Shown here: in pieces, positions 1-64,000 of the stretch
How the letters are laid out: the number at the start of each line of letters is the position of its first letter
Numbering within the stretch: position 1 is the stretch's first letter
Source of the DNA: Ischnura elegans
Lineage: Eukaryota; Arthropoda; Insecta; Odonata; Coenagrionidae
NCBI RefSeq assembly: GCF_921293095.1
Contig: NC_060247.1
Location: 48,209,111 to 48,273,110 of the forward strand
Length of the DNA: 64,000 nucleotides
Direction: 5' to 3'
The notes under the pieces: generated by a model
What the model saw: only the letters and a program-made list of their open reading frames with translations
Told to the model about the DNA's origin: nothing
Database searches by the model: none
Translations under genes and position numbers: made by a program

Positions 1-694
1 AAGTGATTGGTTGTGAGATCGATCACAAAGGCCAAAAATAGTTTATTATTTGAAAATTTCCTTTCTAATAAATATATTTTTAATATAATTGAGGCAATGC
101 GTCAAGCGTGAACAATGTTACGTCGTCAGTGGCACGGTCACCTGATCCTCGGCTTCATCCCACTTCTTTTCACATGATAGCTCGCTCCACCCCTACCCCG
201 AACGTCATGTGCTAGCGGACAGCCCGAGGCGTTCTGCAATATCCACGCACTTCTAGCTCGGATTCTTTTCTTCATCTTCAATGATTTTGAGCCCATATTT
301 TAAAGTTCCTACTTGTTCCTTCGGAAGGGCCATGATCAGAAGATAAATAAAAATAAAACTAATAAAAATGAAACCGGACTTGATTAAACCCACACGGAAA
401 ACACTCGCTGGCTTGAAGTCAACACATCCTGGAAAGTACGGAACTACTTGTACGAGGTGAAGTTTGGAACTGATGCTATCGCGTACGGCGTACGCAGAGC
501 ATACTGCAGTGGGTGAAGCATGACCATATGACTGCGCCATTAATTATTTTTGTCCTTCAGAGAAGGGAACTTACCCACTCATTGCTAAGTAGGGTAGCGC
601 CAGATGAGCTGATGAATTCGGATTACTAGTGGGGAGAAATAAAGTATCCGGAGAAGATTTACCTTCGTCAGTTACTCTGACAAGTGAGACTTAA

Positions 695-1611
695 AGTATA
701 ACTCGAAAGTATACTCTCACTACCTCATCTCATTGTTTCATATCTGATGACCTTAACCATGATGTGGCCTTTGTTATGGAAGTGCAACGCCACCTGATAG
801 AATTTTTAAAGAGAACTTCGCCGATGATCCAAGAAGTTCAGTACTTCACAGATGGATGTGCTGGGCAATATAAAAACTGCAAGTCTTTTTTAAATTTGTG
901 CCATCATTATAATGACTATGGCATTAATGCAACCTGGTCTTTTTTTCCACAAGCCATGGGAAGTCTTCTTGTGATGGTATAGGTGGTACAATTAAACGAA
1001 TGGCGAGGAAAGCCAGCCTGCATCGCCCAATGGCACAGCAAATAACAAACAGCAGCGGGATGTATGAATTTTGTAGAGATAATGTGAAAAACATCAACAT
1101 CCATTACATTAAGTCTAGTGATGTGGCTTGGTCACGTAGTAAACTTCTTGAAAGATCCACCAAGGCAAAAACAATTCCAGGTACAAGAAACTTCCATCAT
1201 TTTGTGCCTTTATCGGATAGAAAAGTTGCTGCAAAGTTCACTGGCCTGGATGATGAGTACAGCATTATATTTGATTTTTGTTCCGTAACAGTGGATTTCC
1301 CAGATAATTTGGTTGTTGGTTCATATGCAGCTTGTATTTACAGCATGCAGTGGTACATTGGAGTAGTGGAAGCTCTCAACCATGAAGAAAGTGATATTTC
1401 AGTTAAATTCATGACGCCTAAAGGACCCTCACCTTCATTCTCTTGGCCTGAGAGAGATGATGTTTGCTGTGTGCCACTAGGACACATATTGTGTGTGCTT
1501 AATTCTCCTGCAACTACAAGCTCTGGGAGGTCATACTACTTCTTGAGGGAGGAAGTGGACCACATTAAAAAAATATATATAGACTTTGTGAAAAACACTA
1601 AGACATCTTAG
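695..1611 (+). pseudogene. Frameshifted transposon-associated protein of unknown function
   Basis: An open frame runs from about 695 (after a stop at 692-694) to 982, and a second frame from about 950 to the stop at 1609-1611. The first part carries YFTDGCAGQYKN followed by LCHH. The second frame, read from about 951, gives HGKSSCDGIGGTIKR and then about 200 further residues. Together these match the order of conserved blocks in an uncharacterised protein family that recurs in arthropod and cnidarian genomes, usually in many copies, which I know by pattern but cannot name. The join needs a one-base shift in the T-rich run at 939-947, so this copy is broken. The Asp in FTDG and CDG could be catalytic, but that is inference. 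No terminal repeats were found around it. Confidence 0.55.
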
Positions 1612-1708
1612 AATGTGATCAGCCAGTTAAAAAGAGGAGGCTCACTTTCAAATTAATTGGTAAGGTTGTTTATTTAATTGTACTGTTTCTACCTAAATTT
1701 CCAATGAT

Positions 1709-1774
1709 ATAGAATCACTAAATGAAACATTGAAAATAAGCATAGAATCACTAAATGAAACATTGAAAATAAGC
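1709..1774. repeat. Perfect 33-bp tandem duplication
   Basis: The 33-bp unit at 1709-1741 is repeated without change at 1742-1774. It lies about 100 bp downstream of the broken transposon-like ORF. Identity of the copies suggests a recent slippage or duplication event. Confidence 0.9.
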
Positions 1775-3070
1775 ATTAGTGTGAAGTACCTGAAAGATTT
1801 CTCAATTCAAATGATTTGATGACAGTTCCCTTTGACATTCAATAATGTACATTCCTGTGATGTCAATACATCTAAATATGAAATGTATCTGGTCTTTGGA
1901 CTAAGATTAAAAGGAATGTAGAATGTGTCTACCATGGCTCATGCAGTTTTTTTAAATTAAAACTCCCTCTACTCAAATAGCCCTGATAGCACGAAATTAG
2001 CAGTATGTGGGGGAGTACATTGACATGACTGCTTATGTGTTTCCTACTGTAAGAGCCAGTAGCGTACACTATAGTGAGATAATGCATGCTCCAATATTTT
2101 TTAATCATGAGTATAAGCTTATATCTCCTCTAAATTGTGTCATTTCCATGTGCTTTGAAAAAAATGCCATTTTTTCCCGTGACCATGAATGAGAATTTTT
2201 TTTTACTAAAAGGAACGCCGGACTCACGATTTTTTTTCATCAGGATCTTTGCTCATACATTAATGATTATTTTAAACTGAACCATGAGTCTGTATTCGCA
2301 TGGCCTTTCCCTGTGGATGCTCACAATCAAAAATGGTACAAGCGAGATTTTTTTGTCAACTTTATTTTTTTGCAGCTGACTTACTTCATGCAGTGAATAT
2401 TTAATGACAATCGTGGGATCATTATGGACTCCTTAGCTTTAGAAAAAAAAATCATGTCTTTTCATCTCACAGGAATGGAGTTATGGATGAAAATAAAAAT
2501 CACCATGTGTTGCACGTTGCGGCAATTTAGGGGTCATGCTCAAATTTCAATTACTCATATTTCATTAACAATTGACAATTGGAGGCTAAAATTGCACACA
2601 ATCTCTAATCATACAATGATGTTTGACCATGGCAAGTTTCATGAAAATCCGAGTCGGTGGGTGTCATGGCCTGGTTGATTTGAAATGGAATGACCCAGAA
2701 ATGGTGGCGTCGAGTGGAGGTGTAACGCATATACCGTAGCGGAAGGACAAATCAACCTACCCAATGTGGTGTTTTTAAATAGAAATCCTATTTCGAACAA
2801 CAGAAATGATTGAAATAATTGAAGGTGTCGACTTGAACGAAGAAAAAGAAATGAATCAAGAGCAGAAACGCAGATGGAATGCGAGAAATTCCAAGGCCAG
2901 CATTATATAGTCTCTACAATAGAGATCCGTGGTACACCATGTATAATGTGCTGTGGAACAGTAGTAGTTTTACAAGTAGAAAGGAGAACAATAGGAAAGT
3001 GAAGAAAAGAATTTCGAAGAATCTCAAGAGTATAAAGAAAATCAAGATGAAGAAAATTTAATGAAAGGTG
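1775..3070. other. Intergenic, no gene seen
   Basis: AT-rich sequence with only short chance ORFs. It is bounded on the right by the TTAA at the start of the piggyBac-like element. The left-most 1-694 is similar: it holds one 95-codon minus-strand ORF (253-540) with a hydrophobic stretch that I do not accept as a gene. Confidence 0.4.
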
Positions 3071-5344
3071 TTAACACATTCAATGCGGATGATATTTTCA
3101 CCGAAACCTCCAGTGACGGATGGGTGATTTTCCTTCATAACGGTGGTCTTGGAAGTAATACAACAGAATTTGCAATTTTTTTTGTTTCTTTTTCAAGCAA
3201 TTTGTAAAAAACCCTAATGACATACATGTATGCCACCCGTCACCAGTAATTGACAATTCACGCAACCCGCATTACACACATGCAATTTTCCTTGTATGAA
3301 GGAGTGAACTTTTCATATTTCCGTTTATAACACTTCTTCTACCATTGATTCCTTAGGTTAATGACGGAAATATCTTGGAATTAGTCTTTACATGTATTTT
3401 TTTTGTTTCAACGGCCGTAGATTTAATTTTTTCAAGTCACAGAAGTAGAACACACAATGAACGGCAAGAAAAATATAAATAAAGGGATAAACATTTTTTT
3501 AATCTATGTTACCTCAGAGTTATTGCAAAATTGAAATATTTCAATAAAAATTCTCACAAATGTTTATGATATATTTGAAAGCAAGGCCTTAGATAGTGCC
3601 CTGGTTGACCTTCACATTCTGGGCAAATTGCAGTCACTGTCCTACGGATGCCTTCACGGTTAGCGGAGAAATGAAGAGCCTGCATCATTCCTAAAAACCT
3701 ATCACGGCACATTTTCTCCCGAATATCAGTACTCACACTAATTCTGACCTCCAATCGTTAGAAATCGTGTTAACCCTAATTGCGCCCATCTGGAGAAGAA
3801 GGCCCAGCCAAGTTTCCAGTTCTCCCTGTCCAACAGCTTCCAATCCATTATGCCCTTAGTGAAGGCCCTTAGTGAAGGCCCTTGGTGAAGGATTTCGGAG
3901 GAAAATGCTTTCTGCATTTTTCTCCGTCTATGAGAGGATTATTTCAAAGAAAATATCATTTGCAAGTTGAAATAATCTCTGGGAGTGCCGCTGGTAGGGA
4001 GGGACTCCAGCCTTGAGCCTTAAAAATTATCCAGCAAAATAGTACAATTTGTGCAATGGAGTGTTGCATGATTAATACCTTAGTTTTTATGAAAATTAAG
4101 ACTGTATCTGTACCTAACACTAGAATGTATTAATGACCTACAACATGAAAACACCATAATGATCAGAGGACAATTAATTGATGCGGAGCAATGACTGAGA
4201 AAATATGCCGTAAAATTAGGAAAAAAACCCAAATTATGTAAGAAACGTAATTTGCAATAATTATTTTAAAATTATTAATAAAGTATAAAATACGACCTTA
4301 TGGACCGCATGGAAACATTTTGGAATAAAATAGTAAGTTTTGAGACGGAAATACACGTTATTAACAAAAACTAAGTCTGATAATAATTTTTGTGGCTGCA
4401 CATAGGATATGAATAAATTAAAAAATAAGATGAAAATACTATTTCAAGGGAATAAATAATGGTTAAATGCCGTAATGCTTAAAATACCTCTGAGTCTATT
4501 TTTTCTGCAATTTCGTTTACAAAGCTAAGGAAATAAATAAACGAGTAAAAAAATACAAACCAATACTGTAGATAATGTAATGCAGTGTTGCATACGCCAT
4601 TAATATGTTATTTTTTTATGAAAAGGAAGAAAATCTGCAACTAACCCAACACGTATGAATAACTCAGAAAATGAAATAAAATCGAAATGAATAGAGGATT
4701 GGTAATTGACCTAGGGAAACGAATGAGAAAATATGCCGTAAAAGTAGAAAAAAGACCCAAAAAAATCACCCAGGATAAACGTAATTTGCATTAATAAAAA
4801 ATGTTCCTAGCAAAAGAAATTCAAATATAACATCATTAACTGAAACACCGCACTAAGATCATTTTTTTATAATGTAGTGAGTATGAAACGGGGATAAATA
4901 TCTTTAATAAAAAAGTTAGTCTAATCATAATTTTTGTGATAGCACATAAAATATGAATAAATTAAATATGAAGGTAAAAAACAAAAAAAAAAAAATAATC
5001 CATATGTGAGACATGATTATGATATTTACGATAAGAATGATGAAAAAAAGACGATGGAAATGAAAAGAAAAATCTCAACCTGCCAAATTGTTCCAAAAAT
5101 AGCACTAAAGTAAACAAAAAAACACTAAAAATGAAGGAACACGTAGAACTAGAAACGGACACTTCCGCAATGGTGTAAGGTCAATCCCGAACTGCGGGAG
5201 GGTGAAAAAGTAACGCTAGGCGCGCTCGGAGCACCCTAGTGACCAGCGGAAAAACGTACTCCCGAAGACATACATTTATGCCATCCGCCTGAGTGGAAAA
5301 GCCCTCATGACATATATATATGTCATCCGCACTGAATGTGTTAA
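3071..5344. mobile_element. piggyBac-like element, non-autonomous, with TTAA ends
   Basis: The left end is TTAA (3071-3074) followed by CACATTCAATGCGGATGATA. The right end, read on the minus strand from 5344, is TTAA then CACATTCAGTGCGGATGACA. The two 20-bp ends differ at two positions, and TTAA is the known target duplication of piggyBac. A sub-terminal motif like CATACATNTATGCCAYCCG recurs at about 3222, 5270 and (degenerate) 5310. The only coding trace is a minus-strand fragment at 3554-3754 that looks like an internally deleted piggyBac transposase. A short direct repeat (CCCTTAGTGAAGG, three copies) sits near 3853-3893. The total length of 2274 bp is near that of an intact piggyBac, but most of the interior is AT-rich and non-coding. 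Confidence 0.8.
3554..3754 (-). pseudogene. Deleted piggyBac transposase remnant
   Basis: A 66-residue ORF. Its first half contains MCRDRFLGMMQALHFSANRE, which resembles the N-terminal M-RxRF-x-LHF block of piggyBac transposases. Its second half contains CPECEG then PCFQIYHKH, like the C-terminal Cys-rich finger of the same family. The roughly 400 residues that normally separate them, including the DDD catalytic core, are absent and the two ends are in one frame. It lies inside the TTAA-bounded element, which supports the call. It cannot be an active transposase. Whether it is still translated is unknown. Confidence 0.6.
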
Positions 5345-5570
5345 AAGAAGGGAAGGTGTAACTATGTGAGTCAAATTATTCCGAGGTTGTTGTGTATTTA
5401 CATAATGGAAGTAAGTGAAGTTGTAAATTTATCGCCTCCAAATACAATCCAGAGCATGTTCAGTAATTAAAATTACCGTAAATAATCCCAAAACTTAAAA
5501 ACTATGAGACCTTTGCAAAACGCGCCCTGCAAAACACTTCCCATGATGTGCTCCGAACAAGTGCCGTCAA

Positions 5571-5794
5571 GCAACTGAAAAGTTGACAGTGCGCAGGGTT
5601 GGGTAAACACCCACGCGATCTATTCCTGTCGGCAACAATTTAATCACCCTCAGAATAGGTCAGAATGCAATTATTTAGTTGCGGCAACTAAAAAGTCGCC
5701 GGTGCGCGGGGCTATAGTCAATGCCGTGTGTTTCATTTGAACTTCCGTAAAGCAACTAAATAGTTGCTTTTAAAAAGTTGCCAGTGCGCGGGGG
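5571..5794. repeat. Three spaced copies of a GTTGCCAGTGCGCGGG motif
   Basis: Related blocks of the form GCAACT-A/T-rich-AGTTGCCAGTGCGCGGG occur at 5571-5598, 5684-5711 and 5752-5794. The core AGTYGMCRGTGCGCRGGG is at 5581, 5694 and 5776. The spacing is about 110 and 80 bp. Each block has the inverted pair GCAACT/AGTTGC, so each could form a small hairpin. The local GC content is higher than the surroundings. No element boundary was found; it may be a decayed MITE or satellite fragment. Confidence 0.6.
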
Positions 5795-5854
5795 CCCTTC
5801 TTTGCGTTAATTGTTACCATTTATATACTGTAAATACATATAGTTATATAAAAT

Positions 5855-7270
5855 TTTAGTCAGCTTTGACGTGGTACCCCTATTCACCAAGATGACAACA
5901 GACAGAGCCATCAGCATCCGGAAGAAATTTGGAGAGGACACAGCCAATCAGATATGCTTAACCCTTTACGGTCCAATGTCACGGCTGGCTAGACAAGTTT
6001 AGTGTTACAAGCACTTGGCTTGTCGAAGCATCAGATCTTACTTAGAGTTGAGCTTGACAACAAGGCAAAGCGATTTACACAAGGGCAATATTTCAAGAGA
6101 TTACCTGATTTGCTGTCAACTCGAAGTTAGACCTGATGCTCACCTCGACGTTGGACCGCAAAGGGTTAAAGACTATATTTCAAGTGGAAGGGCGAATACT
6201 ACAAGTAGGCAGAAGGAGCAGCAATGAGATCTCCCATCTCTCCTACAGTGGCCAACATGTACACGGTAGACTTCCACACAACAGCTCTAGGGAAAGCCCC
6301 CTTCAAATTGTTGATGTGGCTTTGGTACGTGAATGACACGTTCGGAATATAGACACATGGCAAGGGGAAGCAGTAAGAGTTCCATCTCCATCTCAACAGC
6401 ATTGACGAGGACATCAAATTTATGAACCAAGAGGAAATCCACGGGAAGTTACCCCTCTTGGATAACCTCACTACAAGAAGAGAAGATGGTACTTTGGGAC
6501 ACACTGTATATAGAAAACCAAACAGTACAAACACGCATCTCCTAGCCAGATCCAATCACCACCCAGCACAAATTAATGGAGTGATGACTAGAATGATCCA
6601 TCTCTCTCATGGACGAGGATCACAGGTGCGAAGAGCTAAATAAGTTAACAAAAATACTTTTGAAGAATGGATACAGAAGAAAAGGAATAAGGATGACCAT
6701 CTCCCGGAAATTAAGACACCATGACTCAGGACCTGAAGAAGAAAAGATCGATGAGGAGAAAAAAGCCTTCCTGCCATACATTAAAGGAATAACGGGTAAT
6801 ATAAAGAATATTATGAAGGCACCACATAAAAACCATGTGTCAGCCACTTACACAAATAGGAAGTATCATCCGTAATGTCAAAGGAAGAGAAAAATTAGAA
6901 ACGGAGGGAGGGACCAATTAACATGGGGCATGAGCAAACAAGTATATATGGGTGAAACTGGACGCACAATAAAAACTAGGGACAACAAGCAGAGCAAGCC
7001 ATGTTGACTGGGCCACGCCGATAAATCAGCGGTTGTCAAACATGCCACAAAAAGCCTCACCATCAATATGCATAAATAACCTGAAAATTCTTGCCAGAGG
7101 AAAACATTTCAAAAAGAGAATCTTCTGGGAGGCCTTGGAAAATAAGGAGTACAGAAACACTTTAATGGAGACAATGGATAGAAGATTAGTAAAACTAGGC
7201 TTCCATTAATTTCTAGAAAGAATGATGTCCAGAAAATTCTCTGCCAGCACCCACCACATATAAATTGATG
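5855..7270 (+). mobile_element. Penelope-like retroelement (RT plus GIY-YIG), degraded
   Basis: Translation in shifting frames gives, in order: SFDVVPLFTKM (reverse transcriptase motif A, about 5860-5893); a block ending AMRSPISPTVANMY (motif B, about 6224-6265); LMWLWYVNDTFG (motif C, with YVND in place of YVDD, about 6310-6345); REDGTLGHTVYRKPNSTNTH and SNHHPAQINGV (thumb, about 6480-6585); NGYRRKGIR and AFLPYIKGITG (about 6665-6800); and a GIY-YIG nuclease part YMGETGRTIKTR followed by LGHADKSAVVKHA (about 6942-7050). That order is diagnostic for Penelope-like elements with a C-terminal GIY-YIG domain. The copy is 5'-truncated, has several stops and frameshifts, and is interrupted by a TTAA-bounded insertion at 5958-6169. 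It is inactive. Confidence 0.85.
5958..6169. mobile_element. piggyBac-type MITE (TTAA, CCCTTT ends) inside the Penelope element
   Basis: The left end is TTAA then CCCTTTACGGTCCAATGTC. The right end on the minus strand is TTAA then CCCTTTGCGGTCCAACGTC, giving 19-bp inverted repeats with two mismatches. The 212-bp insert separates two parts of one reverse transcriptase reading frame. Upstream, after motif A, the frame leads into the left TTAA; downstream, after one base shift, it continues as FQWKGEYYK toward motif B. This shows it inserted after the retroelement. It encodes nothing. Confidence 0.8.
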
Positions 7271-7278
7271 CTCAATAA

Positions 7279-7912
7279 GGGTGTCTGGCCAATCAAAGCA
7301 GAAAAATTCATGCATAATTCCCTGTTTTCCAGGGATATTTTACAAAATTCCAGGTTAATCCTACGTGATTACTGTGATAGAAAAGAACTTAAAAACACCT
7401 AAAATTACTTCAATACCTTTAAATAATATTAAATATATGTATCTACAAGGATAAGGAATACGTTAGTTAACACACATTGGATGCACAATTCAAATGTATT
7501 CAATGCAAGCCTAGAAACTGCTTCCACACCCAAAGTAGATGTTGACATCACCTGGCATTCTATTCTTCGTGTTTTTGTATCTCACTTGAGTCAACAGCGC
7601 TAGACATCTTGATTCTGTTCTCTTGTCTGATATTCCACGTTTTGATGTGGCTGTAAAAATTCTACTATGCTACTCCACTTAAAATTACCACAAAAACATG
7701 TCAAAAACTGCACACAAGCCAGAAAACGGATGTTGAACTGGCAAAATTCAATGAGAAATGAATTTGAAATAACAGCTTTAGAAATTCCTGGCTGGCAGGC
7801 AAAAATTCATAAATAATTCCAGGGACTAAAAATTCACGCACAATTCCAGATTTTTCCCAGTCGCTGGACACCCAGTATCAAAATTTACATAAAAGCAAAG
7901 TATGGACACCCA
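7279..7912. mobile_element. hAT-like MITE, GGGTGTC ends
   Basis: The left end GGGTGTCTGGC and the right end ...GGACACCC(A) are inverted. The flanks CTCAATAA (7271-7278) and GTCAATAA (7913-7920) look like an 8-bp target duplication with one change. A second inner copy of the right-end motif (CTGGACACCCA, 7864-7874) and repeats of AAAATTCA-TAATTCC near both ends suggest sub-terminal repeats. No coding capacity. It lies at the 3' end of the Penelope remnant. Confidence 0.6.
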
Positions 7913-7929
7913 GTCAATAAAGGCGACAT

Positions 7930-8047
7930 GGTCATTTGCCGAAAAATAGATATCGCCATTTAAAAATCTAAAAGTGTGAAATTCGTACTCCAGGAGTAAT
8001 AATCTTTCGATTTAGGCAATAAAAAAATTTTAGGAAACCACCCTATT
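7930..8047. repeat. 3' fragment of the 668-bp 4-bp-TSD family
   Basis: About 115 bp match the right end of the elements at 12596-13263 and 54349-55016, including GTACTCCAGGAGTAATAATC and the terminal AGGAAACCACCCTATT. The 5' part is absent. Confidence 0.8.
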
Positions 8048-9689
8048 ACGACTTCCAGTGGACTTTCGACCCTGATTACTCTGTTCAGAATACTATGTGG
8101 TGATTGGGTTGTTATAGTCCTGAAGATTACAGCTTTTCCCTCAATTATTCCCAAAAATATTTGAATGTGGATTTTCTAGAATGCAACCATCAATGCCTAT
8201 TCAAGGTGACTCATAACGTTACGTAATGTAATTCAATGTTTACCCCATGTTTTCCAAGGCCTACTTTTTTCAGATTTTCAATGTTTTCGCAGAGAAAATC
8301 TCAAGCAACATGCACCTAATAGCTTTGATTAGTAATATATCAATAACCACCCAAATTTCTTGTGCATAATGAGGAATGGCCACAGGGAGAAAGCAGAAGA
8401 TAAAATTTTGAGTAAGAAACAAGCTATTCTACATAGATACAAGATTCAAACATCAAAGATGGTGGCACAAATGGTAAGTTCACTGGATTCAGAAAGATAC
8501 CCTACAGATCAGAGAACAACAAATTGGACAGAAGTTTAATAACAGCAAGAGAAGATCATACAGTTTCTCAGTGGCAAATGCTATCTGAACCACGACTTAG
8601 GCTAACTAAATGTAAAGTATTTAATACTGGGAAACAGTGGAGAATAGTATCTGAGGCATTGGGGTACTAGAGACTGAAGAGAAAGGGTGTGATAGATAAA
8701 ATATGATAATGTAATAATGGTTGAAGTGGTCTAGAGGTGCATTGAATTTGTGGAGTTAAATGATTAAGAAACCATAGTTAAAAAAGGAAATTATTGTAAA
8801 TATGCTATACAAAGAAATAAGGAGGTAAGTTGACATGTTGGATGATGGACATAAGAGGGATGTTGATAAAATATTTCATGTTAACTTACCTTCACTAATT
8901 TAAGATTTTAATAACAATAATAAAGATAAACTAAGAGCATTGAAAGAAAAGGTATTAACAAAGTTTTCTTGATTAATTTCCTGATATTTCTTTGTTTCAT
9001 GTGATTCCCAGATTTCAAGGATGGTGAAAATCATTCAGTTCCAAGGAACAATTGTATAATATCAACATCATGAATAAATAGTATGTGGCCTTCCAAATGA
9101 ATGCAGTGACTTGGTGATTTACTTCATCAAGAAACACAATTTTCCATAAACTTTTTAGAATAAACTTCCAGCCAAATTGGGGCATTTTAGTCCAATTTAA
9201 ACAATTTATTTCTATCATAATAATCTATCATAATAATAATAAATTTCTTTTTACAAATTTACCACCAGGTTTGGGGCTGGTATCAGAAAACAGTTCAGTT
9301 AGAATTATTTCAGCCTTGTTTATTGCACAGCATTTCATAGTGAGTTTTCTCCAAGGACAGACATTAACAATCAACTAAAAAGAAAAAATAAATGAGATAA
9401 TTAACAGGTAGCACAAAGACTTGGCTAGATGCCTTATCCATCGAATTCAAAGTGGCACCATATTTCCGTGGGGTCAACAGAAACTGAAAAAACCAACATT
9501 TTCTTCACAACCCAAACAAGGCATACTTCCCCTCGTCCTGAATCTTTAATTCGCTTTGCACCGGCTGAATGTAACATCAGTAAAAACCCAAACAGTATTC
9601 ACATCCGTACGGAGTAAAATAAGAAATCCTCAAGAAAAACAACTCAAAAACATTAATACTATACTGTGATTAGCATTACTCAAAATTAC
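8048..9689. other. AT-rich gap, probably BTBD9 intron
   Basis: No gene, long ORF or clear terminal-repeat element is visible. If the BTB exon at 9690 continues to the left, this is intron sequence of that gene. Confidence 0.4.
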
Positions 9690-9934
9690 CTGAAATATTC
9701 ACTGCGCGCGGCAAGAATGGCCTTGTGCCCATGAAAGCGATGACCCTCGACAAGAAGCACAACATCGCTGTATTCATCATTAAGGTACAGGGCTCCAATG
9801 TGTTCTGACAAGTGATGAACATGATCTATTTCTCCCAACGGAGTTTGCGTGCCAAGGTGATGGTGATGACTGCTCATTGCTGATTCCTCGAGATGACACT
9901 TCAAGCACACACTTCCTCGCCGCTGCCCTATCCA
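9690..9934 (-). CDS. BTBD9: BTBD9-like BTB/POZ protein, first coding exon (partial)
   Basis: The exon is bounded by a good acceptor (pyrimidine-rich, TTGCAG, just above 9934) and a donor CAG/GTAATT (9689-9688). The first ATG in frame is at 9877, so the coding part is 9690-9877, 62 codons plus two bases. The product begins MSSHHHH and continues GEIDHVHHLSEHIGAL, then DEYSDVVLLVEGHRFHGHKA and ILAARSEYF. This is the start of the BTB domain of BTBD9 (GEIDHVHxLSEHIGAL and HxxILAARxxYFRALL in the family). BTBD9 has been linked to cullin-3 ubiquitin ligases and, in flies and humans, to sleep and iron/dopamine traits. The last Arg codon is split by the intron, as AG/G. The rest of the BTB domain, the BACK domain and the two C-terminal discoidin-like domains were not found to the left, so that intron would exceed 9.6 kb. 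Upstream in-frame codons from 9934 to 9878 are probably 5' UTR. Confidence 0.75.
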
Positions 9935-11596
9935 CTGCAAGTAAAAGCAATCTATGAAACGAAATCAAGTACAGGTGTTACACAATTTTGTATTCATGGT
10001 TCAACTTCATGAAGACACCACAAAAGTATGAGTTTCACAGAACTTTCTTTGTTCTTTAAAAAAAAACCAAAAACAAAAATTTCGAAAGCATCGGAACGAA
10101 TTTGCATCTAAAGATAGCACACAAACATGCGACATTGTAACTGAAATCTTTGCGCCGTAACCCTTAATGAACAATATCTCTTAGCTAACTCCGAAGTCAC
10201 AAGTCAGGATGGGCTTTCAGTTACCAGGCCTCAAAAGGCGCAAGAATCAACATTTAGGTCTACAAAAATAACTGGAATTCACAAGTGGATTCACTACATT
10301 TACACATAGAAAACAACTTGGTGAATGGAGACATTTGTGTAATGTAAAATGTAGGTGAAGAACTTTATGGTATCCTGCATAATTGATAACACATAGGCTT
10401 AGGTATATTTCAAGCCAATAGGTAAATCACAGATAGGGCCAAAATTTTGCCGCCAAGGAATAATTTCGTCTTTACACCGAAAAGACGATACACAGAACAT
10501 AAAGCCTATTTTACCCAGCCTATAGCCACTAAATGCGCAACGGATGACCTCCCTTACCATTAGAAACCTCAAGAAGCTCCAAAACACACGATGGAAAAAT
10601 TTCCTCTTATGAATGTCAACAATGACATAAACATACTTGAACCGCATAGATAATTAATATTGCTAACTCGCCACTAATAATGATTCAGAAAGCCATCCAA
10701 TAGTATGTTTAATCAAAATACTTAAAATTGAGGCCGACAAAAAAATGGCAAGGTAGTATGCTCGGCGTGATGCATCAACGCTTATGCGTAACATTGACAG
10801 CAACGACCGAACAGCAACACACATTCCATGAAATATACTTCCACAGCATTATTCATTTCCACAGAACAGAAGGACATATATCTGATTCACTAAATGTCAT
10901 ACCTTATTAGTGATCAAAATCTCCCTCCAAGTGTTGACATCACGATTCACACAGAAAAACAGATACAGCCTTTACACCACTTTGCACGTCGGTTGCGATG
11001 TTGCGCTGTTCTACAAAAAGAATCGCGAGACTACGCTCTCTGTGGAGAACGTGACGAATTCTGTGACGAGAAAGGCAGAGGGCGGTTCAAATGTTACGTC
11101 AACATCGTCCCCTGGGTGAAGAGGATTTTAAGATGTTTATAAATAATTTTCTGGCTTTAGAATCATTTTCTGCTTTAGGGATGAGAAATTTTAAGGTAAA
11201 ATTATTGTGTATATCATGATGTCGTGAATACGGTCACTGAATTGTTACAATTCATTTCTGTTCTCTTCCTCCTTTAAACGCTATTTCCTGATTAATAGGC
11301 GTTTATATGTGGCATTGGAAAAAGCTGTCTCTTACGTTTATACCAAAACTTTTTACACATTAAGATACTTACACACAGACTGACATGGGGACGGAGAGTC
11401 GAAAGAGGTTGGTGAGAGCAACCACCCTGCGTCGCATGAAAAGATGGCAATCTTCAAAGAGGCTCTTCATTGGAAATTTTATTTTACCAGCTTAACAGAT
11501 AACGTTAGTGAGTATGAGTATCTCCAAGCCCCAATTGTCTACGTCTCGCAACGCATACGAGAGCTAGCTGATCGCTAAGAGTTATTTATTGCATAC
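9935..11596. other. Upstream region of the BTBD9-like exon
   Basis: No coding region is recognised. A first non-coding exon and promoter of the minus-strand BTBD9-like gene should lie here or beyond. A slightly GC-richer patch near 10980-11120 is the only compositional hint. No element boundaries were seen. Confidence 0.3.
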
Positions 11597-11893
11597 CAGG
11601 GGCTCAGCTAGGAAGTAATGGCTATGGGGGGGGGGGGGGGTTCCAGGCGCAACTAATACTTGGGGGCCTGGGGGTATTGCATACTCGCCAGGGTATGCGG
11701 GAGGTGCGGAGTCCCTTCCCAGAAAAAATTAAGATAAATAGTTCAAAATGGTGAGTTTTACGGCTTTCGGAGGGATATCACTATTCTTTTAGTAATATTA
11801 ATTCAATTAAGTAAAATAATTTAAAAATTTCTCTTGAGCTCTGGAGGGGGTTTTATCCCCCAAACCCCCCCCCCCCTCATCGCTGCGCCACTG
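11597..11893. mobile_element. hAT MITE with TSD TTGCATAC
   Basis: The 8-bp sequence TTGCATAC occurs at 11589-11596 and again at 11894-11901. Between them the element begins CAGGGGCTCAGC and ends GCTGCGCCACTG, loosely inverted. It contains a G-run of 16 bases and a C-run, which is typical of the CAGTGGCG family found elsewhere in the window. No coding capacity. Confidence 0.75.
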
Positions 11894-12595
11894 TTGCATA
11901 CCACCAAGGCACCTGGATTCGATGCTGGCATATACTGATTTATTTCAATTTATCCTCACATCAGAAATGGAGCCACGCCTTAGAGAATCGTTAACATAAA
12001 CTTCGTGAGCTAAGCGGCACCCAGAAATTTTTATAATGGATTAACCTGTATGGGTTTATGTATTTTGTGGGGGTTTAATCGGAGGGGGTGCATTTGACAT
12101 TGTGTCTTCCAATATTTTTTTGGGGGACGGTTTGAACCTCTGGAATCCCCTTCCTCGCTCGTCATCGGCCCCCTTCTAGATTTTATTCCAACCTCGTTGG
12201 CCACATACTGTGAGCGAATTTGTGGTTACAGAGCTGCTTACTGGAAACGTTTATATTTACAAAGACTTTTACCCACTGTGTTGCATTTGTTTTAGGCTGT
12301 TTGATGCATCTTATCATCATCAGGGGATCTACAAATGCAATTCTACTTTTTTTCTACGGTTTATGGCGCGGGAGGTTTCTATCATTTGGAATGCCACTCT
12401 CGCGCGGGAGTGAAGTCGTATCGATATATCTTATAATAACCTCGTTATAATAATAACCTCGTTAGGATGGGACATTAAAGAATAATAATTCTTTGCAGAA
12501 AATACTTGCTTATAAATCAGGAAATCTAGGATTCATCCGCGAAGATAATTCGGCCAGTTGCAGCTGGCGAAGGGGGTATTGGGGGCGAAGCAAGG

Positions 12596-13263
12596 AATAG
12601 GGTAGTTTCCTTCATCAAAGAAAACGACATCAATGATTGCGATTCGTTACCCACCATTAGTGTATTCATAATACAAAAATTATTTGGTTTTTTAAATACC
12701 GATTTAGACGAATGGCAAGGGTCAAATTTTATCCTCATTTGAAAAAGGCCAGATTGGCGCCCATGCGATTCCACTCCACGTGACGTCACAGGGACCTAGT
12801 TTCTACACGAGAGGATAGGAGTTATACATCGTCTGAGGTTACCAATGCATGCATGAGGCACAGAGCTCAGGGAAACATGTCTTAATAATCACCTACTAAG
12901 ACTGGCTAAGGTCGGAAAGTTTTCTTCGTTTGATGAGGTATTAATAAACCTTTTTTAAGCCAAGCGCTACCTTTCAGCAAGGTACTCAGCTACCCGCTGG
13001 CAGCCTGCGACGTATCAGCGCTAAGCCTCGCCTCAAGGTCACCTCACCGGGCGGGAGGGGGAACCAGAAATACGACGTACGGAGATATTTCCCGGCATTC
13101 ATACTTGAGCGTCGCGTTTTCGCGCGCTTGAAAATTTTCACTTTTCATTTGATCGCGAAAAATAGATATTGTCATTTAAAAATCTAAAAGCGTGAAATAC
13201 GTACTCCAGGAGTAATAATCTTTCGATTAAGGCAATAAAAAATTAATAGGAAACCACCCTATT
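12596..13263. mobile_element. 668-bp non-autonomous DNA element, copy 1 (TSD AAGG)
   Basis: The ends are AATAGGGTAGTTTCCT and, inverted, AATAGGGTGGTTTCCT. They are flanked by AAGG at 12592-12595 and 13264-13267. A second copy of the same length is at 54349-55016 with a different duplication, and fragments occur at 7930 and 14027. The 4-bp duplication is known for Sola and Chapaev superfamilies; which one this belongs to is not clear. A minus-strand ORF at its left end (from MTSRGV...) is shared by both copies but has no recognisable domain and is probably chance. Confidence 0.85.
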
Positions 13264-13448
13264 AAGGCTATAACCCTATAGGGGGAGGGGGTTAGGCGCA
13301 ACAAATACTGGGGGATTCCAATGTAAGCGGGAGGTGCGGGGGCCCTCCCCAGAAATTTTTTCTGAGAAATGGTTCAAAATGGTGACCCAGTAAACCAGAA
13401 ATGTTGTAAAAACTTTGCAGAAACATTGCGCTGTAACCAACATGGAGA

Positions 13449-13704
13449 CAGGCCCGTCGCGAGGGCGGGGCAACCTGGGCGCAGCAAGTTGGGGGCGCAC
13501 CGTGTTCGCCGACGAAAAAATTTTTTTAAATACCCTTGTATGTTTTACTTTCATTATCGATAAAATATCTTTATTACGAAAAAATGTTTTCAATTATATT
13601 TTCAACTCTCCCGATTGCAGATATATCAATGTTATGGGGAGGGGGGGGGGGGGGCGCACGATCCCAGTTCGCCCCGGGCGCCAGATCAGCTAGCGAAGGG
13701 CCTG
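13449..13704. mobile_element. hAT MITE with TSD CATGGAGA
   Basis: CATGGAGA is present at 13441-13448 and 13705-13712. The element starts CAGGCCCGTCGCGAGG and ends, inverted, CAGGCCCTTCGCTAGC. Length 256 bp, with a G-run near 13640. It is nested in the TGCAAC-rich element. Confidence 0.85.
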
Positions 13705-14026
13705 CATGGAGATGCTGCAACGTAATGGAAACGATGCAAAACCAGTCAAAAGTCCTCTCTACCACGTTTTTGCAACGTAATGGCAATGTAACTGCAACCT
13801 CTAGTGTAACATATTTGCAACACCTTTGCAATTCCTGCAATTCACTTTGTAACATATATACAACTATATACTGCACCGTATTAGCAACATTTATGCAACC
13901 CTTCAAAATAATATCTCACAGTATGCCTTTACCCTATTGGAAAAAATCTGTCGATTCAATTGAAAATTTCCAATAATTTGAATGTGCCAATATTCAATTG
14001 AATTTTGTCACTTTTCAATAGAACGC

Positions 14027-14117
14027 AATAGGGTATATTTTATAGTTTCCTTCACCAAAGAAAACGAAAGGCATTGATTACGATTCGTTACCCACCTTTA
14101 GTGTATTCATAATATAC
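14027..14117. repeat. 5' fragment of the 668-bp family
   Basis: Starts AATAGGGTA and matches the left 80 bp of the 668-bp elements (TTCCTTCACCAAAGAAAAC, then TTACCCACC and AGTGTATTCATAAT), with a small insert after the first 10 bp. The 3' part is missing. Confidence 0.75.
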
Positions 14118-14389
14118 ATTAACACTCGTCTAAATTGGGATAAACCTTTCTGCAACCTACAGTTAATATTCCACTTTCACATATAATAAGTGTCTTATGA
14201 ATAGGACGAAACGGATATAAATATGAATATCCTCTGGCTAAATTATTACGTTATAAAATTTTTATGACCAAACAAGTGTATCAGCTACGTAATTAGGACG
14301 TTGCAGAAATGTTGCCAAGCACCTAGCTGCATTCTGCAACCTCGCGCAACCATTTTGCAACTTTTCCGCAACACATTGAGTTTACTGGG

Positions 14390-15222
14390 GAGTTATACGG
14401 CTGTGTGAATAGTTTAATGTTTTATTTGTTAGTTATCCGTCTCCCTAATATTAGTTACAAAATTTTTCACTTTAAAATATTTTTATAAAAAAATTCTGCT
14501 TGGGAGGGGGGGGGGGGAAGGCTTCACTTAAAATTCCCGCCATAACACGTCCTTTTTTTCCCCCCAACCTAGTTCCCCCTCCCCCCTGTGCAATCCTCGA
14601 ACACTGATCCCCGAGGCCCTTGGCCCCTTGCCTGCTCGTTTACAAGCCAAGGAGATTAAAATACTGTAAAATATACAACTCCTTGATTCTATCAATCAGA
14701 AATCTGATCGAGTGCATGGAATCTCTTGTGAATCAGATGCTAACAGGTACGACACGAAATTTAATCATATCGATGCTGTCTTGATCCCTGCGGGCTTCAC
14801 AGGCATCAGCTAGGATTAGTTTAACGATTTCCTATGACTTATGTTGATGTTCAATCGTTGGAGTAAGCCAGCATCGAAACATTTATTAAGGGGAAAATGC
14901 GTCCGATCAGCAGAAGAGACAATTCATGCCATATGTCTATAATTTGTGAAATATACAAGGTGTTAAGGTAGTTTAGCGAAATTTAATGGCGCGAACACTT
15001 TCACTGCCAGGATGAACTTTGAACAGGACGATCGAGAGTTCGAGAGTTTACTTTAGCGAAGACTGTACAATAGTATTATCACATTTGTGTGGGAAACATT
15101 TTTCTAGCATGCACAAGATGACAGTTTGCACTGAAGTTTCCGATTCTGTGATTGGCTCTTTGAATTCTGTCGACCAATCAAAACAGGCAATCTTTCCTGA
15201 AACCTCTCATTGATAACATTGG
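14390..15222. other. Intergenic, no gene seen
   Basis: Contains G- and C-runs at 14500-14590 like those of the MITEs in the window, but no boundaries could be set. No coding region. Confidence 0.35.
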
Positions 15223-15230
15223 GAAACAGC

Positions 15231-16137
15231 TAGTGATGGGCAAAGTCGATCATTTTAGTGATTCAATCATTTTGACTCGAGTCACATAAGTGATTCAATC
15301 AATTGATTCAATCACTATGATCGAAAAGACTCAAATCAAGATTCAATCACTATGATCGAAAAGACTCAAAGGAGTCATGATTGAAAAGACTCAAAAGGAA
15401 TCATGATCGAAAAGACTCAAAGGAATCAAGATCGAAAAGACTCAATCAATGGATGTAATAAATCACTTTGAATAATCGAATAAATACTGCCTCATCTGCG
15501 AAGAGCATTGGTAACGCTGATTGCTATCCATATTATCATTTCGTATACTATTTTAATTGTGAATTCCTAGATGAGTAAATTAGATTGCAAAAATGAAGGA
15601 AGCAGTGTCATGAAAATATTTGGGAAGGCGAAACTGCCACAGTTTCTTAACCCTAATAAAATAATTTCTAACTATAGTTGATCAAAATATAACACAAAAT
15701 ACACCACACACTATGCATGAATCTGATCTGCAGGATAATTTTATGAACGGCACAATAAAATATAACCAGCTTTAACTTCTACTTCTTAACGTTCTCCTAC
15801 AGAAGTCATCTTAATATTTTCCTTTTACGTGTATTGGTGTTATTAATACTGATAACTGCTGGAAAACATTTAAGAAAAAGATTACACAAGTATTCAGTTC
15901 TTCATAACATAGTATTTAATTTTATCACAACTATTTCTGCCCTGACGAAAAGAGATTAAGCATCGGTAGTTCCAAATTTTGAATCAAACCGGAAACCGAG
16001 ATGATTGATATGAAACCGGAAGTCGGAGTGATTGATGATTGATGATCGACTTGTTTAACGAAATGAATCATGAGTCATTTGATTCACCTAGTGATTCAAT
16101 CTTTTTGATCGAATCGTTCATGATCGACCCATCACTA
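15231..16137. mobile_element. 907-bp non-autonomous hAT element (TSD GAAACAGC)
   Basis: GAAACAGC occurs at 15223-15230 and 16138-16145. The element starts TAGTGATGGGCAAAGTCGAT and ends, inverted, TAGTGATGGGTCGATCATGA. TAGTGATGGG ends and 8-bp duplications are typical of hAT. Both ends have further GATTCAATC/ATGATCGA repeats, and the left part has a five-copy tandem array. It carries no ORF of note and lies about 600 bp upstream of the phosphatase start codon, so it may sit in that gene's upstream region. Confidence 0.85.
15316..15446. repeat. Five-copy array of ATGATCGAAAAGACTCAAA
   Basis: Copies begin at about 15316, 15351, 15376, 15402 and 15427, spaced 25-35 bp, with one to three changes each. 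They lie in the left arm of the hAT element and probably are multiplied transposase-binding repeats. Confidence 0.75.
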
Positions 16138-16752
16138 GAAACAGCCACATCCCAAACACGGTGTGTATGAAGGTCACCACATGTGTTGTTTACGGGATAA
16201 CTCTGGTTGTTAGCGTCGAAAAAATGTGCAGTTCTCGGCAGTTGCTGACGGAAAAGTAGCCCATGTATTTACTTCTACTGGACACGTACTATGGAGGTGA
16301 GACAGGGCACATAGTCACTCTGAAAGGGGAATACCATGGTAGTAGAGATAACACCTAAGTATTCATTGAATTGAGATGATTTTGAGGGAGGGAACATTTT
16401 TCATGTGCAATGATATTGCTTGGTATTGGAAAACAGCAACTTTTCCTGGCCGCTGAGCGAGACATCCGCTGTCGAGTTCATACTTCCGTTTTAATTGCAT
16501 TTTATTCTATGCTTCCTTTTCTAACTTCCGCTTCACGTAAGCGAGGGCGGATGTTTACGCGAAATACTTCCATCCGTCTGATATCACTTCGTTTTCGTAG
16601 TCTATTTTCAGTCGCAGTTGTAGATGTCTCAAGCGTTCGTTCAGCGCATGGAGGTTCCATGATGTTCTGGAACGCGTGAAATGTGTTCGATTTTTTCATT
16701 TATACATTCATGAAACTTGGACAAACGTGCCCGTTTGGAATGTCAGTTAAAT

Positions 16753-16819
16753 ATGCTTGAATCATATTGCTACTTTAAAGTGCTTGTTGCCGTTGCTGTT
16801 GGCAGTTCACGTTTACCAG
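16753..16819 (+). CDS. Phosphatase coding exon 1: start and signal peptide
   Basis: The ATG at 16753 is the first in its frame after an upstream stop (16711-16713). It encodes 22 residues with a short hydrophobic core, [11 protein letters not shown], and ends at a donor CCAG/GTATGC. The one base left over joins the two bases that open exon 2 to make Gly, so the phase fits. A 16-codon upstream ORF starts at 16710 and overlaps the start region. The choice of this exon rests on phase, donor and hydrophobicity, not on homology. Confidence 0.6.
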
Positions 16820-19800
16820 GTATGCTGTTTCGTGTTCCGGTTCAAATCAGTGTTTACTGAGATGTTTCTCTCGAATTTAGGCTTTTCTTGTTGTGACAAA
16901 AATATTTGCTCTTGTGTAGACGTTGTATGTTTTGGTTCGCGTGAAAAAATTACATTTTGATAATAGATATGTATGGATATGTCGATCTGTAATTACGAGC
17001 TATCTGCGAATTTGCTTTGTATAACTCTGGGAAGACTGTTTTGATCGATGTAGAAGAGCGTAAATTCCTGATTATTTGCTATTTTACGTTATTCCTGTTT
17101 ATGAAGGTTTTTCTGGGTCAGTGGACAAGAAGGCTTTGATCGATCGGTTTATGGTAACGTACCATCAAAACAAACACTTGATACAGAGGACGCCCCTGTC
17201 AGCTTCGGCTGCCAAGTGAAGTTAACGTTTCGTCCAAGCTCAAGGTGTCTTAGTGGTGCTTATCTTGTGAAATGGTGTTAATTTTTAACCCGTAAGTGGG
17301 ATATTCGGGGATTTTTTCATTAATATAATCCCATACGTCTAAACTGTGCTTTTAATGTAGTGGAAATACAGTGTGGGCTCCTCCGTTTGAGTGGTTATCT
17401 TGTGTCATGTAGAAGCTTGAATCGTTGTTCTCATGTAGGAAAGATAACCGTTGATTTGGTAAAGTTAAATATTTTAAATTAGTCGAGTTTCCATTACGGT
17501 TAGCTTGTAATGTGTTATTGGAATTTTTAGTTCGATTCGTTCAAAGAAAATACTGAAGGGTTGGTTTACATAACACGTAATTTTCAAATGCGAACTTTGG
17601 AGTTTTTGTATTAATTAACGGCAGCGTAGTCGCAAACTATGATTTTTTGTATTGGCGAAATCAAGTTAAACGAATTTTGGCCTTCGGTAGTGGTGTGTGG
17701 AGAATTTTCGTGAAATTTTATTTACGTCCTTATACCTAAAGCATACATTTTTTACAGGTTGTTTTTCTGCTTTGGTGTTCCACGTCGAGGTGGGCCCCAA
17801 TGAGTTGAGCCTTGAATCGGGTTTAAATCAAGATCTAGTGGCTTTGGCTCAAGAAACAGTCATTACCCCGGGAGGGGTTGCCACTCCCCAAGACGGCCTC
17901 GTCCCCACTACCTTCGGGGGTGGCGAGGAGATGTCAGGGGACCCTAGGAATTCCTCAGGATCTTTCGGTGTGGTTGGTGTGCCAGAGGAAGGTGGTCATG
18001 TCATAGGCGGTGGAAATGGTGGTAGTGGGGCGGGCGGTGGAGGTGTTGTGGTGGCATGGAGTGCTCTGAGGGAGCGATTTTGGGAAGATGGTCAGATGCC
18101 GTTCTTCCTGGTTTCCTTCTCAGTTTTGGGACTGCTAATTCTAGCCTCAGTGGTAAGTAGCTGAAGCGTTATTGCTTATTCTGTCTCTCTCTGTATTGTT
18201 TTGTGTGCGTTCTCAACAAGCATGGGGTATGTCCAGGGGCCGCAGTGTTATGTTGATATGTGTTGTCTACAGGTGTATTTTTCCCCTTCATATTCATTTT
18301 TTCTCCATTCTTTCACCAGGGAACACTTCTCTCTCAAGTTTCTATATTCCTAAATTCTGCCGTTATGTTACCTGGAGAAAGTTTGACAGTTTTGAGGGAT
18401 TATTAGAGCATCCATTTTCCATTCTCAATCTCAATGTAATTTAGATCAATGGAATATGGTCCCAAGGTCGTTGAATTTGCTATTCTGTTGTAGAATCGTG
18501 GTGAGCCACTTTATTTTCTTTCCATTCTTACTTCAAAATTAAGCTTTTCAGATCATCAGGGAAGGTTTATACCATCACCAGTATAAAGTTATTTACTGTA
18601 ATTAAAAAAATATATTTGATTGCGTGCCTGCTAGTTTCACGTTGAGGGAATTAAACCATCCAGTTGTGTGTTTTCCATCATATGTTTACTATTTGAAATC
18701 TCATACATATTAGTCAACTGTGGTCATTGATGATGCTATTCTTTCATAAATAGTTAGAAGCTATAGTTTCAGAAAGACCAATGTAGTGTGCTAAAACAGT
18801 GAGTGCTTAGTGAATGTGTTGGCAATACAAAAGAATTCCTGCCAAAGAATATCTTGAATATGAAACAGAAACGTGAGACACCAACATTATATCTTCATAT
18901 GTATAATTGATTCACTTGAAACAAAATATAACTTTTCTCACACTCAAGTTTCCCACTTATCCTTTCAATTTTCATTATTTTTATGAAATATGGAGTCTTG
19001 TCTTCCTTGTGCATATTTTTAGTGTCTACTGCGTGATCAGAGGCAAGGATGGATGCAATTAATGATTTTCTAAAATATCTTGTTCTGCCTGTGCTAGTCT
19101 ACTTGATCACAATTACAATGAGCCACATGGCATATATGAAAGGTCATGTGACCTTTTATATATTCCATTTTCAATCTAATTCTACCTTGATAATCTTGTA
19201 TAATATTACAAAGCCATGATCAAATGGTGAGTTGACAATTAATGTTAAAGTGCTGTAACTGACTTGCACTTATCTCTCCCATCAGCTTCTCTTGTGGGCC
19301 AAGAAAAGCCGTGGTCTTTTGCCAGGGAGCAAAGGACCCACCCCCATCGGACATGGGGATGTGGGAACCACTGTGGTGGAGGTGGGGGGAGGAGGAACAT
19401 TGTTGCGGAGGGAGCGATGGGTATTTCACCCAGTAGTGAGACCTCCTCTTGACCGCTTGGATGCTGTACAGCCACGCATCGGAGCAGTTGTCAGTGAGGA
19501 GGGTGTAGAGAAGGTGGTTGAAGCAGGAGTGGAGACATTGGCTGTTGTCAGTGGTGTTGGCAAGACCACTGGGGATAAAAGTTTGGAGGAGGCAGGACCT
19601 GTGGAAGTGGTTGTTGTCTCCCTCGAGGAGCCGCACAAAGAGTGCCCAGAGGAAAAGACTTACCCAGTGGCAAGCAAGGTTTCTGCAGCTGAGCCAGTGC
19701 TTTCCAAAGGAATTGGGATCTTGAGGGCCATAGGTGCTGCTCCTGTCCCCATTCACAATGCAGAAGGTTCAGTGGAAACCCACCCAGAGCCCATTCGTGT

Positions 19801-22800
19801 GAGAGCAAGGGGCCTTCTGGAGAGGAGGGGATCTAGTGCATCGTTAACCATTGACCTACAACCTTCGCCACCTGTTTCAGAGAGGGCCAATGGATGCTGT
19901 GCTCCTGTGACCCCTACCAGGGAGTGGTGAGTGAGATTTGAATATTATTGAATAAAAACTCTTAATCACATACTTACCTATATATAGAAAAGAGGACTGC
20001 TCAGATTGCGACCAAGGTTAGCACATAGGTGCATCTCATGATCTTGGACCCCATAGTATTACTTTAGGTTTCGTCCCATGGGTCCTTTGTTTTATTTTAA
20101 CATTTCCATTTATTACGTCACGTTATACAGCCTCTGCGGTTGGACATCCTGATGGATAGGCACACCTTTTGACACTCCCAGTGAGAAAGCATGAAAATCC
20201 TCTATGATTATGAAATCCAAGTTCCAAGCTTCCCACCTTCCCCTTTACTATCCTTCGCGAGCAACTCCAGGTGGCCTGGTAGTAATATATAATCGGATTC
20301 ATCTTGATCAATTGCATTTGTTTTACTTTTGAGTTTAACACTGTAATTTTTTGTCTAAACTTTCATTTACCTGAGCAGTTATTTTTAGTTCTCAGTCATT
20401 AAGTGATGTAATTAGGGAGTTTGCTTGGATAAGTGTTCACTTCAACTTAAAAGTTACAGCTCACCCTGAACCAAGCTACAGACATGTGAAATTTTCACAT
20501 TTTAGATAGAAGGGCCGATTTCTTTCCCTGTGCCACATTGCACTTGGATATTTTATGGTTGCATCCCACTGGTATTTGAACAGGGAACCTTTTAAGCAGC
20601 AGCCAAGCACTCAACCTGCTAGGCTGCCACATTCCATGCTTTCATTTCATGAATGAGTTAAATTTTCATAACCTATATTTTTGTTACAACTCTTCCATTG
20701 CAAAGTCTATGGTGCTATTAACACCTATTTCCTGATTAGCACTATTCTGATTTGCTCTGCTCCAAATTATTACAGTTTATATTTTGAAACCTTGTTATAG
20801 TGTAATGCTCTCTAGTTCCTTTTTAATTGCTTTTGAAAATTGGGATCATTGTTCCCCTTGTGTCCTTGCTTCTACTAGAATTGTTTTCTGCTGCAAGTTT
20901 ATTCTAATTTTGAATGGAAAATCCATGTTTTAAAACTAATTTAACTGAACTTAGTCAATTCAGTGTTTGAAAGAAGAAAATTTTTTGAATTATTTTGTCT
21001 TAGGCTTTCATCATCACAAGTTATTTATTGATTTGTTAACCTTCTGACTAGGTTCTGTGCCTTTTTATAGTAAAGTATTCACAGTGTTCAATCCAAAGTG
21101 TTAATGCCGGAGTTTCCCTTTAGTAATAGAGAATGAGTGATACTAGGCAGCCTAACTAGGAATACAGTAATGATTGGTGTGGAGTTAGAAGTCTTGCATT
21201 GTCTTCTGGTGGGACAACTTTACAATTACTGTGATGCTCCTGTGTGGTTCTTGATTTTTTTAAATGCCAGTTGAAGCCTTTTCTCTGTCAATCCTTCATG
21301 CTATGTTTGTTTTTTTTTATGTAACAATGACTTATATTCATAGTATTTAGCATGAGGCATATTAGTAGTAATTGCTGTTGAGTCAAGTTATCGCACAAAT
21401 TTTGTTGTGCATATGTTAGTTATGAGATTATTGTTGTATTATTTGTGGTTAATGATTTTATTTTCTTTGTTTTACAATATTTAAAAGTATTTAAGACATT
21501 ATTGTGTTGTTAGGTGAAGACTTGGAAGTTCACATTTATTCTAATACGATTGCATACGTGAAAATACTGAATGGTTATCTACATATGAATTGATATAGAG
21601 CCTATCACTCAAATAGTGCTTTTGTTTATTCATATTTATTGCGAAAGTTTCAAACAAATAGAAGGAAAGCAATAAATAAGGTTTAATAGTTTGTGAAGGA
21701 ATGTTAACATTCCACATTATTATTAGAAGACAGGTATGAAAACTGCTTCTGTGTAACTTAAATAACAAAATTTCTGAGCTGTGAAACTTAGCAAATTAAG
21801 TTGCACAACATTAGAATTTATGGAACTTGGTGGCTCAATTAGCACTGTTTCAATTAGCTCTTGCAGTTAATGGAATGAATCAGGAGCGTTGATGGGTGAG
21901 TGGGTGCATTCAAAATGAGTCTTAATGTTGGGATGGAATTATATTGCAGAGTGGGCATGGAAACTCTGAGGGTGCATAGTTGAAGGGCTTCTTACTTTGC
22001 TCCAAAGCTGAGTGATACGGAAGGGGTTGATGGAAGTTTTTGATTTTAAATCGTCCTATTTAAATCCGTAACTGAATAGGTAAAACCATTTATTTTGAAT
22101 GGTGGAGTGAAAATGTGTGATTGATATGATGGAGCTAGTTCAGCCTAGATGTTTCAATGCATGACATAATGTACATGTTGTGTCTTTAAAATTATATTTC
22201 TGATAATGTTTAATGAACTTTCACCTGATGGTACTACTACTCGTGTTCATTTCATTAACTTCAAACATGTTTGCTTTATTCATACCTCATACTGTGTAAA
22301 ATGTAAGCATAAAGTGTTGGTTGGAGTATACTTTGGAGATTTTAAGTTGATCAAGATAATTTCGAGCTATAATAAGGTTTTATAGAAAGATTGAATTTTA
22401 TTGTTTTAAGTTTTTAAAGAAAAACCAAATATGTTCTCTTTTTTGGTCATCTTGGTTTTTTCAGTCAAAATTATCTGTTGTGGCTTAAAGAAAATCTATA
22501 AGCAGCTCAAAAAGGTTCATGAAATCAAGTGGCCTGATAACATTGAAAACAAGCAAGTGCACTGAAATATAATCAAAGAGATATCAATGTTGATGTCAGT
22601 CAGATAGACAAGGTCCATATAGATTACCATTGCATCATGGAATATTGAATTTATGAGGAACATAACTGAAAGGGAAGCTCTAAAAGGGGACTTACAAGCT
22701 AAATATATATTGGTAGGGCAATTTTTGTGCGTTTCCATGTAACTCTGCTGATTAACTATGTTTCTTGGCACAATTGTGGTATTGACCGTATGGAAAGGTT

Positions 22801-25800
22801 ATACATAATAGCACACATCAAAATTATAGAATTATAATTGTTGAACCAAACTGAATTTAGTTTCTTTCTGTGTACATTGGTCAGCTGAATCAAAATCTGT
22901 TTTACATTCTCTAAATGTGTACAGAAATAAACAGGAGATGGGGTTGTGATAGGCATTGTCAATCAATTTTGAGCTTTCAAGACTTAAATTATTAAGGGAT
23001 TGAAGAATTCTGAGACCTCGGTAGCAGTGAATTATGTTAATTATAAGACTAGTTGCAAATTATTTTTAATGTATATGTTAGGGAAACTATATATTAACCC
23101 TTGACTTGCAAAATCTCTGTTTTATACGGTGTTGTACATATTTCGGTGGCTGTCCATCGCACGTGTGAATAGAGCAGGGGTAGGCAATTTTTTGGGCTCG
23201 AGGGCCACTTTGTATGAGAGGAGTTTATTCGAGGGCTGTACCGTTTACAATGATTGTATTCATCAGTTAGCATTATATTTAATTTGAGAAAAAGTATATA
23301 AATTGTATAATAAAAATTAAACAATAGTGGCAGTTCTATTCTACTCATTTATTTGGTAAATTTTTTATTAGTTAGATTTCTAGCTGGAAGTACATTTAAT
23401 TATATAATCACTTTAAGGAGATGAGTGTACCATATTAATTTTTATAAACTCTGTGTCGGTCCATCTCAAGCTCTGTGGCATGTGGCCCACGGGCCACAAT
23501 ATGCCTACCTCTGGAATAGAGCATGGTGACATTTCCAACCAGAGGGAGGACACTTTTTTACTTACTTCCCACTTCCCCTCATCAGACACTCGCAGAACAG
23601 TTAATGTTAATTGATAGAGGTCCGTGAAATTTGCGAGATGCGATATTGCGAAAGAACACAAAATAACACAAAATCGGTAAATAAAAACGAAATTTCGCAT
23701 TTTTTGCAATTTTCGGGGAATTAGCAAAAAAAATCACATCTAATGAGTCATAATCTATTAAAGCCTAAGCCTTCATTGTGTAATGCTGCTGACGTTCATT
23801 TGCTCTTCCTCATTACGATTCCAAGGTCAACTTGCTTGTTAAGTCTCGTGCAAAACGCATCCTCGTAATATCGTACACCACAGTGATTTCTCCCCCAGAA
23901 TTTGCCGTTAAATTTATCACAACCTCTCACTTCGATTCGCATGTATCAATCCAGAAATATTTAGAATGAGGTGCTTTCTCACCTGAAGAATTAGATATTA
24001 TGAATTAGAAAGTGCTGAAAAAAATTTAACACAGCCGTGGAAGAGCGGAAATACAAGCTCACGCGCCCGGCACGCGTCAATGCCGAGCAGTAATTCCGGT
24101 GACTCATCGCAACGCATTAGACAGCTTTATTGGATAACTTGCCAAAGGAAAACCTTGAGTGTGGTTCGAATGTAACAATTCTGTTGACTGAAACACGGCC
24201 GCTGGCTGGGAACGGGGCGCCATTCACGGCACGGCCCACAGCTTCGCAGAGAGTCGTCTCGTCTGAAAGCGGCCTGAATTTCACAGCGTCGTGACGTGAA
24301 CAGTGGCCGGTGAAAAGTCATTTCATCAGAAAGCGGCCTCAATGTAGCACTGCCTGTATTTCACGCTGTAGACGGCGCACCGCCGGGACGGATTGAAATG
24401 GGTGCCAAGGTGACCACAGCACCCGTCAACGGCACCGTACCATCAACGGCAGGATTCGATTCGTTTAAAGACATCCATGGACTCGTATGGTTATTTGAAA
24501 GCATGAAGCGCTATCATTTGGGGGAAGGAAAGGAAGGAACAGAAAGGATAGGGGGAGAGGGGGTTCTCCTTACTAGCGGATGGATCGTTGGATATTCGGC
24601 TCTCCTCTGAGCTTCAATACAAAAAAATCATTTCAACATTGACCAAATCTAATATCTGATTCTTCAGGTGAGAAAGCGTCTCATTCTAGATGTTTCAGAA
24701 TTGATGAATGGGAAATAATTTTTCAAGTTTCTTTGAATCCGATCATTTTTAGTTATGTGTGCTTCTTTCACTGCCTTTCCTGACCAATTGGCAATAGCTG
24801 TAATCAAAACTAAGCTATTTTGTTGTACCTAGCCGCTGGTCTACCTTCCCTCAACATCTGGGTGAGGGGTATCATAAGGGAACTCACGACATCAAACGTT
24901 TAGGCCAATTTGTAAGTTATACAGTACTATGGTTATACTGTAGCTACCCAGCACTCAGTTAGAAAACACCATTGTGAGTGGTTGTGTTTTGCGGTTGGAC
25001 TGTTTTTTTTTATTGTGCTTCCAGCTTTAAATATCAAACAAAGGAAAGGAATTTTAAAATGCCAAAAGCTAGTGATATGGGTCATACCAGGGCAATTGAA
25101 CTCAGCTCAGAAGAATTTTATGTGAATGACAGAGTATTACTGTGCAAAGTGTGCGATAAAAGGTTTGAATTTGAAAGATGTGACATGTTGTTAAAGTACA
25201 TCAGTGACGATACACATAAACGTGCAAAAGAAAGGGGACCTGCAAAATGACAGCTATCATTCTAACATACAGTCACTCAGTCTAAGAAAGAGAAGGAGGA
25301 GTTTGTTATTGCTACTTCTGAAGCATTTTTAAAGGCTTTATTTAGTGTAGAGAAACTTGACAATCCAAAAATTCTGGAATGGCTCTCTAAGTATACATAG
25401 ACATGTATATAGACATACATATAAGGTAGTGGGGATTTGCCATTTGCAGATCGTATTCGCCAAGACTACATACTTGAACCATTCATACACCTTGAACCAA
25501 TATAACTTGAACCATATCCATTATTTAGTTTTATCAGAAATTTTGTTCAATCGAAATTGTGTTAAATGATATGTAAAATGCTTAATAAAAGTATAAGTAT
25601 TCATGAAACGTTTAGCATAAGATAATAAAACGCCTATAAATGTGGAAAAATTGTTGCATTATAATAACAACGCCAAGATTTTCTATAACACCGAAATCAC
25701 ATGGTTTTAAAATAATTTTAGCAAAAAATAAAACAACTTTCACGGACCTCTTCATTAATGACTTCATGTTACCTTGCCTTGAAATTTCCATGGTGATGAC

Positions 25801-28800
25801 TTCTCAACTTTGATGTATCTTGTGTTTACGATGGGCATTCCTTTGAATTTGAAGGCCTTGACTGATGAAATTACTCCATATATGTGGCTCAAAAGGAAGC
25901 ATTTCATGTTTAGAAAATTTTGTCTTATATTTAAAGTATTCTAAGGCAGCACATGCAGGACTGCCCAAATGCAGTTCCACTTCCCATCATGAGGGTGTTC
26001 AGATTATCCAGGTACAGCGAAGGTCTTTGTATCATTGGCATAGCCCTCTTTCTCAATCACAATTTGCCTCCTCTCTCAATTCTTATTCAGCTGTTCTTTG
26101 AAGTAAACAAATGAATACTCAATTTCTGAGTTTTTAGACCCATACAGCAAGCTCCCTATAATCTGAGCTAATGATGGGGAGAGGCTGCACAAATAATCGA
26201 AAAAATGGATCCAAGCATATGCTTTCATTTATTATACTTAATGTTCATGATTAATGTATTTCAAACAGTATACATATTTTTAATAATGCACATCATCTGC
26301 TATTTTAGATTACTTCAAGGACTCGTTGAAAGCTTTTTTCATGTGACAGCGGATTTTTTAGTAGCGACAACGAGTGTCTTTGTAATCATATTCCTACTGC
26401 TCTAAGTACGTTACTGATTAAAACGCTGAATTCTTTATGCTGTCACATCGCGTCATCCTCAAATTTCCCATCAAATGAGGTGGCAATAGCCATCAGTACA
26501 CGGCCATAATTGGCTCCATGAACTACACAAAGCTGAAAAGAATACTTCAAGATATGATTCATTGCTGACTCCATGAAAAGCTATGAGCAGACACATTCAG
26601 GGCCGGTTTTATAATGTCTGGTTAAACTGGAGTTTAAGCTAAGCGTCGGTTAAGTCCCAGAATTCTGTTTTATAATCGATGGTTAAGCCAAATCTGAGCG
26701 TTAAAGTGGTAGTCAAGCTAAACCATGGATTTCCCTCGGGTAAAAAGTTAATGTGAAGTTTAAATTGTTGAAAATGGCGGATGTTTTGAAATGCTGAAGA
26801 ACCCTACGATAATATACGGAAGAAATAATCGACCAAGCGCAGCATCCTCCGTTTTTATCCGTATCTACGATATCAGCAATCAATTTCCAATATTTTTAGC
26901 ACCACAATAGCAATGTAATAAGTGAAATATTTCCATAAGACCGGTGATATATCCGGAACGGACCACTATTCTACGGTATTCGCTACGAAATCCTTACAAA
27001 CATCTCAAGTTTGATAATAATCACCATCCAATAAATAATATTGTCTATTCTATGGACTGCAGTCGGAGATCGTGTGATAAACCCCTGAAAATGTTGAAGT
27101 TATGCAATATTTGTGCCGGCGTAGGAGTTCGTTATGATTTGTGCCAGCCAAGTGAGTTGATGAAAAATACTAGAATTACATATCGGAGGGAAGGAAGGAG
27201 GTGTAACAGGAGTGTAGGTATAGAAATCTGTTATTACCTGGTTTTGCTGACTTCATCAACGATTTCAAAATGTGTCGGTGTTTACAAAGACAGTTTGAAT
27301 TAGAAGAACAGCCAAGTTTCGTATTTGGCAATCGAAAGAGAGAAAAAGATCGTATCTACTGATTGCATTCTGATTTACTAGCATGTGATGTCACTATAGA
27401 ATTCATAATTACTTCTGAGGATATATGTTATGAGGTGAAAGTATTTTCGTATTTCCTTTTCCAAAGGATGTTTGTCAAAGTACTACTATAAAAATTGTAG
27501 GTAAGTCCATTAACAATATTTGGTGTACGGCTTGGTATTTCTTGGAGATAAATATATAGGAATAAGTGAGGCAAGTGAAATATTGCGTGAAAAAGAAAGT
27601 ATTTAGCACGTTTCGTACGTAATGTATACAAGATACTGTTTGAGTTTTCTTTGGAAGCTGAGAAAGGCAAATTGATACAACCAATACAGCTCGTGTGGGT
27701 AAAAAAGTAAGAACGACTGATTTGCTCATAAGATGGTATGATATATCAATGAATTTGTGAGGCAAATGAGCCTTTGGAGTGTGGAAGTTTACTAATTATT
27801 GTACGTTTTGTGACTAAAGTAATGACCTCTTATCCTTTTGATTGAAAAAGATTTGGAAAGGCACCTTAAGCAAGAAAAGTCTTCTCTTCTCTGAGCGTTC
27901 TAATGTGTAGCCTTCAACGGAAAAAATTGCGACTTTATTGCCTAAGTGCTGTTCGTAGCCAAACACAGGTTATGTACTATTAAAACCTCCTAGCAAATTA
28001 TCTACCATCGAAAGTAGCTGCAGAGCTATAGAATCAGTGGTGCATCTGCCATCAAAAGTAGCTTCAGAGCCATAGAATCAGTGGTGCCCATCTAGATATC
28101 TCATGTTAAAATATAAGAGTGCCAATTTGGTTACCAATACTTATCTTATTTCAGGCTTGAATGTTTTAATATGGTGAAAATAAACAATTCGATACTTATC
28201 CTGAAAAAGTTTAATTTTATTCCATACATTTGAGCCTTAATTCAAGAGAATTTTGACCCTTGTACCTGAAGACTCATGGAAAATATGGAATATATGATAT
28301 CAAAGCCAGATCAATCAAATAAATATTATTTTAAGGTTCTTAAGCATTGTCTGCTAAGGGAATGTTTGAAACAATCAGAGTCAGTTGTATTTCTTACAAT
28401 ATTGAGCCAGCTGGGCTACTCTTGCTTGCTATTGGGGAAAGCTGTTGTCTGTGTACATATGTATTTGCTCATGAGGATGAATTTACAGGAAATGACTGCA
28501 TTCACCACCATTCCATTCATTATTTTCTATGCTTATCAGTGACCACTGAAATTTTTTCATCGATAAGCTCTTTCAAAGTACCTTGTATGATATTGAGCAA
28601 GATATGGTGGAAGTTCTTCATATTAGTAAAATAAAACATTGCAGTATTTCCACTGATTTTTATTATAATAAAATCAGTGGAAGTATTGCAATGTCTAATT
28701 TTACTAATGACTCTATCAAAGTCTTAAGTGGGATCCTTGGTATGGTTTCTTCCTAAAATATTAACCCTTACTACTACTTGTCGACGTTTAATTAACTAAT

Positions 28801-31800
28801 ATGTTTAATAAGTCTTCAAAGGATAAGTGAAGACATATTCCTATAACAGCCAATTTACATCACATATCTGGTACACTCGTTAGTTTCTTGGGATTTCAAT
28901 CCCATACGTAGCTTTTATTAATTTTTTCATGCTCCATCCATTGAACTGTCACTAATGAGTACATACGTTCAAAAAATCGATTAGGTATAACATCATCAAC
29001 ACTTATAATCATGCATGACTTGATATCTCATTCCATTCCTTACTGTTATAAGTGATTTACTCATTAAGGTTGACATATTTCTTAGTAACATACATGGTTA
29101 TTCCATTTATTCCAGAACCATTGTCTCCCTGCCCTTGCTTGTTACTCAAAATCCTTACCTTAATCCCTGTTGTCGGCATTTCAAGCTTGATGAACACTTC
29201 ACATTCATCTCCTGCATTAATTCCCTTGCCTCATTTATCTCGTCTAGCACTTCCTACTTCCTTTTCCTCTGTCAATCTTATCTATACATTCCTGTATCTA
29301 TACATTCTTATCCTCCCTCTGGGTCAAAAATACCAGTTCCATAGCAAACCTTACTCCATATATCTTAACCAGACTTCTATTTGCACTTTGGTCCTGTGAT
29401 TTTCCCATTAATTCTCCTCTTTTTATTTATTCCAAGGATTATCTCTGTCTCGCTGCGATCTGCATCACTAAAGATATATTTTAACATGCATAGCTGCAAC
29501 GTATGTAATGAGAAACAGTCTATGTTCATGTCACATAGGCAAATTTTCTTAATAGATTTATGGAAGTGGAGTGGATGTAAGGGAAATTGCTTCTATGATC
29601 ACTTCATAAATAGAACATGGTACGGTAAAATTCTGTGAGGAAGTCATACTATTGCATTTATGATAGTGGAAGCACATACATTAATTATAAGTGAGTGATG
29701 TCAGTGTGGTGCATTCAGAGATGACTTGGTACAGCAATCAAAAGGATTACCCCAGAAGTAGGTAGTAAAAAAAATTACTTACTGTGACTACATGTAACAA
29801 CATAATTCTATTGAAAACTCATATCCCAAAAGACAGTTGCAATGAAGGAGTCATCATGATGGAGTCCTTATGCTTTGCATTTGATACAAATAAATTCTTT
29901 AAATGCTGTATAAATAACTGTATCTTTGTACCGTGACGGATCCATGGAGGGGGGGGGGGGGGGCTAAGGAGGGTAGCCAATTTACTCCCCTTGGGTATCC
30001 ACTTTACACTAGATAGAATGGTGGTTTATTTCCGACTCCCACTACAGCTGGAATTTTAACCTCACCTAGCCCACCCGCTTGTCCCTATCCTGGATCCACT
30101 ACTGTCTTTGTATAATTTAGTAATCTGCTAAATATTTAAAACATGTTCAATGAAAGCTTCATATTTTGTGGGCTGAGAATAAAAGAAAATATCTATCACA
30201 TATATAGTATAGTATTCATAAACACCACTGAGAGTTGAAAATTAATGCTTTCATTCCGATTAGATATGTTTTTTGACAGATTTTTTATAAATTGAACCCA
30301 GAAACTTTAATATCTTTGCACCCCATCTCTTTCCCTTGAATCTTAAATACAACACAAGCCTTTGCTGTTGATTAGATATGAAGTTAGTTATGTTAGCACT
30401 TAAAACTTATTCTTACACAAGGTTTGCAAAAATAGTATTAACATAAAGAATAGATCCCCCATCCCAAGCTATGAGCCAAAAAGAGTTGCAATATTTGTTA
30501 CAGATGCATATTTCTATAACAACATGCAGCCTACTTGTAAAGTATGAAAGGTTTGCTGCAAACTGTACATTTATTTAATAATTGGATAGCAGGAGCCCTT
30601 GAAGTAACTGTGGTAGGGTTATGCATAAGTTATTCAAACTTTATTCATTCTTCTCTAATTATAATTTTTGACTGTGAAGCTATGTTCATAATCAGTGATT
30701 TCTGAACATCCATTCAATTTAAAATGGCAATGAATAAATTCTCCTTGGCATTACCATAAAGACTCACAGTCATCCCTATTACAATATCAACTACACTATT
30801 GACAGCCAGTATCAAAATATGTTTCACTTTATACTTCAATGGTAAGGGCTACTTGGTGTCATGCAATAGATTTTGGTATCTCTAATGAAGAAATTTAAAC
30901 TTAGTTCTGTCCCTTATTGAAAATTTATTTGCCAGAGATTATGGATTTCATGAAACATATTGCTTCTTAACAGTATATGTATATATATAATCATAAAAAA
31001 GATGAGATAATTTAAAGTTATGAAATATCTGCTGCTAGCTGACAATTATATGGCTCAATTCTTTTCGTGTCTGTAACACGAGTGGCACATGGCTGAATAT
31101 ACCTCCTCATTGTGAAAATTTTAATATAACTGAAAATGCTCTATAAAAACACAAAAATCATCAAAGGAATTACCATGAATTGATCATAAAAATGACATCA
31201 TTGTGACAGAAGCCTCGTTATCGTTTTAATGAACACTGATGAATTTTTCTATTAGACGGTGGTTGGTTATAAATTCTGTTATTTAAATTATGGCCATGGT
31301 GAGTACTTTGAAAACGGGAAAGGCTTTGATTATTCACAACTTGCAGGCTGTTCCTAATTCCGTAGGGAACGCAGAGATGATAATAAATTAGCGTAACGGC
31401 CATACTAACGCTAAGAAGATATATCTTACTGCAAAAGTATGATTAAAATTTATCGTCATTATGATTAAATTGTAGCCTCAAAATGTTCCTAAAATCGCTC
31501 TGGTGGCGTACTCAATAGAAAACCATTTCAATTGGTTTCACAATACAAATGAGAATCTTCGTTCTCGAATAATAAGCACAAACAAGGTTAATCTACCACT
31601 ATTTCTTGCAAAGGGACTCCACCTTGATTCAATCCATTAACAAATAGTAATTCATTATCTGCGAGTAATTTATGGTTTACACAATTAACACTTGTACATG
31701 CCAAATATTCACAGATCGAGGCGAGTATTTTTATTTTAACGACACACTGATGATTGACCATAAGATCGTCAACGATTAAAACCGAAAATATTGGCGTCAT

Positions 31801-34800
31801 CTTCGTTTTCAAAGCTAACCATCACTTCAAAACAAACGTAAACAATTCTTTCACCACTCTCCAACTCGATTTTTTTCAATTTTGACTTTCGTCTGTTTCA
31901 CTTTTCGCGATCAATTGTTGGTATGAGAATTACAGTAGCTGCGCTTTCCTCTCGTTAAAGTTCCCATCAGCCAACCGGCGGTAGGATTTGCTTTATAAAA
32001 CACAACCTCTCGTTAAACTCCACGTTACCGTAATCTCCACGTCAACTTAACGTGAGGTTTAACCAGACATTATAAAACCGGCCCTCAGAGTGTAACTCCT
32101 CAGTTACTGCTCTAGTGCTCTGATAGCAACTCCTTGCATCCGAGTGGAGTGGCATGTATTGAATCAGATGTTGTCATCATTCTGCACCCACTTTTTTATG
32201 AATATTCAGTTCTTAAATTCCCTATCCTTAGGTGATGTCATTTCTGGAAGATTTTAGTTTACCTGGTATAGCCCAAAGTAGATTGGTATTTGGACTGTTT
32301 TCAATGTACCTGAGAGAGTGGTGAAATTCCTTTTCCCTGATTTCATATTTCTTTTTGAATTTATTTGGTATTTCTATAAGTGCAATTAAATTTATATTTT
32401 ATTTGTACTTGATAGGCAACCATCATTGGTAGAGGTCCGTGAATTTCGCGAGACGCGATATCGCGAAATAACACGAAATAACGCAAAATCGGTTATTTAA
32501 AACGAAATTTCGCGTTATTTGCGATTTTAGGTGGATTAGCGAAAAAATCATATGTAATGAGTCGTAATCTATTAAAACATAAGCCTTCATTGTTTAACGC
32601 TGCCGACGTTCATTTGCTCTATCTCATTACGATTCCAGGGTCAATAGGCTCGTTTAGTCTCGCGCATAGCTCATCCACGTAATATCGCGCACAGTGGTGA
32701 TTTATCCGCCAGAATTTGCCGTTAAATTTATCACTGCTTCTTTCTTACCTGAAGAATTAAATATTATGAATTAAAAATGCGCGGATAGAAATTTAGCGCG
32801 GCTGCGGAGGAGCGGAAATACAAGCTCACACGCCCGATACGCGTCAATGCCGAGCAGTAATTCCGGCGACTCACCGCGGCGCATTAGACTGCGTTATTGG
32901 ATAACTTTTGCAGGAATACCTTGAGTATGGGTCTAATGTAACAATTTCGTTGACTTAAACACGGCCGCTGGCTGGGACCGGGCCGCCGTTCACGGCACGG
33001 CCCACAGCGTGGCAGAGTCGTCTCGTCTGAAAGCGGCCTGAATTTCACGGTGTGGTGACGTGAGCGGCGGCCGGCGAAAAGTCGTTTCGTCAGAAAGCGG
33101 CCTCAATGTAGCACTGCCTGTATTTCGCGCCGTACACGGCGCACCGCCGGGCCGGATTGAAATGGGCGCCGTGGTGACCATGGTGGCCGTCAACGGCACC
33201 GTGCGTCAACTGAGCGATTCGATTCGTTTTAAGACATCCATAGACACGTAAGGTTATTTGAAAGCACGAAGCGCTAGCAGTTGGGAGAAGGGAAGGAAGG
33301 AACAGAAAGGATAGGAGGAGAGGGGATTCTCCTTATTTGCAGACGGATCGTCGAATATTCAGCTCTCCACTGAGCTACAATGCAAAAAAATAATTTCGAC
33401 ATTGGCCAAATCTAATACCTAATTCTTCAGGTGAGAAAGCGTCTCATTCTAGATGCTTCAGGATCGATAAATGGGAAATAATTTTTCAAGTTTCTTTGAA
33501 TCCGATTGTTTTGTTATGTGCGCTTCTTTCTCTGCCTTTCCTGACTGATAGGCAACAGCTGTAATCAAAACTAAGCGACTTTGTTGTATCTAGCTGCTGT
33601 CCCACCTTCCCTCAACACCTGGGTGAGGGGTATCGAAAGGGAACCCACGACATGAAACATTTCAGACAATTTGTAAGTTATACAGTACTGCAGCTACCCA
33701 GCACTCAGTTTGAAAACACCACCGTGACAGGTTGTGTTTTGGGGTTAGACTGTTTTTTTTTATCGTAGTTCCAGCTTTCAATATTGAACAAAGGATAGGA
33801 ATTTTAAAATGCCAAAAGGTAGTGATACTCTTCACACCAGGGTAAGTGAATTTAGTTGAGAAGGATGTTATGTGAAAGACAGAGTATAACTGTGCAAAGT
33901 TTGCGATAAAAGATTTTAATTCAAAAGATGTGACACTTTGTTAAAGCACATCAGTAGCGATACACATAAACGTGCGAAAGAGAGGGGATCCACAAAACGA
34001 CAGCTATCATTTGAACACACAGTCACTCACTCAAAGAAAGGAAAGGAGGAGCTTGTTGCTGCTACTACAGAAGCATTTTTAAAGGCTTTATTTAGTGTAG
34101 AGAAACTTGACAATGCAAAAATCCCGGAATGGCTCTCGAAGTACATATACACATATAAGGTAGTGGGGATTTTGCCGTTTGCTGATCGTATTAGCCAAGA
34201 CTACATACTTGAACCATTCATATACCTTGAACCAATATAAATTGAACCACTTCTTTCATGTTGTTTTATCAGAAATTTTGTACTATCGAAATTGTGTTAA
34301 ATGTTAAGTAAAATGCTTAATAAAAGTATAGGTGTAAATGAAACAAGTACCATAAAATAATAAAACGCCTATAAATGTGGAAAAATTGTTGCATTATAAT
34401 AACACCGCCAAGATTTTCTATAACACCGAAATAACATGGTTTTAAAACGAATTTTAGCAAAAAATAAAACCACTTTCACGGACCTCTAATCATTGGGCAG
34501 TATTCCGTGGCCTTGTATTTAAATGTGTTTTTTTTCTTCCAGTTCTACTGAAGAATTTCTCCTCTCTGCGGGAAATCGTCTTAGCAGGGGCCAGCTGAGA
34601 ACTTGTTTACGTGACCCAAAAGCTCTTCACAATGAATTTTGGGAAGTGCCCTCAAACCATCCCGAGCATAGCGGAGTGGCTGGAAGTGGTACGAGGAACA
34701 GATACCGCTCTATCTTGCCCAATGAACGGTCGAGGGTTAAACTGAGTGAAAAGGACAATGATCCTCTCACTTCATATATAAATGCAAATTATGTTAGGGT

Positions 34801-37800
34801 AAGTAAATTGATTTCAAATTTTTAGATGAGATTGATCATTATTTTGTATAATATAAATATGCTTTATTGAAAGATGATTGTTGAATGTAATGGGCGATTT
34901 GTTTTGGCTTGAAAATGGTTTAATTTGAATAGTCTATGATAAAAAATGTGCTCCTTCCCTTGATATCTTCTATTACATTAAGTCCTCAACATACAAACAA
35001 GATGTAATCATTGTTCGTAAGTTGAAAAACTTTAGGAAGGCATTGGGAAGTGTAGTTATCCTGTTGAATGCAGCACTTCATAACAATTTTGCTTAAACTC
35101 ATGATCGTTTTAAACTGATCTAACTTTATATAAATAATAACCCAAAAAAAATCAATATGTTTTAATGCATCTTTGCACTATTTTTTCACCATGGTTGTGT
35201 TTGTCTGCAGTGTTTCTCACCAGTATTTCAGACATGTAAATTTTGTCTTTGAATTTTTAATTTTTCATGCACACAAGCCTCGGAACTGCTTTCACTCATA
35301 AATAATTAATCTAGTCATAACTTGATCCTTTCGCAATGTTAATATCACATACAGGAGGCCAAAAACCTGGGAGTAGATACTTTATTTATGATTTTATTAC
35401 CTTTGGCAATTTATTATGTAGTCTCTGGTCGGTAGAAAAAGTTGGAAGTAAATATAAAAAGCTTTTAGTAAATAAATATGGGCTTGTTTCACAAAATTGA
35501 AGATGTTCTGTACAGCCCTGGAAAACCGGTCTGCAGACTCTGATTTTGTCACCAATTGTTGGATAGAGCTAGAAATTTTCTGGTGCTGATTTGTTTTTAG
35601 GGATGGTTTGTGCTAAGATGAATGCACTAGGCATGTGGATCAGTTTTTGGAGGAAAGTATTTGATTAGTAGCAATAGGCCCTTAATACGTAATATAAAAC
35701 TGTTTTTCTCATTCTATTTTTGCAACCTTGAAATCATAAATGAGAAATTTCTTGTGGTAGTCCTGTGCATCCATCCTCTTTTGCGATGAAATAGATTTCA
35801 AAAACATTATCTGTGCAATGACTATGCTATAGTGTAATTACCTTAGCCCATAAAATTTTTTCTTCCTTGGCACTAGTGTGCTCCCCCCCACACGAAAAAA
35901 AGGGGCTTCCACCATTTTTCTCTCTGTTTACTTCCCCTGCATCTGCCTCTCTCCCTGTCCCTCTCCTACCTAACTTCACTGGCATTTTTTCATTCCCTTG
36001 TGAGGCCCTTTGGTGGATATGATAGCAAATAGTCCACAAATCTCGTGACCTTTGTAATTAAAATTGACTGAAAATGAAAGGAAGTCATTCACACATATTG
36101 TGAAGCCATTCTGCAAGATTCAATGGAACATTTAAAATGACTTTATGGTAAGTGCAAAGGAGAGGAAAAAGGATGAATAGGGAAAATTGACTGCCAATTT
36201 ATCTTAAAGTGATCCTCTTTCAAAATATTTCCACCCATTGAAATTTAAGTCTAAATTTTCAATAATGTGTGACTACTACACTCTTAAGTTCAGTGAGTAC
36301 TTCGCCTTCCTTTGTGAGTTTCAACGAAATCGGTGACCAAACACCCATCCGAAAAGCAGTGCAACATTAATTTACCCAATATTAGAAATTGCTACTAGAG
36401 AAAATAACTGGGAAGTGTGGGATAACGCCTCATGTGGCTTGGCAATTGACAAGTTTGGATTGATTTTTGTTGCTTTTGTGATTTGTTTACTTTTCTTCAA
36501 ATACTCATTTTCCATTTTTCTTTTTAGGGCTATGATGGCGAGGAAAAAGCATACATTGCCACTCAAGGCCCTCTTCCTCATACAGTGCAAGATTTTTGGG
36601 AGATGGTGCTGCAGGAGCATGTCCCTGCCATTGTTATGATCACCAAGTTGAAAGAAAAGGGCCGACCTAAATGTGAGAATTATCTTCCTGGTGAAGAGGG
36701 CGAAGGAGAGAAGGGATCCACAGTCACTCATGGAGATATAACAATTATTGTTCGGAATGTCTTCCTCAAGGCTGGCTACACTGTGAGGGAACTCACTCTC
36801 CAGGTTAGCTGCTGAGATTTGGTTTTTGTGTTGCCCTTCATAAAATTAGAGATAGGCCAGTGATTTGAAGGCTCGATCCAAAACTGGAATCAAGGGATTA
36901 CTAGTCTCTGTTCTATGAGTAGAGAGGCCCGGGATTCCAGGATTCATTTCTACTATGGATTCTGTTTTATGTTGAATGTGTGGATTAGAGATTCTAATGT
37001 ATATGGATAAGTGGAATCAAATTTTTGTGAACTGCTGTAATAGATTCAGTTTGATAATTTTTATACAGATAAAAATTGTATGTACAGACTCCGTGAAGCA
37101 TTTCCTTATGTTTTGTACAGAAGTTATCTGTTCCAATTAATCTGTTATCTGTTCTGTTTTTTTTTAATGATCACTTACTCACTTCTTCTAGATAATTCTG
37201 TGATAATAGTTTTTATCTTACATAAAATGATTTAAGAGGAAGCTTGTGATTAATAATTAAAATTATCTCCAGGGATGAATTTTTGCTACTGTTGCATAAT
37301 CAAAGAAAAATAGCTTGTCATTATAACGGATTCAAAATTTTTCCTCTCATTTTGAAGCCTTTGCTCAGCTCTCATATCATTCCTTGATATCATTGCACAT
37401 TCTTATTCGAATCAGTTAGGATAGAAAAGTTATTTTTGACTTCAATATTTCATTTCTTGCTTTATACTTATATTTCAGAGGGGAGAGGAGACCTATGAAA
37501 CATTGCATTTTTGGTACACGGGATGGCCCGACCATCGAACACCACCTAGTGCAAAGCCGCTGGTGGCTATGGCTCTCGAAGTTGAAACTGCTCGCCATAA
37601 TAGTGATGGAAGCCCAAAGGGACCAGTAGTGGTGCACTGTAGTGCTGGAATTGGACGCACAGGGTGTTTCATAGCTCTGTCAGTCGGAATGAGACAGCTA
37701 GTGGCTGATGGAAATGTTGACGTGCTTGGCACTGTATGTGCCATGCGATATGATAGGTATGTGTACCACTGAAATCAGGAGTTGTGTGTTCAGGTGTAAA

Positions 37801-40800
37801 ATTTGCTTTTTTTGCGGTTCCGGGAATTTATGGATTTTAGACCTGCAGTAAGGGTTCTATGAAATAAATTTGGTGGGATCTAGGAAGTGGGGACTTTGTT
37901 TTAAAGGGTTTCACTGATGGAGGTGCTCTGGGGTATTCTAAAAAGGTAATCTTACTTCTATTATGCAAATAAAGCCACTAGTGATTCTATATGAAGGTCA
38001 TAGCATCAAAAGTAATTCTTCCAGCTTTCGTTACCTCTCCGTGAGACGAATGGAGGTGAAGGAAAGTTAACTTTGCTCACCCATCATGCTTGTCAAAATT
38101 GATTCGAATTGTATCCCAAGGAATCTGGGGTCAAATGGAACAAGGATGGACTCTGCTTAACTGTCAGCTAAATTATGCAAAGTAATAACTTTTTTCTGCA
38201 GCTAAGTCAGAGTTATGGGAAAAATTAGTCTGTGCTGTACCAAGGAATTCTCCTTTAATTGTCGTATTTCCTTGTCCTCTTCTATTTTATGTAGAAAAGA
38301 TGAATTGATGGCTATTCTTTACAAGTGATAGAATTTTCTTAACTCTTCCATCAATACTAGTCTAATGTCACTTCACATGTCATAACATTGGTTATGTGGT
38401 ATCTGTATTATGACATTAAATGATAGGTAATTGCAGAGAAAGAATATGGTTGCTCACCAACCCAAGATTTATTGAGAAAAATATTACCTCGGCTCTTCCA
38501 GGGTTCCTCCAGGGACAAAGACACTGTAAGATTAAATTCCGTATAAAAGGCATCAAGTGTAGGGATCAGGATCGGGGAACAATGTACTATGAACCAGCAA
38601 ACCAGCCAGTTGACATGAAGGTTCTAACGTAGTCTTTGGAAAAAGTCCAATGAAGAAGTGCTACCTCGTAGATTTATTCGATTTTTACCAATATTTTGGT
38701 ACCAACATTTCAGGGATGAATTAAGCTCAATAACATTAGTCTCTATGGAACTTCATGACCTAATGGCAGTTTCAATTAGTGCTCGTTTCTCATAGTAGGA
38801 ATTAGGAGCATTAATCGGGGAGTTAGAGCGTTAATAGTTCTTGCTATGGAGAGCTTGCATTCCAGAGGGTTAACCAGCATTTCAGTTTTGTATTATTATC
38901 TTTACTTATTGCAATAATGAAACATTGTTTCTTAGATGATACCTAAGAAGGAGAGGGTGAACACAGCTTTTATGAGAATTAAGCTGGCATCTGCAGAGAA
39001 TAACTTTTATGGTTAGTTTGTTTCATCGATTGGTACCATAAAATGTGGTGAATAGGCTCAGCGGGGTGAATAGACTCACTTTTCAATAAAATTCTTTAGA
39101 CTAAAAAAAACCAACCAATGCAGTTATATCGAAGATATCAACAGTTTTCGACAGAGGTGGATTCCGTGGTTCCATTCGTCGATTGATATGTTTTTGTCTG
39201 GCAGCCATTTTAGTGTGAGATCAATCATAGCACTCGTCAACACGAACAGCTTTTCCATGCTCCCGGAAAACTATGTTTACCTTTCAAAAACTGTTGAGGC
39301 AATGTTGTTGCCATTTTCACTCCAATATAAATTAATTTTTTTTCCTACTCCTAAAGTTTGATGATTTTCAACTCGTTAGGTGAAAAACAGCAGCCAATTT
39401 CTTCAAGATAGTAGCAAATCTCGTTAGAAGTGGTGTGACTAGGCTCACCCATCACTATGCCGCTAAATTATAAGCCTGACCCAAGATGAAAACGGTACAT
39501 CATAAGGACTTCCAAAGAGGTCAATCAGGCTGTGGAAGCTATGAAATCAGGGTTAAGCATTCGTAATACTGCCTTTGAATTCAATATTCCTTACTCGGTC
39601 ATCAGACAGCATCTGAAAAATCCAAACATGAGACATCAGGGTGGTAGAACAGTTTTATCCCTTGATGTGAAAAATGTATTGTGGAATTATAATTTGTTCG
39701 GAATGGAGATACCCATTTGGTCGTACAACTCTCTGTTACTTTGTTAAGGGATACTTACTTGCAACACGAGTTCTGAAACTGGAAAAACTATGAGGACTAC
39801 ATTACTTCTCAACTGACCCAACCCACTTGAAGTGATGACAGAAAGTTCCATAAATTTTTTAAGTTGTATTTGGGTAAAATAGATGCTGTTTTACAAATTA
39901 ATAACAAAATGGAAAACAATTTAATAACTGGGCCTTAATTAACCATAAAAAATGCACCTTTTGCATTAAAAATAAGGAAAAATTTATCTATGAATTCAGA
40001 TTAATGTTTTCAGTTCATTATTTCTTGAGCCTATTCACCCCATTGCGTGGACCAATAGGATCAGACAACTAAAAACATAATTACATCTAACCAATAAAAA
40101 TATTAAGGTGCCTCCGGTAAGGAATCAGAACTATAGGTCAAGGCACATAAAATGGAATAGAATTCACTGCGCTACTATACATAGTCTAAAGGCTGTTTTA
40201 CACGGTGCACGGAATTGCGCAATCTGACGTACGTGCGAAGGCGCAATCAAAATTGCATCGTGTAAAGCGGTGAATTGCTAGAACATATGCGAGAATGCGT
40301 GGATGCGAGACGGCAAAATAGCTCCTGATCTAATTTCGTCCATGCATTCGCGCAATTCCACGCCATTTTAAAAATTAATGCAGCTCTAGCCTGCGTGATT
40401 CCGTGCCCCGTGTAAAACTGCCTTGAAAGTTAAAGCACAATGATTTGAAAACTGAGCCTATTCACCCCATTGTACGATATTGGAAACCTTTGTGACTCAG
40501 GAGATACTAGGATAACTATCTGTATGGGGCAGCATAGGTGTGATGGACATGATCATTAGTGATGAGTTATTCTTGTTTTCTATGGTTTAGAAATTTGTAT
40601 TTTCCGCATGCAATAAATAAAAGGCTATTGTATAAATTAGGTTGAAGTGATAGTAACACTCTCAGTGCAAATCTTTATTTTAAGTTTAATGGCTGGTAAA
40701 CACTCCCCAGCTTATGGCCATCAAGGTGACCTATAGGGAGGTATTTATATGTATTATATCATTCTTGAGCGAAATATTGATGTTATTGGTCATTTGCTTA

Positions 40801-41294
40801 ATCCAATATGAAATATAATCCCCTCACCATTAACTGGAAACTTTACAGGGAAGGATTTGTTGTCCTAATCATTGCAGTTATCACAATGTGCCTTATTTTC
40901 TTTGCTTTTATTGATCCTGCCATCAGTTTTTCAAGAAACATCACTTTCGGTGTTGAACATTCACTTATTCCAACTTTCTCAAGGAGGGTGTTTCCATTTA
41001 AAATTATTGAAGACTTTCTCCATGTATCCATATGCAATGTATGTTTTCATATTCATTTCCTACCTTTGTCTTGTGATCAATCATATGGCTTAAATTTTCA
41101 CCATAAAGTAATGACCTGTTTTTTTCATTACATATTTTGCTAAATTGCGGTATACTACCTATTTGTGTTAATTATTCTTTATTTGTCATTTGATTATTAG
41201 GGGAGGAATGGTTCAAACTGGTGAGCAGTATGAGTTTGTGCATCGGGCCCTATGCCTCTTTGAAAGATCTCTTCCTGACCAAAGTGGGGAGTGA
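16753..41294 (+). CDS. Receptor-type KIM-family protein tyrosine phosphatase, whole gene
   Basis: Seven coding exons (16753-16819, 17758-18152, 19286-19926, 34543-34798, 36528-36803, 37479-37756, 41201-41294) total 2007 nt, or 668 residues plus stop. Every intron is GT-AG and every phase agrees. Layout: possible signal peptide 1-22; Gly/Pro-rich ectodomain to about 135; one membrane span about 138-158 followed by KKSR; kinase interaction motif about 329-345 ([16 protein letters not shown]); PTP domain about 370-668 with [19 protein letters not shown] (561-563), [10 protein letters not shown] (Cys599, Arg605) and QTGEQYEF. These are the marks of the PTPRR/PTPN5/PTPN7 group, which binds and dephosphorylates ERK and p38 MAP kinases; Drosophila Ptp-ER is the fly member. 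The RRGS in the motif matches the protein kinase A site that in this group blocks MAPK binding. All catalytic residues are present. Exon 1 is the least certain part. The gene is convergent with the ropporin-like gene. Confidence 0.9.
17758..18152 (+). CDS. Phosphatase coding exon 2: ectodomain and membrane span
   Basis: Acceptor TTTTTTACAG/GT and donor GTG/GTAAGT. It encodes a low-complexity ectodomain rich in Gly, Val and Pro, with one N-glycosylation sequon (NSS) and a run [13 protein letters not shown]. It then enters the membrane segment ([18 protein letters not shown]), which is completed by exon 3. The ectodomain resembles no known fold, which fits this poorly conserved part of the family. 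Confidence 0.8.
19286..19926 (+). CDS. Phosphatase coding exon 3: juxtamembrane region and KIM
   Basis: Acceptor CTCTCCCATCAG and donor GTG/GTGAGT. It opens [10 protein letters not shown], closing the membrane span with a basic stop-transfer patch. A long hydrophilic linker follows, rich in Val, Glu and Gly. The last 40 residues hold the kinase interaction motif [16 protein letters not shown], which differs at only a few positions from the vertebrate GLQERRGSNVSLTLDM, and a downstream TPTRE like the kinase-specificity segment. The position between the span and the catalytic domain matches PTPRR and STEP. Confidence 0.88.
20120..20180 (+). repeat. Helitron-related fragment
   Basis: About 60 bp (CGTTATAC...GGTTGGACATCCTG...TAGGC) match 59243-59302 inside the Helitron at about 75 percent by eye. 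It is a short remnant in phosphatase intron 3. Confidence 0.5.
20513..20634 (-). mobile_element. tRNA-derived SINE-like fragment
   Basis: Read on the minus strand, the start GGCAGCCTAGCAGGTTGAGT resembles a tRNA D-arm/A box, and CCCTGTTCAAATACC about 40 bases later resembles a T-arm/B box. The arms do not make a full functional cloverleaf and a non-tRNA tail follows, as in tRNA-derived SINEs. It is in phosphatase intron 3. Confidence 0.55.
23175..23513. mobile_element. hAT MITE with TSD GAATAGAG
   Basis: GAATAGAG occurs at 23167-23174 and 23514-23521. The ends are CAGGGGTAGGCAATTTTTTG and, inverted, CAGAGGTAGGCATATTGTGG. An inner GGGCCAC/GTGGCCC pair extends the inverted repeat. The length is 339 bp and there is no coding region. 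It is in phosphatase intron 3. Confidence 0.88.
23615..25751 (+). mobile_element. hAT element copy A with BED-finger ORF
   Basis: Ends TAGAGGTCCGTGAAA and, inverted, (A)AGAGGTCCGTGAAAG. It is collinear with copy B at 32430-34488 for its whole length. Target duplication is not clean here. The middle has a GC-rich block (about 24040-24430), and the right third has the BED-finger ORF. Neither copy has room for a full hAT transposase, so both descend from an already deleted, non-autonomous parent. Many CpG sites of copy B are TpG or CpA here. Confidence 0.82.
25059..25250 (+). pseudogene. BED-type zinc finger fragment of hAT (CGGBP1-like)
   Basis: An ATG-led ORF of 63 residues, MPKASDMG..., with [20 protein letters not shown] then [13 protein letters not shown]. 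The C-x2-C ... H pattern and spacing resemble the BED finger of hAT transposases and of the hAT-derived CGGBP1. A stop at 25248-25250 cuts it. After the stop the next bases continue the family ([15 protein letters not shown] at about 25320-25366) with small changes. In copy B the finger is broken but this later part is open. Confidence 0.55.
28000..28087. repeat. 44-bp tandem duplication
   Basis: Unit 28000-28043 is followed by a copy at 28044-28087 with about five changes (for example ACCATCGAAAGTAGCTGC against GCCATCAAAAGTAGCTTC). It lies inside the 5.5-kb element. Confidence 0.85.
28622..28708. repeat. 87-bp inverted repeat (hairpin)
   Basis: Left arm ATTAGTAAAAT...CATTGCAG...CCACTGATTTT and right arm AAAATCAGTGG...ATTGCAATG...ATTTTACTAAT pair over about 39 bp, with a short mismatch near the base and a loop of about 9 bp. 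Its position inside the 5.5-kb element is central rather than terminal. Confidence 0.88.
29931..30104. mobile_element. hAT MITE with TSD TCTTTGTA
   Basis: TCTTTGTA is at 29923-29930 and 30105-30112. The ends are CCGTGACGGATCCATGG and, inverted, CAGTAGTGGATCCAGG. An 18-G run is near the left end. It is 174 bp and nested in the 5.5-kb element, so it is younger than that element. It belongs to the CAGTGGCGGATCCAGG group. Confidence 0.88.
32430..34488 (+). mobile_element. hAT element copy B (TSD ATCATTGG)
   Basis: ATCATTGG is at 32422-32429 and 34489-34496. Ends are TAGAGGTCCGTGAATTTC and, inverted, TAGAGGTCCGTGAAAGTG. The element is 2059 bp, collinear with copy A, and has a GC-rich block at about 32940-33230. 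It retains more CpG and a clean duplication, so it appears younger than copy A. Its right end is 54 bp upstream of phosphatase exon 4. Confidence 0.92.
33809..34240 (+). pseudogene. hAT BED-finger protein remnant, copy B
   Basis: ATG at 33809 gives MPKGSD and stops after 15 codons. Downstream an open frame at 33938-34240 encodes [12 protein letters not shown], then [20 protein letters not shown] and a short tail. This is the part after the BED finger that copy A has lost. The whole lacks the DDE core and the C-terminal dimerisation region of hAT transposases. Confidence 0.5.
34543..34798 (+). CDS. Phosphatase coding exon 4: PTP domain start
   Basis: Acceptor TTTTTTTTCTTCCAG, donor AGG/GTAAGT. 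It encodes [18 protein letters not shown], then [25 protein letters not shown] and [13 protein letters not shown]. These are the alpha-1 region, the phosphotyrosine-recognition loop (NRY) and the start of the conserved PTP core. A hAT element ends only 54 bp upstream of this exon. Confidence 0.92.
36528..36803 (+). CDS. Phosphatase coding exon 5: PTP core
   Basis: Begins [20 protein letters not shown] and continues [20 protein letters not shown], the most conserved PTP blocks, followed by a more variable strand region. The acceptor is TTTCTTTTTAG and the donor CAG/GTTAGC. Phase 0 on both sides. Confidence 0.93.
37479..37756 (+). CDS. Phosphatase coding exon 6: WPD loop and catalytic Cys
   Basis: Carries [10 protein letters not shown] (general acid Asp563) and [15 protein letters not shown] (nucleophile Cys599 and Arg605). 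It ends RYDR with the Arg codon split AG/G at the donor AG/GTATGT. Confidence 0.95.
39045..40045 (+). mobile_element. pogo-like element fragment
   Basis: GGTGAATAGGCTCA near 39047-39060 is inverted at 40025-40040 (TGAGCCTATTCACC), with GGGGTGAATAG also beside the left copy. A further copy of the right-end motif is at about 40453-40471. Between them is the broken psq-type helix-turn-helix ORF. No exact TA boundaries could be set. It lies in phosphatase intron 6. Confidence 0.5.
39457..39747 (+). pseudogene. psq/pogo-type helix-turn-helix transposase fragment
   Basis: ATG at 39457 starts [10 protein letters not shown], then an in-frame TGA (39487-39489). The frame then continues with [20 protein letters not shown] and [16 protein letters not shown], the psq helix-turn-helix seen in pogo/Tigger and related transposases (xxSIRxAAxxFNIPxSTLxxHL). 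After GGRTVLS the frame loses similarity and stops. No DDE domain follows. Confidence 0.65.
40190..40423. mobile_element. Harbinger-like MITE, copy 1
   Basis: Ends AGGCTGTTTTACACGGTGCA and, inverted, AGGCAGTTTTACACGGGGCA. It is flanked by TAA on the left and TGA on the right. The interior repeats TTACACGATGCAA- and GCGCAATT-like motifs on both strands. Copy 2 is at 48553-48761 in the opposite orientation with TAA on both sides. It lies in phosphatase intron 6. Confidence 0.7.
41201..41294 (+). CDS. Phosphatase coding exon 7: Q-loop and C-terminus
   Basis: Thirty codons and a TGA. It encodes [20 protein letters not shown], the family's Q-loop (QTGEQY) and last helix, then a short tail. The exon is not an ATG-led ORF and is easily missed. 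The acceptor is GATTATTAG. Confidence 0.92.
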
Positions 41295-43510
41295 AGAAAA
41301 GAAGTTTTCTACTGGTCTGTTCAACTGTCTAGCCGTAGCCATTGTCGCCTGACTGCCCTTTGACATCAATTCCTTGGAAGAATCCTAAAATACCCTCTTA
41401 AATGTCTTGAGGCCGTCCATTTAGAGCCCCTAGAGGAGGAAGGGGCAGTACCTTGGCCATGGCATTGAGATCCACCCTACAGGTGACCCTGTGATTGCTG
41501 TATTGCGATTCGGTAAGGTGGTGTGTTGAGTAGCTTGTTTCTAGGGCCTTCTTCAAGGCCTGTCAGCTTCCATGAAAAGGTCAGTCAATATTAGATTGTT
41601 CTGGGCTGAATGCAGCCCTTGATAACACCTGTGTTGATTCTGAGATGAAAAATACGATGGCATTTTATCCATTTTCTAAGAATTTGTATGTTTATTAAAT
41701 GTTTATTTAAAATTTTTGTTTTCTTCAATGGTTCATGTTTGTTACCTTCTAGTCTGTATGTTATATAAAAAGAGTCATTTAATGGAGGTAGAATGATTTA
41801 TTTTTGACTCAATTTTTTGTTGAGGTAACTATTTGAATTAAGTATTAGTACTTAATACTTCTCAGGAGACTAAGTTGAATTGAGTTTCAATTACTTAAGT
41901 ACCATTGGTTCCTATTTTTAGTAGTTATGGCTTAAATATTTTTTTTAGGAATGGAATGAATTTGAGCATTTAATGTTTGACACCAGCATTTAGGCATACA
42001 TCTGTTGCGTACTCACAGTGTGGAAAATTGTGGATAACTATGTATAATTCTGAAAACTTTGTTATAACACCAATTAAATTTTTACCATTTTACCGTCCAT
42101 TTCCAAATTGCATAAGCTAATAATATATTTCTGTTATCTCAATTCTATTTCTATTGTTAGTGAGTGTTGCATTTTGTCTCCTCGTGCTAAGTAACTCTGT
42201 GAGAATATTTAGTGTTGAAATTCATGATACCAACTGGTTTAGTAATCTATAAAGTTTATAAAAGTATCGAACACAAATGTGTTGGCACAAGTTACTGTTA
42301 TTTAAGATAAAAAAGTGATATTTAGATACCCAGATTTACGCTTGGTGTTTGAAGATGAAATAGGTTATTTGTGACTGGTTTTAATAACTAGATCTTTGAG
42401 TATATTTTTAATGAATCCAATGTTGTTTATCATTATATTTTAGACGACTTTTGTCATTTCATGGTGTCTTTTATTCAGTGTTTAATCAATAAATGTTGTT
42501 ACATTCATAATTATCAGCTCTGCTCTATGTTATCACCAGTTCTTTGGATGAAGTTGTTCATTAAATTTTTAATCCTGAACTTAAATAATGAGTTGGTACC
42601 ATGAAGATACCGAAATATTCTATTATGTACTTTGTAAGGAGAAAATGATTACATAAAACTCAATTGTGATTGCCTGAGTTTCATGGTAGGATTTTACATG
42701 AGAAGCTCTTAAATCACCAATGAATAGATTATGGAAACATGTTAATGTCAGGATCTTTTATTGTAATTTGTGATAAAGTAATAGTAAGTCAATGTGATTC
42801 ACCTGTAATAGCTTTGAAGATGACCGAGAAGGAAAAAGTTTGAATAATGTTGACCTGCAGTTTCATAAGTGGAGTTCAAATCAATTTTTTAATCATTATC
42901 ACAACAGTCACTCTAATGAAGTTAATGTCAATATATGCTTAGTCTCCTATCCACTGTTTGTAATCATTTATAGAGTCATATGTTCTATACTATTATATAA
43001 TCCCTTAGATATTGGATAATATAATCCCTGATGTTGTCTTTTCAATCTGTTTCGCATGTTATTGGATATGAATCTACCTCGTATTTAAAATTCATTATGC
43101 TAATAATTCATTCCAGTGATCCCTATGTTTTCTGCCATTGTTCCTTTATCATTGCACATGTTTGATGTTGACAGAATAAACATTTGGGTAAAATTGTTTT
43201 GCCAATTTTGTGTGATAATAGTGGTTCATAAGTTATTTGTATGTTATTCCTACTACATATGTGTGTACTTATTCAAGGATATTCTGTCGTAAATGTCACT
43301 GTGCATGTACTTTGGTGATATATCTATGCTAAGCAGTTAACTTTTGAAGTTTGTAATCAATGTTGTGGGTAACATGAAATTTTATGAGTAATGCTGTAAA
43401 TATTATAATGATAGCATTTAATGTTTGTGCAGTTTACTTGGCCCATTATACAAATGATCATCAGCCCTTGAATGATATAAAATAAAGTTACTTGAAAACC
43501 AGTTTCTTCC
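41295..43510 (+). other. Probable 3' UTR of the phosphatase
   Basis: AT-rich, without coding or repeat features. AATAAA occurs at 42488-42493 and 43481-43486, either of which could be the poly(A) signal. A perfect Pumilio-type site, TGTAAATA, is at 43395-43402. The assignment is inference from position; no transcript is seen. Confidence 0.45.
43481..43486 (+). terminator. Candidate poly(A) signal AATAAA
   Basis: A canonical hexamer about 2.2 kb after the phosphatase stop codon. It is followed by a T-rich stretch. An opposite-strand AATAAA (TTTATT at about 43553) is only about 70 bp away, so the two convergent genes could end close together. An earlier plus-strand AATAAA at 42488 is an alternative. 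Confidence 0.4.
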
Positions 43511-44273
43511 ATTGTTAATTCTTTTCCCTGTATTATTTGTCATCTACTACTTTTTATTTCAGGAATTTAATTTCTGTATATTCTGATGCATAAGAAGACA
43601 GTGCATAGAGGGAGGTCCCCCAAGTGTTCCAGTAAAAATACATGCATATTTTGGAATGCACTCACAGTGTAAGATCTCTTCCAAGCACCCCTCCATACGT
43701 TTATATCATTATTGGTTGAACAACACTGCCCTTGGCTGATTTCATTTGGTTTCTGTGCATGACAGAGACAGAGAAGGATCGGCCATAAACGAGCTACCCT
43801 CCTCCCTATGTGGTGACCATAGCTTTTGTTGTTCAATGTGATTATTTGAAAACTGCTGCAATTAGACCATATCCAGTGTATACGATTATCTGTTACTTAG
43901 AGAAGATTTTCTATGGTTGAAAAGTCATTTTATATCCAGAATTTTACGGTACCTATATGAATTTATGATTATAAGTTATTAGATTTCTGTTCTTTTCGGA
44001 AATATATTTTGTTTTTAAAATTAACCATTATGTTTAATACTTTGTTATTAAATAGTTATTTTACTGATGATTATTTTCGCATTTAGGAGCATGCTTAAAG
44101 CCGTTGCAGGTTTAATTATTAAACTAAGAGTGGCAATTTAAATGAGAATAACCTTAGAGACAAACAATTTTTGCACAGAGCTGATTAAGTCAGTGAAAAT
44201 CAGACTAAGGAACAGTTTACTTATGTAATTGCTTAAAACCATGTGTTAAAAACTGTTGTTGCCTTAGACAATT

Positions 44274-44540
44274 TCAGTACAAAGGTGGACATAGAATGTG
44301 AGTGGTGTGCCGAGGCATTATGAAACCGGAATGTGATGCTGCCATTTCTTGTAGATAATTTAATGCTGCCTTTGTTGTCTCTTCTGGAACTCTTGGGCCT
44401 ATTCCTGGAATTTCTGGGCAGTCCATTTCAGCAAGGAATTGGTATAGTTGCTGAAAAACATACATAGGAATAGATGCACATCCTCCCTCAGGTTCTTCTG
44501 TGAGTAGCTCACACAACATTTGCATTGTCTGCTGAAGATT
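44274..44540 (-). CDS. ROPN1L: Ropporin-like coding exon 3
   Basis: Acceptor TTCTTTTCAG. It encodes NLQQTMQMLCELLTEEPEGG, then SIPMYVFQQLYQFLAEMDC, and ends HTTHILCPPLY with TGA at 44276-44274. The C-terminal 30 residues are less conserved, as in other members. A variant poly(A) signal ATTAAA is at about 44116-44111 (minus) and AATAAA at about 43558-43553. Confidence 0.9.
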   Translation of the reverse strand, partial: NLQQTMQMLCELLTEEPEGGCASIPMYVFQQLYQFLAEMDCPEIPGIGPRVPEETTKAALNYLQEMAASHSGFIMPRHTTHILCPPLY

Positions 44541-47238
44541 CTGAAAAGAAAAGCACATTACTTTACTTGCCTGTGTGTGATAGAAGATTAGAGAAATTGG
44601 ATGATTGGTTGGATGTGGAATTTTGGAGATTAGGATAGAAATTTAATGATTAGGTTAAGTGAAGAGGATATTAAATTTAGAGAACATTCTGTTTATGATT
44701 AGAGATGTGGTCAAAGGAAATGGAAGGATATGATAAGTGTTTGACCACAAGTGAGGAAGATTTACAGGGAAAGAGTTCATACCTATGTTATGGTTTGTAA
44801 TGTGTGCCTTTTTACCTATTCTCCAATGTAATTACCTTGGCAAAGCATTTTCTCCTCTTACATGTGATCAGATAAGCCCCTTCTAATATAAGATACACTT
44901 GCCTACTAACTTATGCTATGGCCTATAATGTAAGTATTTAAGATTATTCTATCGAAACAATTATTTTGAAAGTCTTAGGGGAAGGTAGGTAAATTTCAAA
45001 TTTAATGTAAAGAATTCTTTAATAAAATGATAAAAATTAACCCTTTCGAGACGATGGAGTTCTGCTCTTAGCACGACTGCTGGATTGAGCTCCAAAAGAC
45101 TCTTCTGTCCCCTGGTACCTTGCATTTTTGCTGGACATTCGTTAAGAAGGGTCTCGCAGATAATCACACGCTCTCAGCTCCAACATTTTTTGACCACTCC
45201 CAGCGGGGACCTCGCATTATGTCAGACTCCAAGGTTAGTTGGGCACCCTCCTTTCCGGGTTTATGACCCTACTGGTGGCATTGGTTCACGATCAATCATG
45301 CTTTGCTTATATGAATTAGCTGTATAGATAGATATTGGTTTCATGTAAAGTGCAAACTTTGAATTGAATCCCTTGTTTTTTTCTGAGAATTGTCAAATTT
45401 TGAACAAAGCTCTACTGCCTATATTAACGGATTTAATGCATCAAGAATTTCCATGTTGATGTTTATACTGAAATAGAGATATAAGTTAATATTTATCATA
45501 GAATTTTGTCGAAAAATTATAAACGCTGCTCAAAGGATAAAGAATTCAATTTTCAGTTTATATTTTTCGAGAAAGGAACAAATATTAATTTCGAAAGCCG
45601 ACTGAACGTACAATTGTATGATCGTGGTCCCCTACCAGAAAGAGGGGTAATGTAAGACAAGGGGTCCGGGTAGCTGCTCCCAGAATTTGAGGATATGGAT
45701 TTTTAAAGTCCTGCTTTATTAGGTCCCGAAACTAAGACTTCTAAACCTGCGACCGTCATAAAAGGGGGAGAAGCAAGAAAACGTATATTTTTGGCATTTG
45801 TTCGCCTGCATTGGAAAATCTTCGGCAAAAAAATTTGTGGCTTTCGTCTCTCGGGTCAAGAAAGGTCCTGCCACATATTTTCGTAATAAGTAGCAAAAGG
45901 ATGAATTACAATAGGTATTATAGTCAAACCTTGATAAGTGAGAGTTCAAGGGACCAGCATTTTTTTTTCTCTCATAGAGGTTTCCCCCAAGTTTCTCATT
46001 TACAAATGTTCCGGAATGACCTCTCTCACTTATGGATGTAAAATTAATAAATTAGGGGGAGTAGAGTGCGAGGGGGAGACAATTATACTTATTATGTATG
46101 TAATTATGTATAACTTCATTTACATTGTTTATGTAAAGAAATCAGTTGATGCCTTTTGAGATTCTCTAGTGGTATTATCAATATGTACATATGTTTTTGA
46201 TCTCATTTCTCATGCCAAAAATAAATTTTTACTTATTTTTGTAAACCATTCTACAACAGCACGTCTCTATTCACTGGATTTGAAGATGCAGCAATATAAA
46301 CTTTGAAAGAAATTTTCCTCGAAAAAATATCTCTGCCTCTCAATGTTAACTTCCGTTCAAGTGAATGCTAGGAATTGATAAAGAGTCATGAAGAATGTGT
46401 TCCATTCAAGTCAAAGTTAACTGAAATATATACAAATCTCAACTTTAAAGTTTCTTTTCTCAACTTTTAGGCTTCCCATTTTTCGCCGTAAAATGCATCA
46501 CATTGAGTCAGATAGTGTGCACATATTTCACCATATCTGAAGTCAGCCAAAAAATTTCTCACTTACAGAGGTTCCTATATTCCCTCTTGTAGAGGCTTTC
46601 AAGGGTAAAAATGACAGTACCTGGCAATGAATCTCACTAAAAGAGGTTTCTCACTCGTCCAGTTCTCACTGATAGAGGTTTGACTGTATTTCAAGGAAGG
46701 TTCTTGAAGAGGAAAGAGCCTGGTGAATTTCTCCATTTACCTCATTAAGATGACCCGAGGCTACTGCAATAAATGATAGCCAATCAACTTCATTTCCATC
46801 CTGGCATCCACTTAATTGTAGCATTTCTTTGAGCTTTTGGCGATCCAAACATAATCCATCCCAGATCTCTTGGAGTTTACAGACTTTAGCAGAGCATTCT
46901 TTACCAATCTATGGGAAGATAATAGACTCAATTAGGGTTGTGATAAAATTGCTTAGTTAAATTTGAAATTTCCTCTTTGGACTAACCTGTTGTATAAGTA
47001 CTTTAAGGAATCCAGGCGATAATCCTGACTCTGTTGTGATTTGAGGATATTCTAAGCGCTCTTTAACTGGAGGTCTTTCTCCTTTCGCCAGAGCTCGAAA
47101 ATAAGCAGCTGACCATCTTAAGAGATCATAGGGCTGAGTGCGAATTGCAGCCTTTGTGTATTGCTTCAAAATACCAGGAAAGGTTGGAGGCACAAATATT
47201 TGCTCAGCACAGTATATATCTGGTGGATCTAAAGGCAT
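44274..47238 (-). CDS. ROPN1L: Ropporin-1-like (ROPN1L/RSP11-type) protein, whole gene
   Basis: Three phase-0 coding exons (46987-47238, 46741-46908, 44274-44540) give 84 + 56 + 88 = 228 residues, close to the 230 of human ROPN1L. The N-terminus has the RIIa dimerisation/docking domain (about residues 10-50: PPTFPGILKQYTKAAIRTQP then DLLRWSAAYFRAL), which in this family replaces the PKA regulatory subunit in binding A-kinase anchoring proteins. The protein sits in the flagellar/ciliary radial spoke and sperm fibrous sheath. Later blocks (WLSFIAVASGHL, LCELLTEEPEGGCASIP) also match the family. In an insect it is likely expressed in sperm and ciliated sensory neurons. A perfect X-box lies upstream. 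Intron 2 (44541-46740) contains a Tc1/mariner-like element. Confidence 0.9.
45921..46686. mobile_element. Tc1/mariner-like non-autonomous element
   Basis: The ends TAGTCAAACCTTGATAAGTG and, inverted, CAGTCAAACCTCTATCAGTG are flanked by TA (45919-45920 and 46687-46688). Variants of CTCAYTTATAGAGGTTT recur inside, near both ends. The CAGTCAAACCTC termini and TA target fit Tc1/mariner MITEs of insects. It has no transposase. Its right end is 54 bp from the exon 2 splice donor of the ropporin-like gene. Confidence 0.7.
46741..46908 (-). CDS. ROPN1L: Ropporin-like coding exon 2
   Basis: Acceptor CCCATAG and donor GAG/GTAAAT. It encodes IGKECSAKVCKLQEIWDGLC through VDWLSFIAVASGHLNE, aligned with the IKWINFLALGCSML region of the human protein. 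Confidence 0.88.
46987..47238 (-). CDS. ROPN1L: Ropporin-like coding exon 1
   Basis: Starts MPLDPPDIYCAEQIFVPP and includes the whole RIIa domain. It ends LKVLIQQ at a donor CAG/GTTAGT. The exon appears to begin upstream of the ATG at an acceptor just above 47278. Confidence 0.92.
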
Positions 47239-47278
47239 TTTTATTCCTCCAGTGGATAATATTTATAAGAGATATTAT

Positions 47279-47550
47279 CTGAAAACCTGAAGGAAAAAAT
47301 GAAGAATTAAAAAAAAGCCCATATAAAGTGTGTTAATAAATTAGGAGATAGCTGATTACAGCATGCTTTATTTGAACTCATAAGTAAAGAAGAAGTATGT
47401 GGTAAAGGAACTAGTCACGTATGAAATGCATTTTGAGCTTTATATCATATCTTACATTTCTACAGTAGTACATTTAATGTATCCACTCATAATTCATGAA
47501 CCATTCAGTTCACTATAATTAATGCAACGTGTAGGGCAAGTTTGACTTAC
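47279..47550 (-). other. Predicted 5' UTR intron of the ropporin-like gene
   Basis: On the minus strand a donor AAC/GTAAGTC is at 47550 and a strong acceptor, a pyrimidine tract ending GTTTTCAG, is just above 47278. This would put the transcription start between about 47560 and 47770, next to the X-box. Inference from splice signals only. Confidence 0.45.
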
Positions 47551-47779
47551 GTTGGTGAGCACTCTTCCTATTATTTTGTGTTTATAGTAGCTGCTTTATA
47601 AAAAATAACTATTCGTTTACCTAGAAATGGAATATCTAAATATTGATGGAATTAGTCGGTAGCATTAGCTCAGTTCATCATAGCCATTTCAAATAAGCGT
47701 CCTTGAAAGGATTATAATTCTTACACATGGCGCGGCCAGGAACGACTGATTTGTTGTGTTTGCCTGAGCCCGGGAAATG

Positions 47780-47793
47780 GTAACCATGGTAAC
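47780..47793. promoter_or_regulatory. Perfect RFX X-box palindrome
   Basis: GTAACCATGGTAAC fits the X-box consensus GTNRCC-N(0-3)-RGYAAC on both strands. It is 542 bp upstream of the ropporin-like ATG and within about 230 bp of the likely transcription start. RFX factors drive ciliary and axonemal genes in animals, which matches the gene's role. Confidence 0.7.
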
Positions 47794-47999
47794 GATTGGA
47801 ACTGAATTTGCTTAGTGCTGCCATCAGGCGAGGGTATAGTGAAATACATCAACTCACGTGACCAAATTTTGAAGATAGGTGAGGCGGGTGAAGTAATAAG
47901 TGAAGTAGCAAGTATTTTGCGAGGTAACGTGTGTCATACTTGTAAGCAGCGAAATATAAGATGAACTTACGTGGATACTCTTGATGGGATTTCCCATGG

Positions 48000-48272
48000 A
48001 CTTCTTAGGCGAGATTTGTACATGGCAATCTGCATTCGGTAAGTAGTCATTCGAATTTGGGGGCGTGTATTTCTCGACGAAATTTTGCTTAGTTTAACTT
48101 GCAATTACTGGATGAATGTCGTGAGGTTTTCGCCGATCTGAATGAAAATTATTTTTTACATGTATTAAATGGAGATTATAATAGATGATTTATTTTACGA
48201 TGTTTTAAAAGATATGAAAGTTTGATTTACTGTTCTTCATTTGTTAGGAAAACGTGCCTACAGAATATTCAA
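48000..48272. other. Intergenic, no gene seen
   Basis: Upstream of the ropporin-like gene. No divergent gene, ORF or element end was found here. Confidence 0.35.
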
Positions 48273-48336
48273 TATTAAACTGTTAAATTATGTTACATTT
48301 ACTATAGTAAATGTAACATAATTTAACAGTTTAATA
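48273..48336. repeat. Perfect 64-bp palindrome with no spacer
   Basis: The arms 48273-48304 and 48305-48336 are exact reverse complements of 32 bp each, centred on ACTA/TAGT. There is no loop. It is AT-rich and encodes nothing. Confidence 0.97.
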
Positions 48337-48552
48337 ATTTTACAATTATAATATCGGCTACATGAGGTTCGAATTTAATGTCGTCGAACTGTCCCGAGTC
48401 GACTCTAATTATATTTAGACAGCATGATAAATGATCGTTTATAACTATGAAAGGTGTATCAAATCAGGATTATGTAGCTATAATTCTCACTTGAAATATC
48501 TAATATCGACTAGCCAGTGCGTGCCGTAGAGATTTGAATATTTTCTTATTAA

Positions 48553-48761
48553 TGCCGTTTTACACGGGCATGTCAATGCGCATACTAGAACTGAAAACAT
48601 GTTGAAATTGCGAAAATGCGAGCTTGGAATTAGGAGAGGCTACTATCTGCTGTCTCGCATGCATTCTCGCAATTCACCGCTTTACACGACGCAATGTCGA
48701 TCGCGCCTTCGTACATACGTCAGATTGCCCAATGACGTGCCGTGTCCCGTGTACAACGGCC
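48553..48761. mobile_element. Harbinger-like MITE, copy 2 (TSD TAA)
   Basis: TAA flanks both sides (48550-48552 and 48762-48764). Ends TGCCGTTTTACACGGGCA and, inverted, GGCCGTTGTACACGGGAC. It matches copy 1 at 40190-40423 in reverse order (for example GCGAATTGC and the ACGTACGTC-like block). The 3-bp TAA target is that of PIF/Harbinger. Confidence 0.75.
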
Positions 48762-49284
48762 TAAGGATTTTTCGCTATTTTATGAGGAGAAGTTGGAAAC
48801 GGATATGCTCTATACCTGTGATTGGGTAATGGATTTGAAACGATTTGAGGTTTTCTTTCAGGATTTTCATGAGACCTCCCCAGGATTGCCCATCCTTCCT
48901 TATTATGATGGCACATCTAGTATAAACCAATAATCCGTGGGCAGTGGCGGATTCAGGGGGGTTCACACACCCCTCCCCAATTAAAAAAATTATTAGTTGA
49001 AAAGTTTTTGTATCCTTGTGGAGGAGTAGAGGAGCAAATGCATGGCTGCAAGGCCCAGACGTGATGGAAATTTGAGTTGTATTTATCGTATATCGTAGCA
49101 TTGCCTGCAAAACATTTTAGTCGTGGGATTATCCCTCTCTCCCGATGAGTATTTCATACTCCCCGCACCCAGGTCATGACCTCCCCAAATATGATGCTGA
49201 TGCTGTCTGCGGCCCCTCTTGATTGCTACAATGAACTAATTGGCAAAAAATACGCAAAAGCCATTTTCTTGATCTACATAAATG

Positions 49285-51644
49285 CAGTGGCGGTTTGCCC
49301 ATAAGGACTCTCGGACGCCGCCCCTCCCAAATATTTGAAAAAGTAAAAAAAATAAATATTCATTAATTTATAATTATACATCTGATTAATCAAAGCGTTT
49401 TTTCAGTTCCATGCATCGAAAGTGTTGGAAAAACACGAAAAGAAATAGCGCGAGAAGTTCGTATTTGTAGCCGTGGGGCGCTGGCCAGAACGTCCCAATC
49501 CATCCCCATGCAGTTATATGGAGAGTGGTAGTGGTGGGGGCCGCTGGTGCTATGACGCGTCTAACGTTGTGTCTTATGGAAGTCTTGGGACGTCGTCCGA
49601 AAATGCGCAGAGCGACGAGTGAGTTGACATCGCTGCGCAGGCCGGCGGGCGTATAATCTGGCGTCTACTTGGTGCTGCCACAGAAAAGGGACCTACGGAA
49701 TCAGAATGGTCACTGTACTGGGTGTAGTTATACGATTTTAATTTTTAATTACTGGTAGGTATTGCTACAGTAAATAAATTATCCCATTATGCTTGCGTTT
49801 TTTGGTGTTTGAATTCCGGAACACATAAAATCCAACCAGTTAAAGGCCGTATTGACGAAGGAAAACTATTCTCGAGTATTTGACACAGTTCTGTTATGAT
49901 TACGAATTTCAAGAACCTTGGGGAAACTAATATTATAATATTTAGGCCTTAACAATGTATTCATATCTTCCCGAAGATTAGAAATACGGTACCTATTTTT
50001 CAGATAAATTTATCAAAAGACCTGCAGTATTAGGAAAAATCAGTTAACATTCCCAACTGATTTATAATTTAAGAAATAGTTGCGTGCGTGATAGGGTGAA
50101 GGATTAAATATGATTTAAATCGTTAAGCGCGACTTTAAATAGAGTCATTCAATTAATGTCATGAAGTGCCGCGTACAATGCACCTTTTGTGTGTAGGTTC
50201 ATCATTTTTCTAGCCGTCCTTGTTGTATTAGTTCATGTTCACCTAATTCCTCGGCGGCAGAGCGGTAGCTGTCTGACGGAAAATGCCCACTTGGGTCTGA
50301 TTTAAGTGGCCTCGAAGAGTTCATATCAATGCGGAAATCCTTACAGCTCCCATCTGTGGCTCAGTCGAGTCGTCTTCTTTTACGATCTAGAACTTATTTT
50401 CTATTATATCATGGCAATGATCTCGAAGACACGGTTATTCCAAATGCGACCCGTTGGCGTCTCGTGTGTTTACCACATATGAATCTTAGACTCAAGGAGA
50501 TAGTCCGTGACGTCCTTTGTTTGCTTGAATGCCTTTGCTGACCTTAAATCCGTCCCTCAGCTGAATCAGCATTAGTGGACCACGACTTCTATCTCCCTTG
50601 AGTCGTCCTTATAGTAACGGCAAGACTCTCGGAAAGAACGGAGTGAAATGAGTTCAGACATCATTTTCGAGGAGTTAATTGTGCGTAATTACCGATTAAG
50701 AAGTTTCTTAGTGCTGTGTGTACATTCAAGAAGACAATTTTGAATTAATCAACAGTGCTCGTTTTTTTTAAGGGTAATATAGGGAAAAATTGTCCCAATT
50801 CTGTGTCCAGGCACCTTGTTCTTTTTGGTCGTATTTTTCGTCGGCCTATTTTGTGTCGTCCCTTGTTTATTTATAGACTAGTGCCCTTGCCATGTGTTCA
50901 ATCAGAAAGAAATTGTTGTCCAGCGCTGATTTCAACGAACGTGTAATTGATCACTTTGCTGGACAAAATGAAAGAAGAATGGACTTTCTCAATATAACTA
51001 AAGGCCTGTGAGTATTTCATATATTGTTAAAAATGTGTGAGAAATGTTTAATTGTTGATTTTAAATCATACTGTATTCAAGAAGCAACGCGAACACCGCC
51101 ATCAAAGTTTACATCTGCAATAGCAAAGCGCGCGCATTCTAGTAATGTTTGTTGCCTAGTGGAAGTCAGTGACACTCTCCTCCCTCCTCAGGTGTTACAA
51201 GTGTCATTGCTACCTAAATCATTGCAAATGTTGTATAGATTTGACAAATAACGCATTATGATTGCAAAACGAACTACATAAGTGTATTGCGGGCATATCC
51301 GCACGAAGAATGTAGACGCTAAAACCTAAAGTTACGTATTTTCGCTTGTATTTGCAAAATATCGCAGCAAATATATTTTTATTCTTCAAGATCATTGATC
51401 AGTATCATCGAGAGTCCAGACTAAGCCGATCCGTATGACCGAGAGTCTACTGCATTTAGTATTTGTTAATCAAGCTTTATTAGGGAAACTAGGTATTTTT
51501 GTTGAAAAAAACGGAACGTATGGCATCACAGAATTTAATTCCTAGATTGCCGTAAAAACTTAATAAAATACACGAAATATTATAAAATTATGACCCCCCG
51601 GTGGAGTGCGCCCCCCCTAGCATTTGACTCACGAGCCGCCACTG
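49285..51644. mobile_element. 2.36-kb non-autonomous hAT element (TSD CATAAATG)
   Basis: CATAAATG is at 49277-49284 and 51645-51652. Ends CAGTGGCGG and, inverted, CAGTGGCGGCTCGTGAG. The longest ORFs are 60-75 codons with no transposase similarity. A GC-rich patch is at 49480-49690. It belongs to the CAGTGGCGG group of MITEs here but is much longer. A lone left end of the same group (CAGTGGCGGATTCAGGGGGG) is at 48941, without a mate. Confidence 0.85.
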
Positions 51645-51652
51645 CATAAATG

Positions 51653-53416
51653 TTTGCAACATATTGTGGAAGACAAATGCTGTAGACTTACTCGGTAGTT
51701 TTCCCTAGGTTGAGTTACAAAGTTCATGAAGTTGACAAAACGGCTAATTTTATGGTGCGCGGAGTCGCTTATTGCACTGGTGTGTCTACATTTTTCATTT
51801 TTTCTTAAAAAATACATTGGAATTAAGAATAAAATTTTCTTTGAAATGACGTATTATCATTATTTTAGCATGCGCACAAGCTTAGATATACATTTTAAAA
51901 GTACAGCGGCATATCATTTTGACACCGACAGTATGCTGCAGATGAGTATAATGTTGGTGAAACTATTATTGGATTGTGTCATTAACACTTTGAATATAGG
52001 GCATATGATTTCATTGTCCATTTCTGCAATGGCATAGTCTACCAAGAAAAATGTCATCGTCTTATTTTACGTTCATAATTATGTTTATTTGACATTAACA
52101 ATGATTCGCGGTGTAAGCATTTGTTTGGATTTCATCTAAAAGTAGTCCGTTAGCCTTTCAAATCAAGTACGTAACATAATATTTGGTCGGAATGACGCTC
52201 AAAACAGGCTCAGGATGGCTGTTTATCCCGTTCCTCCGAAAGAACAGAATCGGATTCAGGATCCGTTGTCCCCTCAACCTTTGGTGTGGGCCCACTGATT
52301 GGGAGGGAGGTGGGAATAAAATACCGCCCTTGGTTGCAGGGGTCTGGTAACGGATTCCTTGTTGGCTGGCAAAATATGGCAAGGACGATTATTTGGGGAT
52401 TTCAGGCCCCGAAATTTTTCGCTGTTTACTCTGCCCCTCCAAGGAAGGAGACGCCGCGGCCTATGATGATGATTGTGGAGTTTTGATTTGAATTTCAAAG
52501 CTAAATGAGGTGTAGGATTAGCTTGATTATGGTGAATCTCGGCAAAAAATTCACTATTCGATTTTTGAGGAATTTTCTCAAATTTGAGGCCCTGCATATT
52601 GTTAGAAATAAATAACCTATAAAAAATATGCTTCATAACATTCGCTAATATATGCACTAACAACTTACGTCAACTAATAAATGCACAAACAACTATGCAA
52701 AGTTTCAACTTCCGTACTCATTAAATTATTTTTGAGTATCAATTGGCCAGGAAAGGTTGGAGAATCCCGCGTCTTGATTATGGCGACGCAAGCTACCATT
52801 TGCGAAGAAGAATCATCTTGAAGAGAATTATCCATCGATTTTTCTCTAGGTAGGGATCCTGGTAAATTCTTCGGTGATCCCTCTTAAAGGAGGCGGAAAC
52901 AAATTTTCGTGCTCTGAATATTTTCCCCTCACATTCGAATGAAAATATTCTCGTAATTTGCTCTTATAATGAAAATTTATTTTAAGCCACGATTATGATT
53001 GAATATTTGTCGGGTTTCAGACTGGGTCGTACACGTGACTCGTCCGTCATTTTATATCCAAATTGGTCAATTTTAAGGACCTAGGTCATAAAAAAAATAT
53101 TTTAATTGTTAATATGATAGATTATTTTTTATGTGGTTAAGACATGGGGGAAATGGGACAAGACTCAATGAACAACTTTCTCCACAAACTTGGTGTCTGG
53201 ATCTGCTCCCGTTGAGAAATATACTCTCTCATGTCTTTTCATACCATTACACTCGTAGTTACCCTGACGGAGATTGAGCCACCGACCCTTTCGAGTATAC
53301 CTATGATCCATTTTTTTAATATACGCGTCTCTACCGTTCGCATTTCGTCTATTTTTGCCACGAATTTCTCATTTACAACTTTCCTTATCATCATGATAAT
53401 TTCCCGGTATATAGGG
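51653..53416. other. Intergenic, no gene seen
   Basis: AT-rich, with short ORFs only (for example 51726-52037 plus and 52274-52663 minus), neither of which shows a recognisable domain or bias. Confidence 0.35.
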
Positions 53417-53709
53417 CTGTAACGGATACTGAAAAAAACTCAAAGGGGGGGGGGGTGCGCAAAAGATATTTTGAGCTACCTATACTTTTATAGCAATGAA
53501 AAATAATCAAGTTAGATGCAAAGTTTAAGGTAGTTTTATTTAAACTGATTATATGCATATACAAGACAATGCTATGGTTTAAAAAAGCTAAAATTGTGGT
53601 TCTGGAATGTTCGGCAATGCGGTCAGCCCCGCAATGGGATGGGGGAGGGGGGGGGGGGAGCGGATACAAATGGGGGGCCTCCTTCGCCCCCCATATCTAT
53701 CCGCCACTG
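53417..53709. mobile_element. hAT MITE, CAGTGGCGG group
   Basis: Flanks ATATAGGG (53409-53416) and ATATAGAG (53710-53717) match at 7 of 8. The ends are CTGTAACGGATAC and, inverted, CAGTGGCGGATAGATATGG. G-runs are present at both ends. Confidence 0.65.
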
Positions 53710-54348
53710 ATATAGAGTCGATTATTGTTAGCGTTGGTTTGCATCACAAGTATTAAAATTTTACGCACGAGATCATTCTGAGTCAGGTATCCGAATTTAA
53801 GATATGTGTCAATTTTGATTAAGGGCAATTGAATACACCCTGATGTTTTCAGGATGATAGCGTAAGTTTTTAACAAGATATTGGTCGCCATGATAGATCA
53901 CTCGAGTTGAATTGGTGTGTCCTCTTAACTTATGTTATCATAGGTAACTAATGTTCTCATTGGATTCTTAAGCGTAACATCGTCGGTTCCTTCCATGAAA
54001 TCTCATCCGTTTGGGAAGGTAAATAGAGGAAACTGTTAAAGAAATATAAAATTTTGGCTTATATATCCATTTCCTATTTTTCCTCATTTATATATGAAAT
54101 CATCCCGGAATCCCAAAAGCAGTGCTGGATTAGGTGAAATAATAGGTTTCATTTGTATTAAAGGCCGCTATTTTTTGATGCTACAATGCTCGAAAGGTTT
54201 TATAACCCCTCTTCTACCATCCATCCGTCTTAGGATTTCATTAAAACATAGACTGACTAATTCAAGAGTTTACTCGAATATTGTTAAGAGGTTGATCTTC
54301 TTACAGTTTGGGTAAGGTGGCCATTTCCTTGTAATGTCCGAATCGGAT

Positions 54349-55016
54349 AATAGGGTAGTTTCCTTCATCAAAGAAAACAAAAGGCATTGATGGCGATTCG
54401 TTACCCACCATTAGTGTATTCGTAATACACAAATTATTTGGTTTTTGAAATACCGGTTTAGACGAATGGCAAGGGTCAAATTTTATCCTCATTTGAAAAA
54501 GGCCAGATTGGCGCCCATGCGATTGCACTCCACGTGACGTCACAGGGACCTAGTTTCTACACGAGAGGATAGGAGTTATGCATCGTCAGAGGCTACCAAT
54601 GCATGCATGAGGCACAGAGCTCAGGGAAATATGTCTTAATAATCACCTATTAAAACTGGCTAAGGTCGGAAAGTTTTCTTCGCTTGATAAGGTATTAATA
54701 AACCTTTTTTAAGCCATGCGCTACCAGACAGGAAGGTACTCAGCTACCCGTTAGCATCCTGCGTCCTATCAGCGCTCAGAGCCTCGATCAAGGTCACCTA
54801 CCAGGTGGGAGGGGAAACCAGAAATGCGTCGCACGGACTTTTTCCCTTCATTCCTACTTACGCGTCGCGTTTTCGCGCGCTTGAAATTTTTCACTTTTCA
54901 TTTGATCGCGAAAAATAGATATCGTCATTTAAAAATCTAAAAGCGTGAAATACGTACTCCAGGAGTAATAATCTTTCGATTTAGGCAATAAAAAAATAAT
55001 AGGAAACCACCCTATT
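54349..55016. mobile_element. 668-bp non-autonomous DNA element, copy 2 (TSD GGAT)
   Basis: GGAT is at 54345-54348 and 55017-55020. The length is identical to copy 1 and the sequence is collinear with it, with scattered substitutions. It ends AGGAAACCACCCTATT. Confidence 0.88.
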
Positions 55017-55020
55017 GGAT

Positions 55021-57000
55021 TAAAATAATCGAGTAATAATCGGATTCAGAATTTGAATTTTTAATTCTATCTAAAATCACTTGTTAGTGTGTTCCGATTT
55101 TGCCTCGAGTCTGAAAATAATTAAATTTGCCTCTAGAGCACCGTTGCGAATACTATTCGTCGTTATCATTATGTAATATTGTGAGGAATAAAGGAATTAG
55201 AGAGAAAGCAACGGTGAAAATTGTCGTTGCAACCAGGTTGCTAATAAGGGGTTCGTGTTAGTGGATATCTACTTAATGTATATCGTGAGAGAGTAGTTAA
55301 ATAGGTGCCTAAGGTACTTGTCAGGAGCGTAAATTAGGGTTTCCCGTAATTTAATATAGTTCGTATTATGCATGCGTGAATAATGTAATCACAATTATGC
55401 TATACTATTAAAATTGTAATATTTTTCTCTGTGGAAAGTTCTCCCCAAACATGAACTTGCGCCCGGCTTTGAGAAGGTTTACCGGTGGGAAATCTACATT
55501 TCTTTTCAAAGTCATTCCAATAATGGTTTAGCATTTTTTAGTTTTTAATTATTTTATTATTGTGAACCCCGAGAATCATCGTCATTATTCCTAGGACTGT
55601 AGTTTGGTGACCGCCTGTGTGTGTTATGATAGTTGATACTAAGTTGATACAAAACGTAATCTGGGTTATATGTGTAACTCTATATGTTGTGCCCATGTTT
55701 CCTCATGAATTTACCCTGACCGACGATATGGTAACTAGTTGGTCTGCGTAGTAGGAGACAAAGAGGACCTGACCCAGTGCAAAACCCGAGAAATCTTTCC
55801 TTCAATTGTTCGCCGAGAAAAAACCAAACATTATATTAGTTGGTCTGGGTATTTCAATTGAAGCGAAATGATGAATTCCGTACTTAGGTTCCACGCACTA
55901 TGCAAGTTACGCATTTTCATGATTCAGTTACAAAAATTAGGTCCAGGCGTTAAAAAAATAGCGATGGATTTTCTCCCTAGTTATTTCTCAGAAGAGAGTT
56001 CTCGGATCGTTCATTCCGGAACGAATTGTATTATTTCGTGTAATTGTATCTTAAATGACGAAACGCCCAAAATTAGTGCTATTGTTTTTTTACGTTTCTT
56101 ATATTTCCGTAAATGAGTACGTATCATCGCCGCTAGACGTGCAAATCTCATTTTGTCGGGCTGTCATTGAAATTTTTTACTCTCACCCCATTATTACCGC
56201 ATCTAAGTTATGAACAATAGAAAATGATTTATTCATAATTAATATTTTATTTCGTGTAGAGTATAAAGTAACCGTTTTAAGGTAAAAATCGAGCCTCTGG
56301 AAAAATAACTTCCCTTTTTGTTATTTTTCTCTGGCAATGGCTTCGACATAGGATGTCATCCTCTGGATATTGATGTCTCATTCATACTAATGGTTTGCCT
56401 TAGCTATCAGTTGAGTATGGGATGGACCGAGTGAAGTTTAATTAGCAGTTTTATTTCGTTATTTATTATATCATTTCCCATCCTATTAATATCTTGGAAG
56501 CTCACGACAAGACGTAATTGGCCTAACGTATCATACTGATCTCATTGAAGTCGCTTTTCCGAATACAGTAATGGTAGTAACAAGAAAAAAAATACAGTGA
56601 TGATTATCCGCACGTCGTTAAATACAAGCAATAAATCTTTTCTCTCGGCAGTAATAGTGGATCTTGAGTTTTTTAATTATAAAAACTTGCATAAGTTTTG
56701 TTCTACAAGAAGTATCGATGATGCGCCCTATTTTGTCCGTGAATGGCTTACATATATATCCTCGTAAATTGTATCCACGCTCTCAGTCTTTCCACCAGTG
56801 AGCTCGTATCTGGAAGCTTGGCTTATTTTTTCTTTCGGCATGCACTCGATAAAACGCCATTTTAGACAACCGCTCCTTCCTACCAAGGTGACCCTTGTTT
56901 CCGTGTTCGATTCGTAATGGAAAGAAACAAAACACAACGGAATCGAAGCTTATCCTCGCCTCTCATCAGTTTTAAGGGTCGGTAAAAGCGGCTTTTTTTC
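55021..57000. other. Intergenic, no gene seen
   Basis: AT-rich. No domain-bearing ORF, element end or RNA gene recognised. Confidence 0.35.
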
Positions 57001-57079
57001 TCTCTTTGTGCGGGACCGGTGGTCTTTCTCTCTCTCTCGTCGTTTTTCTCCGTCTTTAGGTAAAGGCCCGCATTACGCC

Positions 57080-57180
57080 CCAATCACGTGACCGGGGATT
57101 GATGCAACCTCCCCGCCCTCCTCCGCTTATATATCCTTCCGCGGTCGAAGTCGACGGGGAGTCGTCCCCCTTCGCGTGCC
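57080..57180. promoter_or_regulatory. GC-rich promoter-like patch with E-box and TATA
   Basis: In an AT-rich setting, about 57030-57480 is markedly GC-rich. It contains the E-box ATCACGTGAC (57083-57092) and CTTATATATCC (57125-57135), a TATA-like sequence. No coding exon that I recognise follows on either strand; the plus-strand ORF at 57176-57502 has no family resemblance. It may be the promoter and 5' UTR of a gene whose coding exons are outside the window. Confidence 0.3.
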
Positions 57181-58019
57181 GCTTGTCAACTCTTTGGCGA
57201 GCTGCGGAATGAGGGAGATGGGGTTTTATGGGGTGAGGGTCGCGGGGGTTTCGTGGGCGGGCCATGATAAAGGGAAGGATATTTTCCTGGCGGGGTTCGG
57301 GGCACTGGGGAGAAGATTCCGTGGGCTCACGCGAGTTGCGCAGTGTCGCCATATCTCAGCACGAGATCTCAGTGGGGAGGGAAAGCGGATGGGCAGGAGA
57401 AGATATGCCGGTCCTCTTCATTTCCCGGTAAAGGTTCCCCCACATTCCCTGAATGTGAATTTCGCCCCGCTCCCTAGATCCATAAAGCAAACCGCCCTCT
57501 AAGAGTCGCGTGAGCTGCTCGGAGCCTCCTGATGTATTCTTCAGATTAACGGACTTTTTAAGAATCCAGCACCGTCATCTCTGAATTATGAGTCTTGGAT
57601 TGGGGGACCTTTTTTTACCTTCCCCCACCAAGGAATCAATGCCATCTTTTCGCCTCTCAACCCCCCATATCCCATTCGGGGGAGGTCTTATTTCTTTCTT
57701 TATGTTTTCCTACCCAACAGTCCTCTCATCTTCGCTTATTTTTGTCGTCCATTAATGATTTTTTCCTGAGGGTCTGGGAAAAGATTAAATGGCATATCTA
57801 ACTCGTGGGTTCATCCAAGGTTTTAAAAGTTGTTTTTTTTTTTACCGTTATATGTGGAGTCATCCGTGCTAATGGATTAAGAAAAAAAAGTTGGCGAATT
57901 GCGGAGAAAAGAAGTGATTTTTAATGGAGGCAGCGATTTAGGACAAATTGCCCGAATATTCCCCTCTTCTACCGTACATTGTAAACGCAATAATATTTTA
58001 TCTCGTTGGGGTGGTAAGC

Positions 58020-58400
58020 AGAGAGTATTGATGAAAAATTTCTCGGGTTTCCCACCGGCTGTGGTATGGGGTTAGTTCTCCCAACGTTTCAACGGCTAAG
58101 TCTGCCATCGTCTTCATGGGTTTACTTTTTATGGTACTACTTTTTACGGTACCTACTCATTTATTTATTTATTCATATCCTTGGTTGCCCTTATTGTTGT
58201 GTGCGGATGTAGCGATTAATTCTGGCATTCTAGGCACTGCTTGGTAGGAAACCTTTATCTCTGTATATGCACTTCTCCTCCAGGCTAATTTCAATCGCCT
58301 CCTTTACAATTCGATCCCAATAGTCACTAGTGCGGCACAAAACCTTCGTACTTTTGAAGTCCATCCTATGACCGAGGTCCAAGCAAGCAGAGAGTATCTT
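58020..58400 (-). mobile_element. Penelope-like element 3' end fragment
   Basis: On the minus strand LDLGHRMDFKSTKVLCRTSD then YWDRIVKEAIEISLEE and NARINRYIRTQQ resemble the C-terminal tail that follows GIY-YIG in Penelope-like elements, where REAIEI and a Trp-led tail are typical. Here the Trp codon is TAG. Downstream, GAAGACGATGGCAGACTTAG and the following 100 bp resemble the usual 3' UTR of such elements. The reverse transcriptase is missing. Confidence 0.6.
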
Positions 58401-59058
58401 TCCTATCAATGGCGATTCAAATGGTGACCTCCCATTTGGCTTATGAACCATGATTTCAATGAAATAATAGATAAAATGAAGTGAATATAGTGATATAATC
58501 GGCGGATAAAGCGTAGCAGACGTTTTTGTTGGACACTTTTCGTCAGTTATTCTCAATCGCGGGCCGATTTAGGCAAGTAATTTGTATTTCAGTGTCCGAG
58601 GCAAGATATTTTCATCAACGTAAGCATGTCCTTCGCGGAAGAAAATATTCACGAATTCAAACCTCGGTTGAATGCTCAGAGTAGTGCTAGTTATGGTTTT
58701 CCGTGTCGAAGTCATACAATCCCTGGCTTTTGTCCTCGGCCGCGCCTGGCAGATGGCTCTCGCAGAGAGGTCGCTTTACTGATAGTGACGTGAGCAAGGT
58801 GTCAGAAAAAGATGAATAGTGGCAATGTGGCACTTATCTGTGGAGCATAGCTGCCAGAGAAAATGAAAAACAGACGAAGTTCTTCCGTTATTTGTGGCTA
58901 TTGGGATATTACTCGTACTACCGTAGGAAAAACAACTGCTACTGTAGTTCGCATTCTCGGCTGGTAGCAGGATCTTCCATCATTGAATTCATACGTTATT
59001 ATGGATTATTTTTTCTCCCGGATCTTGTTATGATTAAGGTTATTTCATCTATCTTCTA

Positions 59059-59560
59059 TCTATTCTATACATATAATAGAGGATGTCTGTTTGTCTGTCG
59101 GCTATGCATTTCAATACAACTGCACGGATTTCGACAAAAGTTGGTGCATCAGTGCACCATATGCTCTCAAACCCCGAAGTGCTACTTTTCATTGCGTCCG
59201 ATGCGTTCTTTGTGTCGTTTTCGCATTACTGTTTGTTTTGATACGTTATACCACTTCTCCGGTTGGACATCCTGCTGGTTAGGCTCACCTCTTAACACGC
59301 TCTAAAGGGACAAAAACAACTGATTCTTTGTTGTTACATATTTGTACCATCATCATACCTGCTTTGTTACTTTACCTAAAAACCTCTAAAAGCGGCTTAA
59401 TGAAACAGTTTCAATGACGTCAGTTACTGAAAAAGTAGGCTGCGACTTTTGCCTTTTTTCGTTTGAAAGTTATAAGAAAGTGGGTGTAGGAAGAAGGTTT
59501 TTTTCGTTATAACCCAATATCCAAGGCACATTTTTTAGCTGGGCATATGCAATTTTCTAG
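59059..59560 (+). mobile_element. Non-autonomous Helitron (502 bp)
   Basis: Starts TC after an A and ends TTTTCTAG before a T, as Helitrons do (insertion between A and T). The 5' part reads ATAATAGAGGATGTCTGTTT then GTCGGCTATGCATTTC and GCACGGATTTCGACAAAAGT, typical of insect Helitrons. No inverted repeats or target duplication. A 3' hairpin is weak (AGCTGGGCATATGC...). A related fragment is at 20120. Confidence 0.6.
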
Positions 59561-61794
59561 TTCAGCGGGGTTGAAATAGATGAATGAGGTTGGATGTCCA
59601 AGTGTTTTACAAAATGCCTCTCGAACTGCGAATTTATGGAATTTAGCGTATTATAGCGAGATCCTAAAAGCCTATCACGATAAAATCACTTTTAAATGGA
59701 TTTTGCTAAGTAGAAGTGCAATGGAAGTTATCCACTAAAGTATATTCCCCGAGCCAAAACCTATTACCCACAATACGTGTTCGCAGATTATTTTTTCGTC
59801 AGCGTCCAGCAAGTTTGCCTAAGTCATGTTGGCGTCTTTAAATTGAAAGAAAAATCCTAAATTTTCTCGCTAAGCAATTGCATCAGTGACTCATAGAGGT
59901 TCTTAAATTCCAGTGAGTGGGTTTGAGTCCTGTGTCGATCTTTATAAGGTCATCACCAAGAGCCCGCGCTATGTATTGTTTTAAGATAGCATTATTACTT
60001 CCAGCAGGGGCTGTAACATTAGAATTGCGATGCATAATCCAGTTCTTCTCTCCTTGAGTGCAATTTTATCAGATGATAAGTTCACATTACAAAACATTCT
60101 GTGTGGATTACAACAACACAGTTATAATATTCGACGTTTATTATGGAAAAACATAAAATTTAATAATTTGGGAGATTTATTTCCTATATTTTATTTTAAG
60201 ATCTGCGGTCCTTGATAGAGAATTTTCGTAAATTTTATCGTGATTTTTTACAGTCTATCTGTAGGAGTCTTTGCCAGCCATTTATTGGTACTTGAATATT
60301 TTACTAATAAGAGAGGAAAACCTTTTCTTAGTTACCGCTCATAAATTGTACGAATGCATACCCGGTTATATCGTCCATTTAGTCTAACGGCCTCTTCTCT
60401 TATCAGCGACTTGAAGTTATCAAAATTTTTTGCCTCATTTTTATTGCTTAAGTATGCATAAATTTCTTGTATACCCATTATGGAGGTTTGTTTCCGTTAT
60501 TTGTGCTCCAATGTAAACGGGCCCAATTAAATGTTCCTCGCGAGCAGCAATATTAATATTTATTTTTCTTTTTCGCATGATTTATCGAATGCTACTTTGA
60601 ATCTTTCGTTCGCACTCATTCCCATTCCGTTTCTTGTGCTATGTTAATTCTCTGGCTTCTAACTTTACCTTTTCCGTAACATATTAATGTGTAATCTATA
60701 CACTCCAGTCGTTAATCCACTAGTTGTGCGTGTAGTCTAAAATTAAGTCTTTATCTAATTAAATCCATCATTTATCATAATCCGTCGGTCAATATTTTTC
60801 TCTCTATGAAAATGCTTGACGAAAATAATTACTTAGGATTATTACAGCTTTTATTCAATGTGTGAATATTGCTCTTTGAATTACGGATATAAATGACGTA
60901 CGTAGGTACGGTTCATCGCCGAATTACTTGATTGGTCAGTATTGGCTACAAAATTGATCAGAAAAGAGATTTGCGGGTGCCATTTTAACAAATGGACATA
61001 AATGGGATATCATAGGAAAAAATGGCGGAATAATTCATGTGATTGAGTAGAATTAGGTAAAGTCACCCATAAAAAGAATGGAAAGAGATACTTATAACCT
61101 TAGGAACTATTCCCTAAAAGGTTTGGTGAAAGTGTTATGGTCATAGTTGTTTGCTATCCTTCTCATTTCTTTCAAATACTGCAACTTATTTTTTATAAGT
61201 CTTATTATTTTGATTCGTATCCGATTTTCTTTCGTATATCAACAGATTAAAAAAAACATGTATCTGGTTACTTTTTGGACGAAGCAATCTCGGCATAAAG
61301 GGTAAATGTGAACGTTCTATTGTGGGGAAATTTATTTTGCAATTAATGCCTGCTTAAAGTTTATTTAATTATTTTATACTTATTTCTATTGTTAGATATT
61401 ATATAAAATCCGTGAATGAGGTGCCTACTAACATAAAGGAAAAGAAAGGAAACAAAAATTACACCTATACGGGTTACCACTCTATTAAAAATGATATTTT
61501 AACAAAATATCCCAAAATTCTTAATTTCAAATTCTCCCTAAAGACCCACGATGAAATCAACGAAGAATGGAGAAAAACATATTCTTAAAAAATTGAATAT
61601 TTTCTGGGAAAATCTTGAAAATTTTTTCAGTTAAGTCATTCATTTAGTCATTTTTTCCTCTGTACGCGTAGGATTCCTTCAAAATGTCCGTTTTCTGCTT
61701 TTTGCATTTTTGATCGTTCCTTCTTATGTGGCTTGCATGAGAATAAAATGTTGAATTGTTGGCAAGAAGTAGACAGAGAAGCTAATTCGAAAAG
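59561..61794. other. Intergenic, no gene seen
   Basis: AT-rich with chance ORFs of up to 61 codons. Ends at the 3' tail of the LINE. Confidence 0.35.
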
Positions 61795-61818
61795 TATCAT
61801 CATCATTAGTCAACAATC

Positions 61819-63354
61819 CTAAGATTGGTTTGACGCAGCTCTCCATTTCTCTCTCCTATCCGCTAATCTCTTCATAGCTACATATTTATTCTCTTTTACA
61901 TCCTTTATAACCTGTCCGATATAACTCATTCGGGGCCGTCCCTTGCCCTTTTTCCCTTCCACTTGTCCTTCAACGATTGTCTTCATCAGACCATCGTGCC
62001 TCAAAATGTGGCCAACTAAGTTGTCCCTTCTTCTGCTTAATGTTTCTAGGAGGCTTCTCTTTTCTCCTACTCTCCTTAGCACTTCATGGTTACTCACACG
62101 GTCAATCCATTTTATCTTCATCATTCTTCGGTAGCACCACATTTCGAATGCTTCCACTCTTGACTTCTCTGCTGCTGTCAACGTCCAAGCCTCGCTTCCA
62201 TAGAGAAACATACTCCATATGTAGCATCTGATGAATTGTTTCCTTACTTCTATGCTGGTATTTTCAGCTGTAAGAAGATTCTTCTTTTTGTAGAAAGCCC
62301 TCTTCGCCTGCGCTATTCTACTGTGTATTTCTTTCTTGCTCCGTCCATCGCAGGTAATTCGGCTTCCCAGGTAAGAGAACTCGTTCACATCTTGAAGCTT
62401 ATGCTTTCCTAGGTTGATGTTTGTTTTAGCCTCCTCTCTTTTACTGCAAACTAATATCTTAGTCTTCTTTTTGTTGATTTTCAGCTGATATCTGGCCATT
62501 GTCCTTTCCATGTTTGTCAACGTCTTCTTCAAATCCTTCTCTGTCTCGGCTATGACTGCTATGTCGTCAGCAAATCGCAGTATACTAATTTTTTCTCCGT
62601 GGATATTGACACCCGAAGCTTTCTGCTTGATTTCGTTGATGCCTTTCTCTATGTAAACATTAAAAATTAATGGGGAAAGCGCACAACCTTGTCTCACCCC
62701 TTTTCTTATTCTTGCTTCTGCACGGTTTGGTCCACATTTGATCACAGCTACTTGGTTTTTATACAAACTATGAATAATTCTACGATCATTGTAGAGTACG
62801 CCGATTTCTTTCAAAATTCTAAGGATTGAATTCCATTCCACGTTATCAAAGGCCTTCTCTAAATCGACAAATGCTATGAAGGTTGGTTTGTTTTTCTCCA
62901 TTCTCTTCTCTATGATCATCCTAAGAGCCAAAATTGCTTCCCTTGTGCCCCTGCTTTTCCTGAATCCGAATTGGTCCTCATCCAGGAATTCTTCTGCTCT
63001 TCGTTCAATTCTCCTGTAAATGATTCTTGTCAGAATCTTCGACGCATGTGTCGTCAGGCTTATGGTCCTAAATTCTTCGCACTTCTCAGCTCTCTCCTTT
63101 TTGGGTATGGGAATGATGATGTTCTTCTCGAAGTCACTAGGTAAATCTCCTGTTGAGTACATATCGCAGATAGTTTTATACAGTTGAGTTAAGACCTTTT
63201 CTCCTGCATTTTTTATTAACTCTGCTGGAATGTCATCTATTCCTGGGGCCTTATTCTTTCGCAGGTCTCTTACTGCAGCGTCGAATTCCGATCTTAAGAT
63301 GCTTGCTCCAATGTCATCCTTTTCAACTTCACTTTCCTCTACGAGAACTTTCGG
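61819..63354 (-). pseudogene. LINE reverse transcriptase frame
   Basis: After the frameshift the frame opens at about 63354 (VLVEESEVEKDDIG...). It runs through KAPGIDDIPAELI, SLTTHASKILTRII, FVDLEKAFDNVEW (motif A), RQGCALSPLIFNVYIE (motif B), RFADDIAV (catalytic FADD) and YLGSRIT to a stop (TAG) at 61821-61819. All catalytic motifs are present and there is no other stop over about 510 codons, so this copy is young. It needs the upstream frame to make a full protein. Confidence 0.85.
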
Positions 63355-64000
63355 CTAAGTTTGCTCCCGTTGTATAATTTCTCCAGGTATTCCTTCCATC
63401 TCTCGGCTTTGTCTTCGTTTTCAATTAGAATGTTTCCATTCCTGTCCCTTATGCTATTACATTTTGCGTTTCGTTCCTTGAAATGGTTCCTCACTATTCT
63501 ATAGGCCGCTTCCACTTTCCCTTTTACGAGGTTATTTTGTACGTCCTCACACATGTTCCTCATCCACGCTTCTCTGGCTTTCCTCGCTTGGCGGCAAATC
63601 TCGTTCCTTATTCTCTTGTAGCAAGCCTGTCCTTCCTCAGTATTCGTATTCTTATACTTTCTCCTTTCTTCAATGAGGTCTAGGATTTCATCCGTGATCC
63701 ATGGCTTTTTCTTAACACATTTTCTTATCCCTAGAACTTCTCTAGCGGCCTCCTGAAGTCCACTTCTTAAGGTAGTCCAGTTATTCTCAACTGAGTTTTC
63801 AGACTGATCTAGTCCTATCTTGCGCTCCACTACTTCTTGAAAGGCCTGTTGATTTTTTGGCTCCTTAAGTTTCTCTAAATGCCAGGTGTTCTTTGCTGAT
63901 TTCTTCAATTTCTTGAATTTCAGATGGCATTTCATCATCACTAGATTATGATCACTGTCGATATCTGCCCCCGGGTAGCTTTTACAGTCCTTTATCTGGT
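63339..64000 (-). pseudogene. LINE endonuclease end and linker frame
   Basis: Open from the window edge. It begins with DCKSYPGADIDSDHNLVMMK, where SDHNLV is the last catalytic motif of AP-endonuclease-like (EEP) domains. A Lys/Glu-rich linker (KKPWITDEILDLIEERRKYK, ERWKEYLEKLYNG) follows. It shifts out of frame near 63355 and stops at 63339. Confidence 0.8.

Follow-up and report, generated by a model that had tools for sequence, protein, structure and literature searches.

In mouse, spermiogenesis is under the control of RFX2, and the main text of PMC4498915 describes RFX2 motifs that cluster near transcription start sites in testis as well as reduced Rsph9 expression in the Rfx2 mutant. Drosophila Rfx is expressed in spermatids, but evidence that it turns on ciliary genes during spermiogenesis is lacking, according to PMC10556659. 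The fly homologue of the ropporin-1-like protein (ROPN1L), CG10014/RSP11, is confined to testis, and radial-spoke complexes are absent from the fly's 9+0 chordotonal cilia; the main text of that study does not contain the term “X-box” (PMC6367277). The sites to which RFX factors bind in flies were described in a screen for dRFX targets, whose main sections present RTNRCC N1-3 RGYAAC as less degenerate among its five motifs and GYTRYY N1-3 RRHRAC as a screen filter, with no requirement for it in binding (PMC2375033). The same study warns that finding an X-box ahead of an ATG in just one genome does not predict dependence on RFX, and it regards conservation of the site in another species as encouraging. 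A search of one literature collection found no paper that combines ROPN1L, RFX, and an X-box.

An X-box is an ordinary type of switch, and the one described here is of interest because it bears on whether RFX takes part in building the sperm tail of insects, a role for which flies have given no evidence. Damselflies are early-branching winged insects. In a 64-kb stretch of the damselfly genome (C2:48209111-48273110; hereafter, the window), we found the word GTAACCATGGTAAC upstream of a ROPN1L gene. Judging from its fit to the RFX consensus, its position, and its genome-wide counts, we suggest that it is probably a genuine RFX site within the gene's core promoter.

An X-box word upstream of a ropporin-1-like gene

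The word GTAACCATGGTAAC lies at positions 47780-47793 of the window on the plus strand (minus-strand reading, GTTACCATGGTTAC). Its two inverted 6-bp half-sites fit the X-box consensus GTNRCC N0-3 RGYAAC, to which it is the sole match within the window. It is also the window's sole match to RTNRCC N1-3 RGYAAC, and the locus resembles the dRFX targets of Drosophila (PMC2375033) in that such a word precedes the ATG of a gene from a ciliary family. The damselfly site differs from those targets in failing the stricter fly motif GYTRYY N1-3 RRHRAC; it fails RYYNYY N1-3 RRNRAC as well, in both cases because its third base is A (the stricter fly motif has T there). The left half-site is suboptimal. 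While the RFX-type word claimed by the initial annotation is therefore present on the plus strand and fits the consensus, the accompanying description as a perfect match and a full palindrome is too strong, because GTAACCATGGTAAC is an imperfect inverted repeat with two mismatches to its own reverse complement and departs from the stricter motifs at base 3.

The downstream gene is on the minus strand and consists of three coding exons, with the ATG at 47238 in the first (47238-46987; located by PDB and genome searches) and the stop in the third (46908-46741 and 44540-44274 for the second and third, respectively; located by genome search). Together they encode 228 residues. In a search of the PDB, exon 1 matched two ROPN1L chains (E = 3.8e−27 for 8j07 and E = 1.1e−25 for the other) and radial spoke protein 11 (E = 6.5e−10). 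These N-terminal matches to solved chains place the protein in the ropporin-1-like/RSP11 family and support the identity originally given to the gene. Two exon frames of the gene had no match in Pfam. A genome search for ROPN1L returned three matches, which are the gene's own three exons, and no second copy. The protein has its family and its radial-spoke role in common with Drosophila CG10014/RSP11 (PMC6367277).

The proximal edge of the X-box is 541 bp upstream of the ATG. Because a good donor (AAC/GTAAGT at 47550, the best-scoring one) and a pyrimidine-rich acceptor (AG at 47288-47287, or alternatively at 47280-47279) are found in this interval, the 5′ UTR intron on which the initial annotation made its distance argument conditional is likely. 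The predicted intron would extend over 47287-47550 and the predicted 5′ UTR exon over 47551-47747, both on the minus strand. An initiator-like TCAGTC at 47744-47749 (minus strand) suggests a start at about 47747, which would place the X-box 33 to 46 bp upstream of it; the initiator is weak evidence for this predicted start, because Inr-like words occur 1.77 times per kb on the minus strand. The region from 47501 to 48900 is CpG rich and promoter-like, with observed/expected ratios of approximately 0.8 to 1.8, versus 0.15 to 0.6 around coding exon 1. If the predicted start is right, the site would resemble the 14-bp inverted repeats that lie close to the starts of RFX2 targets in mouse testis (PMC4498915). 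The mouse system differs in being mammalian, and the main text of that study makes no mention of Ropn1.

RFX DNA-binding domains in the damselfly genome

Matches to the RFX DNA-binding domain were found at four places in the genome, on contigs C1, C12, C19 (two exons), and C7, the last of which has a stop inside the match. The C1 exon aligns with human RFX1 (1dp7) over 61 residues, 54 of which are identical (E = 4.3e−32). The genome therefore encodes an RFX1-type DNA-binding domain and, with it, a factor of the RFX1-3 type.

Excess of the X-box word across the genome

The initial annotation considered a chance match at this position unlikely, and we evaluated the role of chance by counts in the window and in the genome. 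In shuffled windows, the consensus with a 2-bp spacer (N2) has a mean of 0.11 matches, and 9 of 100 shuffles reach one match. With the window taken as a whole, such a match is only mildly unusual. A site as good as GTAACCATGGTAAC occurs in 2.5% of random 1.3-kb stretches (P = 0.025, under a home-made scheme whose weights were not fitted). It is the position of the word near an axonemal gene and its genome-wide excess that carry the weight of the case.

Across 1,722,721,009 bases (1.72 Gb; 110 contigs), the exact 14-mer is present in 52 copies, versus 13 copies of the reversed word. Markov models of orders 0 to 4, for which the window and the fetched loci supplied 312,850 bases of training sequence, predict 6.2 to 14.0 copies of the 14-mer and 10.9 to 16.4 of the reversed word. 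Given that the latter range includes the 13 copies counted, the models agree with the control, and the exact word is in approximately four- to eightfold excess. The wider class GTHRCCATGGYAAC has 690 strand matches (333 + 357), versus 60 (28 + 32) for its reverse, an 11.5-fold difference in which self-complementary sites were counted on both strands. These counts imply that most copies of the exact word exceed chance, and they would fit RFX sites.

To characterize the copies, we fetched all 52 exact sites, including the one in the window. A second full X-box is located within 150 bp of three of them (L013, L016, and L057), compared to one in the much longer 300- to 1,190-bp flanks of all 52. 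When the 52 sites are pooled, CpG content does not peak around them, and CpG content alone is therefore no promoter mark. A possible forkhead partner site 16 bp away from the word (GCAAACA, 47757-47763) was treated as chance, because words matching the forkhead motif RYMAAYA are not enriched around the exact sites (20 within 8 to 60 bp, or 3.7 per kb, versus 4.06 per kb at 150 to 1,190 bp).

Two of the copies are in open frames: one within that of a C2H2 zinc-finger gene (L024:4914-7349), which we take to be hunchback-like, and one within a 445-amino-acid frame that has no Pfam match (L053). Because of these, some copies are probably due to chance. We also scanned 128 open reading frames near 18 of the 52 copies and detected no ciliary Pfam family; matches included FAA_hydrolase and MFS_1. 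The scan took 128 of 265 selected frames: 22 of the 150 top-ranked ones, comprising most L024 frames and overlapping or low-complexity-looking frames, were left out, and the other 115 were outside the scan, as were 34 exact sites (33 loci of 2.4 kb and the window's own). Since short ciliary first exons may escape Pfam, the absence of a ciliary family is a weak negative. An earlier scan of 10 open reading frames from nine loci gave nothing above the cutoff. An exon at L014 was first taken for a known enzyme and then rejected, having no Pfam match and only a PDB match with E = 0.28.

Could GTAACCATGGTAAC then be a word without a role that merely happens to be upstream of an axonemal gene? We consider this unlikely. 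In its favor, shuffled windows have a mean of 0.11 matches to the N2 consensus, 6 to 14 of the 52 copies are expected anyway, some copies lie in open coding frames, and ciliary families are missing near the 18 sites scanned. Against it stand the genome-wide excess of both the exact word and its class and the location of the word, about 540 bp upstream of the start codon in a gene of an axonemal family.

X-boxes upstream of other axonemal and IFT genes

We examined eight further upstream pieces (11,708 bases in total), which belong to four tektin N-terminal exons, IFT57, two NYD-SP28 (DRC) genes, and an RSPH4A-like gene. RTNRCC N1-3 RGYAAC is present in two of the eight, while 0.11 sites are expected from a background rate of 3 in 305,650 bases (Poisson, P = 0.006). 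In the tektin gene on C5, the site is GTAGCCATGGTAAC (L061:1097-1110, C5:99982796), on the minus strand and 129 bp before the ATG (P = 0.022 per 1.3 kb, under the same home-made scheme with weights that were not fitted). The other is a consensus X-box, ATCACCTAGGTAAC (L071:873-886), which precedes the ATG of a DRC2-like gene by 377 bp; the home-made scheme also marks two further X-box-like words upstream (near positions 256 and 312 of L071). We presume that this gene is DRC2-like from its NYD-SP28 match and an apparent resemblance of the first exon, which had no match in the PDB.

With GTNRCC N0-3 RGYAAC, one of the eight pieces is positive (P = 0.07). Matches to the loosest motif are not in excess (12 found versus 14.4 expected). 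The consensus is absent from the pieces of the tektins on C9, C1, and C8, of IFT57, of the DRC gene on C8, and of the RSPH4A-like gene, although the home-made scheme marks a weaker X-box-like word before the C8 tektin. It is also absent from the 310 bp before the first ATG of IFT38/Cluap1, for which the stretch is only 431 bases long, so that 2 of 9 genes are positive and 7 of 9 negative. A CH_2-domain gene was not included in the set, and a genome search for IFT20 found no exon match. In four of the negative pieces (the C9 and C8 tektins, IFT57, and the DRC gene on C8), an acceptor adjoins the exon, and the promoter may therefore lie outside the piece; in the C1 tektin, an acceptor is found just before the ATG. 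This sorting by exon type was made after the result was seen. Given the small sample, we regard these stretches as modest support for RFX sites upstream of axonemal genes.

Direction of the transcript and origin of the word

RFX sites function in either orientation, and a real X-box at 47780-47793 could in principle drive a divergent transcript on the plus strand or serve a shared promoter in both directions. In keeping with such an arrangement, the CpG-rich stretch reaches about 48900 on the plus side, and a short ATG frame that ends at a GTAAGT donor can be read by eye near 47985-48038. We nevertheless find it quite unlikely, because the seven plus-strand frames tested from 47806 to 59305 all lack a Pfam match at E = 0.01 and no plus-strand gene was identified among them.

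It is extremely improbable that a mobile element carried in the 14-mer and made it common by being common itself: in a comparison among the fetched loci only, and not the whole genome, the centers of three of the 52 exact sites (L011, L032, and L047) match other loci, but those of the remaining 49, including the ROPN1L site, resemble none, and among 18 sites plus the window only the L011 center matched another locus, and it did so outside the site of that locus.

A putative route from RFX to the sperm axoneme

We return to the reading that GTAACCATGGTAAC is an RFX site of the ROPN1L promoter. On this reading, RFX control of ROPN1L is plausible, and the genome-wide counts strengthen it. Most likely, a winged-helix dimer of the RFX1/2/3 type would bind the X-box, with an initiator-type start near 47747 lying 30 to 50 bp downstream, and would raise transcription of ROPN1L. 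The minus-strand transcript would then be spliced at the 5′ UTR intron and yield the radial-spoke protein RSP11/ROPN1L. Because in the fly the homologue is restricted to testis and chordotonal cilia, which are 9+0, have no radial-spoke complexes, the target tissue in the damselfly is probably the testis, and the relevant cell probably the spermatid.

More tentatively, we conjecture that an RFX1-type factor might directly drive radial-spoke, tektin, and dynein-regulatory genes, and with them the damselfly sperm axoneme, as part of an ancestral animal program that Drosophila, in which Rfx is not known to act in spermiogenesis, would have lost or replaced. This broader scenario is possible, but we hold it as doubtful. 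X-boxes at the ROPN1L, tektin, and DRC2-like genes would make it testable whether RFX control of the sperm tail is ancestral in insects.

Other features of the window

Three further features of the window were recorded. Plus-strand exons at about 36500-37700, read by eye, point toward the ROPN1L gene, and from a motif in their translation we take them to encode a protein tyrosine phosphatase. A perfect 32-nt inverted repeat without a spacer, AT rich, is located at 48273-48336, about 0.5 kb to the plus side of the X-box. On the minus strand, at 61819-63354, a 511-amino-acid open frame contains a reverse transcriptase domain and is probably a retrotransposon.
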